From positions 713,189-777,188 of the forward strand of contig NZ_BFCB01000001.1 of NCBI RefSeq assembly GCF_003569045.1: 64,000 nucleotides of DNA, in the 5' to 3' direction. Below are positions 1 through 64,000 of this stretch, one piece after another. Source of the stretch: Aggregatilinea lenta (GTDB lineage: Bacteria; Chloroflexota; Anaerolineae; Aggregatilineales; Aggregatilineaceae). A program made the position numbers and the translations under genes. Every line of letters begins with the position of its first letter. Position 1 is the stretch's first letter. The notes beneath the pieces are model-generated. The model saw nothing but the letters and a program-made list of their open reading frames with translations. It was not told where the DNA came from and did no database searches.

Positions 1-362
1 GCCAATCCGCACATCGGGTGCCCGCCGACCGCGAACACATCGCCCGGCAGGCGGTCGAGCTGCGCGCAGATGCGCGTCTTGGTGCTGCCCAGGTCGATCA
101 CCAGCGTACCCGCCGGGATCGACAACTGGGGAATGAGTTCGACTAGCTGGTTGGCCGGGATCGCCAGCACGACCACGTCCGCGCCGCCGTTCAGGCCGAC
201 GCCGTCGATCACGCCCTGCGCCTGGGCGGTGCGCAGAACATCGGGATTCACGTCGTCGGCGGTGATGCGCCTGCACCTGTCGCGCAGGGCCATCGCCAGC
301 GATCCGCCCATCAGCCCCAGGCCGACGACGTGAACCGTAAAGTCGCCGGGGGTTTTATCCAT
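1..362 (-). CDS. tyrA: Prephenate dehydrogenase (3' part missing, runs off window edge)
   Basis: The minus-strand frame starts at the ATG at 362 and is open to base 1, so only about 120 N-terminal residues are present. It begins [20 protein letters not shown], a Rossmann dinucleotide-binding loop (GLGLMGGS), followed by a typical TyrA segment with [25 protein letters not shown] and VGGHPMCG. The family oxidatively decarboxylates prephenate to 4-hydroxyphenylpyruvate with NAD(P)+ for tyrosine synthesis. The start overlaps the end of the DAHP synthase gene by 8 bases, which indicates translational coupling. It is the last visible gene of the aroH-aroF-tyrA operon and so falls under the upstream aromatic attenuator. 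Arogenate dehydrogenase cannot be excluded from this fragment. Confidence 0.85.
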
Positions 363-1398
363 GCTGCGCCGCCGGGGTGTGCGTGGCAACCTTACGGCCC
401 ACGATGGGCGCAAGCTGCGTGATCTTGCTCACCAGCGCGGCGAAGCGTTCCGGTTTGAGCGATTGCCGCCCGTCCGATTCGGCGTGGTCGGGGTCCATGT
501 GCACTTCCAGGATCACGCCGTCCGCGCCTGCCGCGATCGCGCCCATCGACACGCTTTCGACGTATTCCCACTTGCCGACCGCGTGGCTGGGGTCCGCGAT
601 GACCGGCAGATGCGACGCCAGCTTGAGTACCGGGATCGCGTTGAGGTCGAACGTGTTGCGTGTGGCCGTCTCGAAGGTGCGGATGCCGCGCTCGCACAGC
701 ATGACGCGCATGTTGCCGTGGCTGAGGATGTATTCCGCCGCCATCAGCAGTTCCTCGATGGTGCTGCTCATGCCGCGCTTGAGCAGCACGGGATGTTGGC
801 TTTCGCCCACGGCGTGCAGCAGCGCGTAGTTTTGCATGTTGCGCGCGCCGATTTGCAGCACGTCCGCGTAGTCACAGCAGACCTGCACCGTGGCCGGTTC
901 CATGACTTCCGTCACGACCGGCAGGCCGGTTTGCTCGCGCGCCTCGGCCAGATAACGCAGGCCCTCTTCGCCCAGCCCCTGGAAGCTGTAGGGCGAGGTG
1001 CGCGGCTTGAAGGCCCCACCGCGCAGCGCCGTCGCGCCTGCTTCCTTGACGGCATAGGCCGTCTCGATGATTTGCTCGCGGCTTTCGACTGCGCACGGCC
1101 CGGCGATGATCGCCAGGTTCGGCCCGCCGACTTCGATCCCGTTGAGCGGGATGAGCGTGTCGTCAGGGTGATATTCGCGGCTGGCGATCTTATACGGATG
1201 GCTGACCGGCACTACATCCTGCACGCCGGGCAGCAGCCCCAACTGGTCGCGGTCCAGCGGACGCCCGCGCCCAATCACGCCGATGATGGTACGCTCCTTG
1301 CCTTCGGACAGGTGTACCTCGTAGCCAATCGAGCGGATGCGGGCGATGACTTCGGAAATATCGCGGGCAGTTGCGTTGGTGGACATGACGACGATCAT
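355..1398 (-). CDS. aroF: 3-deoxy-7-phosphoheptulonate (DAHP) synthase, AroF/AroA-beta type
   Basis: This 347-residue protein condenses phosphoenolpyruvate and erythrose 4-phosphate, the first step of the shikimate pathway. Residues 1-70 form a ferredoxin-like regulatory domain ([20 protein letters not shown], later [10 protein letters not shown]). The barrel follows, with the hallmarks [54 protein letters not shown] and [12 protein letters not shown]. Length and order match the short type Ib enzymes with an N-terminal domain. The ATG at 1398 has GGAGG six bases upstream. It lies 55 bases downstream of aroH and overlaps tyrA by 8 bases. Feedback control through the N-terminal domain is known for relatives but is not shown here. 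Confidence 0.95.
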
Positions 1399-1453
1399 GG
1401 TGTTCCTCCGTGTGCCGGTGTGCGCCGGTGGTCTCTTGGATGCCCGAACAGGG

Positions 1454-1855
1454 TTATTGCGAAAGTGTGTTGGCTCGATCGGGGCGCAGTTGCCACGCGT
1501 CCCGCAGGTAAACGTGTTTGATCTCGCGCGCTGAGCGCGGCGTGTTCCACATGATGAGCACGCGCAGGACCATCGGCAGGCTGTGCGGCACGGCCATCTC
1601 GTGCGAGCACAGGATTGGCGCGTCGATCCAACCCAACTGCCGGGCCGCCACCGCCGGGAACTCGGCGTTGAGGTCCGCCGTGGTGGAGAAGAAGACGCTG
1701 CCGATGTCGTCTAGCTCGATCTCGTTGGCGTCGACCATCGCTTCGAGCAGCTCGCGGGTGGCGCTGAGGATCGCGTCCGCCGTGTTGGCCTCGACGGTGA
1801 TGGCGCCGCGCACGCCACGGCAGTAGTAAGAAGCGGCTAGCTTGGTAGGACTCAC
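1454..1855 (-). CDS. aroH: Chorismate mutase, AroH class
   Basis: A protein of about 133 residues of the trimeric AroH fold, which converts chorismate to prephenate. It contains [18 protein letters not shown] near the N-terminus, holding the conserved active-site Arg of the family, then [20 protein letters not shown], and [10 protein letters not shown] with the second active-site Arg. The frame could extend to 1906, but the GTG at 1855 has AAGGAG six bases upstream and the protein then begins just before the conserved RGVRGAIT, so this start is chosen. It is the first enzyme gene of the operon and sits directly behind the leader peptide and terminator. AroH, AroF and TyrA together cover entry to the pathway and the tyrosine branch. 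Confidence 0.93.
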
Positions 1856-1901
1856 GGTGTTCTCCTTCAAACGGTCCGAGAGACGCATTCCCGGACAAGG
1901 A

Positions 1902-1939
1902 AACAAAAAGGGCGCTGAGCTTGTCTCTCAGCGCCCTTT
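1902..1939 (-). terminator. Rho-independent terminator of the aromatic attenuator
   Basis: On the minus strand a 13-bp perfect stem (AAAGGGCGCTGAG pairing with CTCAGCGCCCTTT; arms 1907-1919 and 1927-1939) with a 7-base loop is followed by a U-rich tract (TTTTTGTTT). It lies between the leader peptide stop at 1962 and the aroH start at 1855. It is therefore an attenuator inside the transcript rather than an end-of-operon terminator. The leader bases just after the aromatic codons contain GGGCGC, which could pair with the GCGCCC arm. That alternative pairing is inferred and has not been folded. Confidence 0.88.
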
Positions 1940-1961
1940 CCCTTATTCGTTTCGGGTCGGG

Positions 1962-2102
1962 TTAGTGGCTTTCACCAGCAGGCAAGCTCGGATCTCCAGT
2001 ATGGCGCCCATAAAAATAGAAATAGAAGTAGCCGAACCAACCCCAGGTATCACTGTGGGGCGGTGCGTTCAGGCTAACGTTGGGCGTGGACATCTGAGAC
2101 AT
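1962..2102 (-). CDS. Aromatic-rich leader peptide (attenuation control of aroH-aroF-tyrA)
   Basis: A 46-codon ORF starts at the ATG at 2102 and ends with TAA at 1962-1964. GGGAGAAG (2111-2118) forms a ribosome binding site upstream. Residues 20-32 read WGWFGYFYFYFYG, so codons 20-31 (2010-2045) contain two Trp, four Phe and four Tyr in twelve codons. A strong terminator follows within 25 bases of the stop, and then come aroH, aroF and tyrA. Known leader peptides of phe and trp operons have the same layout, where ribosome stalling on scarce charged tRNAs prevents termination. Here the mix of all three aromatic residues suggests response to any aromatic shortage. The peptide itself probably has no other function. 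Confidence 0.88.
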   Translation of the reverse strand: MSQMSTPNVSLNAPPHSDTWGWFGYFYFYFYGRHTGDPSLPAGESH

Positions 2103-2129
2103 TGCTGTTTCTTCTCCCGATTGCTGTTC

Positions 2130-2158
2130 AGGTTAGCACATCTGCGGGGGCAGGTCAA
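2130..2158 (-). promoter_or_regulatory. Promoter of the aromatic leader/aroH operon
   Basis: On the minus strand a -35 TTGACC (2153-2158) is separated by exactly 17 bases from TAACCT (2130-2135). TAACCT is preceded by TG plus one base, an extended -10. Transcription would start near 2123, about 20 bases before the leader peptide ATG. Confidence 0.65.
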
Positions 2159-2217
2159 TAAGCCGGGCGAAGTTCGTGCATATTGACGGGCGAAGGCGCG
2201 CGGGGGCATGCGGCGGC

Positions 2218-3339
2218 TCAGTCCGATGGGTCATCGTCCACATAAATTGTGTCATCTTGTCTACGTATCTGGTCGCGCAGGGCGTCGATCGCCGTGCGCT
2301 CGCCCGTGACGGGATCGTCGTAGAACCAGTGCGTCCAGCCGTTGCACGATCCTCGCTTGAGGATGCGCCCAACCTTGTGAATCGAGCCGGACAGCTCGCC
2401 GCACTGGAGGTGCCCGCTGGCGAGGATCGTCGCCTGGGTCGCGCTGTGCTTGCCGAAATACAGCGTCTGGCCGGGTGTCACCAGACCGCGCTCCAACAGC
2501 GTGCCGAACGCGATGCGCGGGCGCTGGCGGCGCTCCGGTGAGGTAAAGATCACGTCCGGCTGCGGAAACGGCTCCACGGCGTCGAGGCGTTCTTGTGCAA
2601 GGCGCACATACTCGGCCTCCTTCTCGATCCCGATCCAGCGGCGGTGCAGCTTTTTGGCGACCGCGCCCGTGGTCCCCGTCCCAAAGAACGGATCGAGGAT
2701 CACGTCGCCGGGGCGGGAGCTGGAGAGCACCACGCGGTACAGCAGCGCTTCCGGTTTCTGGGTAGGATGCGCGCGCTTGCCGTCGAGCTTGATGCGCTCC
2801 GGCCCGACGCAGGTCGGCAGCCACCAGTCGCTGCGCATCTGCAAGTCGTCGTTGAGCGCCTTCATCGCGTGGTAATTGAACGTGTAGCGCGCCCCCTTCT
2901 CTTTTTGCGCCCAGAGCAGCGTTTCGTGCGCGTTGGTGAAGCGCACGCCCCGGAAGTTGGGCGTGGGGTTGGTCTTGACCCACACCACCTGATTCAGAAT
3001 CCAGTAATTGAGGTCCATGAGGATCGCGCCCACGCGGAAGATGTTATGGTAGGTGCCGATCACCCAGATCGTGCCGGTGTCTTTGAGCACGCGCTGGCAG
3101 GCGTGCAGCCATTCGCGCGTGAAGGCATCGTAGTCGGCAAAGCTGTTGAACTGGTCCCAGTCGGCGTCCACCGCATCGACCTTCGTCATGTTGGGCCGCC
3201 ACAGCTCGCGCTGAAGCTGGAGGTTATAGGGCGGGTCGGCAAAGATCATGTCCACCGACTTGTCAGGGAAAGACGCCAGCAGGTCGAGGCAGTCGCCGTG
3301 AAGAATCTGGTCAAGTGGGAGGTCAGCGTACGGTGTCAT
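2218..3339 (-). CDS. CcrM-like adenine-N6 DNA methyltransferase
   Basis: A 373-residue beta-type amino-methyltransferase. The catalytic DPPY is at residues 35-38 (MIFADPPYNLQLQ). The region RVDAVDADWDQF-like through TGTIWVIGTYHNIFRVG closely resembles Caulobacter CcrM, which methylates adenine in GANTC. The SAM-binding motif DPFFGTGTTGAVAKKL follows about 170 residues later. The C-terminal 90 residues (GTLLERGLVTPGQTLYFG through SGSIHKVGRILKRGSCNGW) match the RAMA-type domain that CcrM uses in DNA recognition. No restriction endonuclease lies next to it, so it is probably an orphan methylase rather than part of a restriction system. GANTC specificity is inferred from similarity. The ATG at 3339 is accepted. 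Confidence 0.88.
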   Translation of the reverse strand: MTPYADLPLDQILHGDCLDLLASFPDKSVDMIFADPPYNLQLQRELWRPNMTKVDAVDADWDQFNSFADYDAFTREWLHACQRVLKDTGTIWVIGTYHNIFRVGAILMDLNYWILNQVVWVKTNPTPNFRGVRFTNAHETLLWAQKEKGARYTFNYHAMKALNDDLQMRSDWWLPTCVGPERIKLDGKRAHPTQKPEALLYRVVLSSSRPGDVILDPFFGTGTTGAVAKKLHRRWIGIEKEAEYVRLAQERLDAVEPFPQPDVIFTSPERRQRPRIAFGTLLERGLVTPGQTLYFGKHSATQATILASGHLQCGELSGSIHKVGRILKRGSCNGWTHWFYDDPVTGERTAIDALRDQIRRQDDTIYVDDDPSD

Positions 3340-3370
3340 GGGCCTCTGTGGCTGCGCTGTTTCGATTGCG

Positions 3371-4354
3371 TTAAATATCGCCGTGCGCTTTGTACCAGTC
3401 GTAGGTGTCCTGCAAGCTCTGCCGGATCGGGATACGCGGCTCGCCCAGCTCGCGCCACGACTTCGCCGCGTCGAAAAACATCATGCGCGTGCCCAGCCGG
3501 AGCTGGTTGCCCTCGGCGGGCAGGTTGACACCGAGCTTGCGCAGCAGGTCCGCGATGGACGCCGCAATGTACAGCACCGGCGTAGGCAGCGTCACAGCGG
3601 TCACGTGGCGACCCATGACGTCCGCCGTCAGCCGGTTCCAGGCTTTGTGCGTCAGATCGACCGAGCCGAGGATATAGCGTTCCCCGGTGCGCCCGCGCTC
3701 CGCCGCCGCGACGTGGGCTTCGGCCACGTCCCGCACGTCGATCAGGGTCGTGCCGCCGGGCGGCATGGTCGGCGGGATGTGTCCGCGCGCCATCTCGATC
3801 ACGACGCTGCTGGAAATCTGGTTCAGGTCGCCCGGCCCGATGATTACGGTCGGGTTGAGGATCACGCAGTCCAGGCCCCGGCGGATGGCGCGGTAGACCT
3901 CCGCTTCGGCCAGGAACTTGCTGTGGCCGTAGGGGGTCAGGTGCTGGTCGTAATTGAAGCGCACGGATTCGTCCACGGGCTTCAGGCCGCGCGTATAGCC
4001 GATGGCCGCCGCGCTGCTGGTGACGATCACGCGGCGCACGCCGTACGCTTCTGCCGCGCGCAGCACGTTGGCCGTGCCATCCACGTTGACCTCGTAGATG
4101 CGCGCCGGATCGCTGCGCCAGTAATCCGCCACCGCCGCCGTATGGAACACCCACTCGACGCCCTGCATCGCTTCGAGCAGCGACTGGTAATCCATCACGT
4201 CGCCCAGGGCGTGCTCGCAGTCGAGATCCTCGATCAGCTCCAGGCGGCTCGTGCGGCGATGCAGCACGCGCACGCTGTAGCCGTGCCGCACCAGCGCGTG
4301 CGCGACGTGCGAGCCGACGAACCCGGTTCCTCCCGTGACGAGCGCTTTGACCAT
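3371..4354 (-). CDS. NAD-dependent epimerase/dehydratase (dihydroflavonol-4-reductase-like)
   Basis: A 327-residue extended short-chain dehydrogenase. The start MVKALVTGGTGFVGSHVAHA gives the Rossmann motif TGGTGFVG. It continues with the family features DVMDYQSL, VFHTAAVADYW, VNVDGTANVLRAA and VTSSAAAIGYTR. The catalytic tyrosine region reads TPYGHSKFLAE (YGHSK, in place of the commoner YxxxK). The frame extends to 4498, but the ATG at 4354 has AGGAGA eight bases upstream and begins at the conserved motif. Relatives act on nucleotide sugars, sterols or flavonoid-type ketones, and the substrate here is unknown. It lies 31 bases downstream of no related gene and is probably transcribed with the methylase that follows. 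Confidence 0.85.
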   Translation of the reverse strand: MVKALVTGGTGFVGSHVAHALVRHGYSVRVLHRRTSRLELIEDLDCEHALGDVMDYQSLLEAMQGVEWVFHTAAVADYWRSDPARIYEVNVDGTANVLRAAEAYGVRRVIVTSSAAAIGYTRGLKPVDESVRFNYDQHLTPYGHSKFLAEAEVYRAIRRGLDCVILNPTVIIGPGDLNQISSSVVIEMARGHIPPTMPPGGTTLIDVRDVAEAHVAAAERGRTGERYILGSVDLTHKAWNRLTADVMGRHVTAVTLPTPVLYIAASIADLLRKLGVNLPAEGNQLRLGTRMMFFDAAKSWRELGEPRIPIRQSLQDTYDWYKAHGDI

Positions 4355-4637
4355 AGCCGCTTCTCCTGGCCCCCGCCTGCGTCGCGCGGGATCGGCCTGT
4401 TGTCGAATACGTGTCAGATACCATGCCGGACGCGCGCCGCGACCGGCTGGGCTGCTACTGCGAGTATACCGCACGCGATTCATGCCTGCCCAAGCCAAGA
4501 CTGCACGCCGGGACGCCCTATGCCGCCGCGATCGCGGTCGCGGGGCGGGAATTGCTAAAAGTTCATGAGCGCGGTAGTATTCCGCGCCGTCAATCGCGCG
4601 TATCGTTAAGGGAGTTGGGGGGTGAAGGAGTGGTGAT

Positions 4638-5885
4638 GTGGGTGAAGCGGAGCATGTGTCCTCTCAGTCGCTAGGGCGTCCGCGCCGGTCCCGGTGGGCA
4701 CGGGGACTGGCAAGCGGCGTCATGATCCTCGGCGCGATGGCGCTGGTCCTGTTCGCCGGACGGCTTTTCTTCACACAGCCGGAAGAAGAAAATACGCCGC
4801 CGCTCCCCTCGAACGAACGCCCAACCGTTGCACCGCTTGGCATCGAATCCGTCCAGTACCCCACCGCCTACCCGACTCTGGCCCAGATCGGCGAGCCTCC
4901 GCCCGTCGATTGGACACAGCCGACGGCGGCCCCGGAGGTCATCGCGGCGGCGCTCGAAAACCCGGTCGTGGATGCGTCCGGCAGTGGCATCGTCGAGCGC
5001 GAGAACTCGGCGCTGACCATCCTACCCGCGCGCTCGCGCAGCGACATCATGACCTACGATGTGGAGTCCGGCGATACGCTGCAAACCATCGCCGACCACT
5101 TTGGCATCCAGCAATCCACGATCATCTGGTCGAACGACCGCTTCTACGTGAACGCGATGAGCGTCGGGATGGAGCTGACGATCCTGCCCGTGGACGGCGC
5201 ACTGTATACTGTCACCGATCCGCAGACGATCGCGGACCTCGCGGAGCAGTTCCAGGTCGAGCCGTACGACATCATCGACTCGGAATTCAATAACCTGTTC
5301 GGCGCGACGCCGGACATGGTGCTGCCTGCCGGTCTACGGCTCGTCATTCCGGGCGGGACCGGCTCGCAGGAGCCGGTGTATTGGGACCCCGGCATCGTGC
5401 AGGAAACGAGCGACTCCAGCAGCGGCGCGACGGGTGGCGTGACCGTTGCGCAGGGCTTCGCATCGTTCGCGGCGGGCGATCCCGGCTCGTGCGGGCGGCA
5501 GGCCGTCTACGGCGGATCGCTGCCGGTCGGCGCGCCGATCTACCGCAGCTACCGCATCACGCAGGACTTTTCGTGGGTGCACGGCGGCATCGACCTGGCC
5601 GTTCCGGCAGGCACGCCGGTCTTTGCGGCGGGCGGCGGTACGGTGATCTTCAGCGGGTGGAGCACCTGGGGCTATGGCTACACGGTTGTGATCGCGCACG
5701 GCGGCACGCTGTCGCTCTACGGACATCTCAACGGCGCGTTCGTGAGCTGTGGCGAGGTTGTGACGCTCGGTCAGAACATCGCCGTGACGGGCAGCTCGGG
5801 CCGGTCCAGCGGGCCGCACCTGCACTTCGAAATTCGTGACGGCGGCGGACGTCCCACGACGCCGTGGAGTTACCAGAGCTTTTAG
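4638..5885 (+). CDS. Membrane-anchored LysM / M23 peptidase-domain protein
   Basis: A 415-residue envelope protein, translated from the GTG at 4638 with GAAGGAG seven bases upstream. Residues 20-45 form a signal anchor (ASGVMILGAMALVLFAGRLF). A proline/acid-rich linker leads to a LysM domain (YDVESGDTLQTIADHFGIQ) and a second, more diverged LysM-like repeat (VTDPQTIADLAEQFQVEPYD). The C-terminal 130 residues are a peptidase family M23 domain with the zinc motifs HGGIDLAVPAG (HxxxD) and GPHLHFEIRDG (HxH). It is expected to bind and cut, or help remodel, peptidoglycan outside the membrane. The two metal motifs look intact, so it may be catalytic. Confidence 0.9.
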   Translation: MGEAEHVSSQSLGRPRRSRWARGLASGVMILGAMALVLFAGRLFFTQPEEENTPPLPSNERPTVAPLGIESVQYPTAYPTLAQIGEPPPVDWTQPTAAPEVIAAALENPVVDASGSGIVERENSALTILPARSRSDIMTYDVESGDTLQTIADHFGIQQSTIIWSNDRFYVNAMSVGMELTILPVDGALYTVTDPQTIADLAEQFQVEPYDIIDSEFNNLFGATPDMVLPAGLRLVIPGGTGSQEPVYWDPGIVQETSDSSSGATGGVTVAQGFASFAAGDPGSCGRQAVYGGSLPVGAPIYRSYRITQDFSWVHGGIDLAVPAGTPVFAAGGGTVIFSGWSTWGYGYTVVIAHGGTLSLYGHLNGAFVSCGEVVTLGQNIAVTGSSGRSSGPHLHFEIRDGGGRPTTPWSYQSF

Positions 5886-6220
5886 GGCGGCGGACAGCGA
5901 AGGACACCTCACCCCCGGCTCCCCTCCAACTTGATGGGGGAGGGGAGCAAGCACGTATCAGGTATCAACGTGTAGGGGCGTATTGCGATACGCCCCTACG
6001 GTTGTCTACCCCAAAAATGCGCCCGCACCGTGTGTCTCGTCAAAGCTGTTCAATTTACGAGCGGACCGCATCCGCCGACCCCTCTCTCCAGTCGTCGCTG
6101 AAGAGCGGAGACAAGCATGTCGAGCGTGCTTCGTAGGGGGGCTTGCTCCGCCCGGCTTCTGTTTTTCCCCCTGGAACGAGCGGATGGCGCGTCACGCGCA
6201 TCGCCCGCCTATCGTCGTGC
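5886..6220. repeat. Intergenic palindromic repeats, no gene seen
   Basis: This gap of 335 bases holds at least three elements seen elsewhere in the window. The first (5904-5950) has CACCCCCGGC beside a GCTCCCCTCC/GGAGGGGAGC stem. The second is a perfect 12-bp hairpin GTAGGGGCGTAT / ATACGCCCCTAC (5972-5999). The third is a fragment with GTAGGGG...GCTTGCTCCGCCC (about 6134-6153). No convincing ORF or RNA gene is visible. Confidence 0.75.
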
Positions 6221-6991
6221 TCAGTCCTGGGCGCGCCGGGTTTGTCCACTGCGGGCTGCGTCCGCCTTCAGCTCGTCCGCCAACGGAAGCGAATCCTCGC
6301 CGTCCTCGTCCTCGACACTGCCCGATGGAAGCCCTTCGCCTTCGAGATAGTCGTCGATGACGTGCGCCAGATAACTGGCCAGATCCCTGCGCAGCGTCGT
6401 CAGGGTGACTTTGCGCCCATCGCGGCAGAGCACCCGCACGTTATAGTCCACGAATTCGCTGTCGGGGTTGTCGTTGTTATAGGACGCGCGCGCGCTGTCG
6501 ACCTGTACGATCTCGGCCCGCTGGATTCGCTCGTTTTTCAGGGGCAGCGGTGCGTGGTGGGTGTGGATCGTAAAATCATCGACCGTGATGTGAACCTGAT
6601 TGAACAGGATCATCAGGACCATGTACAGGCAGGCGAGCACGCCTAAAACCGCCGCAGCTCCCAGCGCGGCCTCCGGCACGGTGTCCATACCGTTGAACAT
6701 GGCATACGCCAGCGATCCCAACCCCACGACTCCAATCGCACACAGTGCCGCGAAGCCGTACTCCTCGGCCTTCAGGATCTCCCGCCAGCGGAAGCTGATG
6801 TCAAGGGTATTCCGAGTTTCGGTGATGGCGAGCGCTTTGGGCGGTTTGATTTTGCGGGGCGGCGTGGGCCGCTGGACGTGATCCGCGAACGAAAACACGG
6901 TCCCACAGTCGGGGCATACCGCCAGCTTGTCGTGAATGTTGATGTTTGCGCCGGGGATCGCTGCGCCACAGCTTTCACAGTGGATCTGCAT
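6221..6991 (-). CDS. Zinc-ribbon membrane protein, unknown function
   Basis: A protein of about 256 residues. The N-terminus has two CxxC pairs (CESCGAAIPG and CPDCGTVFSF), a zinc-ribbon finger. Two hydrophobic helices follow in the middle (FAALCAIGVVGLGSLAYAMF and AALGAAAVLGVLACLYMVLM), then a soluble PH-like segment (ITVDDFTIHTHHAPLPL, RVLCRDGRKVTLTTLRRDLA) and an acidic tail. The ATG at 6991 is preferred over the GTG at 6995-6997 because GAGG then sits five bases upstream. No specific function can be assigned. The layout resembles zinc-ribbon/PH membrane proteins that sense or scaffold at the membrane. Confidence 0.75.
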   Translation of the reverse strand: MQIHCESCGAAIPGANINIHDKLAVCPDCGTVFSFADHVQRPTPPRKIKPPKALAITETRNTLDISFRWREILKAEEYGFAALCAIGVVGLGSLAYAMFNGMDTVPEAALGAAAVLGVLACLYMVLMILFNQVHITVDDFTIHTHHAPLPLKNERIQRAEIVQVDSARASYNNDNPDSEFVDYNVRVLCRDGRKVTLTTLRRDLASYLAHVIDDYLEGEGLPSGSVEDEDGEDSLPLADELKADAARSGQTRRAQD

Positions 6992-7076
6992 ACTCACCTC
7001 AAAAAGTATTACGCCACTTAATTTTTATTACGCGACGGTGAGAAAAAAGTTCTGCGCTGTGCGGCGGACCGCGCGT

Positions 7077-8465
7077 TCAGCACGGCCCCTGCACGTCGTT
7101 GATCACCACGCTGCCCTGGACCATCTGCGCGACGAGATCGCCGCCGATGGTCGCCGTCACGTTGATGTAAACCGGATACTGGCCGGGGCCGAGGCCGGTT
7201 GTGTCGGCGTAGACTTCGACCGTGTCACCGCTCTGGACCGTAGGCGGGTAGACCTCGATTGGCGGGCCAGTGGGGGCCGCGACGGCCTGCACCTCGGCGG
7301 TGAAGCGCGTGCCGGGGTAGCCCCCGTTGAGCACCTCGAACGACCCAACTTTGATCGACGCCGGGCAAAACATGCTAGCCGTGCCGGTCATCTCTTCGGC
7401 ATAGACGGCGAGGCTGGGCGCATAGTCGCTGACGCGGCGCGGCATGGCGGCTACCCGCTGAAACGTGACGGTCGGGGAGCCGTCTGCGTGCAGCAGGCTG
7501 AACCAGCGCATATGGCTGCACAGCGCGTTCGTTTCCGGCGGGTAGAGCGCCCAGTTCAGGTTCCAAAGGAAGACCGGCCCGGCCCACGGCCAGTGCTCGT
7601 CCGCCCACTGGAAGGCGCGCACGGTGTAGTCGGCCTGCGTCTGCCCGGACACGCGCAGCCATGCGAAGCCCGCAAAAGCCGGATCGCTGTCGGAGCACTG
7701 CACGCCGTCTTCCGCCGGGTCGCGCAGCCAGCCGAATTCCGTCAGCCAGATCTGCTTGTCGAGGATGCCGCGTTCCTCGAACAACTGCCGGATCAGCTCT
7801 ACGCGCCGGAAGACGAGCGTGTCGTAGGTCGGCTCGGTTTCGGGCGGCTGGTTGTAGCCGTAGGGATGGTAGCCAAAGGCGTCGAACCACTGCGCCGCGC
7901 CGTTGTCGAGCATTTCGGCGGCGAAGTCGATGTCGCTGACCGCGCCCCGGTCGGCGGTGGTCAGCGTGGGGGCCAGTCCGCCGGACACGACGATGATCGA
8001 CGGGTTGACCGCCTTGATCTGCGTGTAGACTACGCGCAGCATCTGGGTGTATTCCCAGGCGTTCGGACCCTTCGCCCATTCCATCGACAGGTTTGGCTCG
8101 TTGTGCACCTCGATCGCGTCCACGGCGAACGCTGACAGCTCATTGGCGCGGCGGGCGACGTCGTTGCGGAAGTCGGTCCAGTTGCCCGGCCACGACAGGT
8201 CCATGCGGAACAGCACGCGCTTGCCGGGGTAATCCGCGATCTGCCCCGGCTCGTAGACCTTGACCCAGTCCATGCCGAGCTGGTCCACCAGGGCGGGATT
8301 GACGTTGGTATGCGGGCCGATGTGCACGCCGTAGCCGAGGTGCGGCGCGGGCAGCACACCCGACTGGGCCGCCGAGCGCGGAGCCGGGGTGAGATCGCTC
8401 ACCGTGACTGCCAGCAGGCACAGGATGAGCGCGAACCGGGCGAGGAATCGGGACTGTTGCGACAT
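7077..8465 (-). CDS. Secreted glycoside hydrolase-like protein (clan GH-A type TIM barrel)
   Basis: A 462-residue protein with a signal peptide (FALILCLLAVTVSDLTPAP, cleavage near AAQS). The barrel has EVHNEPNLSMEW, with NEP providing the likely acid/base Glu, and about 130 residues later IWLTEFGWLRDP, with the likely nucleophile Glu. This arrangement is typical of GH5/GH39-like clan A enzymes. From about residue 360 a beta-sandwich domain follows (FEVLNGGYPGTRFTAEVQAV, YPVYINVTATIGG). It is probably an extracellular polysaccharide-active enzyme, with the substrate unknown. A divergent -10 region shared with the next gene lies at 8489-8496. Confidence 0.72.
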   Translation of the reverse strand: MSQQSRFLARFALILCLLAVTVSDLTPAPRSAAQSGVLPAPHLGYGVHIGPHTNVNPALVDQLGMDWVKVYEPGQIADYPGKRVLFRMDLSWPGNWTDFRNDVARRANELSAFAVDAIEVHNEPNLSMEWAKGPNAWEYTQMLRVVYTQIKAVNPSIIVVSGGLAPTLTTADRGAVSDIDFAAEMLDNGAAQWFDAFGYHPYGYNQPPETEPTYDTLVFRRVELIRQLFEERGILDKQIWLTEFGWLRDPAEDGVQCSDSDPAFAGFAWLRVSGQTQADYTVRAFQWADEHWPWAGPVFLWNLNWALYPPETNALCSHMRWFSLLHADGSPTVTFQRVAAMPRRVSDYAPSLAVYAEEMTGTASMFCPASIKVGSFEVLNGGYPGTRFTAEVQAVAAPTGPPIEVYPPTVQSGDTVEVYADTTGLGPGQYPVYINVTATIGGDLVAQMVQGSVVINDVQGPC

Positions 8466-8488
8466 GACTTTATCTTGCGACGAGCCTG

Positions 8489-8496
8489 AGTATAAT
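8489..8496. promoter_or_regulatory. Overlapping divergent -10 elements
   Basis: The sequence AGTATAAT carries TATAAT on the plus strand (8491-8496) and TATACT on the minus strand (8489-8494). It serves the divergent genes at 7077-8465 and 8558-9709. The plus -10 covers an ATG at 8495, so that ATG cannot be the start of the plus gene. No strong -35 was seen for either direction. Confidence 0.5.
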
Positions 8497-8557
8497 GCAA
8501 GTTTGGGTCAGGGTGCGGCCCGTTCCAGCGCCCGGCAACGCCAAAGTGAGCCGCGTT

Positions 8558-9709
8558 ATGAGTAGTCAAGAGTCCCCTCGTGCACGTCGCCGCCTGCGCC
8601 CCTGGCAGGCCGTGTTGGCCTTTTGCCTGGTCTATCTGGGCGTCATCCTGGCGGCCAACGATTTCGACGTGAAAGCGTTCGTGACCCTCGGCTCGTGTTA
8701 CTCCTCGTGCGACTTCGACGCGGAACAGGGCTGCCCTGGAGGCACGGAACAGGGCTACGACGGCCAATTCGCCTACTACATCGCGCGCGATCCCGGCGGC
8801 TCCGCCGGGTGCATGGACGTAGCGGGTTACCGCACCCAGCGCATCCTGCTGCCCATGATTGGCTACGTGCTGTCGTTCGGCGTGAACGACCTGATCCCGG
8901 TCGTGTTCGTGGCGACGAATCTGATCGCGCTACTGGTCAGCGTGGCGCTGCTGGAGGATTTACTCGCCGCGCTCAAGGTCAGTCCGTGGTATGCGGTGGT
9001 GTACGGGTTGTTCTTCGGCATGGTGGTCGGCGTGCGGTTGAGCACGGTCGAGCCGCTGGCGTATGCCTTCGTGATCGGCGCGATCTGGCTGACACAGCAG
9101 GAAAAACCGCGGCCCTGGCTGCAAGCGCTGCTGTTCCTGGCGGCGGTATTTACCAAGGAAACCACGCTGACGTTCGTGGCGGCGCTCATGCTCTACGACG
9201 CCGTACACCGCCGCTGGTGGGACGCGATCCGGCTGGGCGCGGTGGTCGGCGTGCCGTTCGCGCTATGGCAGCTCTATTTGTATCACTGGTTGGGCGCATT
9301 TGGCGTGGGGGCTGGCGGGCGTTATGCCACCTCGTTTGAAGCGATCCCCTACAACGGCGTGTGGCGCATCTTCACCGACACCGAAAATATCAGCGTGTTC
9401 CTGGTGATCGGCACGCTGGCGTTTGGCGTGGCGGTGCTGCCGAGCCTGTGGGGGCTGTGGGCCACCCTGCGCGAATTCTGGCGGCGGCGCGAAGAGGCGC
9501 ATCTGTACGCCTATCTGCACTTCACCAACGCAGCGCTGCTGGCCTTCGTGCCGTTTTCGACGTACCGCGAATATCTGGGCATTTTCCGCTTCGTCGTGCC
9601 GATGGTGCTGACGCACCTGCTGTTCGCCGCGTTGCGCTACCGCCGCAAGCGCCCGCTGATTTATTCGACGCTGTGGCTGATTTGCCTGCTGTTTGTGGTG
9701 GCGGGATAA
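8558..9709 (+). CDS. Polytopic membrane protein, possible GT-C-type glycosyltransferase
   Basis: A protein of 383 residues with about nine hydrophobic helices, for example AVLAFCLVYLGVILAA, VVFVATNLIALLVSVALL, AVVYGLFFGMVVGVRL and ISVFLVIGTLAFGVAVL. After the first helix a loop with clustered Cys and Asp (CYSSCDFDAEQGCPGG, GYDGQFAYYIARDP) resembles the extracytoplasmic loop of lipid-linked glycan enzymes. The conserved-looking FTKETTLTF lies in the middle. The start at 8558 is chosen because the upstream ATG at 8495 lies within the -10 element. It is followed by a polyprenol-phosphate mannosyltransferase gene and a YfhO-type fusion gene, consistent with a role in envelope glycan assembly. No specific activity can be assigned. 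Confidence 0.75.
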   Translation: MSSQESPRARRRLRPWQAVLAFCLVYLGVILAANDFDVKAFVTLGSCYSSCDFDAEQGCPGGTEQGYDGQFAYYIARDPGGSAGCMDVAGYRTQRILLPMIGYVLSFGVNDLIPVVFVATNLIALLVSVALLEDLLAALKVSPWYAVVYGLFFGMVVGVRLSTVEPLAYAFVIGAIWLTQQEKPRPWLQALLFLAAVFTKETTLTFVAALMLYDAVHRRWWDAIRLGAVVGVPFALWQLYLYHWLGAFGVGAGGRYATSFEAIPYNGVWRIFTDTENISVFLVIGTLAFGVAVLPSLWGLWATLREFWRRREEAHLYAYLHFTNAALLAFVPFSTYREYLGIFRFVVPMVLTHLLFAALRYRRKRPLIYSTLWLICLLFVVAG

Positions 9710-9744
9710 CCACGCGGCGTCAGGTGAACGGTATTCGCGCGCTT

Positions 9745-9773
9745 TTGCCGCACCTCAGGCTGTGCGTTATAGT
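9745..9773 (+). promoter_or_regulatory. Promoter of the mannosyltransferase gene
   Basis: TTGCCG (9745-9750) and TATAGT (9768-9773) are 17 bases apart, about 50 bases before the ATG at 9823. This suggests the mannosyltransferase and fusion genes have their own transcript. Confidence 0.5.
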
Positions 9774-9822
9774 CGGCGGCTGCGAATTTGCGGCCACGCG
9801 CCGCTGCGGAGACTTGAACGCT

Positions 9823-10590
9823 ATGAAGATCGTCGCTGCGCTTCCGACGTACAACGAAGCGGAAAACATACCCACGATGATCGAGGCACTGCGCGCGCTG
9901 CCTGTGCCCGATCTCTCGATTCTGGTCATCGACGACAATTCCCCGGATGGTACGGGGCGCATCGTAGACGAGCTGGCCGCGAAATATCCCGGCCAGGTGA
10001 ACATCCTGCACCGCCCCGGCAAAAACGGCCTGGGCACCGCCTACATCGAGGGTTTCACCTGGGCGCTGGCGCACGGCGCGGATGCCGTGCTGCAAATGGA
10101 CTCCGATTTCTCGCACAATCCCGACTATATCCCACAGATGGTCGAGACGATGGAGCGCACGGGCACGGATATCGTGATCGGCTCGCGCTACGTCAGAGGC
10201 GGCAGCCTGGACGAGAATTGGGGCGTTGGGCGCAAGCTGCTGAGCTGGTGGGCCAACAGCATTTACGTGCGCCTGATCCTGCACACGAAGGCCAAAGACG
10301 CGACGGGCGGCTTCCGGTTGTGGAAAGCGTACGTCTTGCGTGGCATGGATCTCAAGCGCATCCGCTCCAACGGCTATGTGTTCCAGGTCGAGACGATCTA
10401 TGTGGCCGAAAAACTCGGCTATCGCGCCGTCGAGGTGCCCATTCACTTTAAGGACCGGCGTCTGGGCCGGTCGAAGATGAGCTTCCGCGTCCAATCCGAA
10501 GCGGCGCTGCGGGTATGGCAGGTCTGGCGGCGTCACCGCCACCTGACCCCCTCGATGCGTGCGGCCTCGGAGCCGGTTTCCGCCCACTAA
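9823..10590 (+). CDS. Polyprenol-monophosphate mannose synthase (GT2, DPM1-like)
   Basis: A 255-residue GT2 enzyme without membrane helices. It shows the family signature IVAALPTYNEAENI, the nucleotide-binding LVIDDNSPDGTG, LQMDSDFSHNP (the metal-binding DxD-type site) and IVIGSRYVRGG. The acceptor region reads RLGRSKMSFRVQ. It should transfer mannose, or glucose in some relatives, from the nucleotide sugar to a polyprenyl phosphate on the cytoplasmic face. The lipid-linked sugar would feed GT-C membrane transferases such as those nearby. The open frame extends far upstream, but the ATG at 9823 begins at the conserved N-terminus. It sits 9 bases before the YfhO-flippase gene. Confidence 0.9.
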   Translation: MKIVAALPTYNEAENIPTMIEALRALPVPDLSILVIDDNSPDGTGRIVDELAAKYPGQVNILHRPGKNGLGTAYIEGFTWALAHGADAVLQMDSDFSHNPDYIPQMVETMERTGTDIVIGSRYVRGGSLDENWGVGRKLLSWWANSIYVRLILHTKAKDATGGFRLWKAYVLRGMDLKRIRSNGYVFQVETIYVAEKLGYRAVEVPIHFKDRRLGRSKMSFRVQSEAALRVWQVWRRHRHLTPSMRAASEPVSAH

Positions 10591-10599
10591 ATACATCTG

Positions 10600-13500
10600 G
10601 TGTCGATGCTGCGTAAGTGGTTCCCCGAGCTGATCATTGCGGCAGGACTGCTCGTCCTGCCGCTGTTGTTATTCTTCCCGGTGACGCTCGGCGGCAAGAC
10701 GCAGATCCCCGCCGACAACCTGTACGAGATTGAGCCGTGGTCCAGCGCGCGCGAGGCGCTCGGCGTACCGGAGATTCCGCATAACGCGCTGCTCTCCGAC
10801 CTGATCCTCGAAAACTACCAGTGGAAGTCCTTCCTGCGCCAGAGCATCCGCGACGGCGTGATCCCGCTGTGGCAGCCTAACCAGTTCGCCGGGACGCCGT
10901 TCCTGGCTGCCGGGCAGCACTCGGCGCTGTACCCGTTCAGCGTGCTCTATTACGTGCTGCCGCTGTGGCTGGCCTATGGCTGGTTCACCGTCAGCCAGTT
11001 GTGGCTGGCGGGCGTGCTGATGATGCTGTTCGCGCGCGGCCTGGGCGTCGGGCGGTTGGGCGCGGCAGTGGCCGGGGTCGCCTACCAGCTCAGCGCGTTT
11101 TTCGTGATCAGCGCCGTCTTTCCGATGATGATCGCGGGCGCGGCGTGGCTGCCGCTGCTGCTGTTGATGGTCGAGTTCGTCATCCGGCGGCGACCGCTGC
11201 GCGGCGAGCGGCCCGCCGTGATGCCGTGGATCGCGCTCGGCGCGGTCGCGCTGATGATGAACGTCTTCGCCGGGCACGTCGAGATCACGTACTACACGCT
11301 GATCGTGATGGCCTACTACGCTGCCGCGCGACTGCTGTGGCAGTGGTGGCGGCAGCGCCGGGCGTGGAAGCGCCTGATGAGCACGGCGGGCGCGCTGCTG
11401 GCGATGGTCGCGCTCGGCATGGGGCTGGGTGCGGCGCAGTTCGTGCCGCTCTACGAGCTGGGCACGCACAGCTTCCGCGAGAGCGCTGCCGGGTTCGACG
11501 AGGTGCGCAGTTGGGGGTTGCCCGCGCGCCACGTCGCCAAGTTCCTGATGCCCAACGCCTACGGCAATCCCGCGCAGCACAGCTACGTGGACGTGTTCGA
11601 GTGGCAGCGCGTGCCGCTGGACTGGGTCAACGGCGACGATCCGCGCTACGACCGCGTGACCAACACCGACTTCGGCATCAAAAATTACGTCGAGGGCGGC
11701 GTTTACATGGGCATCCTGGTCATGGCCCTGGCCGCGATCGGGCTGATCGCGCCGCGCCGAAAATCACCTAACCCCCTAACCCCCTCTCCATTCGGGGATG
11801 GAGAGGGGGAACAATCGCCCCCCATCCGGGCGATCCTGGCGATCCTGGGCGGCATCTCGCTGACGTTCGCCTTTGGCCTGCCCACCTACGCGGTGATTTA
11901 TTACCTGTTCCCGAACCTGAACCAGCTACATACCCCCTTCCGCTGGGTGTGGCCCCTGACGTTCGTCGTAGCGGCGCTGGCCGGATTCGGTGCGGACGCG
12001 CTCACCCGCGCGCGCCGCGATCCGCGCGCGTGGCGCGTAGCGACCTGGGTGGGCGGTGGGCTGCTGGCGGCGGGCGCGCTGATCCTGCTGGGGCTGGCGA
12101 TCAGCCGCATCGCGTTCGGGACGGTCGAGCCGCTGGTCGAGGATGTGTATACCGGGCTGGCGAAAGCGTCGTCGGCCTTTCCCAACGCGCGCGCCTTTTA
12201 CAGCTACGAGTTCTGGAATGTGCTCTATTTGGGGCTGGCGACCGCTGCCGCCGGGGGCGTGATCCTGCTCAGTCGCGCACGCTGGACGCTGCCGGGCCGC
12301 CTGCGCACCGTCCCGTTGTGGCAGCCGCTGGCCGTGGCGGTGATCGCGGTCGATCTGCTGGCCGCCGGGTGGAACTTCAACAGCGCCGCCGATCCCGATT
12401 GGCTCGACTATACGCCGCCCTCGGTCGCGTGGCTGCAAGACAAAATGGCGGCGGAAGGCCCCTTTCGCTACACCACCATCGACCAGGGTGAGCACCCGCT
12501 GCACGCCAACAGCACGTGGCAGTACGGCTTGCAGGACGTGCGCGGCTACGACAGCCTGATCCCCAGGCAGTACGCGGACTACATGCGCCTGATCGCGCCG
12601 CAGGGCGGGCTGGCCTACAACCGCATCGACCCGATCCACTGGGACGACAAGGACGCGCTGGCCTCGCCGCTGCTGGACCTGCTCAACGTGCGCTACGTGG
12701 TCAGCGATTGGTTCCTTGACCCTGACGGGAATGCCGACGTGGATGCCGCGCGCGCCGAGGAACTCGGTTATGCGCTGGTTTACGACGATGGCACGGTGCG
12801 CATCTACGAGAACCTGGACGCCCTGCCGCGCGCCTACACGCTGCCCTACACCGACCTGACCGAAGAGTTGTGCGCGAGCGCGCCGGACGACTTCAGCACT
12901 ATCGTGCAAAGCCCCGACTTCACCGCCGATCCGCGCCGCGTGGTGATCGAAGGTTTCCCCGGCAGCTCCGGCTGCGATGTGGCGTACGACTGGCCGACCG
13001 CCGCACAGGAAGCCGATCCGGAGCCTGCGACGATCACTGCCTACGGCAGCATCGAGGTCACGGTGGAGGCGGCGGTCGATCAAGAATCCTGGCTGGTGCT
13101 GGCCGACTCGTACTATCCTGGCTGGAAAGCCTTCGTGCGGCCCCAGGGCGCGGCGGACGACCAGGAAGAGGAGGTCGAGATCCGGCTGGTGGACGGCAAC
13201 TTCCGGGGCGTGCGGTTGGAGCCGGGTGCGTGGACGGTGCGCTTCCGCTACAGCCCGGCGACGTTCCAGGTGGGCGCGTTTGGCTCATTTTTGAGCGGGA
13301 TGCTGGTGATCTTCCTGCTGATCCTGTGGCTCTGGCGGCGTATTTATCGCGAGGACGGCGAAGCGGACAGCGCCAAGCGTATCGCCAAAAACAGCCTCGC
13401 GCCGATTGTGCTCAACCTGTTCAACCGGGGCATCGACCTCGCGTTTGCGTTCATTATGCTGCGCATTCTCGGCCCGGCGAACGCAGGCGTGTATTACTAC

Positions 13501-14841
13501 GCGATCGTGATCTTCGGCTGGTTCGACATCCTCACGAACTTTGGCCTGAACACGTTCCTCACGCGCGAAGTCGCGCGCGACCGCGACCGGGCCGGTCGCT
13601 ACCTGCTCAACACGACCGCGCTGCGCCTGGGACTGGCGCTGCTTGGCATTCCGCTGTTGGCCGCATTCTTCGTGATTCGCAACCAGACGGTCAGCGAGCC
13701 GCTGGAAGCGCAGGCGGTCGTTGCGATCGTGCTCCTCTATGTCGCGCTGCTGCCGGGCAGCATCAGCACCGGCCTGACCGCGCTGTTTTATGCCTTCGAA
13801 AAAGCCGAGTTCCCGGCGGCGATCACGACCATCAGCACCATCGCCAAGGTGACGATTGGGCTGGCGACGCTGCTGCTCGGCTGGGGCGTCGAAGGGTTGG
13901 CGGGCGGCGCGATTGCCACCAACCTGATCACGTTCGTTATCCTCGCATGGCTGGCGCGCCCGCTGATCCGGGGGCAGTTCTGGCAGCGCCCCGACCGCAC
14001 GCTGATGCGGCACATGATGGGCGAAAGCTGGCCGCTGATGATCAATCACCTGCTGGCGACTGTGTTCTTCAAGATCGACGTGGTACTGATGGAGGCGATC
14101 AACGGCAACGTGGTCGTCGGCCAGTACTCGACCGCGTACAAGTGGCTCGACGCGCTGAACATCATTCCCGCCTTCCTGACGATGGCGCTGCTGCCCGTCA
14201 TGGCGCGGCAGGCGCACGAGGACCGCGCCGGGCTGAAGCGCAACTATACGCTGGCGGTCAAGCTGCTGCTGATGGTAGCGCTGCCCGTGGCGGTGATCAC
14301 GACCTTCATCGCCGAGCCGCTGGTGCACTTCCTGGGCGGCGCGGAATACCTCCCGGCGGGCGCGGTCGCGCTGCAACTGATGATCTGGAGCATCCTGATC
14401 GGCTGGATGAACAGCGTCACCAACTACGTGATCGTCGCGCTGGACCGCCAGCGCACGCTGACGTTTGCGTTCGTAGCGGGCGTGGTGTTCAACCTCACCG
14501 CCAACATACTGCTGCTGCCTGCCTACAGCTACCGCGCAGCAGCCATCATCACGATATTTTCCGAAGGCGTGCTGTTCGCCGGCTTCTATTGGATCATCCG
14601 GCAGGAGCTGGGCGCGATGGGCTGGGGGCACATGCTGGGACGGCTGGCCGTCGCAGGGATCGTGCTGGCGGCGATCACGTGGGGGTTGTGGAGCGTCGCG
14701 CCGCTGCTGGCGCTGGCCGTGTCGCCGGTGGTCTACGGCGTGATGCTGTTCGCGCTGCGGCCCTTCTTGCCGGAGGAGCTGGCGCGGATCGCGCCGCTGC
14801 TGCCGGGTCCGCTCCGGCGGCGGATCGCGGTGGGCAGTTAG
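10600..14841 (+). CDS. Fusion of YfhO-type membrane protein and Wzx/MATE-like polysaccharide flippase
   Basis: A single 1413-codon frame with no stop. Residues 1 to about 910 look like a YfhO-family membrane protein, with many helices, the early QIPADNLYEIEPW, IPLWQPNQFAGTPFLA and GHVEITYYTLI, and a large extracytoplasmic part (NVRYVVSDWFL, SYYPGWKAFV). From about residue 920 a complete polysaccharide-biosynthesis flippase follows (NSLAPIVLNLFNRGIDLAFA, NFGLNTFLTREVARDRD, GQYSTAYKWLDAL), with about 12 helices. YfhO relatives help glycosylate teichoic acids, while flippases move lipid-linked glycans, so the fusion could join flipping to transfer. A palindromic repeat is inserted in frame near residue 390. 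The start is GTG 10600 or ATG 10606, with no clear ribosome site, suggesting coupling to the gene ahead. Confidence 0.85.
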   Translation: MSMLRKWFPELIIAAGLLVLPLLLFFPVTLGGKTQIPADNLYEIEPWSSAREALGVPEIPHNALLSDLILENYQWKSFLRQSIRDGVIPLWQPNQFAGTPFLAAGQHSALYPFSVLYYVLPLWLAYGWFTVSQLWLAGVLMMLFARGLGVGRLGAAVAGVAYQLSAFFVISAVFPMMIAGAAWLPLLLLMVEFVIRRRPLRGERPAVMPWIALGAVALMMNVFAGHVEITYYTLIVMAYYAAARLLWQWWRQRRAWKRLMSTAGALLAMVALGMGLGAAQFVPLYELGTHSFRESAAGFDEVRSWGLPARHVAKFLMPNAYGNPAQHSYVDVFEWQRVPLDWVNGDDPRYDRVTNTDFGIKNYVEGGVYMGILVMALAAIGLIAPRRKSPNPLTPSPFGDGEGEQSPPIRAILAILGGISLTFAFGLPTYAVIYYLFPNLNQLHTPFRWVWPLTFVVAALAGFGADALTRARRDPRAWRVATWVGGGLLAAGALILLGLAISRIAFGTVEPLVEDVYTGLAKASSAFPNARAFYSYEFWNVLYLGLATAAAGGVILLSRARWTLPGRLRTVPLWQPLAVAVIAVDLLAAGWNFNSAADPDWLDYTPPSVAWLQDKMAAEGPFRYTTIDQGEHPLHANSTWQYGLQDVRGYDSLIPRQYADYMRLIAPQGGLAYNRIDPIHWDDKDALASPLLDLLNVRYVVSDWFLDPDGNADVDAARAEELGYALVYDDGTVRIYENLDALPRAYTLPYTDLTEELCASAPDDFSTIVQSPDFTADPRRVVIEGFPGSSGCDVAYDWPTAAQEADPEPATITAYGSIEVTVEAAVDQESWLVLADSYYPGWKAFVRPQGAADDQEEEVEIRLVDGNFRGVRLEPGAWTVRFRYSPATFQVGAFGSFLSGMLVIFLLILWLWRRIYREDGEADSAKRIAKNSLAPIVLNLFNRGIDLAFAFIMLRILGPANAGVYYYAIVIFGWFDILTNFGLNTFLTREVARDRDRAGRYLLNTTALRLGLALLGIPLLAAFFVIRNQTVSEPLEAQAVVAIVLLYVALLPGSISTGLTALFYAFEKAEFPAAITTISTIAKVTIGLATLLLGWGVEGLAGGAIATNLITFVILAWLARPLIRGQFWQRPDRTLMRHMMGESWPLMINHLLATVFFKIDVVLMEAINGNVVVGQYSTAYKWLDALNIIPAFLTMALLPVMARQAHEDRAGLKRNYTLAVKLLLMVALPVAVITTFIAEPLVHFLGGAEYLPAGAVALQLMIWSILIGWMNSVTNYVIVALDRQRTLTFAFVAGVVFNLTANILLLPAYSYRAAAIITIFSEGVLFAGFYWIIRQELGAMGWGHMLGRLAVAGIVLAAITWGLWSVAPLLALAVSPVVYGVMLFALRPFLPEELARIAPLLPGPLRRRIAVGS
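11768..11812. repeat. Palindromic repeat inserted in frame within the fusion gene
   Basis: Between helices of the YfhO-type part, the bases CCCCCTCTCCAT / ATGGAGAGGGGG form a hairpin preceded by CTAACCCCCTAACC. This is the same CCCCTCTCC type element found in intergenic gaps at 14905, 53671 and 61241. It encodes a low-complexity stretch (NPLTPSPFGDGEGEQSPP) that looks unlike the surrounding membrane protein. Confidence 0.75.
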
Positions 14842-14904
14842 CCGTTGGCGAAGAACATGGTCCGAGGGATCTGCGGCGAATGGGGCCGGACGGGCCTCGT
14901 GCAG

Positions 14905-15050
14905 ACCTCACCCCCGGCCCCTCTCCAGTCGTCGCTGGAGAGAGGAAACAAGCACAATCACCGCAATCCGTAGGGGCAGGGCTTGCTCCGCCCGTTTTCT
15001 GCTCCGCAAGGGATGCGATCCAAAAGGGGCGTATCGCAATACGCCCCTAC
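14905..15050. repeat. Cluster of palindromic intergenic repeats
   Basis: The gap after the fusion gene holds three elements. The first is CTCACCCCCGGCCCCTCTCCAG with a CTGGAGAGAGG arm (14907-14945). The second is a GTAGGGGCAGGGCTTGCTCCG fragment (about 14971-14992). The third is a perfect hairpin GGGGCGTAT / ATACGCCCC (15026-15047). The same three types occur together at 5904-6153, which suggests they travel or accumulate as a set. No gene is seen here. Confidence 0.75.
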
Positions 15051-15075
15051 GCGGCTTATTCGCTTTTGCTTTTGG

Positions 15076-15291
15076 CTAACCGCTACCCCGATTCCGCTCC
15101 TCGCGGCCTCGATTCCTCAGAGACTCGATGATCGCGCCGAGCGCCAACCCAAAGCTCAGGCCAAGTCCGACGCCGATCCCGATGTCGTCCAGCAGCACCC
15201 CACCCAACAGCGTTCCCAGCGCGATGCCGAACACGATGGATCCGGTCAATACGGTTTCGCGAGAAAGTGGCGTCTTATGCTGCTCAGTCAT
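15076..15291 (-). CDS. Small glycine-zipper membrane protein
   Basis: A 71-residue protein with one long hydrophobic stretch rich in GxxxG spacing (VFGIALGTLLGGVLLDDIGIGVGLGLSFGLALGA) between a polar N-terminus and a basic C-terminus. It is clearly related to the neighbouring 15407-15604 gene (shared DxIGIGVGxGLxxGxxxGAxI). Glycine zippers of this kind pack helices in membranes. No function is known to me. Its start at 15291 sits over 100 bases downstream of its paralogue on the same strand. Confidence 0.6.
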   Translation of the reverse strand: MTEQHKTPLSRETVLTGSIVFGIALGTLLGGVLLDDIGIGVGLGLSFGLALGAIIESLRNRGREERNRGSG

Positions 15292-15406
15292 GCGGTTCTG
15301 GTTCCTTTCCCGGATCGTCGAGCCGCCGAGGGCCCGGTCTCCGGCTGATCTTCTCCTTGTGTGCGTGCTGTGATGCCCAACGGTGCGCGCCGCATGCTGC
15401 CGCGCG

Positions 15407-15604
15407 CTACTCGCTGTCCTTGCCCTTCTTCTGCCCGTCGATGGCCGCGCCGATCGAGATGCCGAGCGCCAGGCCGACGCCTACGCCGATCCCGATGTTG
15501 TCGAACAGCACCTGCCCCAGACCAGCGCCCAGGGCGAGGCCGAGCGCCACACCGGCGCCCATTGCGGACGTGTCGTCGTTCGTGCGTTCGGATTTATCAC
15601 TCAT
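15407..15604 (-). CDS. Small glycine-zipper membrane protein (paralogue)
   Basis: A 65-residue protein starting MSDKSERTNDDTSAMGAGVA, with the ATG at 15604 preceded by GGAGG at six bases. The hydrophobic core (GVALGLALGAGLGQVLFDNI, then GIGVGVGLALGISIGAAIDG) shares the pattern of the protein encoded at 15076-15291. The two probably arose by tandem duplication. Predicted to sit in the membrane as one or two glycine-packed helices. Function unknown. Confidence 0.68.
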   Translation of the reverse strand: MSDKSERTNDDTSAMGAGVALGLALGAGLGQVLFDNIGIGVGVGLALGISIGAAIDGQKKGKDSE

Positions 15605-15616
15605 AGGGACCTCCCC

Positions 15617-15651
15617 AATAAAAAGTCCGGCCATCTAGACCGGATTTTTTC
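15617..15651 (-). terminator. Rho-independent terminator
   Basis: A hairpin with 7-bp arms (AGTCCGG and CCGGATT, with one G-T pair) is flanked by A and T runs on both sides, so it can work in both directions. It lies just downstream of the minus gene ending at 15685 and upstream of the small glycine-zipper gene. Confidence 0.7.
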
Positions 15652-15684
15652 GCTGCAAACATGTTACCCGCGAGAACCGGTGCC

Positions 15685-16032
15685 CTAACGCGTGCGAGCT
15701 TCTTCCTCGCTCGCCAACTTGACGCTGTCTCGTTTGAGCACGACCACCTTCAGCTCCCGCTGCGCGATCAAGCGGCGCACTACCGGATTGCTTTGAACCG
15801 GAATCACCAGCGTTTGCGACTCGTTGGTAAGTTCAAAGTGATATACGTCAACACGGCGAATGCCTGCGTGCCAGTGCTCTTCCAGGCCCACCACCGGGCT
15901 GACCTGCCAGCCTTCGGTCAGGTATTGGATAAACACGTCGGCAGGGGCATAGGCCTGTGATGTTGGTGACCAGTGACGCCGGGTATCAGTGGACCGCAGT
16001 TCCATCTCCAAAGAGGATGCAATACGTCCCAT
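15685..16032 (-). CDS. Hypothetical protein, 115 residues
   Basis: A soluble protein without a motif I recognise. It has an ATG at 16032 with AAGGAGG about nine bases upstream, so it is very likely translated. Visible features are a Trp/His-rich middle (GLEEHWHAGIRRVDVYHFEL) and a basic C-terminal half (VVRRLIAQRELKVVVLKRDS). A terminator follows at 15617-15651, so it forms its own transcription unit. Divergent from asnS across a 240-base AT-richer gap. Confidence 0.7.
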   Translation of the reverse strand: MGRIASSLEMELRSTDTRRHWSPTSQAYAPADVFIQYLTEGWQVSPVVGLEEHWHAGIRRVDVYHFELTNESQTLVIPVQSNPVVRRLIAQRELKVVVLKRDSVKLASEEEARTR

Positions 16033-16272
16033 CGAATCTGCCTCCTTACCTAAAAATCCTTCACTATATCAAGTCACTTACGACAACGTTATGACGATGC
16101 AGAGAAGAGTTTAGCGAGAAAGATTAAAGAACTCACAACAGAGCTATAAAAATTTTTAGCGTTTGACTGCCTGGAGGCGGGGTGCGGCGCTCTTGACCGC
16201 CTCTGGCTGCCGGGCTAGAATACGGCCCGGTTCACTCTGTATTTTGATTATAGCATAGAGGGGTAAAGATCC

Positions 16273-17610
16273 GTGGCGACACTTATTCAAATTGGTGAGA
16301 TCGCCCAATATGATGGGCAGGAAGTCACCGTTCGGGGCTGGCTGTACAACCGCACCGACAAGGGCCGCCTGCAGTTTTTGCTGGTCCGCGACGGCACGGG
16401 GATCGCCCAATGTGTCGCCTTCAAGAAGGATCTGCCGGAAGACGTCTTCGAGGCGGCCCGTGCGCTGACGCAGGAAAGCTCGGTCCTCGTCACCGGCATG
16501 GTGCGCGGCGACGAGCGCGCGCCTGGCTATCCCGGCGGCTACGAGATCGGCATTACGAACCTGGAAGCGATCCAGATCGCCGACGAGTACCCGATCCAGC
16601 CCAAGGATCACGGCGTCGAGTTCCTCATGGACCAGCGCCACCTGTGGCTGCGCTCGCTGCGGCAGTGGGCGATCCTGCGCATCCGCGCGACGATCATCCA
16701 CACCATCCGTAACTGGCTAGACGATCGTGGCTACATCCTGGTCGATACGCCGATCCTGACGCCCGCCGCCGGGGAGAACACGACCACGCTGTTCGAGATC
16801 GACTACTTCGGCGAACCGGCCTACCTGGCGCAGACCGGCCAGCTCTATAACGAAGCGAACATCGGCGCGTTCGGTAAGGTATACTGCTTCGGCCCCACCT
16901 TCCGCGCGGAAAAGTCCAAGACGCGCCGCCACCTGATGGAATTCTGGATGGTCGAGCCGGAAATGGCCTTCTTCTCACTGGAAGACCTGATGGCGATGGA
17001 AGAGGAGTTCGTCAGCGCCATCGTGAGCGCTGTGCTCGACAAGCACCGCATGGAGCTGGAAATTCTGGAGCGCGACGTCGCGCGGCTGGAAACGATCAAA
17101 GCGCCGTTCCATCGCATCAGCTACGACGAGGCGGTCGAGCGGCTGCAAGCGCTGATCGAAGAGATCGACGACCCAGAGCGCAAAGCCGAGCTGGCGATCG
17201 CCTGGGGCGACGACTTCGGCGCGCCGCACGAGACGGCCATCGCGGAGATGTTCGACCGGCCCGTGTTCGTTTATCACTATCCCACGGCGGCCAAGGCGTT
17301 CTACATGCAGCCCGTCGAGGGGCGGCCCGACGTCTGCCGCAGCGTGGACCTGCTGGCTCCCGAAGGCTACGGTGAGATCACGGGCGGCAGCGAGCGCATT
17401 TACGACGCGGAGCTGCTGCGCCAGCGCATCGACGAGATCGGCATTTCGCCCGACAACTACAAGTGGTACCTGGACCTGCGCCAGTATGGCAGCGTGCCCC
17501 ATGCCGGGTTTGGCCTGGGCGTCGAGCGTACGGTCGCGTGGATCTGCGGGCTGCCGCACATCCGCGAGACGATCCCGTACGCACGCATGTTGAACCGGCT
17601 CTATCCGTAG
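16273..17610 (+). CDS. asnS: Asparaginyl-tRNA synthetase
   Basis: A 445-residue class IIb synthetase. The N-terminal OB-fold anticodon domain reads [20 protein letters not shown]. The catalytic domain has motif 2 ([24 protein letters not shown]) as separate pieces [10 protein letters not shown] and [11 protein letters not shown], and motif 3 [36 protein letters not shown] at the C-terminus and the [10 protein letters not shown] loop point to AsnRS rather than AspRS. It charges tRNA-Asn with asparagine. The GTG start at 16273 has GAGGGG upstream. GatB is also encoded in this window, so the amidotransferase probably serves tRNA-Gln, or both routes coexist. Confidence 0.95.
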
Positions 17611-17630
17611 CCGGATGATTGATCAGCCTG

Positions 17631-18368
17631 ATGTCAGTTCATGAAGCACGAAAGCAGGTGCGCTTGCTGCTTGACGATTCGAGCGCGGCGGACGCCCCTA
17701 CAGCCTACTATGCCCTGTTTCACCCGCCGGAGCGGTCCGCGATCTTCACGCAGAAGGACGGCGCCGGGCGGGTGACAGGCTTTGCCGGGCGCTTCCAGAC
17801 CGGGATCGACCTGTTCCGCCCGCTGGTGACGATGCGCTGCATCGATCCGGGGTGTGCCGCCGAGGTGCTCTCGCAGGCGCTGCTGCCGGGACGCCCATAC
17901 ATCTTTTTCGCCAATGCCAACCAGCTCCCCCTGGTGGGGGGCAGCCTGCGCGTCGAAAACGAGCGCATCCTCAACATCTATCACCTGGACGTGTCGCGCT
18001 TCCGGCCAGAAACCAACGTACTGATCCAGACGCGCAAGACCGCCGAGGGCCTGCCGCGCTGCGTGATCAGCGCGCATGGGCTGGAAGCGGTCGCCGGGCT
18101 GAACTGGAAAAGCCCGGCCTTCGCGGAGATCTACGTGCACGTCGACGCACAGGCCCGCCAGCGCGGCTGGGGCCGCAGCGTCGCGGCAGCCATCACGCAG
18201 TTGGTGCTGGCCGAAGGGCGCGTGCCACTCTATCTGGTCGAGTCGGACAACGAGCCATCGCTGCGGCTGGCGGAAAGTCTGGGCTATGTCACCACGGGGG
18301 CGCGGCAGGTCTACGCCGACGTGGTCTACATGGGGCATCCCGAAGCGCTCGAACAGGAACGCGAGTAA
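17631..18368 (+). CDS. GNAT family acetyltransferase-like protein
   Basis: A 245-residue protein. The C-terminal third has the GNAT core: AEIYVHVDAQARQRGWGRSV (the acetyl-CoA loop QxxGxG appears as RQRGWGRSVA) and YLVESDNEPSLRLAESLGYV. The N-terminal part resembles the substrate-binding half of two-domain GNAT proteins. The start is unsure: TTG at 17619 is possible, but ATG at 17631 gives a normal N-terminus. It follows asnS by 20 bases and precedes the GH1 gene by 44 bases, suggesting one transcript. The acceptor cannot be deduced. Confidence 0.8.
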   Translation: MSVHEARKQVRLLLDDSSAADAPTAYYALFHPPERSAIFTQKDGAGRVTGFAGRFQTGIDLFRPLVTMRCIDPGCAAEVLSQALLPGRPYIFFANANQLPLVGGSLRVENERILNIYHLDVSRFRPETNVLIQTRKTAEGLPRCVISAHGLEAVAGLNWKSPAFAEIYVHVDAQARQRGWGRSVAAAITQLVLAEGRVPLYLVESDNEPSLRLAESLGYVTTGARQVYADVVYMGHPEALEQERE

Positions 18369-18412
18369 CGTACCTCCCGGCGCGGCTGCATCACTGAAGC
18401 GGACGGCGACAC

Positions 18413-19786
18413 ATGGTCGATTTCACCCTGCACTTCCCGGATAACTTCCTGTGGGGCACGGCGACCGCCGCGCATCAGGTGGAGGGCCACCCCGCCGACA
18501 GCAACTGGTCCGCGTGGGAGGGACAGCCGGAGCATATCTACCAGGGCCAGACTGCGGACGCGGCCTGTGACTGGTGGGCTGGGCGCTACGACGAGGACTT
18601 CGACCGTGCGGCGGAGCTGCGCAACAACGCGCACCGCTTTTCGGTCGCGTGGAGCCGCATCGAGCCGGAGCCGGGCCACTATGATGACGCGGCGCTGCGG
18701 CAGTACGTGGACATGGTCGCGGCGCTGCGCAAGCGCGGCCTGGAGCCGATGGTCACGCTGCACCACTTCACCCATCCCCTGTGGCTCGAACAAAATGGCG
18801 GCTGGCGCAACCCGGAGACGGTCGAGCGTTTCGAGCAGTTCACGCGCGTGGTGGTCGATGCGCTAGGCGACTACGTGACGCTGTGGTGCACGATCAACGA
18901 GCCGATGATTTTCGCCACGATGGGCTATCTGCAGGGCCGCTTCCCGCCCGGTAAGCGCAGCGTGCGCGCGACGACGCGCGTCGCGGAGAATATGCTGCGC
19001 GGCCACGCCGCCGCTTACTACGCGATCAAAGAGTTGTTTCCCCAGGCGCAGGTTGGCCTCGCCAAACACATGATCAGCCTGAAGTCGCGCTTCCCGCAGG
19101 CCGTGCACGAGCCTGCGCTGCGTAGCGTGCGGCAGTTCTTCAACCGCGCGTTCGTCGAGGCGCTGAGCACCGGTTCGCTGCGGCTGGGGCGGCACAAAGT
19201 AGAGGTTCCGCAGGCCGCCGGGACGCTCGACTGGATCGGGCTGAATTACTATTACCGCTTCGACGTGATGTTCGATTTGCGCCGTCCGGGGCAGATGTTC
19301 CTGCACCAGACCCGCCCGCGTGATGGTATCCTGGGGCCGGAAAGCGTGGGGGAGATCTGGCCGGAGGGCATCTTCGAGCACATCAAGTGGCTGTGCACGG
19401 CGACCGGCAAGCCGCTCTACGTGACCGAAAACGGCGTGCCCGACCCCGACGACTCGCTGCGACCGCTGCATATGGTTCGCAGTCTACGCAGCGTGTGGCG
19501 CGCGATCATGCACAACTACCCCGTGCGCGGCTACTTCGCGTGGACCCTGGCGGACAACTTCGAATGGGCAGAGGGGTACGATCCGGCGTTCAACTTCGGC
19601 CTGTACGCGTGCGACCCGGAGACGCAGGTCCGCACGCCGCGCCGCAGCGCCGAGCTGTACGGCGAGATCGCGGGCGCGAACGGCCTGACATCCGAGATGA
19701 TCCGCCACTACCTGCCCGACCGCGCCGAGGAGCTGATCCCCAGCGTCAGCGTGCAGCAGGACGTCACCCTCCCGCAGCGGTATTAA
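18413..19786 (+). CDS. Beta-glucosidase, glycoside hydrolase family 1
   Basis: A 457-residue GH1 enzyme of usual length. It starts with the family N-terminus FPDNFLWGTATAAHQVEGHP. The acid/base Glu is in LWCTINEPMIFA and the nucleophile Glu in PLYVTENGVPDPDD. The C-terminus has GYFAWTLADNFEWAEGYDP, which lines the sugar-binding subsite. It has no signal peptide and so is cytoplasmic, cutting beta-linked gluco- or galactosides taken up from outside. The ATG at 18413 is accepted. Similar to enzymes called beta-glucosidase A/B; the exact substrate range cannot be read from sequence. Confidence 0.93.
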   Translation: MVDFTLHFPDNFLWGTATAAHQVEGHPADSNWSAWEGQPEHIYQGQTADAACDWWAGRYDEDFDRAAELRNNAHRFSVAWSRIEPEPGHYDDAALRQYVDMVAALRKRGLEPMVTLHHFTHPLWLEQNGGWRNPETVERFEQFTRVVVDALGDYVTLWCTINEPMIFATMGYLQGRFPPGKRSVRATTRVAENMLRGHAAAYYAIKELFPQAQVGLAKHMISLKSRFPQAVHEPALRSVRQFFNRAFVEALSTGSLRLGRHKVEVPQAAGTLDWIGLNYYYRFDVMFDLRRPGQMFLHQTRPRDGILGPESVGEIWPEGIFEHIKWLCTATGKPLYVTENGVPDPDDSLRPLHMVRSLRSVWRAIMHNYPVRGYFAWTLADNFEWAEGYDPAFNFGLYACDPETQVRTPRRSAELYGEIAGANGLTSEMIRHYLPDRAEELIPSVSVQQDVTLPQRY

Positions 19787-19858
19787 GCTTCCAGGGCGTT
19801 CAACGAGGAAAAAGGGAAGATCGACCGCAGGGACAATCCGTGAATTGTCCCTGTGTCG

Positions 19859-20692
19859 TCATGAGCCGTTGTGCTTGGCCGTGGGGTGATCTTCCAGGGC
19901 CAGCGCGTCCGTGTCGCCGGGACGGGCTTTGGTGAGGCCCCAGCGCTGCATATCGAGCAGCAGCGAGTGGTTGGTCAGGTCCAGGTGAATGGGCGTGATC
20001 GAGACGTACCCCGCGTGCAGCGCCCATAGATCCGTGCCTTCCTGCGTCGTGTCGCCGGTGGGCGCAGCTCCGCCAATCCAGTAGTATGGGCGGCCATAGG
20101 GATCGGTACGCTCGATCAGCTTGTCGTTGTACTCGCGCAGGCCCTGGCGCACCATCTTGAAGCCCTTGATCTGGTCCAGGGGCAGGTTCGGCACGTTGAC
20201 GTTGAACAGTGTCAGCGGCGGCAGACGGCGGTACAGCTCCATGCCGACAAGCTGCTGCGCGATGGCAGCGGCGGCGCTGTAGTCGGCGTCGTCCGCGAAG
20301 TTGTCCAGCGAAAACGCGATGGCGGGCTTGTGCCAGATCACGGCCTCGAACGCCGCCGACACCGTGCCGCTGTAGGTCAGGTCCTGGCCCATGTTCGGGC
20401 CGCGATTGATGCCCGACACGACCAGATCGACCGGCTCTTCGATGAAGCCCAGCAGCGCGACCGCCACCGAGTCGGACGGGGAGTCGGAGGTCGCGTAGGC
20501 CCGGACGCCTTCGACCGGAAACTGGACCTCGTCGATGCGCAGCGGCTTGTGCATCGTCTTGCGATGCCCGGTTGCGCTCTGGTTTTCGGACGGCGCGACG
20601 ACCGTCACCTTGCCGAAAGGCAGCATTGCCCGGGCGAGGGCCGCGATACCCGGCGCGCGGACGCCGTCATCATTCGATACGAGAATATGCAT
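19859..20692 (-). CDS. surE: 5'/3'-nucleotidase SurE
   Basis: A 277-residue metal-dependent phosphatase that removes phosphate from nucleoside monophosphates. The N-terminus MHILVSNDDGVRAPGIAALA carries the metal-binding Asp-Asp pair (NDDG). Further motifs are VVAPSENQSATGHR, DLVVSGINRGPNMGQDLTYSGT, and FNVNVPNLPLDQIKG. The C-terminal region has TDLWALHAGYVSITPIHLDL, the usual dimer tail. The frame can begin at 20707, but the ATG at 20692 lies at the conserved start with AGGA six bases upstream. It appears to be transcribed alone. Confidence 0.95.
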   Translation of the reverse strand: MHILVSNDDGVRAPGIAALARAMLPFGKVTVVAPSENQSATGHRKTMHKPLRIDEVQFPVEGVRAYATSDSPSDSVAVALLGFIEEPVDLVVSGINRGPNMGQDLTYSGTVSAAFEAVIWHKPAIAFSLDNFADDADYSAAAAIAQQLVGMELYRRLPPLTLFNVNVPNLPLDQIKGFKMVRQGLREYNDKLIERTDPYGRPYYWIGGAAPTGDTTQEGTDLWALHAGYVSITPIHLDLTNHSLLLDMQRWGLTKARPGDTDALALEDHPTAKHNGS

Positions 20693-20935
20693 GGTTTTCC
20701 TATTCACTCCATTACGATTGTGATCGCTCTATTCCATCACAGCGTCGAGCGGACCAACCATTTTACCATTTTTGAGAGATACTTTCCAGTCGCGGATGCT
20801 TCGTTGCTGCCTGGTTCGCGGCACGCGAAGGACCGTCACATTGCCAGTGTACCGCGCTTACGTTAACGGCATCTGAACGCGCCACCAAGCGCCGGTTAGC
20901 GCCGCGTAAAATCCGCTTTCCCGTGCCCGGCGTGC

Positions 20936-20972
20936 CGGAAAGAAAATCCCTGGCGGGACACCCACCAGGGAT
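20936..20972 (-). terminator. Rho-independent terminator after the LysW-like gene
   Basis: On the minus strand ATCCCTGG / CCAGGGAT arms with an inner GGG/CCC pair form a strong hairpin (20946-20972), followed by TTTTCTTTCC. It lies about 130 bases downstream of the 21105-21353 gene. The rest of the gap 20693-21104 shows no gene. Confidence 0.8.
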
Positions 20973-21104
20973 CGCTGGATTCGTCAATGTAGCAGGCGCA
21001 CCGTGGTTCAGGCACCCGCATTGGATCTGGGTCGACGAGGGTCGATCTCCGTGGGGCGGCAGTGTCTGCGGGTGATGATGGCTGCCGGCCCGGTCACAGG
21101 AAGG

Positions 21105-21353
21105 CTAGTGCCACTCCTCTTCTTCTTCGTCCCAGTCCTCGTCCCCTTGCACACCGCCCGCATAATCGAGCGTCGGTGGGCGCAGATCGACTACCTCAAG
21201 CTGCGTATTGCACTCAGGGCATTCTACGAGGTCCCAGACTTCGACGGCATCACGCAAAGGAACCCACGCGCTACACGATGGACACCTGGCGCGCAGCTTG
21301 TTCTTGGGGCTGCGCGTCGTCTCTGACTTGCTGTTCAAATAGTCGTCGTTCAT
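21105..21353 (-). CDS. LysW-like zinc-finger protein with altered C-terminus
   Basis: An 82-residue protein. Its core matches the amino-carrier protein LysW: two CxxC pairs (ARCPSCSAWVPL and VECPECNTQLEVVDL) followed by an acidic tail. LysW normally ends in EDWGE, whose terminal Glu carries the biosynthetic intermediate of lysine or arginine. Here EDW is followed by DEEEEEWH, so the terminal residue is His and the carrier Glu is not at the end. No lysX, lysZ or lysY gene lies nearby. It may be a relative with another role. The ATG at 21353 is chosen because the start of similarity follows closely. Confidence 0.72.
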   Translation of the reverse strand: MNDDYLNSKSETTRSPKNKLRARCPSCSAWVPLRDAVEVWDLVECPECNTQLEVVDLRPPTLDYAGGVQGDEDWDEEEEEWH

Positions 21354-21487
21354 TACCTTACAAGATGCTCCTACTGCATACCCATAGGGTTCATATATCA
21401 CAAAACACCCGTTGCTGTCAATGAGGCGAAAACGCCGATCCGCGCTTTCCTGAGCGGATCGTTTCCCAAAGGCACGGTGGGGCGCGC

Positions 21488-24400
21488 TTAAGACCCTACT
21501 GTAATATGTACGTGTGACGACTCGGCCCGGTTGCCCGCCGCGTCGAGCGCCACGGCCCAGACCTCGTGCTCGCCCTGTCCGGCGATGGTCCAGCGCGTCG
21601 TGTGCGGCCATTCTTCGGTCGTCGCCACCAACTCGCCGTCCACGTAAAACTCGACGGCTGCGATCTGCACGTCGTCTTCCGGCTGCGCTTCGAGCGTCAC
21701 GACCGAATCCCGCGCGGCAGAGTAGGCGCTGTCCGGCGTGGGCGCGGTCAGAGTGACGGTCGGCGGCTGGTTATCGACCGTGACCGAGACGAAGGCGGAT
21801 TCCAGGCTGCCATCGGCGCGCACCATTTGCAGCCGCAAGGTATAGACGCCGCCGCTGCTGAGCGGGACCGTGTCCCACAGGCCCAGCACGATGCCGCTGC
21901 CCGTCACGTCGCCGTCCGCGCCGATCTGCTCCCAGACGTCCGGCTGGGTGCCCGCGCCGACATCCAGCCGCCAGTAAGACAGGTCGTTGGCCTCGACGTT
22001 CCCGCGCACCTCCACCACGCCGCCGACGCGCCCCAGGTAAACCGGCGACAGGATGGCAACCGGGCTGGACGGCTCCGCCGCATCGACCGTGTCGTACTCG
22101 GTGGGCGGCAGGCGCTGGCTCGTTTCGCGCGCCCAGGTGAGCGTTTCCGGCGGGTAGTCGAAGTACGGCATGTCTTCCACGCAGTCCGCCGGGGACGACG
22201 AGGTGGCGAGGTTGCCGCTGCACACGTTGACGGAATACGTCTTCCAGTACGTGTCGGTTTGGGTCGGCACGGTGCTGATGCCCGCGCCCTGGTCGACGTA
22301 GAACAGCTCGCGCGCCTGCGGGCAGCTCCGCGTGGGCAGCAGGCCGGAGATCTGGCACACCATCTGTTCGACCACGGTCGCCGGGCGCGCCCAGTCCTGC
22401 ACGGGCAGCGCGTCGCGCGCCAGCGCATACTCCATGATCGCGTGCCAGATGGGGGCCGCCCCGCTTTCGCCGGTGACGTCCACCATCGAGTGATTGTTGT
22501 TGTTGCCGACCCACACCCCGGTGACGATCTGCGGCGTGTAGCCGATAGTCCAGCTGTCGCGGTTGTCGTTGCTGGTGCCGGTCTTGGCCGCCGCGCGGCG
22601 CGACAGGTTGAGCGGATTGTCCGCGCCAAAGGCCGGGGCGCGCGCCTCCGAATCGGCCAACATGTCGGTCATGATGTAAGCCAGCGCGGGTTCGAGCACG
22701 AGACGGCGCTGGAAGGTATTCGTGTCCTGGCCGTATTCCCACAGCACCGTGCCGTTCGCGTCTTCGATGCGCAGCACGGAGACGGGATTTAGCGTGCGGA
22801 AGCCGGGCGTGCTTTCGCCCTCGTGCACCGGCGTACCGACCATGTAGCCGCCCGTGTTGAACACGTTGTAGACGTAGGTCATGTCCAGCAGCGATACTTC
22901 GCCGCTGCCCAGCGCCAGCGCCAGCCCGTAGCCCTCGATGCGGTTCAGCGAGTTGATGCCCAGGCGGTGCGCGGTACGCACGACCGGTCCCAGGCCGACC
23001 ACCTGCGTGAGCTGGACCGGCGGCACGTTATAGGAGTTCGCCAGCGCGTCGCGCACGCTCATCGGGCCGTGGTACTGGCGATCGATGTTGACCGGGGTAT
23101 ACGGCTCGCCACCGTTGTCGAACTCGATCGGCACGTCGTAAGTCATCGTCGCGGCGGTGATGCCGTTGGGATAGCCCGGCTGCGCGCCCGCCAGGAACGC
23201 GGCAGTGTAGACGATCGGCTTGAACGCCGAGGCGGGCTGCCGCTGCGCCAGCGCCGCGTTGTAATTGCCGTCAATGCCGGTGTTCCAGTAGTCCACGCTG
23301 CCGACCATCGCCCGGATCTCGCCCGTCTCGCCGTCCAGCACGACCGCCGAAGCATTCGTGACCTCGCGGTCCACGCCGATCATCTGTGCGTCCATCGCGG
23401 GCAGGTAGGTCGCAGCAGTGCACGGCGTCCCGGCGGTGGTATTGACCACCGTCTGCGGATCGCCGCCGTCCAGCCGCTGAACCTGGCTGCTCGCCACACA
23501 TTCGGCCTGGAGCTGCAAATCCACGTCGAGCGTGGTGTAAATGCGCAGGCCGCCGCGTGTGACCAGCCGCGCGCCGTCCAGGCCCAGGTTGTTCAGCAGC
23601 GACTCGGCCTCGGCGCGGGCGTAGATCGAGAAGTGCGGCGCGGTGATACTGTAGCGGTCGCCGAAGGGCCGGATGGCGATTGACTCCGCCACCGCCGCGT
23701 CGGCCTCCTGGCGCGTGATGTAGTCCTGGTCGGCCATGATGTTGAGCACGATTTCCTGGCGGAGCTTGGCCGAGTCGGGGTTATCGATTGGGTTTTGCAG
23801 CGGGAACTGCGGGATGGCGGCCAGCAGCGCGGCTTCGGCCAGGGTCAGGTCGCGGGCGGGCTTGCCAAAGTAGAGCTGCGACGCCGCCTCGACGCCGTAG
23901 GCCAGGTTGCCGTAGAAGTTGGTGTTGACGTACCACTCCAGGATCTGGTCTTTGCTGTACAGCCGCGAGATCTCGGTCGCCAGGATCACCTCTTTGACCT
24001 TGCGATCCACGCTGATGTCGACGCGTTCTTCCGGCGTCATGAGCACCCCGCGCACGAGCTGCTGTGTGATCGTGCTCGCGCCCTGTACCTGCCCACCGGT
24101 GAGGTTGCTCCACAGCGCGCGGCCCATGCCTTCCAGGTCGAAGCCGGGGTTCGCGTAGAAACGCGCGTCTTCAATGGAGACCGTCGCGTCGAGGAAGTAC
24201 TGCGGGATGTCGTCGATGCTCGCCCAGCGCCGGTCGCCGCCCAGCGGGTCGATGACCTCGTAGATCACGCTTTGCCCGGTATGATCGTACAGCTCGGTGG
24301 TGAGGAAGGCTTCTTCTTCAGCCGCGATGATGTCCTGGGGTGGGGGCAGTTCTTGGGCGTAGTAGCGGTAGATCAGGTAGCCCGTCGTGACCGCGATCAA

Positions 24401-24529
24401 CGCGGCGGCCACGACCAGTCCCAGCAGCGTGACCACGGCGGCCAGAGACCACCGCAAGACACGAGGGGCGCCTACCTGGCGCTGTTGCCGCCGGCGGCGG
24501 CGCTGGCGAACGACGCGAGCAACGGTCAT
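21488..24529 (-). CDS. Class A penicillin-binding protein (transglycosylase/transpeptidase) with Ig-like C-terminus
   Basis: A 1013-residue peptidoglycan synthase. A basic cytoplasmic tail (VVRQRRRRRQQRQ) precedes one membrane helix (VVTLLGLVVAAALIAVTTGY). The GT51 transglycosylase domain shows EDARFYANPGFDLEGMGRAL (catalytic Glu) and GASTITQQLVRGVL. The transpeptidase domain has SxxK in ASAFKPIVYTAAF near residue 435, SxN in ANSYNVPPVQL and KTG in AAKTGTSNDNRD near residue 645. After about residue 810 two beta-sandwich segments follow (GRVGGVVEVRGNVEAND, then PPTVTLTAPTPDSAYS), resembling Ig-like domains seen in some PBP1 proteins. All active-site motifs are intact. The start is the ATG at 24529. 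Confidence 0.93.
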   Translation of the reverse strand: MTVARVVRQRRRRRQQRQVGAPRVLRWSLAAVVTLLGLVVAAALIAVTTGYLIYRYYAQELPPPQDIIAAEEEAFLTTELYDHTGQSVIYEVIDPLGGDRRWASIDDIPQYFLDATVSIEDARFYANPGFDLEGMGRALWSNLTGGQVQGASTITQQLVRGVLMTPEERVDISVDRKVKEVILATEISRLYSKDQILEWYVNTNFYGNLAYGVEAASQLYFGKPARDLTLAEAALLAAIPQFPLQNPIDNPDSAKLRQEIVLNIMADQDYITRQEADAAVAESIAIRPFGDRYSITAPHFSIYARAEAESLLNNLGLDGARLVTRGGLRIYTTLDVDLQLQAECVASSQVQRLDGGDPQTVVNTTAGTPCTAATYLPAMDAQMIGVDREVTNASAVVLDGETGEIRAMVGSVDYWNTGIDGNYNAALAQRQPASAFKPIVYTAAFLAGAQPGYPNGITAATMTYDVPIEFDNGGEPYTPVNIDRQYHGPMSVRDALANSYNVPPVQLTQVVGLGPVVRTAHRLGINSLNRIEGYGLALALGSGEVSLLDMTYVYNVFNTGGYMVGTPVHEGESTPGFRTLNPVSVLRIEDANGTVLWEYGQDTNTFQRRLVLEPALAYIMTDMLADSEARAPAFGADNPLNLSRRAAAKTGTSNDNRDSWTIGYTPQIVTGVWVGNNNNHSMVDVTGESGAAPIWHAIMEYALARDALPVQDWARPATVVEQMVCQISGLLPTRSCPQARELFYVDQGAGISTVPTQTDTYWKTYSVNVCSGNLATSSSPADCVEDMPYFDYPPETLTWARETSQRLPPTEYDTVDAAEPSSPVAILSPVYLGRVGGVVEVRGNVEANDLSYWRLDVGAGTQPDVWEQIGADGDVTGSGIVLGLWDTVPLSSGGVYTLRLQMVRADGSLESAFVSVTVDNQPPTVTLTAPTPDSAYSAARDSVVTLEAQPEDDVQIAAVEFYVDGELVATTEEWPHTTRWTIAGQGEHEVWAVALDAAGNRAESSHVHITVGS

Positions 24530-24832
24530 CCCGGCTGGTGTCCGTACCCATAAGAATGTGCTACACTGTTGGCGAACCAGATGGCCCGCGCGCTCGTACT
24601 ATAGCACGGCGGCGGCGCGGGTGACAAGATCCGGCGGGGAGCAGTGCAGCGGGCCGTCGCACCGGCGCGATATGCCGTCTGCGATGAATCGTGTTTCCCC
24701 TAAATGCGTTGTTCTGCATCGATTCTGCGCGTGACTGCACATGAGATGCCCCATCCGTCGCCCGTGCGGTGACGGAACGCTCCGGTAAGCCAGGTCCTGG
24801 TCGGCAGACATGCGGAAAGAAGGCTGTGGCGG

Positions 24833-25570
24833 ATGTCGTCAGGTGAGAAACGCCTCCTTGTTGTCGACGATGATGAGTCGATTCTGTTTTTGCTCAAAGA
24901 ATTATTTGAGGGCGAAAGTTACCGTGTGACCACCTGCCGCACGGCGTCGGAAGCCTTGAATGACGTGCAAGGCAGTGGGCTGCCGCATCTGGCCCTGATC
25001 GACCTCGATCTCCCCGATCTCGGCGGGTTCGATCTCAGCGCGAAGCTCAAAACAATGGGCGACGTGCCGATCATCTTCGTCACCGGCGAGAACGACGAGC
25101 AGACGGTCGTAGACGGCCTGCGTCGCTATGCCGACGATTATGTGGTGAAGCCGATCCGCATGGCGGAACTGGTCGTGCGCGTCAAGCGCGTCCTCAGCCG
25201 CATCGCGAACTTCGATTACGTGCAGCCGCCGGTGATCAAGGTGGATGACTGGCTGTCCATCGACTTTGGCCGGGGACGGTTGCTGGTCGGCGGGCAAGTT
25301 GAAGCGCTGACGCGCATCGAATCGGCCCTGCTGCATAACCTCGTGCGCAATGCGGGCCACGTCGTGCAGTCGGAGGCGCTGATCGCGCGAGTGTGGCCGG
25401 CGGGCGAGGTCTACGAGGACACGCTGCGCGTGCACCTGCACCGCCTGCGCCGCAAGCTCGAAAAGGACCCCAGCAACCCCCAGTATATTCAAACCGAGCG
25501 CGGCGTGGGCTACAGCTTTCGCCCGCCTCAGGCCGCACACGAGCGACCTGAGGAACAGCAGCAGGTTTAG
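24833..25570 (+). CDS. OmpR/PhoB-family response regulator
   Basis: A 245-residue regulator. The receiver domain spans about residues 8-122, with acidic pocket DDDE, phospho-acceptor Asp57 in LIDLDLPD, Thr in FVTGEND and Lys in DDYVVKPIRM. A winged-helix DNA-binding domain follows from about residue 140 (LTRIESALLHNLVRNAGHVV, LRVHLHRLRRKLEKDPSNP, ERGVGYSFRPP). It is 30 bases upstream of a histidine kinase gene, which is its probable partner. The ATG at 24833 is used; its ribosome site is weak. Confidence 0.93.
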   Translation: MSSGEKRLLVVDDDESILFLLKELFEGESYRVTTCRTASEALNDVQGSGLPHLALIDLDLPDLGGFDLSAKLKTMGDVPIIFVTGENDEQTVVDGLRRYADDYVVKPIRMAELVVRVKRVLSRIANFDYVQPPVIKVDDWLSIDFGRGRLLVGGQVEALTRIESALLHNLVRNAGHVVQSEALIARVWPAGEVYEDTLRVHLHRLRRKLEKDPSNPQYIQTERGVGYSFRPPQAAHERPEEQQQV

Positions 25571-25600
25571 GCCTTAAGAGCCGCTAGACGTGTAAACCGT

Positions 25601-27115
25601 ATGGATGCTTTGTCCGCCCAACTGCTGCCCGACGCCGTGCCGGACCACGACCTGCTGGTGTTCCAGCAACTCAGTGTGCTGGCCGCGAACCGGCCCGCGC
25701 CGGATGCGCTGCTGGACGTGCTGTGCAAGGCCCTGGGCGCGATCTCGCTCAGCCTGTGCTTCCCCGGCGAGGCGCTGCCCGACGGCGAGCGCCTGGTGGT
25801 CGCGCCGCTGAACTACGCGGAGCGGCACATCGCGGATCTGTGTGCGGACATGCCGCCCGGCACGGACAGCGCGCAGACGGCAGCCCGGCTGATGTTTTTC
25901 TCGCCCCTGATCACCCTGACTTTGGCGGCCAACCGCTCGACCGTGCCGCAGAGTGGCTGGACGGCTGCCGCGCAGCAGGAGCACGACCGCCTGGAAGCCG
26001 TGCTCGACGCGACCAATGATGCGATCCTCATGATCGATACGGTCGGCACGCTGGCCATCGTGACGCTGCAATTCGAGCGGTACACCGGCATCCCGCGCTA
26101 TGAGGTTCTCGGCCAGCCGTTCGACGTGCTGGCGCAAAAGATCGCGGCGCAGCCGGGGCTGCCGGAGGAACTGGCGGGCATCCTGCGCGCGCTGGCCGAG
26201 AACCACACCGAAAGTCTGAGCAGCGAGATCGAGATCGACGAGCCGCAGCACCGCATCCTGGTGTGGTACAGCGTGCCGGTCTACGGCCAGAGTGGGATGC
26301 TGCTGGGGCGGTTGTTCGCCTTCCGCGACGTCATGCGCGAGCGTGAAGTGGACCGCCTGAAGACCGAGTTCATCACGTTGGTGTCGCACGAGCTGCGCAC
26401 GCCGCTGACCTCCGTCAAGGGCTTCAGCGACCTGATCCTCGAATCGGGCGACGACGCGCTGCCGCAGGAAGTGCGCGAATACCTGGGCATCATCGCGGAG
26501 AACGCGGACCGGCTGGTGACGCTGATCAACGACATCATCGACATCACGCGCATCGAGAGCGACCGGGTCGTGATCAGCCCGCAGTTGTGCGCCCTGCCGG
26601 AGACGATCGCACAGGTCACCGCCGCACTCCAGTCCGCGATCGAAGAGAAGCGCCACCGGCTGACGCTCGACATCGCGCCCGATTTACCGCAGATTTGGGC
26701 CGATCCGGCGCGCATGGCGCAGATCCTGACGAACTTGTTAAGCAACGCCATCAAGTATACGCTTCATCCGGGCGAGATCGTTATCAGCGCGCGTTATATC
26801 GACACGCTGGAGGCCCTGCCCGACACGGCGATCCGCGATCCGATTTTGCCCTGTGTGCTGGTCAGCGTGCAGGACACGGGCGTTGGCATTCCGCCCGGCG
26901 ACCAGCCCTACCTGTTCAAGCCGTTTTACCGCACGAATAACGAGATCGCGCGGCTGGTCGGCGGAACGGGGTTGGGCCTGATGATCGTGAAATCGTTCGT
27001 GGAGATGCAGGGGGGCCAGGTCTGGTTTGAATCCGCGCCGGGCGAAGGCTCGACGTTTTACTTCACTGCCCCCGTCGTCGAAAGCAAGTCGCAGCCGGGG
27101 AATATCAGTCTTTGA
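25601..27115 (+). CDS. Cytoplasmic PAS-containing sensor histidine kinase
   Basis: A 504-residue kinase with no transmembrane helix, so it senses an internal signal or a membrane partner. Residues 1-125 form an undefined domain. A PAS domain follows (LEAVLDATNDAILMIDTVGT through LLGRLFAFRDVM). The HisKA dimerisation domain carries His263 in LVSHELRTPLTSVKGF. The ATP-binding domain has the N box NLLSNAIKYTL, G1 QDTGVGIPPGD, F box YLFKPFYR and G2 GGTGLGLMIVKSFVEMQGG. It lies between two response regulator genes (30 bases after one, 56 before the other) and probably phosphorylates one or both. Confidence 0.93.
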   Translation: MDALSAQLLPDAVPDHDLLVFQQLSVLAANRPAPDALLDVLCKALGAISLSLCFPGEALPDGERLVVAPLNYAERHIADLCADMPPGTDSAQTAARLMFFSPLITLTLAANRSTVPQSGWTAAAQQEHDRLEAVLDATNDAILMIDTVGTLAIVTLQFERYTGIPRYEVLGQPFDVLAQKIAAQPGLPEELAGILRALAENHTESLSSEIEIDEPQHRILVWYSVPVYGQSGMLLGRLFAFRDVMREREVDRLKTEFITLVSHELRTPLTSVKGFSDLILESGDDALPQEVREYLGIIAENADRLVTLINDIIDITRIESDRVVISPQLCALPETIAQVTAALQSAIEEKRHRLTLDIAPDLPQIWADPARMAQILTNLLSNAIKYTLHPGEIVISARYIDTLEALPDTAIRDPILPCVLVSVQDTGVGIPPGDQPYLFKPFYRTNNEIARLVGGTGLGLMIVKSFVEMQGGQVWFESAPGEGSTFYFTAPVVESKSQPGNISL

Positions 27116-27171
27116 GGACACGCGAAAGGAGTTACACGGCGGGGAACGACTGACGGCACGCCGTAACTATC

Positions 27172-27537
27172 ATGAGCCGGATACTCGTTGCTGAAGATGA
27201 GCCGCACATTCTCCTGCTCATCCAGCGCAAGCTGGAATCGGCAGGGCATACCGTGATCGCCACCGGCGACGGGAACGACGCCCTGCAGATCGCCCTGAAC
27301 AGTCGCCCCGATCTGCTGCTGCTGGACATCATGCTGCCGGGGCGCGAAGGCCTGGAAGTATGCAGCGAGGTCAAAGCCGCCTATGGGCTGGACGCGCCGC
27401 CGGTGATCCTAATCTCGGCGCTGGGCCAGCAGGATGACGTGGAAGTGGGCATGGCCGCCGGGGCGGACGACTACGTCATCAAGCCCTTTTCGCCGCGCGT
27501 GCTGCTGGAGCGCGTCGAGCAGGCGTTGTATAAATAG
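27172..27537 (+). CDS. Single-domain CheY-like response regulator
   Basis: A 121-residue receiver domain only. It has the acidic pair in VAEDEPHI, phospho-acceptor Asp52 in LLLLDIMLPG, Ser in LISALGQ and Lys in DDYVIKPFSP. Without an output domain it probably acts by protein interaction or as a phosphate sink for the kinase encoded just upstream. ATG at 27172. It closes the three-gene signalling cluster. Confidence 0.92.
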   Translation: MSRILVAEDEPHILLLIQRKLESAGHTVIATGDGNDALQIALNSRPDLLLLDIMLPGREGLEVCSEVKAAYGLDAPPVILISALGQQDDVEVGMAAGADDYVIKPFSPRVLLERVEQALYK

Positions 27538-27649
27538 TCCGAAATAACGCTTCAGGACAGAACAAAATATTAAAAACGTAAAAAACCTCTTAAATCGCAC
27601 GCTTGAATTGTCAGAGAATCGTTTAGTAATGTGATCCGTAATCTCTAAC

Positions 27650-27770
27650 AGGTAAAATGGAGTTACATTTGAGGTGGAAATGCTCCCGGCCCAAATCCCG
27701 CTTACCCTAGAGCATCTCTTCCCCACCCCGTCCATCTCAAATGTAAAGGACCGTACCCCGGTCCTTTTTG
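27650..27770 (+). ncRNA. Candidate structured RNA or leader with terminator
   Basis: The 395-base gap 27538-27932 has no convincing ORF but holds a nested structure. An outer 11-bp stem TTACATTTGAG / CTCAAATGTAA (27663-27673 and 27736-27746) encloses an inner 6-bp stem ATGCTC / GAGCAT (27680-27685 and 27710-27715) with possible extra pairs between GTGGAA and TTCC..CAC. Directly after it, AAAGGACCG / CGGTCCTTT (27745-27753, 27759-27767) plus a T run forms a rho-independent terminator. A TAAAAT at about 27653 could be a -10 but lies close to the stem. It could be a free small RNA or an attenuator for the gene at 27933. No known RNA family was recognised. Confidence 0.5.
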
Positions 27771-27932
27771 TTTGCCTTTAGATTCTTCAGCGGCGTATCG
27801 CGAATGTCGTTTTCGTTCAAGGCTACGGCTTTGATATGTTGTATTCTGTGACTGTAAAGCACGAAAAAGGGAACGACCAGGACCAAAGACTCTGCGAACC
27901 GCAGGATGAAGGGCTATTTTCAGGAGGATTGA

Positions 27933-28379
27933 ATGCGATTCCATGCGACCATTCAACAGACGGGTAAGACAACGACCGGCATTCAGGTTCCGCAGGAAGT
28001 CATGGAAAGCCTTGGTAGGAGTAAGCGGCCCAAAGTGCGCATCACGATCAACGAGTATACCTATCGCAGTAGCGTGGCCCCGATGGATGGCGTGTTCATG
28101 ATCCCGGTCAGTGCTGAGGTTCGTTCGAATGCGGGTGTCGCGGGCGGTGACGAAGTGGATGTCGGCATCGAACTCGACACCGAGCCGCGCGAGGTGAGCG
28201 TGCCGCCGGACTTTGCCGCCGCGCTTGAGGGTGACGCCGCTGTCAAGCAGTTCTTCGAAGGATTATCCTACAGCAACAAACAACGGCATATTCTCTCTAT
28301 TGAGGGGGCAAAGACCGCCGAGACACGCCAGCGGCGCATTGACAAAGCGATCCACACGCTGCGAGAGGGCAAAGCATAA
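27933..28379 (+). CDS. YdeI/OmpD-associated-type protein with DUF1905 domain
   Basis: A 148-residue soluble protein. The N-terminal beta-barrel-like half (FHATIQQTGKTTTGIQVPQE, KVRITINEYTYRSSVAPMDG) matches the DUF1905 pattern. The C-terminal helical half (ALEGDAAVKQFFEGLSYSNK, AKTAETRQRRIDKAIHTL) matches the YdeI tail. Family members are linked to stress or bacteriocin tolerance, but the biochemical role is unknown. The ATG at 27933 has AGGAGG about six bases upstream. It follows the candidate structured RNA by 160 bases and ends 18 bases before a convergent gene. Confidence 0.8.
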   Translation: MRFHATIQQTGKTTTGIQVPQEVMESLGRSKRPKVRITINEYTYRSSVAPMDGVFMIPVSAEVRSNAGVAGGDEVDVGIELDTEPREVSVPPDFAAALEGDAAVKQFFEGLSYSNKQRHILSIEGAKTAETRQRRIDKAIHTLREGKA

Positions 28380-28397
28380 GTATCCGTTGCTGTCCGG

Positions 28398-30260
28398 TTA
28401 TTCCACATCTACGCTGCCGATGACAGCGTAATCGCCCGCCGGTGTGGCGTCCTGCGTGACGGCGAGCGGTTGGCCGTCGCCGTACCAGTACACGCGTACG
28501 CCGACCTGATAGTCGCCGGGCGGCAGACCCGCCGGAACGGTCAGAGTGTGTGCGTCATAGTAGACGTTCCCTGGCTGCCAGCCGCTCGTCGGCGCGTGGC
28601 CGTCCAGCGGCGAGCTGTCGTGCTGCGCGACCGATGCGCCGTTCGTGTCCATCAGGAACACCGACACGCTGTAGTCGAGCGGCGGGGTTTGGGCGGCGGA
28701 CCACCACAGCGCCACGTCGACTGCGTCGCCCGGCGCGGCGGTGAGTGGGACGTCCGCGCGGTGCAGCGCGAACAGATCCCCGAAGGCCGCGATTTCACTG
28801 GACGGAATCTTGTCGTAGCGAAAGCTGTAGAGCGGCGTGCCCAGGTGATCGACCGGCAGCGCCGCCGTGCGCTCGAACCCGGCCTGCTGGATCAGGCTGC
28901 CGTACTCATCCAGCGGCGCGTCACCCCAGTAGATCAGCCAGAAGGCGTCCTGGTGGTTCAGGTAGTCGAGCAGCGTGGGCAGGAACAGCGTTTTGTAAGT
29001 GTCGCGCCATTCACGCAGCGAGACACGCGGCGTGTCCACGCCCATCTGCCGGTCCACGTAGTAGCGCGCGGGGAAGTCACCCACCCAGATATCCATCAGC
29101 ACCGGCTCGTCGTCCAGGTGATACTGCGTGACGTTGTGGACTACCGCGCGCCAGTCGGGGTAGTGCCGTCGCGCATCGACCGTGGTCAGCCCGACCGCGA
29201 CGATCACCGTCACCAGGAACAGCCGCGCGGTGCGCTCCAGGTTGGTCAGCCCGTGCGCGATCAGCAGCGCGATCGCGGGTACGATCAACAGAAAGTTGCG
29301 CTCGGTGAGGAACTGGCTGCGCGAGTTGATGTAAACTGTGAGGCCGGTCATCAGCGCGATCCACAGCGCGGGATAGAGCGTGGACCACACCGGACGCAGA
29401 CTCACCCTCGGCCACGCGCCGCGCCGCGCAGAGACCAGCGTCACCAGCCCCAGCAGCATCAGCCCGGCCATCAGCCCATAATGGCTGCCGAATAACACCT
29501 GCCGGACGGCCCGGTACGTCTCGATGCTGTTCGGCACGGAGTTCTGGTAATAAAGCGGGTTGTCCCAGCGTACGTCATTCTGGCGAATGACGACCGGCAG
29601 CCACGGCAAAAAACCCAGACCGACCGCGCCCAGCAAAAACACGCCCTGCGCCAGCTTCGCGCGCGGACGCACGCAGATCAGCAGGTGGAGGCCTTGGGCA
29701 ATCAGCACGAACGCGCCGAGGTAGTGCGTGTATATCAGTGCCAGCGACGTCAGCACCCATCCGACCCGGCTGGCCCGCGTGGAACGGCGCACCCAGCGCA
29801 CGTAAAACAGGCTGGACAGCACGGCCAGCGTCGCCATCAGTGCGTAGTGGCGCACCTCCTGCGAGAGGTCGATGTGCAGGTCGGCCAGGGCCAGCAGCAG
29901 CGCCGCCAGTACGCCCGCGTTCGCGCCGAACAGCGCTCGGCCCAGCGGCGCGATGCCCGCCACGGCCACCACGCCGATCAGGATGCCGAAGAAGCGCGTG
30001 GCGAACTCCGTCTCGCCCGCCACGCCGCGCCACAGGTGGAACAGCACGAAGTACAGCGGCGGGTGCTGGTCATAGACCATCGTGCGCACCACGTCGCCCA
30101 CGCCCGGCCCCTTGCTGAGCAGCATGGTCCACCCCTCGTCCTCCCACAGGCTGCGGATCCCGGCATCGTGCGTGCGTAGCGCAAACGCCAGCAGGAGGAT
30201 CAGGGTGAGCAGGGCAAGCCGCCCTCTGTTTGAGACAGCCGGGAAAATGCGGTGATCCAT
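28398..30260 (-). CDS. Glycosyltransferase family 39-type (PMT/ArnT-like) membrane protein
   Basis: A 620-residue polytopic protein. The first extracytoplasmic loop has GIRSLWEDEGWTMLLS, where acidic residues occupy the GT-C catalytic position, then YDQHPPLYFVLFHLWR, typical of PMT-like enzymes. About ten helices follow, including VLAALLLALADLHIDLSQEV and LIVPAIALLIAHGLTNL. The C-terminal 130 residues form a soluble beta-rich domain (DVALWWSAAQTPPLDYSVSV, LPPGDYQVGVRVYW). It should transfer a sugar from a polyprenyl phosphate donor to an external acceptor, fitting the mannosyltransferase encoded at 9823-10590. ATG at 30260 is preferred over TTG at 30269. Confidence 0.85.
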   Translation of the reverse strand: MDHRIFPAVSNRGRLALLTLILLLAFALRTHDAGIRSLWEDEGWTMLLSKGPGVGDVVRTMVYDQHPPLYFVLFHLWRGVAGETEFATRFFGILIGVVAVAGIAPLGRALFGANAGVLAALLLALADLHIDLSQEVRHYALMATLAVLSSLFYVRWVRRSTRASRVGWVLTSLALIYTHYLGAFVLIAQGLHLLICVRPRAKLAQGVFLLGAVGLGFLPWLPVVIRQNDVRWDNPLYYQNSVPNSIETYRAVRQVLFGSHYGLMAGLMLLGLVTLVSARRGAWPRVSLRPVWSTLYPALWIALMTGLTVYINSRSQFLTERNFLLIVPAIALLIAHGLTNLERTARLFLVTVIVAVGLTTVDARRHYPDWRAVVHNVTQYHLDDEPVLMDIWVGDFPARYYVDRQMGVDTPRVSLREWRDTYKTLFLPTLLDYLNHQDAFWLIYWGDAPLDEYGSLIQQAGFERTAALPVDHLGTPLYSFRYDKIPSSEIAAFGDLFALHRADVPLTAAPGDAVDVALWWSAAQTPPLDYSVSVFLMDTNGASVAQHDSSPLDGHAPTSGWQPGNVYYDAHTLTVPAGLPPGDYQVGVRVYWYGDGQPLAVTQDATPAGDYAVIGSVDVE

Positions 30261-30484
30261 GCAGACCAATCGCTTTCAAAGTGGATTCACCGCGATTGTA
30301 CCGCACGCGGAATGGCCCGCAACGGGCCACCTATTCGCGTGATTTAAAAATTTCAATTTCGCGCCAACAATTTCTATCAGGAAAATTTACGCTCTTCAGC
30401 CTGGGAACCATTACTTTAGTACAGGGTTGTGCTATGCTTGAGATATCCAGCGAGAGAAGTGGTTTCTCAAGTGAGAATTGATCG

Positions 30485-30940
30485 ATGCTTCCCGAATATA
30501 ACGATAGTTATACACGCATCTGGTGGAATGACAGCGAGGTGGTGTTTATCGCCTGGACCGAGTCAGCGCTCGTGTTCCGCTGGCCGGAAGGCGCGCATAA
30601 CAATCGCGGGATCATCCAGCTTCCGCGCGGCGCGACCCGGCGGCTAGCCCAGCGCGGCATCCTGCGCATCGACGGCGACGCGCCCGGCTGGTTCTACGGA
30701 CGCATAACAGCCCCGGTCGAGTGGGAAGAACTGCCGCCCGCGCGCCCGGCTGCACCGCCGCCTCCACCGCCACGACCTACGCCCGCCCGGATGCCCCGGC
30801 CCGCGCTGCGTGACATCGTCGGGCGGATCATCCGCAAGCTGACCGGCGACGACGAGCTGCGACCCCTCAGAGCAAGCGCAGCTGCTGGGCCGGACGTCGA
30901 CCATCCAACAGTACGTATGGTACGGCCCGGCTCGCGTTGA
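30485..30940 (+). CDS. Hypothetical protein with proline-rich linker
   Basis: A 151-residue protein. The N-terminal 80 residues form a possible beta fold (YTRIWWNDSEVVFIAWTESA, GWFYGRITAPVEWEEL). A linker of poly-proline (ARPAAPPPPPPRPTPARMP) leads to a short basic helix (LRDIVGRIIRKLTGDDELR). I do not recognise the family. The last 74 bases overlap the 3' end of the convergent radical SAM gene, so the C-terminus is uncertain. The upstream gap 30261-30484 is AT-rich and contains a plausible -10 (TATGCT), which supports expression. Confidence 0.58.
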   Translation: MLPEYNDSYTRIWWNDSEVVFIAWTESALVFRWPEGAHNNRGIIQLPRGATRRLAQRGILRIDGDAPGWFYGRITAPVEWEELPPARPAAPPPPPPRPTPARMPRPALRDIVGRIIRKLTGDDELRPLRASAAAGPDVDHPTVRMVRPGSR

Positions 30941-32015
30941 CGATCCCCGCCGCCTGAAGCGCGGACACGTCCCGCAGCGGTGTTTCTCGCCGCGCGGCGA
31001 CGATGCGCTCGGCGCTCTTGATCCCAATCCCCGGAATACGCATCAGTTCCTGTGGCGATGCAGTGTTGACCTCGACCGGTGCTTCGGCGAGGTTTTGTTC
31101 CGCCCACGCCTGTTTCGGATCCTGGTTCAGCGGCAGATCGCCGTCCGCCATGAACGGCAGTTCCTCCGTCTCGAAGCCGTAATCGCGCAGCAAAAAGCTG
31201 GCCTGATACAGCCGCAGTTCGCGGACCGGATCGGTGGGCGGGGCGTTGTCCAGCGGCGTATCGATCACCGGGCTGAACGCGGAAAAGTACACACGCGCGA
31301 GCTTGAGCTGGCTGTAGAGCATGCCGGTCGTGCTGAGCAACTCTACGTCTCGCTCGCCCGCCGGACCCACCACGAACTGCGTCACGCTGCTGGCGCGCAG
31401 GCCCCCGCCGCTCTGCTGGCGCAGCTCCTCGACCCACTTCAGGCGCGTCAGCAACTCGTCCGCGAACCACTTGCCCGGCGCGAGCCGTTCCAGGCGCATG
31501 GCATTGGGCGCTTCGAGGTTGATCGAGACGCGGTTCGCCAGCTTCATCGCGGCGCGCACCTGATCGCGCTCCGCGCCCGGCATCAATTTGAGGTGGATGA
31601 AACCGCGAAACTTGTACTTCTGGCGCAGGATCGTCGCCGTGTCGATGATCTTGTCCTGGCTGGTGACGCCGCCGCGAATGATGCCCGACGACAGAAACAT
31701 GCCTTCCACCGCGCGCTTGCGATAGAGTTCCATGAATCCGCTGGCGATGTCGTCGGGGGAAATGGTGCGGCGCTTCATCTGCGTGCGGCCCGCGCGGAAG
31801 GGGCAGTAAAAACAGCCGCGCTCGCAAGCAGTGGTGGTCATCGTCTTCAGCACGGCCATCTGGCGGCTGCCCGCCGTGACGTGCGACACGCAGCCGCTGA
31901 GGTCGACCGGCCCGCGCGATCCCCGGCGCGCCGTGCGCTCCTGCTGCGGCGCATCCCCGACCGGCTCGAATTCCGTCGTGCCGCGTGTTGCTTCGAGCAG
32001 CTCGTGACCATCCAT
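30867..32015 (-). CDS. Radical SAM protein with C-terminal helix-hairpin-helix (putative DNA repair/modification)
   Basis: A 382-residue protein. The radical SAM cluster motif is CERGCFYC (C-x3-C-x2-C), close to the N-terminus, followed by a TIM-barrel region (GMFLSSGIIRGGVTSQDKII, RVSINLEAPNAMRLERLAPG). The C-terminal 70 residues hold a helix-hairpin-helix DNA-binding unit (LMRIPGIGIKSAERIVAARR). This combination matches the putative DNA modification/repair radical SAM family, whose usual partner, a uracil-DNA-glycosylase-like protein, is not adjacent. The promoter contains a LexA-type box (32062-32073), strengthening a link to DNA damage. The start is the ATG at 32015. Confidence 0.87.
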   Translation of the reverse strand: MDGHELLEATRGTTEFEPVGDAPQQERTARRGSRGPVDLSGCVSHVTAGSRQMAVLKTMTTTACERGCFYCPFRAGRTQMKRRTISPDDIASGFMELYRKRAVEGMFLSSGIIRGGVTSQDKIIDTATILRQKYKFRGFIHLKLMPGAERDQVRAAMKLANRVSINLEAPNAMRLERLAPGKWFADELLTRLKWVEELRQQSGGGLRASSVTQFVVGPAGERDVELLSTTGMLYSQLKLARVYFSAFSPVIDTPLDNAPPTDPVRELRLYQASFLLRDYGFETEELPFMADGDLPLNQDPKQAWAEQNLAEAPVEVNTASPQELMRIPGIGIKSAERIVAARRETPLRDVSALQAAGIVNASRAVPYVLLDGRRPAQQLRLL

Positions 32016-32053
32016 AGTTCCAGGCTCCGCGACTCGATGGAAATGGTAGAGAA

Positions 32054-32082
32054 AGTATACCGAACTTATGTTCTAACTGCAA
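32054..32082 (-). promoter_or_regulatory. LexA-type SOS box in the promoter of the radical SAM gene
   Basis: On the minus strand TTGCAG (32077-32082) and TATACT (32054-32059) are 17 bases apart. Within the spacer lies GAACATAAGTTC (32062-32073), an exact match to GAAC-N4-GTTC. This is the LexA (DinR) consensus of Gram-positives, also reported for the Chloroflexi member Dehalococcoides. LexA bound here would block RNA polymerase. Confidence 0.7.
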
Positions 32083-32227
32083 CTCCTGAATCATTCCCGC
32101 GTATAAAGAATTGGTTGGGGAACATCTGCCGGTCCGGCGGGGGTTTGATAGTTCATTGCTGCCTCACTTCACCTCATCTTGCCTGCGGACTGGCCTCTTT
32201 AACTTCCCTTGCATCTGGAGTAGAACC

Positions 32228-34147
32228 ATGCGTATGCGTTCGGTCATTCCCGTACTGTTCGCGTGCCTGCTGGCCGTGTCATCTGTCCTGCCGGCCTTTG
32301 CCCAGGATGGCGATACCGTGCCGCGCTTCGAGCCTGCGCCCTGCCCGTTTGACACAACCCCAGGGATGGCCGTGGAGTGCGGGTTCGTCGTCGTGCCCGA
32401 AGAACACGGCAATCCCGACAGCGACACGATTCGACTGTCGGTGGTGCGCTTCCCGTCGCAGAGCGCCACGCCGCAGCCCGATCCGCTAATCATGCTGTCC
32501 GGTGGCCCTGGCGAAAAGACGACCGCGTACGCGCTCAATATGACGACCGTCTTCAGCCCGATTTCGCCCGACCGTGACCTGATCGTGTTCGATCAGCGCG
32601 GCGTGGGGCTGTCTGAACCGGCGCTCGACTGCCCGGAATGGGTCGAGATGCAGTATGACCTGCTGGACGATGCGCCCGATCCCGAAGCCATGACGCGCGA
32701 AACGTTCGAGTCGCTGGCGGCGTGCGGGGCGCGTCTGGAGAGCGAAGGTTATAACCTCTCGGCGTACAATTCGTTGGAAAACGCGGCGGACGTGGCCGAT
32801 ATCGTGACCGCGCTCGGCTACGAGCAGGCCAACCTGATCGGCATCTCCTACGGATCGCAGCTTGCGCAGTTCGTCATGCGCGATTACCCCGACGTGGTAC
32901 GCAGCGCGATCATCGACTCGGTGCTGCCTATCGACGAGAGCTTTTTCATCTCGTCACTGGATACCAGCTATGCGGCGGGCAGCCATTTGCTGGAAGCCTG
33001 CGCCAACGACGAGACGTGCAACACGGCCTACCCGGATCTGCGCCAGGTGTTGTTCGACGCGGTGGATCGCCTCAACGCCGACCCTGTCCCGATGACGTTG
33101 ACCGATCCGATGTCCGGCGAGACATACGACAGCTATCTTGACGGCAACGGCGTGATGAACATGCTGATGTTCTACCTGTACCAGTCCCCGACCATCCCCA
33201 TGTTGCCCAGCGTGATCTACGACGTCAGCCAGGGCAACTACGAGGCGATCACCCAGCTCAACAGCTCGGCGCTGATCTCGCTGAACACGCTCAGCCGGGG
33301 CATGGAATACTCGGTGTTCTGCGCGCAGGATCTCGTTGGCCGCACGCCGGAAGAATACCTTGAGCGGCTGAACAGCCTGCCCCCTCAGGTGCGCGGCCCG
33401 CTGGACATCGAAGTCCAGATGGAATACGGCCCGTTTGAAACGTGCGCGCAGTGGCCCGTCGAGCCGCTGGACGCTGCCGACCTGACGCCGCTGGTGACGG
33501 ATCAGCCCGTACTGGTGCTGGCGGGCGAGTTCGATCCCGTGACGCCGTTCAGCCACGCTGAGCACGTCGCCGCCAACCTGAGCAATGCGTACCTGTACGA
33601 GATCCCGGCGGTGGGCCACAGCGTGCTGGTCGCCAGCCCCTGCGCGGACTCGATTGCGACGCAGTACATCGACGATCCGTCCACCGAGCCGGACACCTCG
33701 TGCATTGATGCGCTGCCTCCGGTCGAGTTTTACGTGCCGGGGCAGGCGATCTCTATGGGTCGCATGCAGAATGACACGTTTGGCATCACGGGCCTGATCC
33801 CCGATGGCTGGCAAGAACTGTCGCCGGGCGTGTATGCCGAGTCGATGATGAGCCAGAGTGTGCTGCTTGAGCAGGCGCTGCCCGGCGACGAGGCGGCCAT
33901 CACCACGCTGCTGGCGCAGCAGTTGGCCCTGGCATCCTTCCCCGATCCGGACGGCACGCGCGAGGCCAATGGCCTGACCTGGACGCTCTATTCATTGGAC
34001 ATGCAGGGCCAGCCCGCGAATCTGGCGGTCACGTCTTCGAACGGGACGGGTTATCTGATCCTGCTCATCACGACGCCGACGCAGCAGGCGGACTACTACG
34101 AGCAGATCTTCCTGCCCGCCGTGGATGCGCTAACGCCGGTCGGGTAG
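32228..34147 (+). CDS. Secreted alpha/beta hydrolase, S33 tripeptidyl-aminopeptidase-like
   Basis: A 639-residue protein with a signal peptide (MRMRSVIPVLFACLLAVSSV, cleavage near AFA-QD). The alpha/beta hydrolase core shows the oxyanion region MLSGGPGEKT, VFDQRGVGLSEP, and the nucleophile elbow GISYGSQLAQF (GxSxG). The late Asp and His are seen in VLAGEFDPVTPFSHAEHVAA and VGHSVLVASPCADSIA. The fold with a C-terminal TAP-like segment matches secreted proline or tripeptidyl aminopeptidases. The last 130 residues (GRMQNDTFGITGLIPDGWQE onward) form an extra domain. The ATG at 32228 has GGAG seven bases upstream, better than the frame's start at 32111. Confidence 0.85.
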   Translation: MRMRSVIPVLFACLLAVSSVLPAFAQDGDTVPRFEPAPCPFDTTPGMAVECGFVVVPEEHGNPDSDTIRLSVVRFPSQSATPQPDPLIMLSGGPGEKTTAYALNMTTVFSPISPDRDLIVFDQRGVGLSEPALDCPEWVEMQYDLLDDAPDPEAMTRETFESLAACGARLESEGYNLSAYNSLENAADVADIVTALGYEQANLIGISYGSQLAQFVMRDYPDVVRSAIIDSVLPIDESFFISSLDTSYAAGSHLLEACANDETCNTAYPDLRQVLFDAVDRLNADPVPMTLTDPMSGETYDSYLDGNGVMNMLMFYLYQSPTIPMLPSVIYDVSQGNYEAITQLNSSALISLNTLSRGMEYSVFCAQDLVGRTPEEYLERLNSLPPQVRGPLDIEVQMEYGPFETCAQWPVEPLDAADLTPLVTDQPVLVLAGEFDPVTPFSHAEHVAANLSNAYLYEIPAVGHSVLVASPCADSIATQYIDDPSTEPDTSCIDALPPVEFYVPGQAISMGRMQNDTFGITGLIPDGWQELSPGVYAESMMSQSVLLEQALPGDEAAITTLLAQQLALASFPDPDGTREANGLTWTLYSLDMQGQPANLAVTSSNGTGYLILLITTPTQQADYYEQIFLPAVDALTPVG

Positions 34148-34172
34148 ACGTCTCGCTCCTGTTCATCCGAAC

Positions 34173-34210
34173 AAAAACGCTCCGAGCCATCACACTCGGA
34201 GCGTTGATTT
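34173..34210. terminator. Bidirectional terminator between convergent genes
   Basis: An 11-bp stem AACGCTCCGAG / CTCGGAGCGTT (34176-34186 and 34195-34205) is flanked by A and T runs. It serves both the S33 hydrolase gene and the converging deformylase gene. Confidence 0.88.
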
Positions 34211-34234
34211 TGTGCGGTATTCGGTGCGGCGCGG

Positions 34235-34801
34235 TTATTCGCCGGAGTTGACCCCAGCCTGCTCGCCGCGCAGCGAGATTTCCTCGTCGTATTCCTCGTC
34301 TTCACGCACGCGCCACATCCGCTTGGCGTGGTCAATGTACAGTACGCCATCGAGGTGATCGATCTCGTGCTGGAAGACGCGCGCCAGCCAGTCTTTGGTC
34401 TTGATGCGGATTTCCTTGCCGTGGCGGTCCACGCCGCGCACGGTCACAGCCGTCTTGCGCTCGACTTCGCCGTAATAGCCGGGGATGGACAGGCACGCTT
34501 CGATGCCGTCCACCGTCTCGCGCGATTCTCGCACGATTTCCGGGTTAATGACGACGTACAGCACGCCGGCCTGATCGCCGTATTCTTCTTTGGATTCCTC
34601 GTCGTCCGGCAGGCGCACCACGATCACGCGCTGGCTGACGGCCACCTGTGGCGCGGCCAGACCCACACCGGGCGCATCCATCAGCGTATCCACCATATCG
34701 TCGATCAGCGTTTGCAGCACCGGATCGGCGATGTTGGTGACCTTGTACGCGCGCTTCCGCAAGATGGGGTTGTCGGGATAAATAATGGTCCGCACTGCCA
34801 T
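34235..34801 (-). CDS. def: Peptide deformylase
   Basis: A 188-residue metalloenzyme that removes the formyl group from nascent protein N-termini. Motif 1 is GVGLAAPQVA, motif 2 EACLSIPG and motif 3 QHEIDHLDG; the Cys and the two His bind the metal and the Glu is catalytic. Motif 2 is usually EGCLS, so the Gly-to-Ala change is a small oddity. The C-terminal 25 residues (EDEEYDEEISLRGEQAGVNS) are an acidic extension. The start is the ATG at 34801, and transcription ends in the shared terminator at 34173-34210. Confidence 0.95.
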   Translation of the reverse strand: MAVRTIIYPDNPILRKRAYKVTNIADPVLQTLIDDMVDTLMDAPGVGLAAPQVAVSQRVIVVRLPDDEESKEEYGDQAGVLYVVINPEIVRESRETVDGIEACLSIPGYYGEVERKTAVTVRGVDRHGKEIRIKTKDWLARVFQHEIDHLDGVLYIDHAKRMWRVREDEEYDEEISLRGEQAGVNSGE

Positions 34802-34931
34802 AATCGTCTACTTCCTACCTTGTTCGCTTCTGTTAAAGCCGATTGTAGCGGATTGAGCCGGGAACGTAAAGCGTGACCAGGGGTTTTTGAGGTGTTTCTT
34901 ACTTTATGTCATTTACGACAAGTCAGCGGCG

Positions 34932-34960
34932 TTGAGCTTTGCTCTTAACTGCGCTATCCT
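34932..34960 (+). promoter_or_regulatory. Promoter of gatB
   Basis: TTGAGC (34932-34937) and TATCCT (34955-34960) are 17 bases apart, 55 bases before the gatB ATG. Confidence 0.45.
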
Positions 34961-35015
34961 CTAGGCGGAATCCGCTAGCATTTGTGACCGCACACGACCC
35001 AAACGAGATCCGTCC

Positions 35016-36467
35016 ATGACCGCCTACGAACCTGTCATCGGCCTGGAAGTCCACGCCGAGCTTGAAACGCGCTCCAAGATGTTCTGCGGCTGCGCGGTGG
35101 TGGACAGCACCACCGGCGAGCCGAACCGCGCCGTGTGCCCCGTCTGCCTGGGCATGCCGGGCGCGCTACCGGTCATCAACCGGCAGGCGGTCGAGTTCGC
35201 GCTGATGGTGGGGCTGGCGCTGCACTGCGAGATCCCCGCCTTCAACCAGTTCGCGCGCAAGAGCTACTTTTACCCCGACCTGCCCAAGGGCTACCAGATC
35301 AGCCAGTTCGAGTATCCGCTGGCGATCAACGGCTGGCTCGATATCGATCTGCCGGACGGTTCCACCAAGCGCATCGGGATTCGCCGCGCGCACCTGGAAG
35401 AAGATGCGGGCAAGCTGACGCACGTGAACGGGCACAGTCTGGTGGACCTCAACCGCGCGGGCGTGCCGCTGCTGGAGATCGTGTCCGAGGCGGACATGCG
35501 CAGCGCGGAAGAAGCCGAAGCCTACGCACGCAAGCTGCGCACGATTTTGCAGTACCTGGGTGTGAACAGCGGCGACATGAGCAAGGGCGTGCTGCGTTTC
35601 GAGTCGAACGTCAGCGTGCGCCCGGTTGGCTCGGACGAGCTGCGCACACGCACGGAAATCAAAAACCTGAACAGCATCCGCGCCCTGACGCGCGGCACGG
35701 AGTACGAGATCGCGCGCCAGACGAAAGTCTGGGAATCGGGCGGTGAGGTGCAGCAGGCCACAATGGGCTGGGACGAAGCCCGGCAGGTGACGGTTGTGCA
35801 GCGCGTCAAGGAAAGCTCCGACGACTACCGCTACTTCCCGGAGCCGGATCTGCCCATCGTCGAGATCAGCCGCGAGTGGGTGGATCGCGTCCGCGCGGCG
35901 CTGCCGGAACTGCCCGACGCGAAGGAAACGCGCTTCATCGAGGCGCTGGGCCTGACGCGCTACGACGCGGCGGTGTTAGTCGCGGAGCGGGCCGTCGCGG
36001 AGTATTTCGAGGCGGCGGTGCAGGCAGGCGGCGATCCCAAGCAGGTCGCCAACTACCTCACCGGCGACCTGTTCCGCCTGATGAACCAGGAAGGCCGCGA
36101 GCGCGAAGAAATCGGCGGGATCAAGCTAACGCCACAGGCGCTCGCCAAGCTGGTGACGCTGGTGCAGCAGGGCACGATCAATCACGGCGTCGCCAAACAG
36201 CTCATGGAGTCGATCTATGCCGAGGGCGGCGATCCGGCGGCGCTGGTCGAGCAGCGCGGGTTGGCCCAGGTCAGCGACGAGAGCGTGCTGTCGGAGGCGG
36301 TCGCGGCGGCGCTGGACGAAAATCCCGACGAAGTCGCGCGCTACCTGGCGGGCGAGGACAAGCTGATCCAGTTCCTGATGGGCAAGGTGATGCGCGCGCT
36401 GCGCGGCAAGGGCGACGCGCAGGCGATCCAGCGTTTGCTGGCCGAGCAATTAGAGGCGCGGCGGTAA
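35016..36467 (+). CDS. gatB: Aspartyl/glutamyl-tRNA amidotransferase subunit B
   Basis: A 483-residue protein of normal length. It starts with [20 protein letters not shown] and has the zinc-binding cysteines in CGCAVV and CPVCLGMPG. Core motifs are [53 protein letters not shown] and [16 protein letters not shown]. The C-terminal GatB/YqeY domain runs to the end ([39 protein letters not shown]). With GatA and GatC, not seen here, it amidates Glu-tRNA-Gln or Asp-tRNA-Asn. Start ATG at 35016. Confidence 0.97.
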
Positions 36468-36489
36468 CGCGACACTCTTTCACAGCACA

Positions 36490-36530
36490 CAGCGGGCGGA
36501 CCTCTGCGCAGGGGTCCGCCCGTTTTTGTT
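36490..36530 (+). terminator. Rho-independent terminator of gatB
   Basis: A 10-bp stem CGGGCGGACC / GGTCCGCCCG (36493-36502 and 36513-36522) is followed by TTTTTGTTATT, 25 bases after the gatB stop. Confidence 0.88.
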
Positions 36531-36552
36531 ATTGCGTCGAGGGTTGGGTTCC

Positions 36553-36742
36553 GTAGGGGCGGAGCTTGCTCCGCCCGCTGGCGAAAAAACGGGTAGAGCT
36601 TGCTCTACCCCTACGGATCGTGCGGTGGGAAACGCCCCGTGAAACGGATCGTCTCTGGATCGGACGTTCGTGGGGGTGTATCGCCATACGCTCGTACCAC
36701 GTTTGACGTTGTGCGCCGGGCGGGTCACAGACCCGCCCCACA
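36553..36742. repeat. Cluster of short palindromic repeats
   Basis: The gap between gatB and the LeuA-like gene holds GTAGGGGCGGAGC/GCTCCGCCC, then GGGTAGAGC/GCTCTACCCCTAC, a degraded GGGGGTGTATCGCCATAC element, and GGGCGGGTC/GACCCGCCC (36719-36740). They belong to the same GTAGGGGC family as elements at 5972, 15026 and 53618. No gene is seen in 36531-36775. Confidence 0.75.
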
Positions 36743-36775
36743 AAATTCCGTTGGGCGACAGGTGTGCCGCCTTTG

Positions 36776-38080
36776 CTAATCGCCAATCGCCACGCCGAAC
36801 GCCTGCGCCACGACCGGGGCCAGCTCTTCCCACTCGATGGCCGTCTGCCGCCCGTGGTCGAATTCCGCTACCATCCAGTCGTAGACGCCTTGCAGGCCGG
36901 GGTCGTCCTTCGCCACCTCGACGCCCAGGTGCTGCTTGACGATGAAGATCAAGCCCGCGAGGCCGCTGTCTTTGGTCAGCGAGACTTCCAGCGGACGCCC
37001 CAACAGCGCGGGCACGTTGAACGGCGCGTACATCCACCAGAACTTGTTCAGCCCGTCCGCGTGGATCCCCGCGCGGGTGCGGTGCGCATCACGGCCATAA
37101 AGCGGGTACTTGGCCGGGACGCCCTCGCCCATGCTGGCGTAGAAGTCGGCCAAGTCGTTCAGTGCGGTGAAGTCCGGCTGCCCGTCCGTGAAGTAGCCCA
37201 TGCCGATCAGGTGCATCAGCACGGCCTCCAGCGGCGCGTTGCCGGTGCGTTCACCCTTACCCAGCGACGTGCCGTTGATCGCGGCGCAGCCTTCGCGTAC
37301 GGCGGCGAGGCAGTTGGGCACGACCAGCCACGTATCGTTGTGCGGGTGGAATTCCAGTTCTTCCGGTTCCAATCCCAGCGCCCGCAGCCGCTTGAAGATG
37401 CGCGGGATGCTGCGCGGCAGCGCCACGTCGTCGTAGGGCAGGCCGAGGCCCATCGTGTCGCACACGCGGAACTTAGGCCGCATACCGGACGGCGCGCAGA
37501 CCTCCTGCACGGCGTTCACGAAGTACTCGATGAAGTCGGTCGACGCGCGGGTGGCATCTTCCAGGTGCAGCCGGGGCCGGATGCCCGCGTCGAGCGCCAT
37601 GCGCACCGCGTCGAGGTAGGTCGAGGCGGCCTGCTCGCGGCCCCCCGGCGTGAACTTGTGGAAGGTGTGGTAGTCGGAGATGGACGCCAGCATGCCCGTC
37701 TCGCGCACGCCCAGCGCCCCGATCAACGCCACGTCCTTGCGCGCGGCACGGATCCAGGTCGTCGGTTGGATCGGCGCGCCGCCCTGGTAGCGCTCCAACG
37801 CGCCTTCGAGCGCGGCCCGGTCCGAGGGGCGGTAGACGAAAAACTCCGCCTGCCGGATCGCGCCGCTCTGCCCGGTGAAGCGGCACAGAATGTCGTAAAT
37901 CGTCAGGCTCGACTCAGTCGTGAGCGGGATGCCGCCCTGCTGCCCGTCGCGATGCGTCGTCTCGGTCGTCCACGCTTCGGCGGGGAGCGTCGCCGGGCGC
38001 GGGTCCCAAACGTACTGCGGAAAGTTGTCGCGTGGGAAGCTATCCAGGAAATAGTCGGGTGTTTGCGGTTCTAAAGACAT
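36776..38080 (-). CDS. LeuA-like DRE-TIM metallolyase (pyruvate carboxyltransferase domain)
   Basis: A 434-residue enzyme of the HMGL-like/2-isopropylmalate synthase superfamily. The catalytic motif is ETTHRDGQQGG (DRE-TIM hallmark Arg-Asp). Metal ligands lie in LEFHPHNDTWLVVPN (HxH), and GTSLGKGERTGNAPLEAVL is the conserved C-terminal barrel motif. The regulatory LeuA dimer domain of true 2-isopropylmalate synthases is missing, so it may be a homocitrate, citramalate or other Claisen-type synthase. The substrate cannot be read. The ATG at 38080 has GAGG nine bases upstream; a TTG at 38086 is less likely. It is divergent from ssb, with a 16-bp palindrome in between. Confidence 0.82.
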   Translation of the reverse strand: MSLEPQTPDYFLDSFPRDNFPQYVWDPRPATLPAEAWTTETTHRDGQQGGIPLTTESSLTIYDILCRFTGQSGAIRQAEFFVYRPSDRAALEGALERYQGGAPIQPTTWIRAARKDVALIGALGVRETGMLASISDYHTFHKFTPGGREQAASTYLDAVRMALDAGIRPRLHLEDATRASTDFIEYFVNAVQEVCAPSGMRPKFRVCDTMGLGLPYDDVALPRSIPRIFKRLRALGLEPEELEFHPHNDTWLVVPNCLAAVREGCAAINGTSLGKGERTGNAPLEAVLMHLIGMGYFTDGQPDFTALNDLADFYASMGEGVPAKYPLYGRDAHRTRAGIHADGLNKFWWMYAPFNVPALLGRPLEVSLTKDSGLAGLIFIVKQHLGVEVAKDDPGLQGVYDWMVAEFDHGRQTAIEWEELAPVVAQAFGVAIGD

Positions 38081-38156
38081 GGTCAATTTCCTCTTGGGGG
38101 AGCGGCAGGCCCGGAATGCAGAAATCCAGTTAACTGACTAAGGTGACGCCATTGAT

Positions 38157-38172
38157 ATGATCATATGATCAT
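38157..38172. promoter_or_regulatory. 16-bp perfect palindrome, possible operator
   Basis: ATGATCATATGATCAT is a perfect palindrome in the AT-rich divergent region, about 80 bases upstream of the LeuA-like gene start. Further TTTGATGAT and TTGATAT half-like copies flank it. It is a candidate binding site for a dimeric regulator of the divergent LeuA-like gene. Confidence 0.5.
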
Positions 38173-38262
38173 TTGATGATTGGAGGATACAACGCGTTGA
38201 AAAAACATACAGCCGTCAAAATCACCAAAAGGGAGTAAAAGGGGAAAATTGCTTATAAGAAT

Positions 38263-38291
38263 TTGAACAAACGTTCTAATTACGGTATAAT
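38263..38291 (+). promoter_or_regulatory. ssb promoter with LexA-type SOS box
   Basis: TTGAAC (38263-38268) and a consensus TATAAT (38286-38291) are 17 bases apart. GAACAAACGTTC (38265-38276) overlaps the -35 and is an exact GAAC-N4-GTTC LexA box. Transcription would begin near 38298. A small AGGTGA / TCACCT hairpin lies in the leader. Confidence 0.8.
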
Positions 38292-38367
38292 TTGTGAGTT
38301 CATTTTGACAGGTGAGCGGAGTTCACCTATCATCCCCATTAGCACTGCATGGCGGAAGGAGCAGACG

Positions 38368-38763
38368 ATGGCTGGGTACCAGTACACGATCATTATCGGT
38401 AATGTCGGGCGCGATCCCGAAATGCGCTACACGCAGAGCGGCGTGGCGGTGTGCGATTTCAGCGTGGCCGTATCGCGCCGCTGGACCGACCGCACCACCA
38501 ACGAGCGGCGCGAGCAGACCACGTGGTTCCGCGTGACGGCCTGGCGCGCACTGGCGGAGACGGTCAACCAGTACGTCCACAAGGGGATGCAGATCATGGT
38601 GACCGGCATGGTCGAGGCGTCGGCGTTCATGGGTCAGGATGGCCAGCCGCGCGCTTCGCTGGATCTGACCGCGCAGGATGTGCAGTTCCTCGGCCAGCGC
38701 GGCGACGCGATGGAGTCGTCGGGCGAGGGCTACCCGGAAGACGCGCAAGACCTGCCCTTCTAG
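38368..38763 (+). CDS. ssb: Single-stranded DNA-binding protein
   Basis: A 131-residue SSB. The OB-fold reads YTIIIGNVGRDPEMRYTQSG, VAVCDFSVAVSRRWTDR, TTWFRVTAWRALAETVNQYV and QIMVTGMVEASAFM. A short linker leads to the acidic tip EDAQDLPF, the conserved tail that recruits repair and replication partners. It is shorter than many SSBs because the linker is short. The ATG at 38368 has AAGGAG eight bases upstream. The promoter carries a LexA box, so it is probably induced by DNA damage. Confidence 0.96.
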   Translation: MAGYQYTIIIGNVGRDPEMRYTQSGVAVCDFSVAVSRRWTDRTTNERREQTTWFRVTAWRALAETVNQYVHKGMQIMVTGMVEASAFMGQDGQPRASLDLTAQDVQFLGQRGDAMESSGEGYPEDAQDLPF

Positions 38764-38904
38764 GCCAGCGCACGGTCCAAAAGGTGCATCACCATTGCAA
38801 GACCAGACAGCCGGACGGGTTCGCCTTTACGGCTGTTTCTTGTCATCTACACGCCGTGTAGATGGTGAACCATTTGTTTTTGGCACCGACGAAAGGTTCT
38901 ACGC

Positions 38905-39285
38905 ATGGCTGAACCGAGCAAGCCGCCCGCGGAGGGCGCAAAGCGCCAGCTCAATCTGGAAATTCCCGCCGATCTACCCGCGACCTACGCCAACTTTGCG
39001 ATCATTTCGCACTCCCCGTGGGAGATCTTCCTCGACTTCGCGCAGATTTTGCCCAACGTGCCCAAGGCGCGCGTCCGCACGCGGCTGGTGCTGACGCCCG
39101 CCAACGCCAAAATGCTGCTGCGCGCGCTGCAAGACAACATCACGCGCTATGAACAGCAGCATGGTGAGATCACGCTGCCGCCGCGCGCGCCGTCTCTGGC
39201 CGACCAGTTATTCCGCACGATCCATACCGACGATCCGGGCGACACGCCGGACGACACCCCGGAAGGTGAGCCTGAGAATGAGTAA
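38905..39285 (+). CDS. DUF3467 family protein
   Basis: A 126-residue protein with the DUF3467 pattern: LPATYANFAIISHSPWEIFL, DFAQILPNVPKARVRTRLVL and AKMLLRALQDNITRYEQQHG. The tail is acidic and proline-rich. The family's function is unknown. The ATG at 38905 follows ssb by about 140 bases. Its 3' end overlaps the translin gene by 8 bases, so the two are probably translated together. Confidence 0.85.
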   Translation: MAEPSKPPAEGAKRQLNLEIPADLPATYANFAIISHSPWEIFLDFAQILPNVPKARVRTRLVLTPANAKMLLRALQDNITRYEQQHGEITLPPRAPSLADQLFRTIHTDDPGDTPDDTPEGEPENE

Positions 39286-39988
39286 CGCCAATTACGAAGC
39301 CATCGACGCCATTGCGGAGGAAATCCGCGCGACCTTCGAGGCGAAAAACGCCGCCCGCGACGCCGCGATCAACCAATCGCGCACGCTGATCCGCTACTGT
39401 GCCAACGCGATCCGCGCGGTGCACCGCCGCGAGTGGGACGAGGCGCAGCAGCGTCTGGAAACCGCCCGCGAGTCCGCCGACTTGATGCGCGCCGCCGTAG
39501 CGGATTACCCGGACCTGTATTATTCCGGCTACACGCAGGATGCGCTCAAGGAGTTCGTGGAGGCCAATGCGACCTATGCGCTGGTGCGCGGCGAGGCGCT
39601 GCCGACGCCCGCGTCACTGGACGTGAGTGAGGCCACGTATCTGAACGGCATGGCCGAGGCCGCAACCGAGCTGCGCCGCCAGATCCTCGACATCCTGCGC
39701 CAGGGGCATTCCGACGAGGCCGAGCGCCTGCTGGCCGCGATGGACGCCATTTACGGTGTGCTGATCACGTTCGACTTTCCCGACGCCATCACGGGCGGGC
39801 TGCGCCGCCGGACCGACACCGTGCGCGGCGTGCTGGAACGCACGCGCGGCGACCTGACCAGCAGCCTGCGCCAGCAGCTCCTGCGCGATGCACTGGCCCG
39901 GCTGGAAGGGCGCATTGGGCTGAACGCGTCGGACGCCGAGAGCCTGGATCTGGACACGGGCGCAGACGACGAAAACGACGTATCATAG
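39278..39988 (+). CDS. Translin family protein
   Basis: A 236-residue all-helical protein of the translin/TRAX family. Visible features are the long helices IDAIAEEIRATFEAKNAARD and the conserved YTQDALKEFVEANATYALVR, then DILRQGHSDEAERLLAAMDA and a C-terminal GGLRRRTDTVRGVLERTRGD. Eukaryotic translin binds RNA and forms an RNase with TRAX; prokaryotic members are little studied. The ATG at 39278 lies inside the preceding DUF3467 gene. Co-expression with it suggests a shared nucleic-acid role, which is inferred. Confidence 0.82.
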   Translation: MSNANYEAIDAIAEEIRATFEAKNAARDAAINQSRTLIRYCANAIRAVHRREWDEAQQRLETARESADLMRAAVADYPDLYYSGYTQDALKEFVEANATYALVRGEALPTPASLDVSEATYLNGMAEAATELRRQILDILRQGHSDEAERLLAAMDAIYGVLITFDFPDAITGGLRRRTDTVRGVLERTRGDLTSSLRQQLLRDALARLEGRIGLNASDAESLDLDTGADDENDVS

Positions 39989-40141
39989 GGGCATCAGCCA
40001 GCCGTAGGGCTGTGCCGCCCGCGCCGGACGCTGCATCAGCGTGGCGTCGGGATCTCGTCGCGCAAGCAACCAGATAGACGGCTCCCCTTACGGGATACTG
40101 GTAATTAAGGCATTTATTGGCACCTGCAGGACGTAGACAGT

Positions 40142-40801
40142 ATGCCCTCGAGCCAGAGATTTTTGATTCAAGACGGTGCGCACGCCGGAAAAGCGGTGGA
40201 GCTGGACGCGTTTCCGTACCATATCGGGCGCGCGCGGGACTGCAATTACGTGCTCGACAGCACGGAAATCTCGCGCCTGCACGCGCGCCTCACCCGCGAT
40301 CACCTGAACATCTTCCTTGAAGACCTGGGCAGCACCAACGGCACGTTTGTCAATGGGCGGCGCTTGCAGCCCGGCGAACAGTACCGCCTGCGCGCGGGTG
40401 ACGTGGTGTCGTTTGCGCAGGTATGCCAGTGGGTCTTCGACGATCCGGCGACCACGGCGCAGATCGATCTGGTCAAGGTGACCACGCCCGGCTTGAACCT
40501 GGACGTGGACGCGGCGCGGGTCAGCGTGGGCGGCGTGCCGCTCTACCCACCGCTCAGCCCGAACCAGTTTTCGCTGCTGGCGCTGCTGGTCGAAAACGCG
40601 GGGCGCATCGTCACGCGCGAGGAAATCTGCGAGCACGTGTGGGGGACGGACGAGGACGTGACCGACCAGACCATCGACGCGTTGGTCAGCCGCCTGCGCA
40701 AGCGCCTCTCCGACGCCGATTCCAGTCACGACTATCTCGTGACGCGGCGCGGCTTCGGGCTGATGTTTCAGAACCGCAAGCCGTCCCTGGAAAGCGACTG
40801 A
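40142..40801 (+). CDS. FHA domain fused to OmpR-type winged helix
   Basis: A 219-residue regulator. Residues 5-100 are an FHA domain with the phosphothreonine-binding signature HIGRARDCNYVLDSTEISRLHARL and DLGSTNGTFVNGRRL. From about residue 130 a winged-helix domain of the OmpR/PhoB kind follows (LSPNQFSLLALLVENAGRIV, TIDALVSRLRKRLSDAD, RRGFGLMF). There is no receiver domain, so DNA binding would be controlled by a Ser/Thr kinase phospho-ligand instead of a histidine kinase. EmbR-type regulators have related parts in the opposite order. No kinase gene is adjacent. Confidence 0.88.
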   Translation: MPSSQRFLIQDGAHAGKAVELDAFPYHIGRARDCNYVLDSTEISRLHARLTRDHLNIFLEDLGSTNGTFVNGRRLQPGEQYRLRAGDVVSFAQVCQWVFDDPATTAQIDLVKVTTPGLNLDVDAARVSVGGVPLYPPLSPNQFSLLALLVENAGRIVTREEICEHVWGTDEDVTDQTIDALVSRLRKRLSDADSSHDYLVTRRGFGLMFQNRKPSLESD

Positions 40802-40898
40802 TTTCAGACAGTTTGCATTACTATTGATGGAGTTCGGGCGGAGGCGCGAGGCGTTTCCGCCCGCTGTTTTTGCCGCCCGGCGAGGGGCGCAAACGCTG

Positions 40899-42113
40899 AT
40901 GGCGAAGCTGCTGTTCTTCAACATTCCCGCGATCGGCCACGTGAACCCGACGCTGCCGGTGGTCCGGGTGCTGGTCGAGCGCGGCGAGGACGTGGCCTAC
41001 GTGAACGGCGAGGCGATGCGCGCCAAGATCGAGGCGACCGGCGCGCGTTTCGTGCCCTACGAAACCTTCCCTGACTTTGCTGCTTTGTCCGACAAGGTCG
41101 CGGAGCGGCGGTTGGCGCGCACGGCGCTCGGTCTCGTGCGCCTCAGTCGCTACGTGCTGCCCGGCGTGATGGCGATCGTCGAGCGCGAGCAGCCGGACAT
41201 CATCGTGCACGACTCCCTGACGAGCTGGGGCCACCTCGCGGCGAAAAAAGCCAAGCTCCCTGCCGTTACCCTGGTGACCACGCTGCTGATGGGCCGGGAG
41301 ATTTCGCGCCGCCTGCCGCGCCGGGCCATGCTGGGCACGGTCGCGCAGTTCGTGGGAGCGCTGCCGCCCTATGCGCTCCTCGCGGCGCGGATGCGGAGCG
41401 AGCAGGGGATCTTCCCGGTCTTTCTGACGCAGGCCGTCGCGTGCTACAGCGACCTGAACATCGTGTTCACCTCGCGCGCGTTCCAGCCCGGTGGCAGCGG
41501 CTATGGCGAGCACTTCCGCTTCGTCGGCCCGGCGCTGAGCGCCCGCCCCGATGACAGCGCGTTCCCCTTCGATCGCCTCACCGGGCAGCCGCTGGTCTAC
41601 ATCTCGCTAGGGACCATCGCCAACCGCCAGCCGGACTTCTACCGCGCGTGCTTCGCGGCGCTGGGCGGCCAGCCGGTGCAGGTCGTGCTCTCGGTTGGCC
41701 CGGCGACGGATATCCCCGCGTTGGGTGCGATTCCGGCCAACTTCATCGTGCGCCCGGTCGTGCCGCAGTTGGAGATCCTCCGGCGCGCGGCGGTCTTCGT
41801 GACGCACGGCGGACTGAACAGCGTGCACGAGGGCCTCTACTACGGCGTGCCGCTGGCGCTGGTCCCGCAGCAGGTCGAGCAGACGGCGACGGCCTACCAC
41901 GTCGCGGACCTGGGCGCGGGGCGCGTGCTCGCGCCGGAGCCGGGGCATACACTGCCCTCGCCCGCCGCCCTGCGCGCGGCGGTGCTGGCTCTGCTGGACG
42001 ATGCGCGCAGTCATGAAGCCGCCGCCGCAATCGGGCAAACGCTGCGTGAGGCGGGCGGCGCGGATCGGGCTGCCGAGGAGATCGTGCAGTTCGCGTCCGC
42101 CAATAAGAGTTGA
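40899..42113 (+). CDS. MGT-type glycosyltransferase (UDP-glycosyltransferase family 1)
   Basis: A 404-residue GT-B enzyme. The N-terminus KLLFFNIPAIGHVNPTLPVV has the His that acts as catalytic base in this family. The donor-binding domain contains QPLVYISLGTIANRQPDFYR, VVPQLEILRRAAVFVTHGGL and VPLALVPQQVEQTATAYHVA. Relatives glycosylate macrolides, flavonoids or lipids using UDP- or dTDP-sugars. The frame begins at 40824, but the ATG at 40899 fits the conserved start and has GAGGGG upstream. Confidence 0.88.
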   Translation: MAKLLFFNIPAIGHVNPTLPVVRVLVERGEDVAYVNGEAMRAKIEATGARFVPYETFPDFAALSDKVAERRLARTALGLVRLSRYVLPGVMAIVEREQPDIIVHDSLTSWGHLAAKKAKLPAVTLVTTLLMGREISRRLPRRAMLGTVAQFVGALPPYALLAARMRSEQGIFPVFLTQAVACYSDLNIVFTSRAFQPGGSGYGEHFRFVGPALSARPDDSAFPFDRLTGQPLVYISLGTIANRQPDFYRACFAALGGQPVQVVLSVGPATDIPALGAIPANFIVRPVVPQLEILRRAAVFVTHGGLNSVHEGLYYGVPLALVPQQVEQTATAYHVADLGAGRVLAPEPGHTLPSPAALRAAVLALLDDARSHEAAAAIGQTLREAGGADRAAEEIVQFASANKS

Positions 42114-42183
42114 CGCGACCCCCTCCGGCGATCTATCCTCTTCGCTACAACACACCGGTATCTCAACGTAGTTGGAATGGGTG

Positions 42184-43257
42184 ATGACAACGATTCTGGG
42201 TATTGAATCTTCGTGTGACGAAACCGGCGCGGCGGTCGTGGTGGATGGGCATACCATCCTCTCGAATGTCGTCGCGTCGCAGATCGATTTGCACGCGCAG
42301 TATGGCGGCGTCTTCCCCGAAGTCGCCTCCCGCGCGCATATCGAGGCGATCAGTGCCGTGGTCAGGCAGGCGCTTGACGACGCGGGCGTGACGCTGGGCG
42401 ACATCGACGCGGTGGCCGTGACACGCGGGCCAGGGCTGGCCGGATCGCTGCTGGTCGGCGTGAATTATGCGAAGGGGCTGGCGCTGGGGCGCGGCCTGCC
42501 GCTGGTGGGCGTGAATCATCTGGAAGGCCACGTCTATTCGCTGTGGCTGGTCGAGCGCGACACGCCGATCGTCTTCCCGGTGGTGTGCCTGATCGTGTCC
42601 GGCGGACACAGCGAGATCGTGCTGATCACAGGCCACGGCGAATACACGGTGCTGGGCAGCACCATCGACGACGCGGCGGGCGAAGCCTATGACAAGGTTG
42701 CGCGGCTGCTTGGCCTGCCCTATCCCGGTGGCCCGGCGATCGAGCGCACCGCGCGCGACGGCAGCGCCACGGCGTACCACTTCCCGCGCGCGCTCTCCGG
42801 CGACGGGTACAACTTCAGCTTTTCCGGCCTGAAGACCGCCGTGCTGCGCGCCGTCCAGCCGCCGCACGAGGGGCCGCGTCCGGCGAAGGGCGAAGGCATG
42901 ACGTCCTCCCAGCGCCGCGACGACATCAACGTGCCGGACGTGGCGGCGAGCTTTCAGGCGGCGGTCGTGGACGTGCTGGTCGACAAGACCGTGCGCGCGG
43001 CCCAGGAACACGGCGCGACGGAACTCTGGATCGCGGGCGGCGTCAGTGCGAATCAGGCGCTGCGCGCTGCGATGACGGAGCGCAGCCCGGTCCCAGTGCG
43101 CGTCCCGCCGATGAAGCTATGCGTGGACAATGCCGCGATGATCGCGGCAGCGGGCTACTTCCGCTACCTTCACGGCTACCGCGACGATCAGGCGATGGAC
43201 ATCCTGCCCATGTGGCCGCTGGTGTCGATCAAGGACGCGATGACGCAGGCCGAATAA
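42184..43257 (+). CDS. tsaD: tRNA N6-adenosine threonylcarbamoyltransferase
   Basis: A 357-residue Kae1/TsaD protein, needed for t6A37 in tRNAs reading ANN codons. It begins with ILGIESSCDETGAAVV. The iron-binding histidines are in SRAHIEAIS and VNHLEGHVYS. Further motifs are TRGPGLAGSLLVGVNYAKGL, LIVSGGHSEIVLI, DDAAGEAYDKVARLLGLPYP and WIAGGVSANQALR. Partners TsaB, TsaE and TsaC are not in this window. The ATG at 42184 is preferred over the TTG at 42172. Confidence 0.97.
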   Translation: MTTILGIESSCDETGAAVVVDGHTILSNVVASQIDLHAQYGGVFPEVASRAHIEAISAVVRQALDDAGVTLGDIDAVAVTRGPGLAGSLLVGVNYAKGLALGRGLPLVGVNHLEGHVYSLWLVERDTPIVFPVVCLIVSGGHSEIVLITGHGEYTVLGSTIDDAAGEAYDKVARLLGLPYPGGPAIERTARDGSATAYHFPRALSGDGYNFSFSGLKTAVLRAVQPPHEGPRPAKGEGMTSSQRRDDINVPDVAASFQAAVVDVLVDKTVRAAQEHGATELWIAGGVSANQALRAAMTERSPVPVRVPPMKLCVDNAAMIAAAGYFRYLHGYRDDQAMDILPMWPLVSIKDAMTQAE

Positions 43258-43267
43258 AAAGCAGAGA

Positions 43268-43455
43268 TACCGCTTTCTTTCTGGAAAGAAAGCGGTGCAA
43301 AGAAAGCAGGAGAAACAACGCCGGGACGTTCACAGAAATGTCCCGGCGTTGTTTTGTGACGGCACTGCCGACACGGACGCAGCGCGTCCGTGTCGTGGGG
43401 TCACGGGGTCACCGATCCCGTGCGGGTGCGCGAGGGCCGCGCCCTCGCGGTCTTC
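43268..43455. repeat. Terminator and tandem hairpins between convergent genes
   Basis: Four palindromes follow tsaD. They are CCGCTTTCTTTC/GAAAGAAAGCGG (43270-43295), AACGCCGGGAC/GTCCCGGCGTT (43317-43350) followed by GTTTTGT and acting as a terminator, GACACGGACGC/GCGTCCGTGTC (about 43369-43397), and CGCGAGGGC/GCCCTCGCG (about 43431-43451). The first resembles elements around 51730-51760. No gene is seen. Confidence 0.75.
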
Positions 43456-43458
43456 CAT

Positions 43459-44694
43459 CTACGGCGTGGCTGGGAAAATATCCGGGTGCGCGGCGAGCCA
43501 CTCGGCCAGGGCGTCCGCGAGCACGGCGTTGCCCGCCGCGTTGAGGTGGATGTCCGTCGTGTAGTAAAGCTGCTCCCCAGCTTTGGCGTGCGTCTGGAAC
43601 ACGGGCAGCAAGTCGATGCAGGTGAGGTCCGCCTGCGCGCAGAAGTCGAGCATGGCGGCGGTGTTGTCGTCCAGCAGGGCCATGTGATCCGCACCGACTA
43701 ACGGCTCCGCGAGCGTGCGGTAGACCTGCTCCTTGGTGGGCATCAGCAGCACGACGAGCGATCCGTCCCACGTCTCGACCAGCGCCTGCGCGTCGCGCAG
43801 CGCCTGCTGGCTGCGGTCCCAGCCGTATGCGTTGGTGGGCAGCGAGAGGTCGAACGCGCCCCACAGGTAGGGCCGCCCGAAGCCCAGCCGGATGCTCCCC
43901 TCGACGCCGGTTTTCGGGTCAAGGAATTGCAGCGAGTCCTCGTAGTCCTCGTCCTGCCCGGCGATCAGCTTCAGCAACACGATCACCGCCGAGTTCTCGT
44001 CCAGCCACGATCGTGACTTGGACGATGCGGCATCGCCAGCGAGGGCGGGCGTTTCGTCGCGCAGCAGGGCGAGGCCGTAATCCTCGTTGGCGTCGTTGCC
44101 GTACCACTGCCACAGTACCAGCGGCGGCTGGAGCGGCGCGCCGAACGCCTCCAGCACGCGCAGGTGGCTGACCGAGCCTGTGCTGACCACGCCCAGGTTG
44201 ATCAGGTTGCGCTCTGTCTGTGCGCCGAGCTTCTGCACCCAGCAGTCCGCGTCGTCCGTGAAGCAGAACGTGAACGAGTCGCCTACCGCCACGCCGTCCA
44301 CATAGCGATCCACGGCGTCCTGCGTGGTGCGGAACGCCCCGCGCTGCCCCCACAGCGTCGCCGTGTTCACTTTAAACTGCACGTCGGCGCTGCCGTACTG
44401 GTCATAATCGCTGACGGGCCGCGCGATGGTCAGGTAGTCGATGTCCGCCTGCCAGATCGGGTCCGGCATCAGGCGCGTGTCGCTGAACGGCGTGATCTTG
44501 ACGTGCTCCAATCCCAGTTGGAGCTTGGGCGGCAGCGAAAAGAACAGCACGCGCAGCAGCACTTCGAGCAGCAGCCACGCCATAATCAGCCCAATGGCGA
44601 CCGCTGCCAGCCGCGCGGCGATGCGCGAGACGAGGGAGCGCCGGGGCGCGCCGGACGCAGGCGAAGTGGAGACAGGAGCAAACGTCTTTTGCAC
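43459..44694 (-). CDS. Membrane-anchored SGNH-hydrolase-like protein
   Basis: A 411-residue protein with an N-terminal anchor helix (IAARLAAVAIGLIMAWLLLE). The SGNH block I appears as GVAVGDSFTFCF, with the catalytic Ser, and block V as YYTTDIHLNAAGNAVLADAL (DxxH). The block III Asn may be in VLWQWYGNDANED. These fit a periplasmic or surface esterase, like AlgJ/AlgX or other O-acetyl-modifying enzymes. It sits 32 bases downstream of a 2H phosphoesterase gene. The substrate is unknown. Confidence 0.78.
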   Translation of the reverse strand: MQKTFAPVSTSPASGAPRRSLVSRIAARLAAVAIGLIMAWLLLEVLLRVLFFSLPPKLQLGLEHVKITPFSDTRLMPDPIWQADIDYLTIARPVSDYDQYGSADVQFKVNTATLWGQRGAFRTTQDAVDRYVDGVAVGDSFTFCFTDDADCWVQKLGAQTERNLINLGVVSTGSVSHLRVLEAFGAPLQPPLVLWQWYGNDANEDYGLALLRDETPALAGDAASSKSRSWLDENSAVIVLLKLIAGQDEDYEDSLQFLDPKTGVEGSIRLGFGRPYLWGAFDLSLPTNAYGWDRSQQALRDAQALVETWDGSLVVLLMPTKEQVYRTLAEPLVGADHMALLDDNTAAMLDFCAQADLTCIDLLPVFQTHAKAGEQLYYTTDIHLNAAGNAVLADALAEWLAAHPDIFPATP

Positions 44695-44726
44695 AGGAAA
44701 TCCTTATCGTTAACCGCAGCGGGGTT

Positions 44727-45449
44727 TTAACCGGAGCGTGCCTGGAGCGCAAATTCGGCGATCACCGTTTCGCGCGCGGCGGAGAGGGCGTCAGTGCTGG
44801 GCGGGAGTGTGTCGCGCTCGTAGATGGTGAACTTGACGGTGCGCACCCGGTACTCGACCGGCTCGACGGTGCGGAAGCGTTCCATAAGCTCGACCAGGGG
44901 CGCGACGGGCTGTTTGCCCCAAAAGCCGAGCGTGACGTGCGGCAGGTAGGTCCAGGCCGACGGCGGGCGCGCCTGGATCGGCAGGGCGCGACGCAGCTTG
45001 AGCCGCAGCGCGCGCAGGCACTCGCTGTCGTCCTGCACCTCGGTGATCAGCGCGTTGGGGAAGGCGTTCAATGGGCCAAGCCGCACGGTGAACTGATCGA
45101 AGTCCTGCAAGGTGGGCTGGGCCTTGCGCGCCAGGGCGGGCAGCGCGCCGCGCCGCCAGGTGTAGGGCAGCGCCTTGAGCAGATTGTGACGCAGCATCCC
45201 GGCGTGGTGCAGGGTGATGTGCAGGTGATCGGATGACGGCGCATAGGCCAGCCAGGGTCGCAGCGCCTGCTGCCACACGATGAGCTGCGCGCGTACGGCG
45301 GCGTCTTCGATCGGGATCACAAACGCGACGTAGGGCAGCATCAGCCACCGTCGCAAGTGCCCGCGCTCGTGCGCCAACGTGTCTTCCGTGGCGCTCAGAC
45401 GGGTGAATTCTGCCCATTTGCTCGTATAGCTCTGTGCTTCTGGCGACAT
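44727..45449 (-). CDS. 2H phosphoesterase / 2'-5' RNA ligase-like protein
   Basis: A 240-residue protein with two HxT/S-type motifs, SSDHLHITLHHAGML and TYLPHVTLGFWGKQ, about 110 residues apart, the mark of the 2H phosphoesterase superfamily. Such enzymes ligate RNA ends or open cyclic phosphates. The start is the ATG at 45449 (MSPEAQSYTSKWAEF); the frame upstream of it is a shadow of the galactokinase gene. It is 44 bases downstream of galactokinase on the same strand and may be cotranscribed with it. Confidence 0.8.
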   Translation of the reverse strand: MSPEAQSYTSKWAEFTRLSATEDTLAHERGHLRRWLMLPYVAFVIPIEDAAVRAQLIVWQQALRPWLAYAPSSDHLHITLHHAGMLRHNLLKALPYTWRRGALPALARKAQPTLQDFDQFTVRLGPLNAFPNALITEVQDDSECLRALRLKLRRALPIQARPPSAWTYLPHVTLGFWGKQPVAPLVELMERFRTVEPVEYRVRTVKFTIYERDTLPPSTDALSAARETVIAEFALQARSG

Positions 45450-45493
45450 ATGGCCCCCCGGCCATCCCTCCCCATTACGACGGCGTACAGCCC

Positions 45494-46711
45494 TTAGTCC
45501 AGCACGCTCGCGCCCTGTGCGGCCTCCGCCGCGAACAAGCTGCCATCCCGGTGGCTCGCGCCGGCATAGATCTGAGCGGTGCGCGCGATGAAGTCGTCCA
45601 CGGCATCCTCGTCGACCAGCGCCACGATTGCGCCCGCCTCGCCGCCGCCGCTGTAACGCGCGCCGTAGCAGCGCGGATGCGCCGTCGCGGCCTGCCACAT
45701 GGCGTCCAGCGCGGGCGAGCTGCTGCCGTAATCGTCGCGGGCGCTCCAATAGGAGTCGTTCATCAGCGCGCCCAGCCCGGCACTGTCACCCGCGTCGAGC
45801 GCTGCCGCGCCCTCAGGCACGCGGGCGATCTCGGTGATGACGTGCCGCGCGCGCCGGAACTGGTCCGGGGTGAGCCGGGCACGGACGTCGTTCAGGTGCT
45901 GCATCGTCGCGTCGCGCAGCGTCTCGATCGCCGGATCGATCTCGCGCAGGATCGCGGCGGCGGCGTGCGCGTCGCGGGCGCGGGTGTTGTAGCTGGACCC
46001 AACCAGCTCGCGGCGGGTGGCCGTGTCGCAAATGACGACCTTGGCGTGGCCGGTGAAGGCGCTGTAGGCGTGCTCCAACGTGCGGCAGTCGAGCGTCAGC
46101 GCGTGGTGCGCGCGGGCATAGACGCACGTGAACTGGTCCTGAATGCCGGTGCCCAGGCCCATATATTCGCGTTCGGCGGTCTGCCCCACCCGCACGAGGT
46201 CCTGCGGGTCCAACGTCCAGCCGCCGAGCGCCTGCCAGGCCGTGCCATAGGCGATCTCAACCGCCGCCGAGGAGCTGAGTCCGGCGCGCATCGCCACGCT
46301 GCCCTGGACCACGCCGTCGATGCCGCCCACGGCCAGCCCACGCTGCCGCAGCGCCCAGGCCACGCCCGCCGCGTACTGCGCCCAGCGGGGCAGATCGCCG
46401 CCGTCCAGCGTTCGCCGGGCGTCGAGTGCCACCAGCGAGAACGCGATTGTCGCCCCGTCCAGATTGGTCGCACGCAGCTGCACGCGCTCGGCTTCGCCGC
46501 GCGACGCCGCCAGCCAGATGTCGCGGTCGATGGCGATGTTGAGCACCAGCCCGTCGTGAATGTCCACGTGGCCGCCGAGCAAATTGACGCGCCCCGGCGC
46601 CCGCGCGACCACGTCCGGCGTGCGGCCCGGATAGGCGGCGGCGAAGGCGTCGCGCAGGGACTGGAGAACCTGGGGTGTGCCCGCAATGCGGGTCGTATCG
46701 GTTTCAAGCAT
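45494..46711 (-). CDS. galK: Galactokinase-like GHMP kinase
   Basis: A 405-residue GHMP kinase. The N-terminal substrate motif reads RAPGRVNLLGGHVDIHDG, close to the galactokinase signature GRxNLIGEHTDYxxG. The ATP loop is GSVAMRAGLSSSAAVEIAYG and motif 3 is ARYSGGGEAGAIVALV. The GEH-to-GGH and TDY-to-VDI changes leave open a related sugar kinase. It phosphorylates C1 of galactose or an analogue. The ATG at 46711 shares one base with the stop of the upstream gene (TAATG), so translation is coupled. No galT or galE is next to it. Confidence 0.85.
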   Translation of the reverse strand: MLETDTTRIAGTPQVLQSLRDAFAAAYPGRTPDVVARAPGRVNLLGGHVDIHDGLVLNIAIDRDIWLAASRGEAERVQLRATNLDGATIAFSLVALDARRTLDGGDLPRWAQYAAGVAWALRQRGLAVGGIDGVVQGSVAMRAGLSSSAAVEIAYGTAWQALGGWTLDPQDLVRVGQTAEREYMGLGTGIQDQFTCVYARAHHALTLDCRTLEHAYSAFTGHAKVVICDTATRRELVGSSYNTRARDAHAAAAILREIDPAIETLRDATMQHLNDVRARLTPDQFRRARHVITEIARVPEGAAALDAGDSAGLGALMNDSYWSARDDYGSSSPALDAMWQAATAHPRCYGARYSGGGEAGAIVALVDEDAVDDFIARTAQIYAGASHRDGSLFAAEAAQGASVLD

Positions 46712-48414
46712 TAAGGCTCGCGCTCCACAAGGATGCCGCGCTGCTGCAGCGCAGCAACTAAATCGTTTTCCTGCCCGGCCCGCACCACGACCGCCGTAGG
46801 GCCGAGCGTCGCGCCCACGTAGCGGCGCAGCTCCGGCGTTTCCAGGATCACGTTCAGCGATTCCGGCGTGGTGGTCCGTAGAATGACCGCCTGCGACAGC
46901 CACACGTCTGCCTTGCCCATCGCGCCCCACTGCGTCAACATGCGTGTGACCGGCTCCGGCACGGCGTCGCCGCTGGCTCGCTTGAGGAACGCCTGGATCG
47001 CGTCCGGCTTGAGGCCCTGCTTGGCGGCCCGCTGGAGCGAGCCTGCCGACAGCGCATACACGTACGGATCGCCCGCCTCGCGCCAGTCGGTGATGCGCGC
47101 CAGTTGGAAGCGCTCGTAGCGGTTGGCGGCGCGCGCCGCCAGGATCGTGCCGTCCGGCTCGATCGTCGCCGGGGTGCGCTCGTCGGGCGGATCGGGCCAG
47201 TCGGTTTCGCCGCACACTGCGCGTCCATAGACGGTCAGCCGCCCGAACACACCGTCGTCGCCCAGGTCGAGCAGTCCCAGCCAGTGCATCGGCCCGGTCA
47301 GGATGAAGCGCAGCACCGCGCCATCGACGCGATCCCACGTTTCGAAGCCCTGCAAATACTCGCCAGTCGCTGCGTCCCGGATGTACCAACTGTCGTACTC
47401 CCCGGCGGGCCGCTGGAAGTCCGGGTCGTCGGTCCGAATGGCGTCGATCAGCCGCTCAATGGGCCACCAGTCATGGGGCGGGACCATCTCCAGATAGGTT
47501 AGCACGATCTGCCGCGCGAGGAGTGGATCGTTGCGCCAGCCGGTGTCTTCGGGCTGGAGGCCGGGTGTGTGCCACAGGTCGTTGAAGAGCGTGCTTTCGC
47601 GCCACGCTTCGGCCAGCGCGCGCACCTGCCGGGGGCGGCCCTGGTCGAGCCAGCCCCGCGCGTTGGTGGGCACGGGCTTGAGCACGCCGCCTTCACTGGC
47701 GGCCAGTCCCATGCCGCCCGCCAGGTTGACCAGCAGCGCCACCCGCGCCGGATGGTCGCCGCCCAGCCAGTGCGGGCCGAGGTCGGTGAACAGGCGCGTG
47801 TAGAGCGCGTCCTTTTCGGCGGGGGCCTGCGCGACCTGCAAATAGGCCAGCAGCGTGGTCAGATCGTCCACGAGCATGGTCGTCGCGGGGTAGACGTCCT
47901 GCGGCCCGGTCGCCAGCGGTGCAGCCGGTTCGGCAGCGGAGCCTTCCGGCACGTCGCCGTTGAGCTGGAAGCCCGTTTCGTGCGAGGGCAGCGCGGCGGC
48001 AAGGTCGGCGGGGACGTAGATAAACGCCTGCATCCCCGTCTTGCTCTCGTCGAAGGCGCGCGCGATCAGCCCGCGATAGAACAGCGTTTCCGCAATGCTG
48101 GCGGGCTGCAGGTGCGGCTTCTCGCGGTCGCGCTTGCCCGGCCCAACCTGCCGGATCTCACCGAAGATGCGGCTGAACTGGGCTTCGGGCATTTTGTGCT
48201 CCGGCGCGCCGAGCAGGGTTTGCAGCGCGCCGCGCTCCTGGTCGGTCAGGCGGCTCCATTCGCGCGCGGTGCGCGCCGGGTCGAGCATGGCGGTCGCCAG
48301 CACGTTCGCCTGATCGTGCTTGGCGACCCGCTGGAGATCGACGTCCCAGCGGTGCGCGATAATCGCCAGCATGCCCGGATCGTAATCGAGAAGAGTTGGC
48401 AAAATCTCTTGCAT
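46711..48414 (-). CDS. Helicase-associated (XPB/Ssl2-like N-terminal) domain protein
   Basis: A 567-residue protein. The sequence matches the helicase C-terminal-associated domain of the XPB/Ssl2 N-terminal type: DWREAGDPYVYALSAGSLQRAAKQGL, AIQAFLKRASGDAVPEPV, then the tail VWLSQAVILRTTTPESLNVI. Upstream are two winged-helix-like parts (DQERGALQTLLGAPEHKMPE, SIAETLFYRGLIARAF). No ATPase motifs are visible, so it is not itself a helicase. Its function is unknown, though nucleic-acid binding is plausible. The ATG at 48414 is chosen by the start of similarity; the ribosome site is weak. Confidence 0.72.
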   Translation of the reverse strand: MQEILPTLLDYDPGMLAIIAHRWDVDLQRVAKHDQANVLATAMLDPARTAREWSRLTDQERGALQTLLGAPEHKMPEAQFSRIFGEIRQVGPGKRDREKPHLQPASIAETLFYRGLIARAFDESKTGMQAFIYVPADLAAALPSHETGFQLNGDVPEGSAAEPAAPLATGPQDVYPATTMLVDDLTTLLAYLQVAQAPAEKDALYTRLFTDLGPHWLGGDHPARVALLVNLAGGMGLAASEGGVLKPVPTNARGWLDQGRPRQVRALAEAWRESTLFNDLWHTPGLQPEDTGWRNDPLLARQIVLTYLEMVPPHDWWPIERLIDAIRTDDPDFQRPAGEYDSWYIRDAATGEYLQGFETWDRVDGAVLRFILTGPMHWLGLLDLGDDGVFGRLTVYGRAVCGETDWPDPPDERTPATIEPDGTILAARAANRYERFQLARITDWREAGDPYVYALSAGSLQRAAKQGLKPDAIQAFLKRASGDAVPEPVTRMLTQWGAMGKADVWLSQAVILRTTTPESLNVILETPELRRYVGATLGPTAVVVRAGQENDLVAALQQRGILVEREP

Positions 48415-48526
48415 AGGTTGATACCCGGATGCGTCCGTAGGCCGGACAAATAGCTTACGGGGTGTTAGGGCTTGCCGCAAATTTTCGGACCGGAGGCGCG
48501 TGTCCGCAAGTCGAGGGAGGCGGAGA

Positions 48527-48563
48527 CGCAAAACGAGGGCCGGCGCGTCACGCCTGCCCTCGT
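48527..48563 (-). terminator. Terminator after the class B PBP gene
   Basis: On the minus strand ACGAGGGC / GCCCTCGT (48533-48540, 48556-48563) forms a hairpin followed by TTTTGCG, about 30 bases after the PBP stop. Confidence 0.65.
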
Positions 48564-48592
48564 CGTTGGTGTGCCATACCGTGCTGCGAAAA

Positions 48593-50857
48593 TCACTGCG
48601 TGCCGATGGTCGAGCACGCGCTCTGCCACAGCGGCGGCCATTCGCTGTGCGGCAGGTGATAGTAGTCCTCGATGATGCGGCGCGTGATCGGCGCGGACAC
48701 TTCCGAGCCTTCACACGAGTTCTCGACCACAACCACGATCGCGATTTGCGGGTCGTCCTGGGGCACGAAAGACACGAACCACGCTTCGGGCGCGGTCGTC
48801 GCGCCGCCGGTCTGGGCCGTGCCGGTCTTGCCGCACACGATCGGCTCGTTTTCCTGCCAGTCGTACCAATCATCAAAGATGAAGCGCGCCGTGCCGTTGG
48901 GATCGAGCGTCACGTCACACATGCCCGTCTGGATCGCCTCGTATACAGACGGGTCGAAGTCCAGCGTGGAGGCAACTTCCGGCTCCATCGTGTACACCGG
49001 CTCATCACCAATTAGCCCAATCTTGCTGACGAACTGCGGTGTATAGAACGTGCCTCCATTGGCGATGGCGGCCACCATGCGCACCATTTGCAGCGGCGTC
49101 GCCAGCACGTCGCCCTGGCCGATGACCATGTTCAGCATCGCGCCCAGCGACCACGGCACACCCTGCAAGCGTTGGTGCTCCGCCGCGTCGGGTACCTGTC
49201 CCGCCGTCTCCGGCAGCACGTCCTGGCCCGTGGTCGCGCCAAGCCCCAGCAGTTCGGCGTATCGGGTCAGGATGTCGGGGTCTTCGTTAAACAGCGCGAC
49301 GCCCAGCTCCCAGAAATACGGGTCGCACGAATAGGTCAGCGCCTTTTCGAAGCCGATCGTGCCGTGCCCGTTCGGGTAGTACCAGTCCGTGCGCGATTCC
49401 AGCCCGTCGCCGTACTGCCCGCCGTACCAGATGCCGGTGCAGGTGCGCAGCGTGTTGACGTTGAACACGCCGCTGTCCAGCCCGGCGGCCATCGAGATGA
49501 TCTTGAACGTCGAGCCGGGCGGCAGCTGCGCCAGCGTCACGCGGTTGAGAAGCGGATTGCGCGCGTCATTGTTGAGGTCGGCGATCTCCTGCGCGCGGTT
49601 GAAGGCGTTCGAATCCGGGTTGAACAGGCTGACGTCGAAGCCGGGATAGCTCGCCGCGGCGAGGATCTCGCCCGTGTTCACGTCCATGACCACCGCCGCC
49701 GCGCCGGGCGAGGTCTGTGACCAGGTGGGCTGCGCGAGGTCGTAGGCTTCCACGAACGCCTGCTGGACGCCCGCTTGCAAGTCGCGGTCAATGGTCAGGT
49801 AGATGCTCTGTCCCGGCTCGGACTGGCTGGATGCAATGGTGCGCAGCACTTCGCCCGTGGGGGCGACGATGCGCAGTGTCGCGCCGATCTTGCCCGCCAG
49901 GTACGATTCGTAGGCCGCCTCGACGCCTTCCTGGCCGACCAGCGCGTCGGTTGGATAGCCGAGCTTGGCGTATTCTTCCTGCTGGTCGGGCTGGATCTGC
50001 CCGACGTAGCCGATCAGGTGCGGGGCGAGGTCCTTGTAGTAGCGGCGCGTGTTACGGGTGAGCGTATCCGCGTCGTCGTCGCCGATGGCGCACAGCTCGC
50101 GCAGGGCCTGGGCTTCGGCGTTGTACGTCTCAGGATCGACCTGGCCGACCAGAAAGCGCGTCTCGATGGAGAACGCGATGAACTTGGCTTCAATGTCGCT
50201 CGTCTCGCGCACCAAAATGCGTGACAGCGCCTGGATGCACGCCTCCTCGTTGGCAACGTCCTGGCGCACGACGTACAGCTCGACGATCTGGCCGTTTTGG
50301 TCGACGAGCACGTTGCCGTTGCGGTCGTAGATGTTTCCGCGTCCCGGCTGCGGGTTGGTCAGGTCCAGACGCGCGCCTTCGGCCAGCTCCGCGAAGATAT
50401 CCATGCGCGACCACGCCACGCGCCAGCCCTCAGGCGTCTCGATCAGGCGCATGATGCGGTCGCCGTCCGCGATGTCGCCAAAGTTGGCCGTCTTGAACGT
50501 GGCGTCGTACATCATCACGGCGGTCGTGCCCTGCCGCAGCGAGCTATCGGTGTGCGTCTCCAGCTCGTTGAGCGTCAGCTTGGTGGCGACGTCGCTATAT
50601 TCGTTCGTGAACGTTTCAAGCGTGTAGGCTTCGCGGGCGTTGGGGCTGATCAGCGTGTACATCGCCTCGTAGTCGCTCTCGCGCCAGGCTTGCAAGAACG
50701 TCTCCGCGACCTGCTCGGCCTGTTCCAGCGTGAGCTGCGGCGTCGGGTTGAGACCGCCACCGTTGTCCAGCCCACCCAGGCCCACGTCGCCCCCACACGC
50801 GGACAGGATCATCATGCCGATCAGGCCCAGCCAAAACACTTTTTTGACGGTATGCAT
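48593..50857 (-). CDS. Class B penicillin-binding protein, lipoprotein with NTF2-like domain
   Basis: A 754-residue transpeptidase. The start MHTVKKVFWLGLIGMMILSA has a lipobox (LSAC), so it is anchored by lipid. An NTF2-like domain of the MecA N-terminal type follows (QAEQVAETFLQAWRESDYEA). The PBP dimerisation region contains PGRGNIYDRNGNVLVDQNG. The catalytic triad of motifs is GSTFKIISMAAG (SxxK), YSCDPYFWELG (SxD form, as in PBP2-type enzymes) and CGKTGTAQTGG. It cross-links peptidoglycan. The ATG at 50857 has GAGG eight bases upstream, favoured over 50878. It pairs functionally with the class A PBP at 21488-24529. Confidence 0.93.
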   Translation of the reverse strand: MHTVKKVFWLGLIGMMILSACGGDVGLGGLDNGGGLNPTPQLTLEQAEQVAETFLQAWRESDYEAMYTLISPNAREAYTLETFTNEYSDVATKLTLNELETHTDSSLRQGTTAVMMYDATFKTANFGDIADGDRIMRLIETPEGWRVAWSRMDIFAELAEGARLDLTNPQPGRGNIYDRNGNVLVDQNGQIVELYVVRQDVANEEACIQALSRILVRETSDIEAKFIAFSIETRFLVGQVDPETYNAEAQALRELCAIGDDDADTLTRNTRRYYKDLAPHLIGYVGQIQPDQQEEYAKLGYPTDALVGQEGVEAAYESYLAGKIGATLRIVAPTGEVLRTIASSQSEPGQSIYLTIDRDLQAGVQQAFVEAYDLAQPTWSQTSPGAAAVVMDVNTGEILAAASYPGFDVSLFNPDSNAFNRAQEIADLNNDARNPLLNRVTLAQLPPGSTFKIISMAAGLDSGVFNVNTLRTCTGIWYGGQYGDGLESRTDWYYPNGHGTIGFEKALTYSCDPYFWELGVALFNEDPDILTRYAELLGLGATTGQDVLPETAGQVPDAAEHQRLQGVPWSLGAMLNMVIGQGDVLATPLQMVRMVAAIANGGTFYTPQFVSKIGLIGDEPVYTMEPEVASTLDFDPSVYEAIQTGMCDVTLDPNGTARFIFDDWYDWQENEPIVCGKTGTAQTGGATTAPEAWFVSFVPQDDPQIAIVVVVENSCEGSEVSAPITRRIIEDYYHLPHSEWPPLWQSACSTIGTQ

Positions 50858-51009
50858 CCACACAACCTCGTTATACAACTAGGAGGCAAAGCCCGGCGGC
50901 GCGTGCCTCCGATCTTTACCCCCCAAGGTTATCCATCTGAATAGAGGATGGTCAAGAACTCCCCACACCGGGCCATTATACCCGCAACGTCTGGCAGTGG
51001 CGAACGTCG

Positions 51010-51687
51010 CTACAGCCGGTTGAGCATGTCGGGGTCGAGGTCGCAGGCGGGATCGTCCGGGTGCAAGCACAGGCCGGGGGCATGGGGCGGCGGCTCCACG
51101 CCGAACGCACGCAGCATCGCGGCCAGCAGGCACAGCGGCAGGCCCATTACGTTGGGATAGCAGCCGCGCAGCCCTGCGACGGGATGGAACGCCGTGTTCT
51201 GGATGGCGTAGCCGCCCGCCTTGTCGAACGGATCGCCGCTGGCGATGTATGCCTCGATCTCCGCGCCGGCATAGTCGCGCATGGTAACGTCCGTCAGCGC
51301 GACGTCGGTCAGGGCGCGCCCGGTGGCCGTGTCGAGCAGGCTGATCGCCGTGTAGACCTGATGCGTGCGGCCTCGAAGCTGGCGCAGCATGGCGCGCGCC
51401 TCGTCCGGGTCGGCGGGCTTGCCCAGGATCGCCCCATTGTCCGCGACGGTCGTGTCGGCGGCCAGGATCACCACGTCGCCCTCCGTGCCACGCGCGGCGA
51501 TGGCCTGCGCCTTTTCGCGGCTGAGGCGCGCGGTATAGTCGCGGGCGTGCTCGACGGGGTGCGGCGTCTCGTCGATGTCCGCGCGGGTTACGTCGAAGGG
51601 CAGGTTCAGCAGCTCCAACATGCTCCGCCTGCGCGGGGAGGCGGACGCGAGCAATATCGGTTTGGTGTGCGTGCCGGGTATGGTCAT
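51010..51687 (-). CDS. Maf-type nucleoside triphosphate pyrophosphatase
   Basis: A 225-residue Maf/HAM1-like hydrolase. It has the signature ILLASASPRRRSMLELL, then ADIDETPHP, YTARLSREKAQAIAAR, ILAADTTVADNGAILGKPAD and YAIQNTAFHPVAGLRGCYPN. Such enzymes hydrolyse non-canonical or excess nucleoside triphosphates. The C-terminus carries an extra 20 residues (HAPGLCLHPDDPACDLDPDM). The start is the ATG at 51687; the frame further upstream is not conserved. Confidence 0.93.
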   Translation of the reverse strand: MTIPGTHTKPILLASASPRRRSMLELLNLPFDVTRADIDETPHPVEHARDYTARLSREKAQAIAARGTEGDVVILAADTTVADNGAILGKPADPDEARAMLRQLRGRTHQVYTAISLLDTATGRALTDVALTDVTMRDYAGAEIEAYIASGDPFDKAGGYAIQNTAFHPVAGLRGCYPNVMGLPLCLLAAMLRAFGVEPPPHAPGLCLHPDDPACDLDPDMLNRL

Positions 51688-51699
51688 CTTTTCTGGTTT

Positions 51700-51850
51700 C
51701 TCTGCGGGGCGCTGCCCCGGACCCCGCGCCCTTTTTCCAGAAAAAGGGCGGCAAAAAGCAGTCGTGTTGACCGGCGCGATCCGCACCGGTCAGTGGGTCC
51801 AGGGAGCACTGCTCCCTGGCGGGGAATGCGGCAGCGCTCCACGGTTTGGG
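51700..51850. repeat. Palindrome-rich intergenic region
   Basis: This gap holds GGGGCGCTGCCCC, CGCCCTTTTTC/GAAAAAGGGCG (about 51729-51752), GACCGGTGCG/CGCACCGGTC (about 51769-51793 region) and CCAGGGAGCA/TGCTCCCTGG (51798-51818). The GAAAAAGGGCGGCAAAAAGC part resembles the element after tsaD at 43280-43307. No gene is seen. Confidence 0.6.
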
Positions 51851-53080
51851 TTAGCCCTGCATCGGGATCACAAGATCGTACGGCACGTCGGTCAGAGTTT
51901 CCAATTCGCCCGCCGGGTTCAGGTACACGGAGTCCTCGACGCGTACGCCGTAGCCCTTCTCAGGATAATACAGGCCCGGCTCCAGGGTGAACACGTTGCC
52001 CGCTTGCAGCGTGTACTTGTCGGAGAAGGTGGGGAACCAGGGCGCTTCGTGCACGTTCAGCCCGATGCCGTGCGCCAGCGAATGCACGTAGCCCTGTTGC
52101 GTGCCGGGTGTGTTGAGCACGGTCGGGTGGCCGAGCGATTCCAAGTACTCGCAGACGAGACGCTGCACGGCGCCGGTCGAAACGCCGATCTTGCACGCCG
52201 CCGCCGACCGCTTGTACGCTTCCATCACCGCATCGTAGGCGGCCTGTACCTCGTCGGGCGCGTAGCCGAAGCACCACGTGCGCGTCATGTCGTGGTAATA
52301 GCCACGCGGCTCGCGCGGGAACAGGTCGAAGACGATCGACTGGCCGAGCCTGACGGCCTGCTCACTTTCGCCCCGGCTGTGTGGCACGCCTGCATCACGC
52401 CCCTGCGCGAAGATCGTCACGCCGCCGTCTTCCAGGTTGCGCTCGGCAAGCTGCACGTGCAGGTACTGCTTCACATCGCCAATCGTCAGCGGCGATCCGT
52501 CCGCCGTGACGATGGTATCGCCCTCGACGCCGTGCCCCGCGATCCAGTCGCGCACCGCACACGCGACCTCACTGGTACGCCGCGCCACGTCGCGCAGCGT
52601 TTCCAGTTCGTCCGCGTCTTTGGTTTCGTACGCGCGGTCGAAGACGTTGCTGCGTACGTCGTCCGTGACCAGTTCCACGCGGTCGCCCAGATCCTGGCTG
52701 AGCACGCGCAGGGTGGTCAGCGCCGCGTTGAGGTCGCCCATGCCGTAGACGCACAGCTTGCCGCGTACGTCCAGTTCTTCGAACACACGCCGGAACCACG
52801 CCGCGCGGAAGGCATCGTTGAAATAGCCGTGTTCGCGCGTCAGCTCGCTATAGCCGAAGTCCTCGACATTATAGACTTTCAGCCCGCTCTGCGCGGCCTC
52901 GTCGATCTCCATGCCGTTGGCGACCAGCACCGGCGGCTCACCACGCTTCTTGATCGCCATCGCGCTCGTATTCGCGCCGTTCGCCAGGTACGTGCGGTAC
53001 GGGTCCGGTGTCTCGTCGGCCAGAATCAGCAGCGCGTCGATACCGCGCTCGTGCATGAACCGGTCCAGGTCACTTTTCAC
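51851..53080 (-). CDS. M24 family metallopeptidase (Xaa-Pro aminopeptidase-like)
   Basis: A 409-residue creatinase-fold enzyme. The five metal ligands are recognisable: Asp in IVFDLFPREPRGYYHDMTRT (two Asp), His in LAHGIGLNVHEAP, Glu in VFTLEPGLYYP and Glu in VRVEDSVYLNP. The N-terminal 170 residues form the non-catalytic creatinase domain (FMHERGIDALLILADETPDP). It should release N-terminal residues next to proline. The GTG start at 53080 has GAGGAG about nine bases upstream. The next gene upstream ends 31 bases before it on the same strand. Confidence 0.9.
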   Translation of the reverse strand: MKSDLDRFMHERGIDALLILADETPDPYRTYLANGANTSAMAIKKRGEPPVLVANGMEIDEAAQSGLKVYNVEDFGYSELTREHGYFNDAFRAAWFRRVFEELDVRGKLCVYGMGDLNAALTTLRVLSQDLGDRVELVTDDVRSNVFDRAYETKDADELETLRDVARRTSEVACAVRDWIAGHGVEGDTIVTADGSPLTIGDVKQYLHVQLAERNLEDGGVTIFAQGRDAGVPHSRGESEQAVRLGQSIVFDLFPREPRGYYHDMTRTWCFGYAPDEVQAAYDAVMEAYKRSAAACKIGVSTGAVQRLVCEYLESLGHPTVLNTPGTQQGYVHSLAHGIGLNVHEAPWFPTFSDKYTLQAGNVFTLEPGLYYPEKGYGVRVEDSVYLNPAGELETLTDVPYDLVIPMQG

Positions 53081-53111
53081 GATAGTAGCTCCTCAACAGG
53101 GGAAAGACAGA

Positions 53112-53537
53112 TTACTCGGAATCGCCGCTGCGCTCGCGGATGCGCAGGAAAAATTCGATCAGCACTAGGCTGAAGGCCAGGAAGAACGCGATCACCGGGT
53201 TGAGCACGCGCGGCATTTGCAGCCATGCGCATGCCACCACGAACAGCCCGATCCAGATGCTCTGGCGCAGCAGCACACCGCCCGCGGGCGAGACGCCGTC
53301 GTCGCGGACGAAGCGCATGTTCAGGAAGCGCACGAAGGGCAGCACGGTGCCGGTCGTGGCGACGTAGAGCAGCACGAAGAACGTCCAGCGCGGCAGGGAG
53401 GTCGGCAGCGTGGAGGCCACAAGAATCCACAGCCCGATCCAGCCCACAGCGGCCATGATCAGCGCGGCGGCTATCACGCCCCGGTGATCGGGTCCATCGT
53501 CCAGTTCGGGGTCCAGGATCTCGATATCGTCGTTCAT
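53112..53537 (-). CDS. Small integral membrane protein, unknown function
   Basis: A 141-residue protein with an acidic N-terminus (MNDDIEILDPELDDGPDHRG) and four predicted helices (IAAALIMAAVGWIGLWILVA, WTFFVLLYVATTGTVLPFV, SIWIGLFVVACAWLQM, VIAFFLAFSLVLIEFFL). I do not recognise the family. The ATG at 53537 lies only 7 bases after a perfect TATAAT, so its transcript is probably leaderless. It precedes the M24 gene by 31 bases. Confidence 0.72.
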   Translation of the reverse strand: MNDDIEILDPELDDGPDHRGVIAAALIMAAVGWIGLWILVASTLPTSLPRWTFFVLLYVATTGTVLPFVRFLNMRFVRDDGVSPAGGVLLRQSIWIGLFVVACAWLQMPRVLNPVIAFFLAFSLVLIEFFLRIRERSGDSE

Positions 53538-53544
53538 GGACCGA

Positions 53545-53550
53545 ATTATA
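53545..53550 (-). promoter_or_regulatory. -10 element for a probably leaderless transcript
   Basis: TATAAT on the minus strand ends 7 bases before the ATG at 53537, placing the transcription start at or next to the start codon. No clear -35 was found. Confidence 0.5.
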
Positions 53551-53617
53551 GCACCGGGGGGAAGAAGTGAAAGCGAACGGGGGACACGAACGGGTGGGTG
53601 GTGCGCGGTTTGGCCGT

Positions 53618-53712
53618 GTAGGGGCAATTCATGAATTGCCCCTACGGCTCGCGCGAGATTTTGCCTGTCTCCCCTCTCCAATCTGAGTTGGAGAGGGGCC
53701 GGGGTGAGGTCC
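53618..53712. repeat. Two palindromic repeats
   Basis: A perfect 28-bp palindrome with arms GTAGGGGCAATTCA and TGAATTGCCCCTAC lies at 53618-53645. A CCCCTCTCCAA / TTGGAGAGGGG hairpin (53671-53681, 53688-53698) follows, with CCGGGGTGAGG after it. Both are members of repeat families seen in other gaps. The remainder of the 370-base gap 53538-53907 holds only promoter sequence for the ABC-F gene. Confidence 0.82.
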
Positions 53713-53861
53713 GCTCAAAAAGCGATAATCCGCGCTACCTGCCCGCGCCCGTCTGCGTATTTGGAGGTGAGCAGCGTCCCGATCCCCGCCTGCGAACGGC
53801 GTGCGCCTAAACACAACGTTAGAATCTTCGCGCCTCGGCACGAAATTTGCGAGACTCGGTA

Positions 53862-53870
53862 TGGTATAAT
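53862..53870 (+). promoter_or_regulatory. Extended -10 promoter of the ABC-F gene
   Basis: TGGTATAAT is a consensus extended -10 (TG, one base, TATAAT), 37 bases before the ATG at 53908. Confidence 0.6.
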
Positions 53871-53907
53871 GCAGGGCTGGATTTTCCCTGCGTAGGTTAG
53901 ACAAACA

Positions 53908-55791
53908 ATGGCACTCCTGAGCGCAACCAACGTCGCCAAGTCTTTTGGCGCGAACGACATCTTTTCGGGCGTCACGGTGGACATTCCGCACGGCGCGAAG
54001 ATCGCGATGGTCGGGCCGAACGGCGCGGGCAAGACGACCCTGCTGCACGTGCTGATGAAGGCCGAGGAACCGAGCGAAGGTATCGTCACGCACATGAAGG
54101 GCCTGAGCATCGGCTACCTGCCGCAGCGCCCTGACATGTCCGGCGAGCGTACGCTGTGGGACGAGATGATGACCGCCTTCACCGCCCTGCGCGAGCGCGA
54201 AGCGAAGCTGCACGTCCTGGCCGAGTCGATGGGTGAGGCCAGTGGCGACGAGCTGGATGCGATTATGGAGCGGTACGGCCAGCTCGAGCACCAGTTCGAG
54301 GACGACGGCGGCTACATGTACGAGACGCGGACCCGGCAGGTGCTGCAAGGGCTGGGCTTCGATGCGGGCGACTACGGCATGCCGCTGGCGCATCTGTCCG
54401 GTGGACAGCAAACCCGCGCGCTGCTGGCGCGGCTGCTGCTCGAATCGCCCGACCTGCTGGTGATGGACGAGCCGACCAACCACCTCGACATCAACGCGGT
54501 GGAATGGCTGGAAAGCTTCCTGAAGACCTGGCCGGGCGCGCTGCTGGTGGTCAGCCACGACCGCTACTTTATGGACAGCGTCGTGACGACCATCTGGGAG
54601 ATGGACTGGGGCACGGTCGAGGCTTACCGGGGCAACTACAGCCATTACCAGCTCCAACGCGCCGACCGGCACGAGCGCCTGCTGCGCGAATACGAGGCCC
54701 AGCAGGAATTCATCGCCAAAGAAGAAGACTACATCCGGCGCAACATCGCCGGGCAGAACACCGCCCAGGCCAAAGGTCGCCTGCGCCGCCTGGAACGACT
54801 CAAGCGCGATTCGCTGGTTGCCCGCCCGCGCACGGAGCAGCAGATCCGCATCAAGCTCAAGGCCCAGTTGCGCAGCGGCGACAAGGTACTGATGACGTAC
54901 GGCCTGCAGGCGGGCTACGAGCGCGATCACCCCCTGGTGACCGTGCCGGACATCACGCTCTACCGGGGCGAGATCGCGGCCATCATCGGGCCGAACGGCG
55001 TCGGCAAGACGACGCTGCTGAAGACCCTGCTGCACGATCTGCCGCCGCTGAAGGGCAGCGTACGGCTCGGTGCAGCGGTGGAGCCGGGCTACTTCGCGCA
55101 GGCGCACGAAGGGCTGAACCCGAATCGCAGCGTGCTGGACGAACTGCTCACCGTGCGCGACCTGCCGCTGAGCGAGGCGCGCAGCTACCTGGCGACGTTT
55201 CTGTTCACCGGTGATGACGTGTTCCAACCGATTCGCACCCTGAGCGGCGGTGAGCGTGGGCGCTTGGCGCTGGCGAAGCTGTCGCTGGCCGGGGCCAACT
55301 TCCTGCTGCTGGATGAGCCGACCAATCACCTGGACATTCCCAGCCAGGAGATCCTGCAATCGGTGATGGCCGCGTTCGACGGTACGATCCTGCTCGTCAG
55401 CCACGATCGCTACCTGATCGACGCGCTTGCGACCCAGGTGTGGGACGTTCAGCCGGACGGCATGACGGTCTTCGAAGGCAACTATCGCGAATACGTCGAG
55501 GCGCGCGAAGCCGCGCGGCAGGCGGTCCGCGAGGAGAAAGCCACGCCCGCCCGCGCTGGGGCCGCTGCCCGCAAGAACGGCAAGTCCGATTCCGAGCGCG
55601 CCAGGCGGCTGGCCCAGGTGGAAGCGACGATTCACGAGCTGGAAACGCAGCTCGCCGCGCTGGAAAGCGACGCGGGCCGGGCGAGCCAGGCCGGGGAAGT
55701 CGATCGGGTGCGCGAGCTGGGCGAAGCCTACACGGCGGTCCAGGCTGACCTGGACGCCGCGCTGTCCGAATGGGAGACGCTGCTGGGCTGA
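53908..55791 (+). CDS. ABC-F family ATPase
   Basis: A 627-residue protein with two ABC ATPase domains and no membrane part. The first has Walker A GPNGAGKTTL, signature HLSGGQQTRALLARLL and Walker B LLVMDEPTNHLD. The second has GPNGVGKTTL, LSGGERGRLALAKLSL and FLLLDEPTNHLD. The linker (RADRHERLLREYEAQQEFIA) is the P-site tRNA-interaction region of ABC-F proteins. A C-terminal coiled coil ends the protein (RLAQVEATIHELETQLAALE). These factors act on ribosomes, as translation factors or as antibiotic-protection proteins; which applies here cannot be said. Start ATG at 53908. Confidence 0.93.
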   Translation: MALLSATNVAKSFGANDIFSGVTVDIPHGAKIAMVGPNGAGKTTLLHVLMKAEEPSEGIVTHMKGLSIGYLPQRPDMSGERTLWDEMMTAFTALREREAKLHVLAESMGEASGDELDAIMERYGQLEHQFEDDGGYMYETRTRQVLQGLGFDAGDYGMPLAHLSGGQQTRALLARLLLESPDLLVMDEPTNHLDINAVEWLESFLKTWPGALLVVSHDRYFMDSVVTTIWEMDWGTVEAYRGNYSHYQLQRADRHERLLREYEAQQEFIAKEEDYIRRNIAGQNTAQAKGRLRRLERLKRDSLVARPRTEQQIRIKLKAQLRSGDKVLMTYGLQAGYERDHPLVTVPDITLYRGEIAAIIGPNGVGKTTLLKTLLHDLPPLKGSVRLGAAVEPGYFAQAHEGLNPNRSVLDELLTVRDLPLSEARSYLATFLFTGDDVFQPIRTLSGGERGRLALAKLSLAGANFLLLDEPTNHLDIPSQEILQSVMAAFDGTILLVSHDRYLIDALATQVWDVQPDGMTVFEGNYREYVEAREAARQAVREEKATPARAGAAARKNGKSDSERARRLAQVEATIHELETQLAALESDAGRASQAGEVDRVRELGEAYTAVQADLDAALSEWETLLG

Positions 55792-56007
55792 TCCGGCGGC
55801 AATCACACCAGCGAAAACGGGGGCGGCGGCGTTCGCCGCCCCCGCGCAGCACAGGCCCAACACACGCATGTCCCTTCCCGCCATCAGGTCGCGAAGGGAG
55901 CCGGGGACTAGAGGCCCGCCCTCTATGCCGCTCGCGGCGCGCTTTTGGCCGCACCCTTTCGCTGCCCCTCCATCACAACAGACCCGTCTGATCCAGGAGA
56001 GACTCAA

Positions 56008-57891
56008 ATGACCGAAAGCGCGCTTGTCAGTATTGCCAGCATCGCTGTCCTGGGAATCGGGGCGCAGTGGCTTGCGTGGCGGCTGCGGCTACCCGCGATC
56101 TTGCTTCTGCTGCTGGCCGGGTTCTTCGCCGGGCCGATTACCGGATTGGTCAAGCCCGATGAGCTGCTCGGCGACTCGCTGTTTCCGGTCGTGTCGCTGG
56201 CGGTTGGCATTATCCTGTTCGAAGGCGGCCTGACGCTCAAGCTGGAAGAACTGCGCAACCTGCGCAAGGTGGTCTTCCTGCTGATCAGTATCGGCGCATT
56301 CATCACGTGGGTCGTCGGGACCTTGGCCGCCTACTGGATTGTGGGCATGACGTTCCAGCTGTCGCTGGTCGTCGGCGCGATCTTCATTGTCACCGGGCCG
56401 ACGGTCGTGCTGCCGCTCCTGCGCCAGGTCCGCCCGCGCGGGCAGGTCGCGGCGGTGCTCAAGTGGGAAGGCATCCTGATCGACCCGGTCGGCGCGACGG
56501 TGGCCGTGCTTGTGCTGGAAGGTGTGCTGGCCGTCGAAAGCGGCGACGCGCCGCACCTGCTGCTGCTGGGCATGGGCGAAACGTTGGCGGCGGGTGCTGC
56601 CATCGGCTTGGTGGCAGGCTTTGTGCTGGTCCAACTGCTCAAGCGCTTCTGGGTCCCCGACTTTCTGCAAAACCCGATCTCGCTGATGTTCGTCGTGGCG
56701 GCATTCACGCTCGCTGACGAGATCATGCCCGAAGCGGGCCTGCTGGCGACGACCGTCATGGGCATCTACCTCGCCAACCAGCATGCCGTCTCCGTCAAGC
56801 ACATCGTGCAGTTCAAGGAAGACCTGGGGATTCTGCTGCTGTCGAGCCTGTTCATCGTGCTGGCGGCGCGGCTGCAAACCGATACGCTGTCCAACCTGGG
56901 GCTGCGCGGTATTGGCTTCCTGGCCGTGCTGATGCTGATCGGGCGTCCGCTGGCCGTGCTCGTCTCGACACTCGGCTCACCCCTGACGTGGAGCGAGCGC
57001 GCCTTCACGGCGCTGCTGGCCCCGCGCGGCATCGTCGCCGTATCGGTCGCGTCGCTGTTCGCGCTGGAACTGCACGAGGTCAACTACGCGGGCTACGAGC
57101 AAATCGTGCCGCTGACGTTCCTGGTAGTGGTCGGCACGGTCACCATCTACGGCCTGTCGGCGGGGAGGCTGACGCGGCTGCTGAAGCTCAGCCAGCCCCA
57201 GGCCAACGGCCTCCTGATCGTCGGCGCGCAGGACTGGGCGTGCGAGATGGCGAAAGCGCTGATAGACGGCGGCTGCTGCGACGACGTGCTGCTGGTCGAT
57301 TCGAACTGGGACAAAGTCAGCGCGGCCAAGCTGGACGGCCTGCCGGTCGTGTATGCCAGCATCTTGTCGGAGACGGCGCTGAACGAGATCGATACCAGCC
57401 GCATCGGGCGGCTGCTGGCGCTGACCTCGAACGACGAGGTGAACTCGCTGGCTGCGCTGCGTTTCACGGACATGTTCGGGCGGGCCAACGTTTTCCAGCT
57501 TCCGCTGCATAACGCGGAAAAGCGCCGCCACGATGTCTCGCTGGAGCAGCATCTCGTGGGTCGCTCGCTGTTCGGCAGCACGATCACGTATACCTACCTG
57601 GAACGCCGCTTCGAGAAGGGCGCGGTGATCAAGATGGTGAAGCTGACCCGCGAGTTCCCGTACGAGGCGTTCCGCCGCTACTACGGCCCCACGGCGATCC
57701 CGCTGTTCCTGGTCGAGGAATCGGGCCGGTTGACGGTTCTGACCGCCGACAACGGCACCACGCCGCGCGCGGGCCAGACTCTGATCGCGCTGGTCGATCC
57801 GGTCGCGGAGCCGCGCGTCGAGGACGTGATTCCGGCGGACGCGGGTGAATCGCTGCTGCGCGAAGGCGAGCGGGCCACAATTCGTCCTTAA
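56008..57891 (+). CDS. Cation/proton antiporter with C-terminal nucleotide-binding (RCK-like) domain
   Basis: A 627-residue protein. About 12 helices of a CPA-family antiporter fill residues 1-400, with LLLLLAGFFAGPITGLVKP, GIILFEGGLTLKLEELRNL, IFIVTGPTVVLPLL and LLAPRGIVAVSVASLFALEL. Residues about 415-530 form a Rossmann-like TrkA-N/RCK domain (ANGLLIVGAQDWACEMAKAL, VLLVDSNWDKVSAAKL). A C-terminal beta part (GTTPRAGQTLIALVD) resembles a TrkA-C unit. It probably exchanges Na+ or K+ for H+ under nucleotide control. The ATG at 56008 has AGGAGA eight bases upstream. Confidence 0.9.
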   Translation: MTESALVSIASIAVLGIGAQWLAWRLRLPAILLLLLAGFFAGPITGLVKPDELLGDSLFPVVSLAVGIILFEGGLTLKLEELRNLRKVVFLLISIGAFITWVVGTLAAYWIVGMTFQLSLVVGAIFIVTGPTVVLPLLRQVRPRGQVAAVLKWEGILIDPVGATVAVLVLEGVLAVESGDAPHLLLLGMGETLAAGAAIGLVAGFVLVQLLKRFWVPDFLQNPISLMFVVAAFTLADEIMPEAGLLATTVMGIYLANQHAVSVKHIVQFKEDLGILLLSSLFIVLAARLQTDTLSNLGLRGIGFLAVLMLIGRPLAVLVSTLGSPLTWSERAFTALLAPRGIVAVSVASLFALELHEVNYAGYEQIVPLTFLVVVGTVTIYGLSAGRLTRLLKLSQPQANGLLIVGAQDWACEMAKALIDGGCCDDVLLVDSNWDKVSAAKLDGLPVVYASILSETALNEIDTSRIGRLLALTSNDEVNSLAALRFTDMFGRANVFQLPLHNAEKRRHDVSLEQHLVGRSLFGSTITYTYLERRFEKGAVIKMVKLTREFPYEAFRRYYGPTAIPLFLVEESGRLTVLTADNGTTPRAGQTLIALVDPVAEPRVEDVIPADAGESLLREGERATIRP

Positions 57892-58004
57892 CGCTTTTGC
57901 AATGCAGCGCGAACTATGCTTTAATAATGTTTGCCCCCATCGCGGGGGCAAGCTACAATGACAGATCCCACCAAGCAAGTGACGTGTATACCGCGGAGGG
58001 CACC

Positions 58005-59195
58005 GTGAGTGGCTGGGAAAACAAATATGTGATCGGCCTCACGGGCAATATTGCGACGGGCAAAAGCCTCGTCCGGCGCATGTTGGAACACCTGGGAGCC
58101 TATACGATCGATGCAGACAGCCTGGCGCATCAGGCGATGGCTCCTGGCGCACCGGCGTACAAGCCGGTGGTCAGTATGTTTGGCCGTTGGATTCTGGACC
58201 CCGATGGGCGGATCGATCGCGCCAAGCTGGCGGCGGTCGTTTTTTCGCATCCTGAAGCGCTGGCCCGGCTCGAAGCGCTGACCCACCCAATTGTCATTCA
58301 GGCGATCAGCACCCTGATCAAGCGTTCGAGACACCGCGTCATCGTGGTCGAGGCGATCAAGCTGCTCGAAAGCGAAATCGCCGGGATGGTGGACACTATT
58401 TGGGTCGTGAACACCAGCGAGCAGCAGCAGGTCGAGCGGCTGGTGAGCAAGCGCAATATGCCGGAAGAACAGGCGCGCCGCCGCGTCCAGGCGCAAAACT
58501 CCCAGGCCGACAAGCTGGGCCGCGCCAACGTGATTATTGACAACAGCCGCAACCCCGAAGACGCCTGGAAGCAGGTCCGCGCAGCATGGTCGCGCATTCA
58601 GGGGGCCGCGGAAGAAGAAACGGCTCACTCGCTGATCCAGCGCGTCGAGGTCAAGCCCACGCCCCGCACCCCCGCAGCGGCAGCGGACACGGGTAGAATG
58701 GTGATTACCTCGCTGGATATTGTGCGCGGCATGGTGCACAACGCCGACGTGATCGCGACTCTCATTCACCAGCGCAGCGGCTATGTGCCATCGCGCCAGG
58801 AAGTGATCCGCGCCTTTGGCGAAAAGTCGTATATGCTGGCCATGTCCGACGGGTCGGCAGTGGGCATGATCGGCTTCCTGGTCGAAAATCTGGTGACGCG
58901 CGTGGACGAGCTGTTCGTCGTCAAGGAAGCGCCGTTTGCGACCGTCGCGACCGCGCTTAGCCAGGCTGTCGAACGGGCCTCGCGCGACCTGCAAAGCGAG
59001 GTCGGCTACGTCTTTTTGCCAAATGATGCCTCTCAAGAGATGATCCAGGCATTGGTCCAGCAGGGGTACGAGCGCCAGGAGCTGGAAGAGATTAAAATTC
59101 CCGCCTGGCGAGAGGCCGTGCGCGAATCGCGCCCCAATGGCACCCTTATTCTGTCGAAGAAGCTGCGCGCCGACCGCGTCCTGAAGCCGCTTTAA
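58005..59195 (+). CDS. coaE: Dephospho-CoA kinase fused to a GNAT-like domain
   Basis: A 396-residue protein. Residues 5-205 are CoaE, with Walker A GLTGNIATGKSLVRRML, DADSLAHQAM, ILDPDGRIDRAKLAAVVF, LTHPIVIQ and a lid segment (RLVSKRNMPEEQARRRVQAQ). It phosphorylates dephospho-CoA in the last step of CoA synthesis. After a linker rich in Pro/Ala (TPRTPAAAADTG) the C-terminal 165 residues resemble a GNAT domain (ADVIATLIHQRSGYVPSRQE, RVDELFVVKEAPFATVATAL), an acyl-CoA-binding fold. CoaE is normally about 200 residues. The GTG at 58005 has GGAGG about six bases upstream. Confidence 0.9.
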   Translation: MSGWENKYVIGLTGNIATGKSLVRRMLEHLGAYTIDADSLAHQAMAPGAPAYKPVVSMFGRWILDPDGRIDRAKLAAVVFSHPEALARLEALTHPIVIQAISTLIKRSRHRVIVVEAIKLLESEIAGMVDTIWVVNTSEQQQVERLVSKRNMPEEQARRRVQAQNSQADKLGRANVIIDNSRNPEDAWKQVRAAWSRIQGAAEEETAHSLIQRVEVKPTPRTPAAAADTGRMVITSLDIVRGMVHNADVIATLIHQRSGYVPSRQEVIRAFGEKSYMLAMSDGSAVGMIGFLVENLVTRVDELFVVKEAPFATVATALSQAVERASRDLQSEVGYVFLPNDASQEMIQALVQQGYERQELEEIKIPAWREAVRESRPNGTLILSKKLRADRVLKPL

Positions 59196-59240
59196 AGTGG
59201 GACGGGTGCGCGGAGCGCACCTGAGTAAACGAGGCGAGTC

Positions 59241-59513
59241 GTGGAACGTATGCGAACACAACCAGGGATCGGGCCAGTGGTCCGGCTCATCGAGCGGTAC
59301 CCGCGTATTACGGCGTGGATCGTGCTGGCGGTGGGCTGCATCGCCCTGCTGGTCTACGAGGCGCGCGACGTGGGCCTGACCGCAGGCAACTGGATCGCGC
59401 TGATTGTGGCGACGGTGGCCGTGGCCGGGCTGTGCATCTGGATCGTGAGCTGGGAAGACAAGGACGAGGAGATCGCCGCCGCGACGGACGTGCCCGCCGA
59501 GCACGACGTCTAG
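59241..59513 (+). CDS. Small membrane protein
   Basis: A 90-residue protein with two helices (ITAWIVLAVGCIALLVYEA and NWIALIVATVAVAGLCIWIV) and an acidic C-terminal tail (SWEDKDEEIAAATDVPAEHD). The GTG at 59241 has GAGG eight bases upstream. It follows coaE by 45 bases and precedes a strong terminator, so it is probably the last gene of that transcript. Function unknown. Confidence 0.68.
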   Translation: MERMRTQPGIGPVVRLIERYPRITAWIVLAVGCIALLVYEARDVGLTAGNWIALIVATVAVAGLCIWIVSWEDKDEEIAAATDVPAEHDV

Positions 59514-59549
59514 CGCGCGGGTTTCGTCGCTGACGAATGCACGTATTGT

Positions 59550-59585
59550 AACGCCCGCCGGGGTTCCCTGGCGGGCGTTTTTGTT
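59550..59585 (+). terminator. Rho-independent terminator
   Basis: A 10-bp stem AACGCCCGCC / GGCGGGCGTT (59550-59559 and 59570-59579) is followed by TTTTTGTTGG. The remaining gap to 59858 holds only a degraded CCCCCTCCAA...GGGCCGGGGGTGAGG repeat (59688-59741); no gene is seen. Confidence 0.9.
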
Positions 59586-59858
59586 GGCGGATGAGTGCGA
59601 CGCGTTACCTTACGCATTTCTGACCGCGTTCACAAAATCCGGGTGGAACAGGCCCGCCCCTACACGGGCACGCTCAACGCCGTTTTGCTCCCCCCTCCAA
59701 CACCGATGTACAGACCGATTCGAGAAGGGCCGGGGGTGAGGTCTCTACGATGCCGGGCCTCAGTCGTTCAGCCGCATCTGCTTTCTACACGATCGCGCTC
59801 GCCGTTTTTTTGCCTTTGTTTGTGCTAACCGCTAACGGCTACCCGCTGATCGCTGCCC

Positions 59859-60824
59859 TCAATACACGTACTGCTCTTCCAGTTCTTCGCGCAGCCGCAG
59901 GTAACTGTCGAAGCGCGCCTCGGTGATCTCGCCGCGGTCGACGGCAGCGATCACGGCGCAGCCCGGCTCGTGCGTGTGGGTGCAGTCTTGGAATCGGCAC
60001 TGGGACACGTATGGCGCGATCTCGATGAAATAGCCGTCCAGCTCGTCCGGCTCCACGTCCCACGGCGCGATGGCACGGATGCCGGGCGTGTCGGCCAGGT
60101 AGCCGCCCGCCGAGAGCGGAATCAGCTCGCTGTAGCGCGTGGTGTGGCGGCCTTTGGTCGTCGCGCGGCTGACCGCGTTCACCCGGCGGCCCAGGTCCGG
60201 CTCGATGGCGTTCAGCAGGCTGGTTTTACCCACACCGGACGACCCGGTGAACACGGAGATCTTGCCTTCGAGCACGCCACGCAGCGCCGCGACACCTTCC
60301 CCGGTGTAGGCGCTGACGGTGAGCACCGAGTAGCCGATCTGCACGTACGGCGCGAAGATCGCCTCGATCTCGGCGCGATCGTCGCCCAGCAGATCGATCT
60401 TGTTGACGCAGATGCGGATTTCCGGGATGGACGCTTTTTCCGCTGCGACCAGGAAGCGGTCGAGCATGCGCACGTGAGGGGATGGCTCTGCGGCGGCGAA
60501 CACGAAGACCGCCTGATCGGGGTTGGCGATGATCACCTGCTCGCGCTCCGCCGAGGTGCCCACCGCCGACGACGGGGCCACGCGTGAGAGCACGCGCTCG
60601 CGCTCGTCGACGGCCAGGATCGCGCCCGTGCCGTCGGATTGGACTTCAAGCGTCACCCGGTCCCCGATGGCGACGAGGTCGGTGTCGCTGTACGCTTCCT
60701 TGAGCTTGCCCCGAAGCTGGCACACCACCGTGCCCTGAGGCGTATCGACGGTAAAAAAGCCACTTTGTGTTCGGATTACCAAGCCGTGCTGCTGTTCTGC
60801 CAATGCCGGTTCCTCGCTCTGCAT
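59859..60824 (-). CDS. rsgA: Ribosome small subunit-dependent GTPase A
   Basis: A 321-residue circularly permuted GTPase that matures the 30S subunit. After an OB-fold (VVCQLRGKLKEAYSDTDLVA) the order of motifs is G4 CVNKIDLL, then G1 TGSSGVGKTSLLNAI, G2 RATTKGRHTTR and G3 LADTPGIRA. The C-terminal zinc site is in CRFQDCTHTHEPGCAV. The ATG at 60824 is chosen; the frame extends to 60908 but the first 28 residues lie over a terminator hairpin. A leader ORF and that terminator precede the gene. Confidence 0.95.
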   Translation of the reverse strand: MQSEEPALAEQQHGLVIRTQSGFFTVDTPQGTVVCQLRGKLKEAYSDTDLVAIGDRVTLEVQSDGTGAILAVDERERVLSRVAPSSAVGTSAEREQVIIANPDQAVFVFAAAEPSPHVRMLDRFLVAAEKASIPEIRICVNKIDLLGDDRAEIEAIFAPYVQIGYSVLTVSAYTGEGVAALRGVLEGKISVFTGSSGVGKTSLLNAIEPDLGRRVNAVSRATTKGRHTTRYSELIPLSAGGYLADTPGIRAIAPWDVEPDELDGYFIEIAPYVSQCRFQDCTHTHEPGCAVIAAVDRGEITEARFDSYLRLREELEEQYVY

Positions 60825-60864
60825 GGTGCACGATTGACGGGATGGATCTATTTGGGAAACCAGG

Positions 60865-60894
60865 GAAATAAAAACGCCACGTGTCTCCGTGGCG
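60865..60894 (-). terminator. Terminator in the rsgA leader
   Basis: On the minus strand CGCCACG / CGTGGCG (60888-60894 and 60875-60881) forms a 7-bp hairpin with a 6-base loop, followed by TTTTTATTTCC. It lies 40-70 bases upstream of the rsgA start and about 35 bases after the leader ORF, so it would cut off transcription before rsgA. Confidence 0.75.
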
Positions 60895-60929
60895 CAGGAA
60901 CCCAACATCTCTCAGGTGACGGTCTATCG

Positions 60930-60995
60930 TCAGCCCGTGAGCCTCCTGGCAACGGATAAGAGACACAGATGAGTCAACACACGCTCAGTTTTCAT
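60930..60995 (-). CDS. Leader ORF upstream of rsgA (21 codons)
   Basis: An ORF of 21 codons begins at the ATG at 60995 with AAGGAG seven bases upstream and ends at TGA 60930-60932. The peptide reads MKTERVLTHLCLLSVARRLT plus Gly. It contains tandem AGG codons near the end, rare in most high-GC genomes. Its 3' half overlaps possible pairings: CAGG/CCTG and TGACG/CGTCA within 60906-60962. Position between a probable promoter region and a terminator suggests a translation-linked attenuator for rsgA. Whether the peptide is made is inferred from the good ribosome site. Confidence 0.55.
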   Translation of the reverse strand: MKTERVLTHLCLLSVARRLTG

Positions 60996-61240
60996 CTCTG
61001 TGCTCCTTTCCTGATCAAGACGCGAAATAACACGATCTGGCTTCCGCCAGCCAACCCTCAGCATAGCACGAGGCGAGGGTCAAAGTCAACGGGCGCGCCG
61101 AGCCAGGCTGTCAACGCGGCCCGTGCGCCCGGTTTTTGCCGGCTGGCTCCTGACAAACCCGACAGATCGAGACAGATTCCCGCCGGTGCAGCTAGAGGCT
61201 GTTATAAACTTTTGGCCGAACCGGCGTGCAGAAAGAACAA

Positions 61241-61309
61241 CCTCACCCCCACTTGCTGATGCTCGTTTCCCCCTCTCCAATCCGATTGGAGAGGGGGTAG
61301 GGGGTGAGG
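61241..61309. repeat. Nested palindromic repeat (CCTCACCCC family)
   Basis: Outer arms CCTCACCCC (61241-61249) and GGGGTGAGG (61301-61309) enclose an inner perfect 14-bp stem CCCCCTCTCCAATC / GATTGGAGAGGGGG (61269-61282, 61284-61297). This is the most complete copy of the family in the window. The rest of the gap 60996-61365 outside the rsgA leader shows no gene. Confidence 0.85.
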
Positions 61310-61365
61310 TGCGCTTGACACAGCGCTATTTTGGCGGGTAACGGTGTGAAAGTGCATAACACGCT

Positions 61366-62247
61366 CTAGGTGGTTTGAGCGGGCAGACGGTGATGGCGGT
61401 AAGGGTCCCAGGCCCGAATGAACGCGAGGCTGAGCGCTGATAGGAGAAACAGGGTGTTCAGCACGAGTAGGACGTAAAGGTCGAGGGCGCTGCGCCCGGC
61501 CAGGTACAGCACAACCGTGTATAGTACGGGCACGATCCCCTCAAGCACCGCCGCAGCCGCAATACTCTTCGCCGCTAATCTGCTGGAGGCGAGCAGGACC
61601 CACGCTCCCAGAAAGACCAACCCGGCGCTGCTGAGCAGGATGCCCGCATCCCTGAGCAGAAACCCCACGCCCTCGACAAGACCGGACGCGTCCAGCAGAG
61701 TCAGAGCCGAGGTCGAGCTGTCTAGGCCGAGGTCTAGAATCAGGGTGCCAATCAAATTCACCACAAGTCCGCCCAAGATAACTTCGACGGGCCTGCTGGC
61801 GGTTTCGTTGTTGAGCCGCCACACGATCAGCCGCCCAATCATAAACACGAGGTAGAAGGTAAGCAGCTGCGTTAGCGTGTGGTCGACGGCGTAAAAAATC
61901 CGGCTCGGAGCCGAGCCTTCCGACCAATCCGGCCTCAGAACCTGCTGGGGGAGATCGAAAGTCTCCAACAGCAGCAGCACACACGCGAGCGCCGCCGCCA
62001 GGTAGTGACGCCGGTCGTGATGCACATCCTTGAAGCCACGCGCCACCGCTTGCGGATCGCCCAATTCGGCCAACGCGCGCCGACGTGCTACTTCGGGGGG
62101 CACGCCCTGCCGGAGGAGATCGGCTGCCGTGTCTTCGAAATGGGCGGTCAATTCCGCTCGAATAGAGGCTGCCCACCGGGATGGGACGCCGCGAGTCGCT
62201 TGGTCGAGCCACCGGTCCAGGTCTGTATGGGGGAGAGAGCCAGTCAC
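61366..62247 (-). CDS. Membrane protein with N-terminal HAAS/permease-prefix domain
   Basis: A 293-residue protein starting at the GTG at 62247 (GGAGGT five bases upstream). Residues 10-75 match the HAAS-type helical domain found beside PadR regulators (LTAHFEDTAADLLRQGVPPE, ARRRALAELGDPQAVARGF). The rest holds about six helices (YLAAALACVLLLLETFDL, LLTFYLVFMIGRLIVWRL, VLYLAGRSALDLYVLLVLN). The start overlaps the PadR stop codon by 4 bases (GTGA), so the two are coupled. Such pairs often control envelope stress or export, but the role here is unknown. Confidence 0.82.
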   Translation of the reverse strand: MTGSLPHTDLDRWLDQATRGVPSRWAASIRAELTAHFEDTAADLLRQGVPPEVARRRALAELGDPQAVARGFKDVHHDRRHYLAAALACVLLLLETFDLPQQVLRPDWSEGSAPSRIFYAVDHTLTQLLTFYLVFMIGRLIVWRLNNETASRPVEVILGGLVVNLIGTLILDLGLDSSTSALTLLDASGLVEGVGFLLRDAGILLSSAGLVFLGAWVLLASSRLAAKSIAAAAVLEGIVPVLYTVVLYLAGRSALDLYVLLVLNTLFLLSALSLAFIRAWDPYRHHRLPAQTT

Positions 62248-62558
62248 GAGGCACCTCCTAACAGCAGGTTGACGGCCTGCGAATAACGCTTCCATTCGTC
62301 GGTTTGGCGGGCGAGTTCATGCTGTCCAGCCTCAGTCAAACGGTAGTAGCGGCGCAGCCGCCCGCCGACCGTTTCTTCAAATGCTTCGATCAGCCCACGC
62401 CGCTCCAGATCGTGCAGAATGGGATAAAGCGTGCCCTCCGCGACACCCAGCACGCCTTCCGAACGCTGTTTGATGTCCTTGAGGATCGTGTAGCCGTGCC
62501 TGGGGCCGGTCGAGAGCACGTGAAGGATCAGAAGCGGGAGATTGCCCTTGATGTTCAT
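62244..62558 (-). CDS. PadR family transcriptional regulator
   Basis: A 104-residue winged-helix repressor starting at ATG 62558 (MNIKGNLPLLILHVLSTGPR) with GAGG nine bases upstream. The motifs are HGYTILKDIKQRSEGVLGVA, EGTLYPILHDLERRGLIEAF and RYYRLTEAGQHELARQTDEW, typical of short PadR proteins. It probably represses its own operon with the following HAAS-domain membrane protein. The promoter (62598-62626) overlaps an imperfect inverted repeat. Confidence 0.92.
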   Translation of the reverse strand: MNIKGNLPLLILHVLSTGPRHGYTILKDIKQRSEGVLGVAEGTLYPILHDLERRGLIEAFEETVGGRLRRYYRLTEAGQHELARQTDEWKRYSQAVNLLLGGAS

Positions 62559-62597
62559 TGTCGATACCTCGGATAACAATGCATCCTGGATAAGAAT

Positions 62598-62626
62598 ATC
62601 ATACATCGGTGTCCGAGGCATGTCAA
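62598..62626 (-). promoter_or_regulatory. padR promoter with imperfect inverted repeat
   Basis: On the minus strand consensus TTGACA (62621-62626) and TATGAT (62598-62603) are 17 bases apart. Arms ATTG..GATACCTCGGAT (62557-62574) and its near-inverse GTCCGAGGCATGTCAAT (62611-62627) flank the start region. The second arm overlaps the -35, consistent with autorepression by PadR. Confidence 0.65.
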
Positions 62627-62744
62627 TCACTGAGCGTGCTTGTAGTGCTCCGGTCGCGTTCGTTCGCGTGCCTCGAACCGGCCCGGATGTAAAAAGCTCT
62701 ATACGAAACTTGACAAAGACAGGTGGAATTCGGGTACAATAGAA

Positions 62745-62830
62745 ATGTCGGCAGCCGGGAGGCTGTTTATGACGCGCATCATCCCATAACCCCGTCTGTT
62801 CATCATTTGCAGGCGGGGATTTATGTTTTA
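62745..62830 (+). ncRNA. Candidate small RNA with three hairpins and terminator
   Basis: TTGACA (62710-62715) and TACAAT (62735-62740) form a promoter, though the spacer is 19 bases. Downstream come a CAGCC/GGCTG hairpin (62752-62765), an ATGA/TCAT hairpin (62769-62782) and a 9-bp terminator stem CCCCGTCTG / CAGGCGGGG (62790-62798, 62810-62818) followed by ATTTATGTTTT. No ORF of note lies between them. The product would be about 80 bases long. It does not resemble a known RNA family. Confidence 0.48.
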
Positions 62831-62839
62831 AAGGCCCGG

Positions 62840-64000
62840 TTACGGGGTCGTTTCAGTCGTCGCCAGCCGGTAGACGCGCGCGCCGTCGTTGTCGTAGACG
62901 AGCTGCAAATAGGGCGCGGCGCTGACCGGCGTGGACAGGTACGAGGCCGCTTCGGGGATCGGCGCACGCCAGCGCAGCGCGTCGTCCAGGCTGCCGGGAT
63001 TGCCAAATACCTGCGGGACCAGCACGTACTGCACTCGGTAGTCGGCCAGCAGCGCGGCGTTGTCGGGGTTGGCGGGATCGTTCCAGAAGGCGCGCAGGGC
63101 CACCTGTTCCGCCTGGGCCAGCTCGTCATGCTGAAAGAACGGCTGCGGGCGGAAGTAAATCGTGTCGCGCTCGCTGATGACGGGGGCCCAGTCGCCTTCC
63201 TGTGGGCCGGGATGGTTGAGCACGCGCGCGTCTTCGGGCGTGTTGTTACGCAGCCATGCCATCGCGTCCACGTCCGCCTGCGACGAAAACGCACCGTAGA
63301 AATTCACCGTGTCTTTGCTGGCATCCAGCAGCGGATCGAAGTAGACAACCGCCGCCGCCAGCACCCCCGCGCCCAGGGCGATCACCGGAAGCGCCAGCCG
63401 CCCTACGAGGCGATCCATGCGCGCCGCGCCGATCAGCGTGCTCAGGCCCACCAGCGCCGTGCCGCCCAGGATCGTGTAGGGGATGATCGGGCCGTGCCAC
63501 GCGAGGCTGAAGGGGTAATCGTACTTCAGCAGCGGTTCGAGCAGGTCTGGGAAGGCGCGTTCGAGCAGGCCCGTCGTCGAAAACTCCGCAATGCCCACCA
63601 TCCACACCATGCCCAACCACTGCGCGGGACTGCGCTCGCGCAGGCCGATGCCTACGCCGATGGCGGCCAGCGCCACGACGATACCGCCGTGCATGAAGAC
63701 CAGCGTGCGCCAGTGATCCGCATCGACGGCGAACGGCGACTCAATGTCCGCGCCAAGCAGATCGCGGATGCTCAGCAGCCAGGGCGTCACCAGCAGCAGC
63801 GCCAGCGCCGGGATCACGATGGCAATTACACTCCAGCGCGCCAGCGTCGGGCGCGGGTGGGCCAGCACCAGGATCAGCAGCCAGGGCACATAGCCGATCA
63901 TCAGCGCGATGGTCGTGTCCGGCTGGCTGAGCGGGACCGCGGCCAGACAGGTTGCTGCTGCCACCGCACGCAGCCAGCCGCCCTCCTTGAGGAAGCCGAG
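62840..64000 (-). CDS. Polytopic membrane protein, 5' part missing (runs off window edge)
   Basis: The minus frame is open to base 64000, so the true start lies beyond the window; at least 386 residues are seen. It has about seven helices (ALMIGYVPWLLILVLAH, WSVIAIVIPALALLLVTPWL, GIVVALAAIGVGIGL, LALPVIALGAGVLAAAVVYF) and then a soluble domain of about 140 residues (VDAMAWLRNNTPEDARVLNH through YLQLVYDNDGARVYRLATTE). This layout resembles GT-C-like glycosyltransferase-related proteins whose soluble part is extracytoplasmic. No substrate can be assigned. Confidence 0.7.
   Translation of the reverse strand, partial: LGFLKEGGWLRAVAAATCLAAVPLSQPDTTIALMIGYVPWLLILVLAHPRPTLARWSVIAIVIPALALLLVTPWLLSIRDLLGADIESPFAVDADHWRTLVFMHGGIVVALAAIGVGIGLRERSPAQWLGMVWMVGIAEFSTTGLLERAFPDLLEPLLKYDYPFSLAWHGPIIPYTILGGTALVGLSTLIGAARMDRLVGRLALPVIALGAGVLAAAVVYFDPLLDASKDTVNFYGAFSSQADVDAMAWLRNNTPEDARVLNHPGPQEGDWAPVISERDTIYFRPQPFFQHDELAQAEQVALRAFWNDPANPDNAALLADYRVQYVLVPQVFGNPGSLDDALRWRAPIPEAASYLSTPVSAAPYLQLVYDNDGARVYRLATTETTP

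Follow-up and report, generated by a model that had tools for sequence, protein, structure and literature searches.

The leader of rsgA in Aggregatilinea lenta is very probably a translation-dependent transcription attenuator, as judged from sequence comparison and RNA folding models of the window (the whole 64,000-nt stretch of DNA analyzed here) and of related loci. In the mechanism we propose, RNA polymerase would make a leader with a tiny open reading frame (ORF), in which segment 2, contained in the last codons, and segment 3 could together form an antiterminator, and the alternative pairing of segment 3 with segment 4 would form an intrinsic terminator. A ribosome reaching the stop codon would cover segment 2, so that the terminator forms and rsgA is switched off; one held at or just past the start codon would cover segment 1 and leave segment 2 free, so that the antiterminator can form and transcription continues into rsgA. 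On a leader free of ribosomes, segment 1, which includes the Shine-Dalgarno sequence (SD) and start of the ORF, could pair with segment 2, with a modelled outcome that depends on the species. The switch likely exists and, we infer, works in the cell, although how strong it is in the window species is uncertain. The segment scheme is that of the trp-type attenuators of amino-acid operons, which have the pairings 1:2, 2:3 and 3:4 and a leader ORF lying over segments 1 and 2; in contrast to these, the leader peptides studied here contain no run of codons for a regulated amino acid (by eye), and the downstream gene is not biosynthetic. RsgA is a GTPase of late 30S maturation, and whereas the leader-ORF design is known, rsgA is an unusual gene for it. 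To our knowledge, the control of the amounts of ribosome assembly factors in bacteria is little understood; if our reading is correct, the leader, located directly before the gene of a 30S maturation GTPase, would let ribosome performance feed back on assembly capacity, and it suggests a portable sensor.

The gene itself is identified by its match to TIGR00157 (232 bits against a cut-off of 100), and a single copy was found in the window genome. Comparison with the relatives by eye suggests that it starts at the TTG at 60803, preceded by the SD GAGGAA, rather than at the ATG at 60824. The original prediction, made from the window alone, had placed upstream of rsgA a 21-codon ORF with an SD, and this ORF stands (Table 1). 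The terminator that it put ahead of the gene is present as well, although the spacing is about 63 nt from the T run to the TTG at 60803 rather than about 40 nt to an ATG. Two of the predicted pairings hold up, CAGG with CCTG (60948-60945 with 60898-60895) as the core of the antiterminator and TGACG with CGTCA (60932-60928 with 60921-60917) as a hairpin on the stop codon, whereas TCTC (60963-60960), thought to pair with a downstream GAGA, pairs in the folding model with the SD region of the ORF itself. The unit also begins farther upstream than had been assumed, with the promoter-like site listed in Table 1, the sole such site detected by a consensus scan of 59800-62300. The transcript start, near 61053, was assumed from the -10 element, which places the SD about 40 nt downstream.

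Table 1. Features of the rsgA leader and gene in the window, in order of transcription
Feature	Position	Strand	Basis
Promoter-like site, TTGACT-18-TATGCT with TG before the -10	61060..61089	-	Consensus scan; similar TTGACT/TTGACC..TATGCT-like sites upstream of the relatives' leaders by eye
Shine-Dalgarno sequence of the leader ORF, AGGAAAGGAG, belonging to segment 1	61003..61012	-	Search for SD-led ORFs
Leader ORF, 21 codons, peptide MKTERVLTHLCLLSVARRLTG, ATG 60995, stop TGA 60932-60930	60930..60995	-	ORF list; stop position relative to segment 2 kept in ORF-bearing leaders
Segment 1, SD and start region, predicted to pair with 60978-60954 (mid-ORF and first part of segment 2)	60988..61011	-	Pair probabilities 0.45-0.99 in the nascent leader; no-ribosome minus start-ribosome test
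Segment 2, 5' strand of the antiterminator, within the last codons of the leader ORF	60944..60956	-	Covariation over 8 leaders; models R1 and R2
SD-like AGGAGG inside the ORF, separated from its stop codon by 9 nt (by 8 nt in the relatives with this element)	60942..60947	-	By eye
Predicted hairpin, TGACG with CGTCA, spanning the stop codon of the leader	60917..60932	-	Pair probabilities 0.98-1.0; sequence not conserved
Segment 3, which supplies the 3' strand of the antiterminator and overlaps the 5' terminator arm	60886..60899	-	Alignment, covariation and folding
Predicted intrinsic terminator, 8-pair stem 60895-60874, then TTTTTATT	60866..60895	-	Terminator scan; pairing in 98.2% of cells across the 8 aligned leaders
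rsgA, small-subunit assembly GTPase, TTG start common to the relatives	59859..60803	-	TIGR00157; start by eye from the relatives

Taken by itself, the window sequence is mildly unusual, and the strong evidence comes from the relatives. The scanned 2.5 kb contains four terminator-like sites, compared with a shuffle mean of 1.5; the 188-nt leader folds with a z of -2.55, equalled by 1 of 200 shuffles, and an SD-led ORF ending at the same place arises in 82 of 2000 shuffles. In the folding model, the antiterminator pairs of the nascent window leader have probabilities of 0.41 to 0.58 before the second arm of the terminator is made. A single-sequence duplex test gave a mixed outcome, with 7 of 15 leaders, the window not among them (69/300), doing better than 95% of their shuffles, and is therefore not our main argument.

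Conservation was assessed in alignment A1 (eight leaders from eight genera), for which the positions of the terminator and antiterminator had been chosen by eye before the statistical tests. In the antiterminator, the end of the ORF (e.g., CTTATCCG..GCCAGGAG) is paired with a CTCCTGCGC.ACGGATAAG-like sequence, and the variants covary (CTTATCCG/CGGATAAG, CTCATCCG/CGGATGAG and CTTTGCCC/GGGCAAAG). Over the eight leaders, 85.2% of its cells are paired versus 40-48% in slid structures, a control that favours a structure drawn from the same sequences. Six of the 16 pairs are altered on both sides (3.3 in shuffles, with 19 of 500 reaching the observed number), and the covariation score of 0.277 versus 0.146 in shuffles is matched by none of 500. 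The terminator is nearly invariably paired (Table 1), with changes on both sides in 2 of 7 pairs, not above shuffles (67/500). Both helices use segment 3 and are thus mutually exclusive. These observations bear on whether the leader might be an independent small gene or sRNA with its own terminator, rsgA having a promoter of its own. Its SD, ORF and terminator would indeed be self-sufficient; however, the consensus scan of the window found no promoter-like site between the terminator and rsgA, the antiterminator strand covaries with the terminator arm, and strong covariance-model matches occur only at rsgA in the genomes searched, so that we regard such an arrangement as very improbable.

The ORF was sought in 14 leaders (that of G014 was omitted as near-identical to G002) as an SD-led frame of at least 10 codons ending beside segment 2. 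An ATG- or GTG-started ORF of this kind, ending at the antiterminator, is present in nine of them, including the window, compared with 34 to 97 per 2000 shuffles of each leader; L054 and L110 have a TTG-started ORF only, with the stop 9 nt past segment 2. Among the nine, the distance from segment 2 to the downstream stop is 9 nt in seven leaders, the window (10 nt) and L078 (2 nt) being the exceptions, and in all 11 ORF-bearing leaders the stop codon is UGA. Because the window ORF reads segment 2 in a different frame from most close relatives, with an extra base that puts its UGA at 10 nt, what is kept appears to be the position of the stop and not the peptide. In 9 of the 11 leaders (L056 and L078 lack it), a GGAGG, which also forms part of the antiterminator pairing, lies 8 nt ahead of the UGA (9 nt in the window), where it may keep a terminating ribosome on top of segment 2.

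Three of the 14 leaders (L045, L047 and L050) have no such ORF and retain the competing stems, as would be expected if a protein, such as RsgA or a ribosomal protein, or a small molecule bound the leader and set the antiterminator, the ORF being secondary. We consider this quite improbable, given that the stop position is kept in the ORF-bearing leaders, that the interval between segments 2 and 3 has little in common among the aligned leaders beyond the UGA, and that the window and 31 related loci have no match at the gathering score in Rfam 15, bar a tRNA in L052. Weaker, sub-threshold matches were treated as chance, and a known Rfam family was rejected as an explanation.

The effect of translation was modelled in nine leaders by forcing a 30-nt ribosome footprint to remain unpaired and computing the fraction of molecules with the terminator, with 200 control sets in which the stretch from start+15 to the terminator was shuffled; this is an equilibrium calculation that ignores folding during transcription. 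For the nine leaders as a set, the model favours the terminator with the footprint at the stop codon and the antiterminator with the footprint at the start codon: the stop minus start difference averages 0.565, versus 0.022 +/- 0.079 in the controls, none of the 200 of which is as high. The difference is large in L049 (0.98), L048 (0.89), L056 (0.87), L078 (0.87) and L055 (0.83), smaller in L053 (0.48), and slight or nil in the window (0.09), L046 (0.06) and L052 (0.00). The modelled switch of the window is thus weak at equilibrium (0.87 versus 0.78), with 9 of 200 shuffles giving as large a difference. Taken individually, six of the nine leaders have 10 or fewer such shuffles among 200 (window 9, L048 1, L049 0, L055 3, L056 0 and L078 0); L046, L052 and L053 do not. 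Without a ribosome, the model gives the terminator in five leaders (window, L049, L048, L052 and L056) and not in the other four. The no-ribosome minus start difference averages 0.29 over the nine leaders, versus 0.018 +/- 0.065 (0/200), and this result supports the pairing of segment 1 with segment 2 over the SD. When the modelled ribosome is moved along the ORF, the structure flips at codons 3 to 11 in six of the nine leaders (L049, L048, L055, L056, L078 and L053), whereas the window and L052 remain closed and L046 is mostly open. The original prediction of transcription attenuation tied to translation thus gains support from a covarying antiterminator, a conserved terminator, a stop position kept in ORF-bearing leaders and, in the folding model, a switch that depends on the position of the ribosome.

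What the ribosome would sense is less clear. Outside the segment-2 codons, the leader peptides of different genera have no motif in common and no run of a single codon (by eye). At least one cysteine occurs in all eight ATG-started leader peptides of different genera, which are otherwise dissimilar, and none in that of the GTG-started L053; we cannot explain this recurrence beyond the presence of TGY codons in or near the pairing region. Because the peptide and codons are unconserved outside the pairing region, the simplest signal would be the general speed of initiation and early elongation. We tentatively favour, as something that could well be the case, a response to general trouble in starting translation (poor or scarce 30S subunits, or drugs that hold the ribosome at the start), answered by more of a 30S maturation factor, which would fit the role of RsgA in late 30S maturation. 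A more specific version, which we find somewhat doubtful, has the leader gauging 30S quality in a feedback loop: immature 30S subunits would bind the strong, hairpin-bound SD and leave the start codon slowly, so that the antiterminator stays open and RsgA rises, whereas well-made ribosomes would reach the UGA, be held there by the internal AGGAGG and turn the gene off. A partial precedent for the start-codon state modelled here is the toiL upstream ORF (uORF) before topAI-yjhQ of E. coli, which, in the available part of its description, responds to many translation stresses, with tetracycline stalling ribosomes at its start codon; unlike the rsgA leader with its intrinsic terminator, toiL works through Rho-dependent termination and the ribosome-binding site that lies downstream of it (PMC12121999).

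A drug-specific signal is possible and constitutes the main alternative. In its broader form, this alternative makes the leader ORF a sensor of stalls that depend on particular codons or on the nascent peptide, tuned to one antibiotic class or aminoacyl-tRNA, like the leaders of erm, hflXr and amino-acid operons. The layout is the same as that of rli80, the leader of HflXr (lmo0762) in Listeria, described in the accessible text as a transcription attenuator with a 14-codon ORF (PMC6310831); both combine a short ORF and alternative terminator and antiterminator with a gene for a ribosome-associated GTPase. However, the HflXr ORF encodes an RLR motif and its gene is linked to lincomycin and erythromycin resistance, whereas the RLR arrest motif is absent from the leader peptides studied here (by eye) and the gene is that of an assembly factor. 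In Streptomyces, according to the portion of the report available to us, wblC is under uORF-mediated transcription attenuation, and WblC activates the RsgA paralogue SCO6149, a member of its regulon induced by translation-targeting antibiotics (PMC7157823). There, as here, a uORF transcription attenuator and translation stress are tied to RsgA supply, but the Streptomyces route is indirect, through a transcription factor, whereas in the window genome the attenuator would act on the sole rsgA copy found. The recurrent cysteine, absent from the L053 peptide, would suit a specific sensor too; the want of a motif common to the genera outside segment 2 or of a run of one codon, and the different frame in which the window ORF reads segment 2 argue against such a sensor, which we therefore deem unlikely. 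Another close case is obgE of Pseudomonas aeruginosa, also a ribosome-linked GTPase gene answering a ribosome drug: under azithromycin, it shows less premature 3' end formation, with a 3' end at its start codon, and the available part of that paper describes no leader-ORF switch (PMC8297930). vmlR also counts among the closest systems (PMC9226507).

The original prediction knew of no attenuator described for rsgA, and we found none either: no open-licence PMC paper was found to report rsgA with attenuation and a leader peptide. Those mentioning rsgA together with transcription attenuation describe no attenuator on the gene in the portions available, and those combining rsgA, leader, terminator and ribosome concern, by title, rRNA leaders and a Pseudomonas sRNA. 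The main text of an E. coli 3'-end map mentions neither rsgA nor yjeQ (PMC7815308).

Across the genomes searched, the attenuator is confined to some members of a single order. The gene itself was detected in 54 of 61 genomes in a set made up of the window genome and relatives, in 14 of 18 from the same family, and in 146 of 154 from the whole order. A terminator-like stem with an upstream strand able to pair with its 5' arm is seen by eye in 13 of the 14 available same-family rsgA leaders. The five leaders of genus g6, in which the T runs are weak, and that of G003 differ in the segment sequences and keep the layout; in G006, rsgA closely follows another gene and a leader of this kind is absent. 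Beyond the family, the same terminator/antiterminator layout was recognized by eye in one genome in each of two other families of the same Chloroflexota order (L056 of G153, family f7, and L078 of G051, family f3), and G032, from the genus of G051, has an apparent coding gene directly upstream of rsgA. In a survey of 91 primary rsgA leaders, drawn from the 146 genomes with rsgA, an SD-led upstream ORF was present in 8/14 leaders of f1, 0/44 of f2, 1/8 of f3, 0/4 of f4, 0/1 of f5, 0/2 of f6, 2/9 of f7 (one of the two, L148, looks unrelated) and 0/9 of f8. Given these counts, such an ORF is not a general property of rsgA genes. Transfer of the whole gene from f1 is unsupported, the RsgA tree placing G153 with f7 and G051 with f3; the leader may instead have been lost many times or have moved on its own.

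Covariance-model searches, which together with the alignment showed that the leader features are conserved across related genomes, as the original prediction had proposed to check, gave a similar picture. With E below 1e-15, model R1 recovered the rsgA leader in 9 of the 154 order genomes, E-values of both models being rough by the search tool's own statement; the nine hits are not independent, because the model was made from eight of these leaders, and that of G014, the remaining one, is near-identical to one of them (G002). Weaker matches in G003, G005, G015 and G016 also lie at rsgA, and other weak hits in the order lie elsewhere. Those away from rsgA were dismissed by eye as coding sequence or ordinary terminators (L143 resembles an L10 leader), and the strongest weak match in G153 (25 bits, L135) sits between two ORFs. 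Under stricter filters, which in the class search missed G005, found in the order search, 396 class and 400 phylum genomes yielded nothing outside the window genome above 30.2 bits, and tblastn found no rsgA at eight loci fetched from the weak hits. Model R2, built only from six leaders of f1, the family of the window, detected 8 of 24 loci (L056, L078, L045, L047, L050, L053, L054 and L110) at the rsgA leader with E of 0.004 or less. Of the remaining 16, L013 gave a weak match upstream of rsgA (E 0.005) and L036 a match at E 2.9; nothing was found up to E 10 in the other 14 of the 24. In an independent test on the whole genomes G153 and G051, the top R2 match is the rsgA leader (E 3.3e-5 and 6.4e-4, respectively), the runner-up in G153 having E 0.003.

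Other rsgA genes of the order have upstream regions of different kinds. In G056 (L024) and G152 (L144), a short SD-led ORF ends at or near the start of the primary rsgA, with no terminator by eye, which possibly points to coupling rather than attenuation. That the leader ORF of the window likewise serves mainly to feed rsgA translation, through coupling or reinitiation, seems to us extremely improbable, as the attenuator-type ORFs of the window and relatives end before the terminator, about 85 to 135 nt from the rsgA start.

In genus g19, the primary rsgA genes of five genomes (L015, L016, L017, L023 and L026) share a similar leader of about 200 nt, in which neither a short ORF with a strong SD (survey) nor an obvious terminator (by eye) was found. 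The leaders of second rsgA copies in the same genus (L204, L205, L207, L208 and L210), without a match in Rfam, have the SD AAGGAGG and a uORF of 21 codons (MRIVNVPLVIIPGVPSDSAVF or a close variant of it), as well as what may be a terminator. A different common leader lies upstream of the second rsgA copies in G006, G001 and G038 (L036, L037 and L209): it has a short uORF starting from GGTTGGATGTTA, followed by GCATRAG, which can pair with CTYATGC within the subsequent terminator-like stem, with one covarying position in the three sequences. Its sequence suggests an independent attenuator controlling a paralogue of rsgA, and a search for this leader matched 7 of 154 genomes at the threshold, three of them closely.
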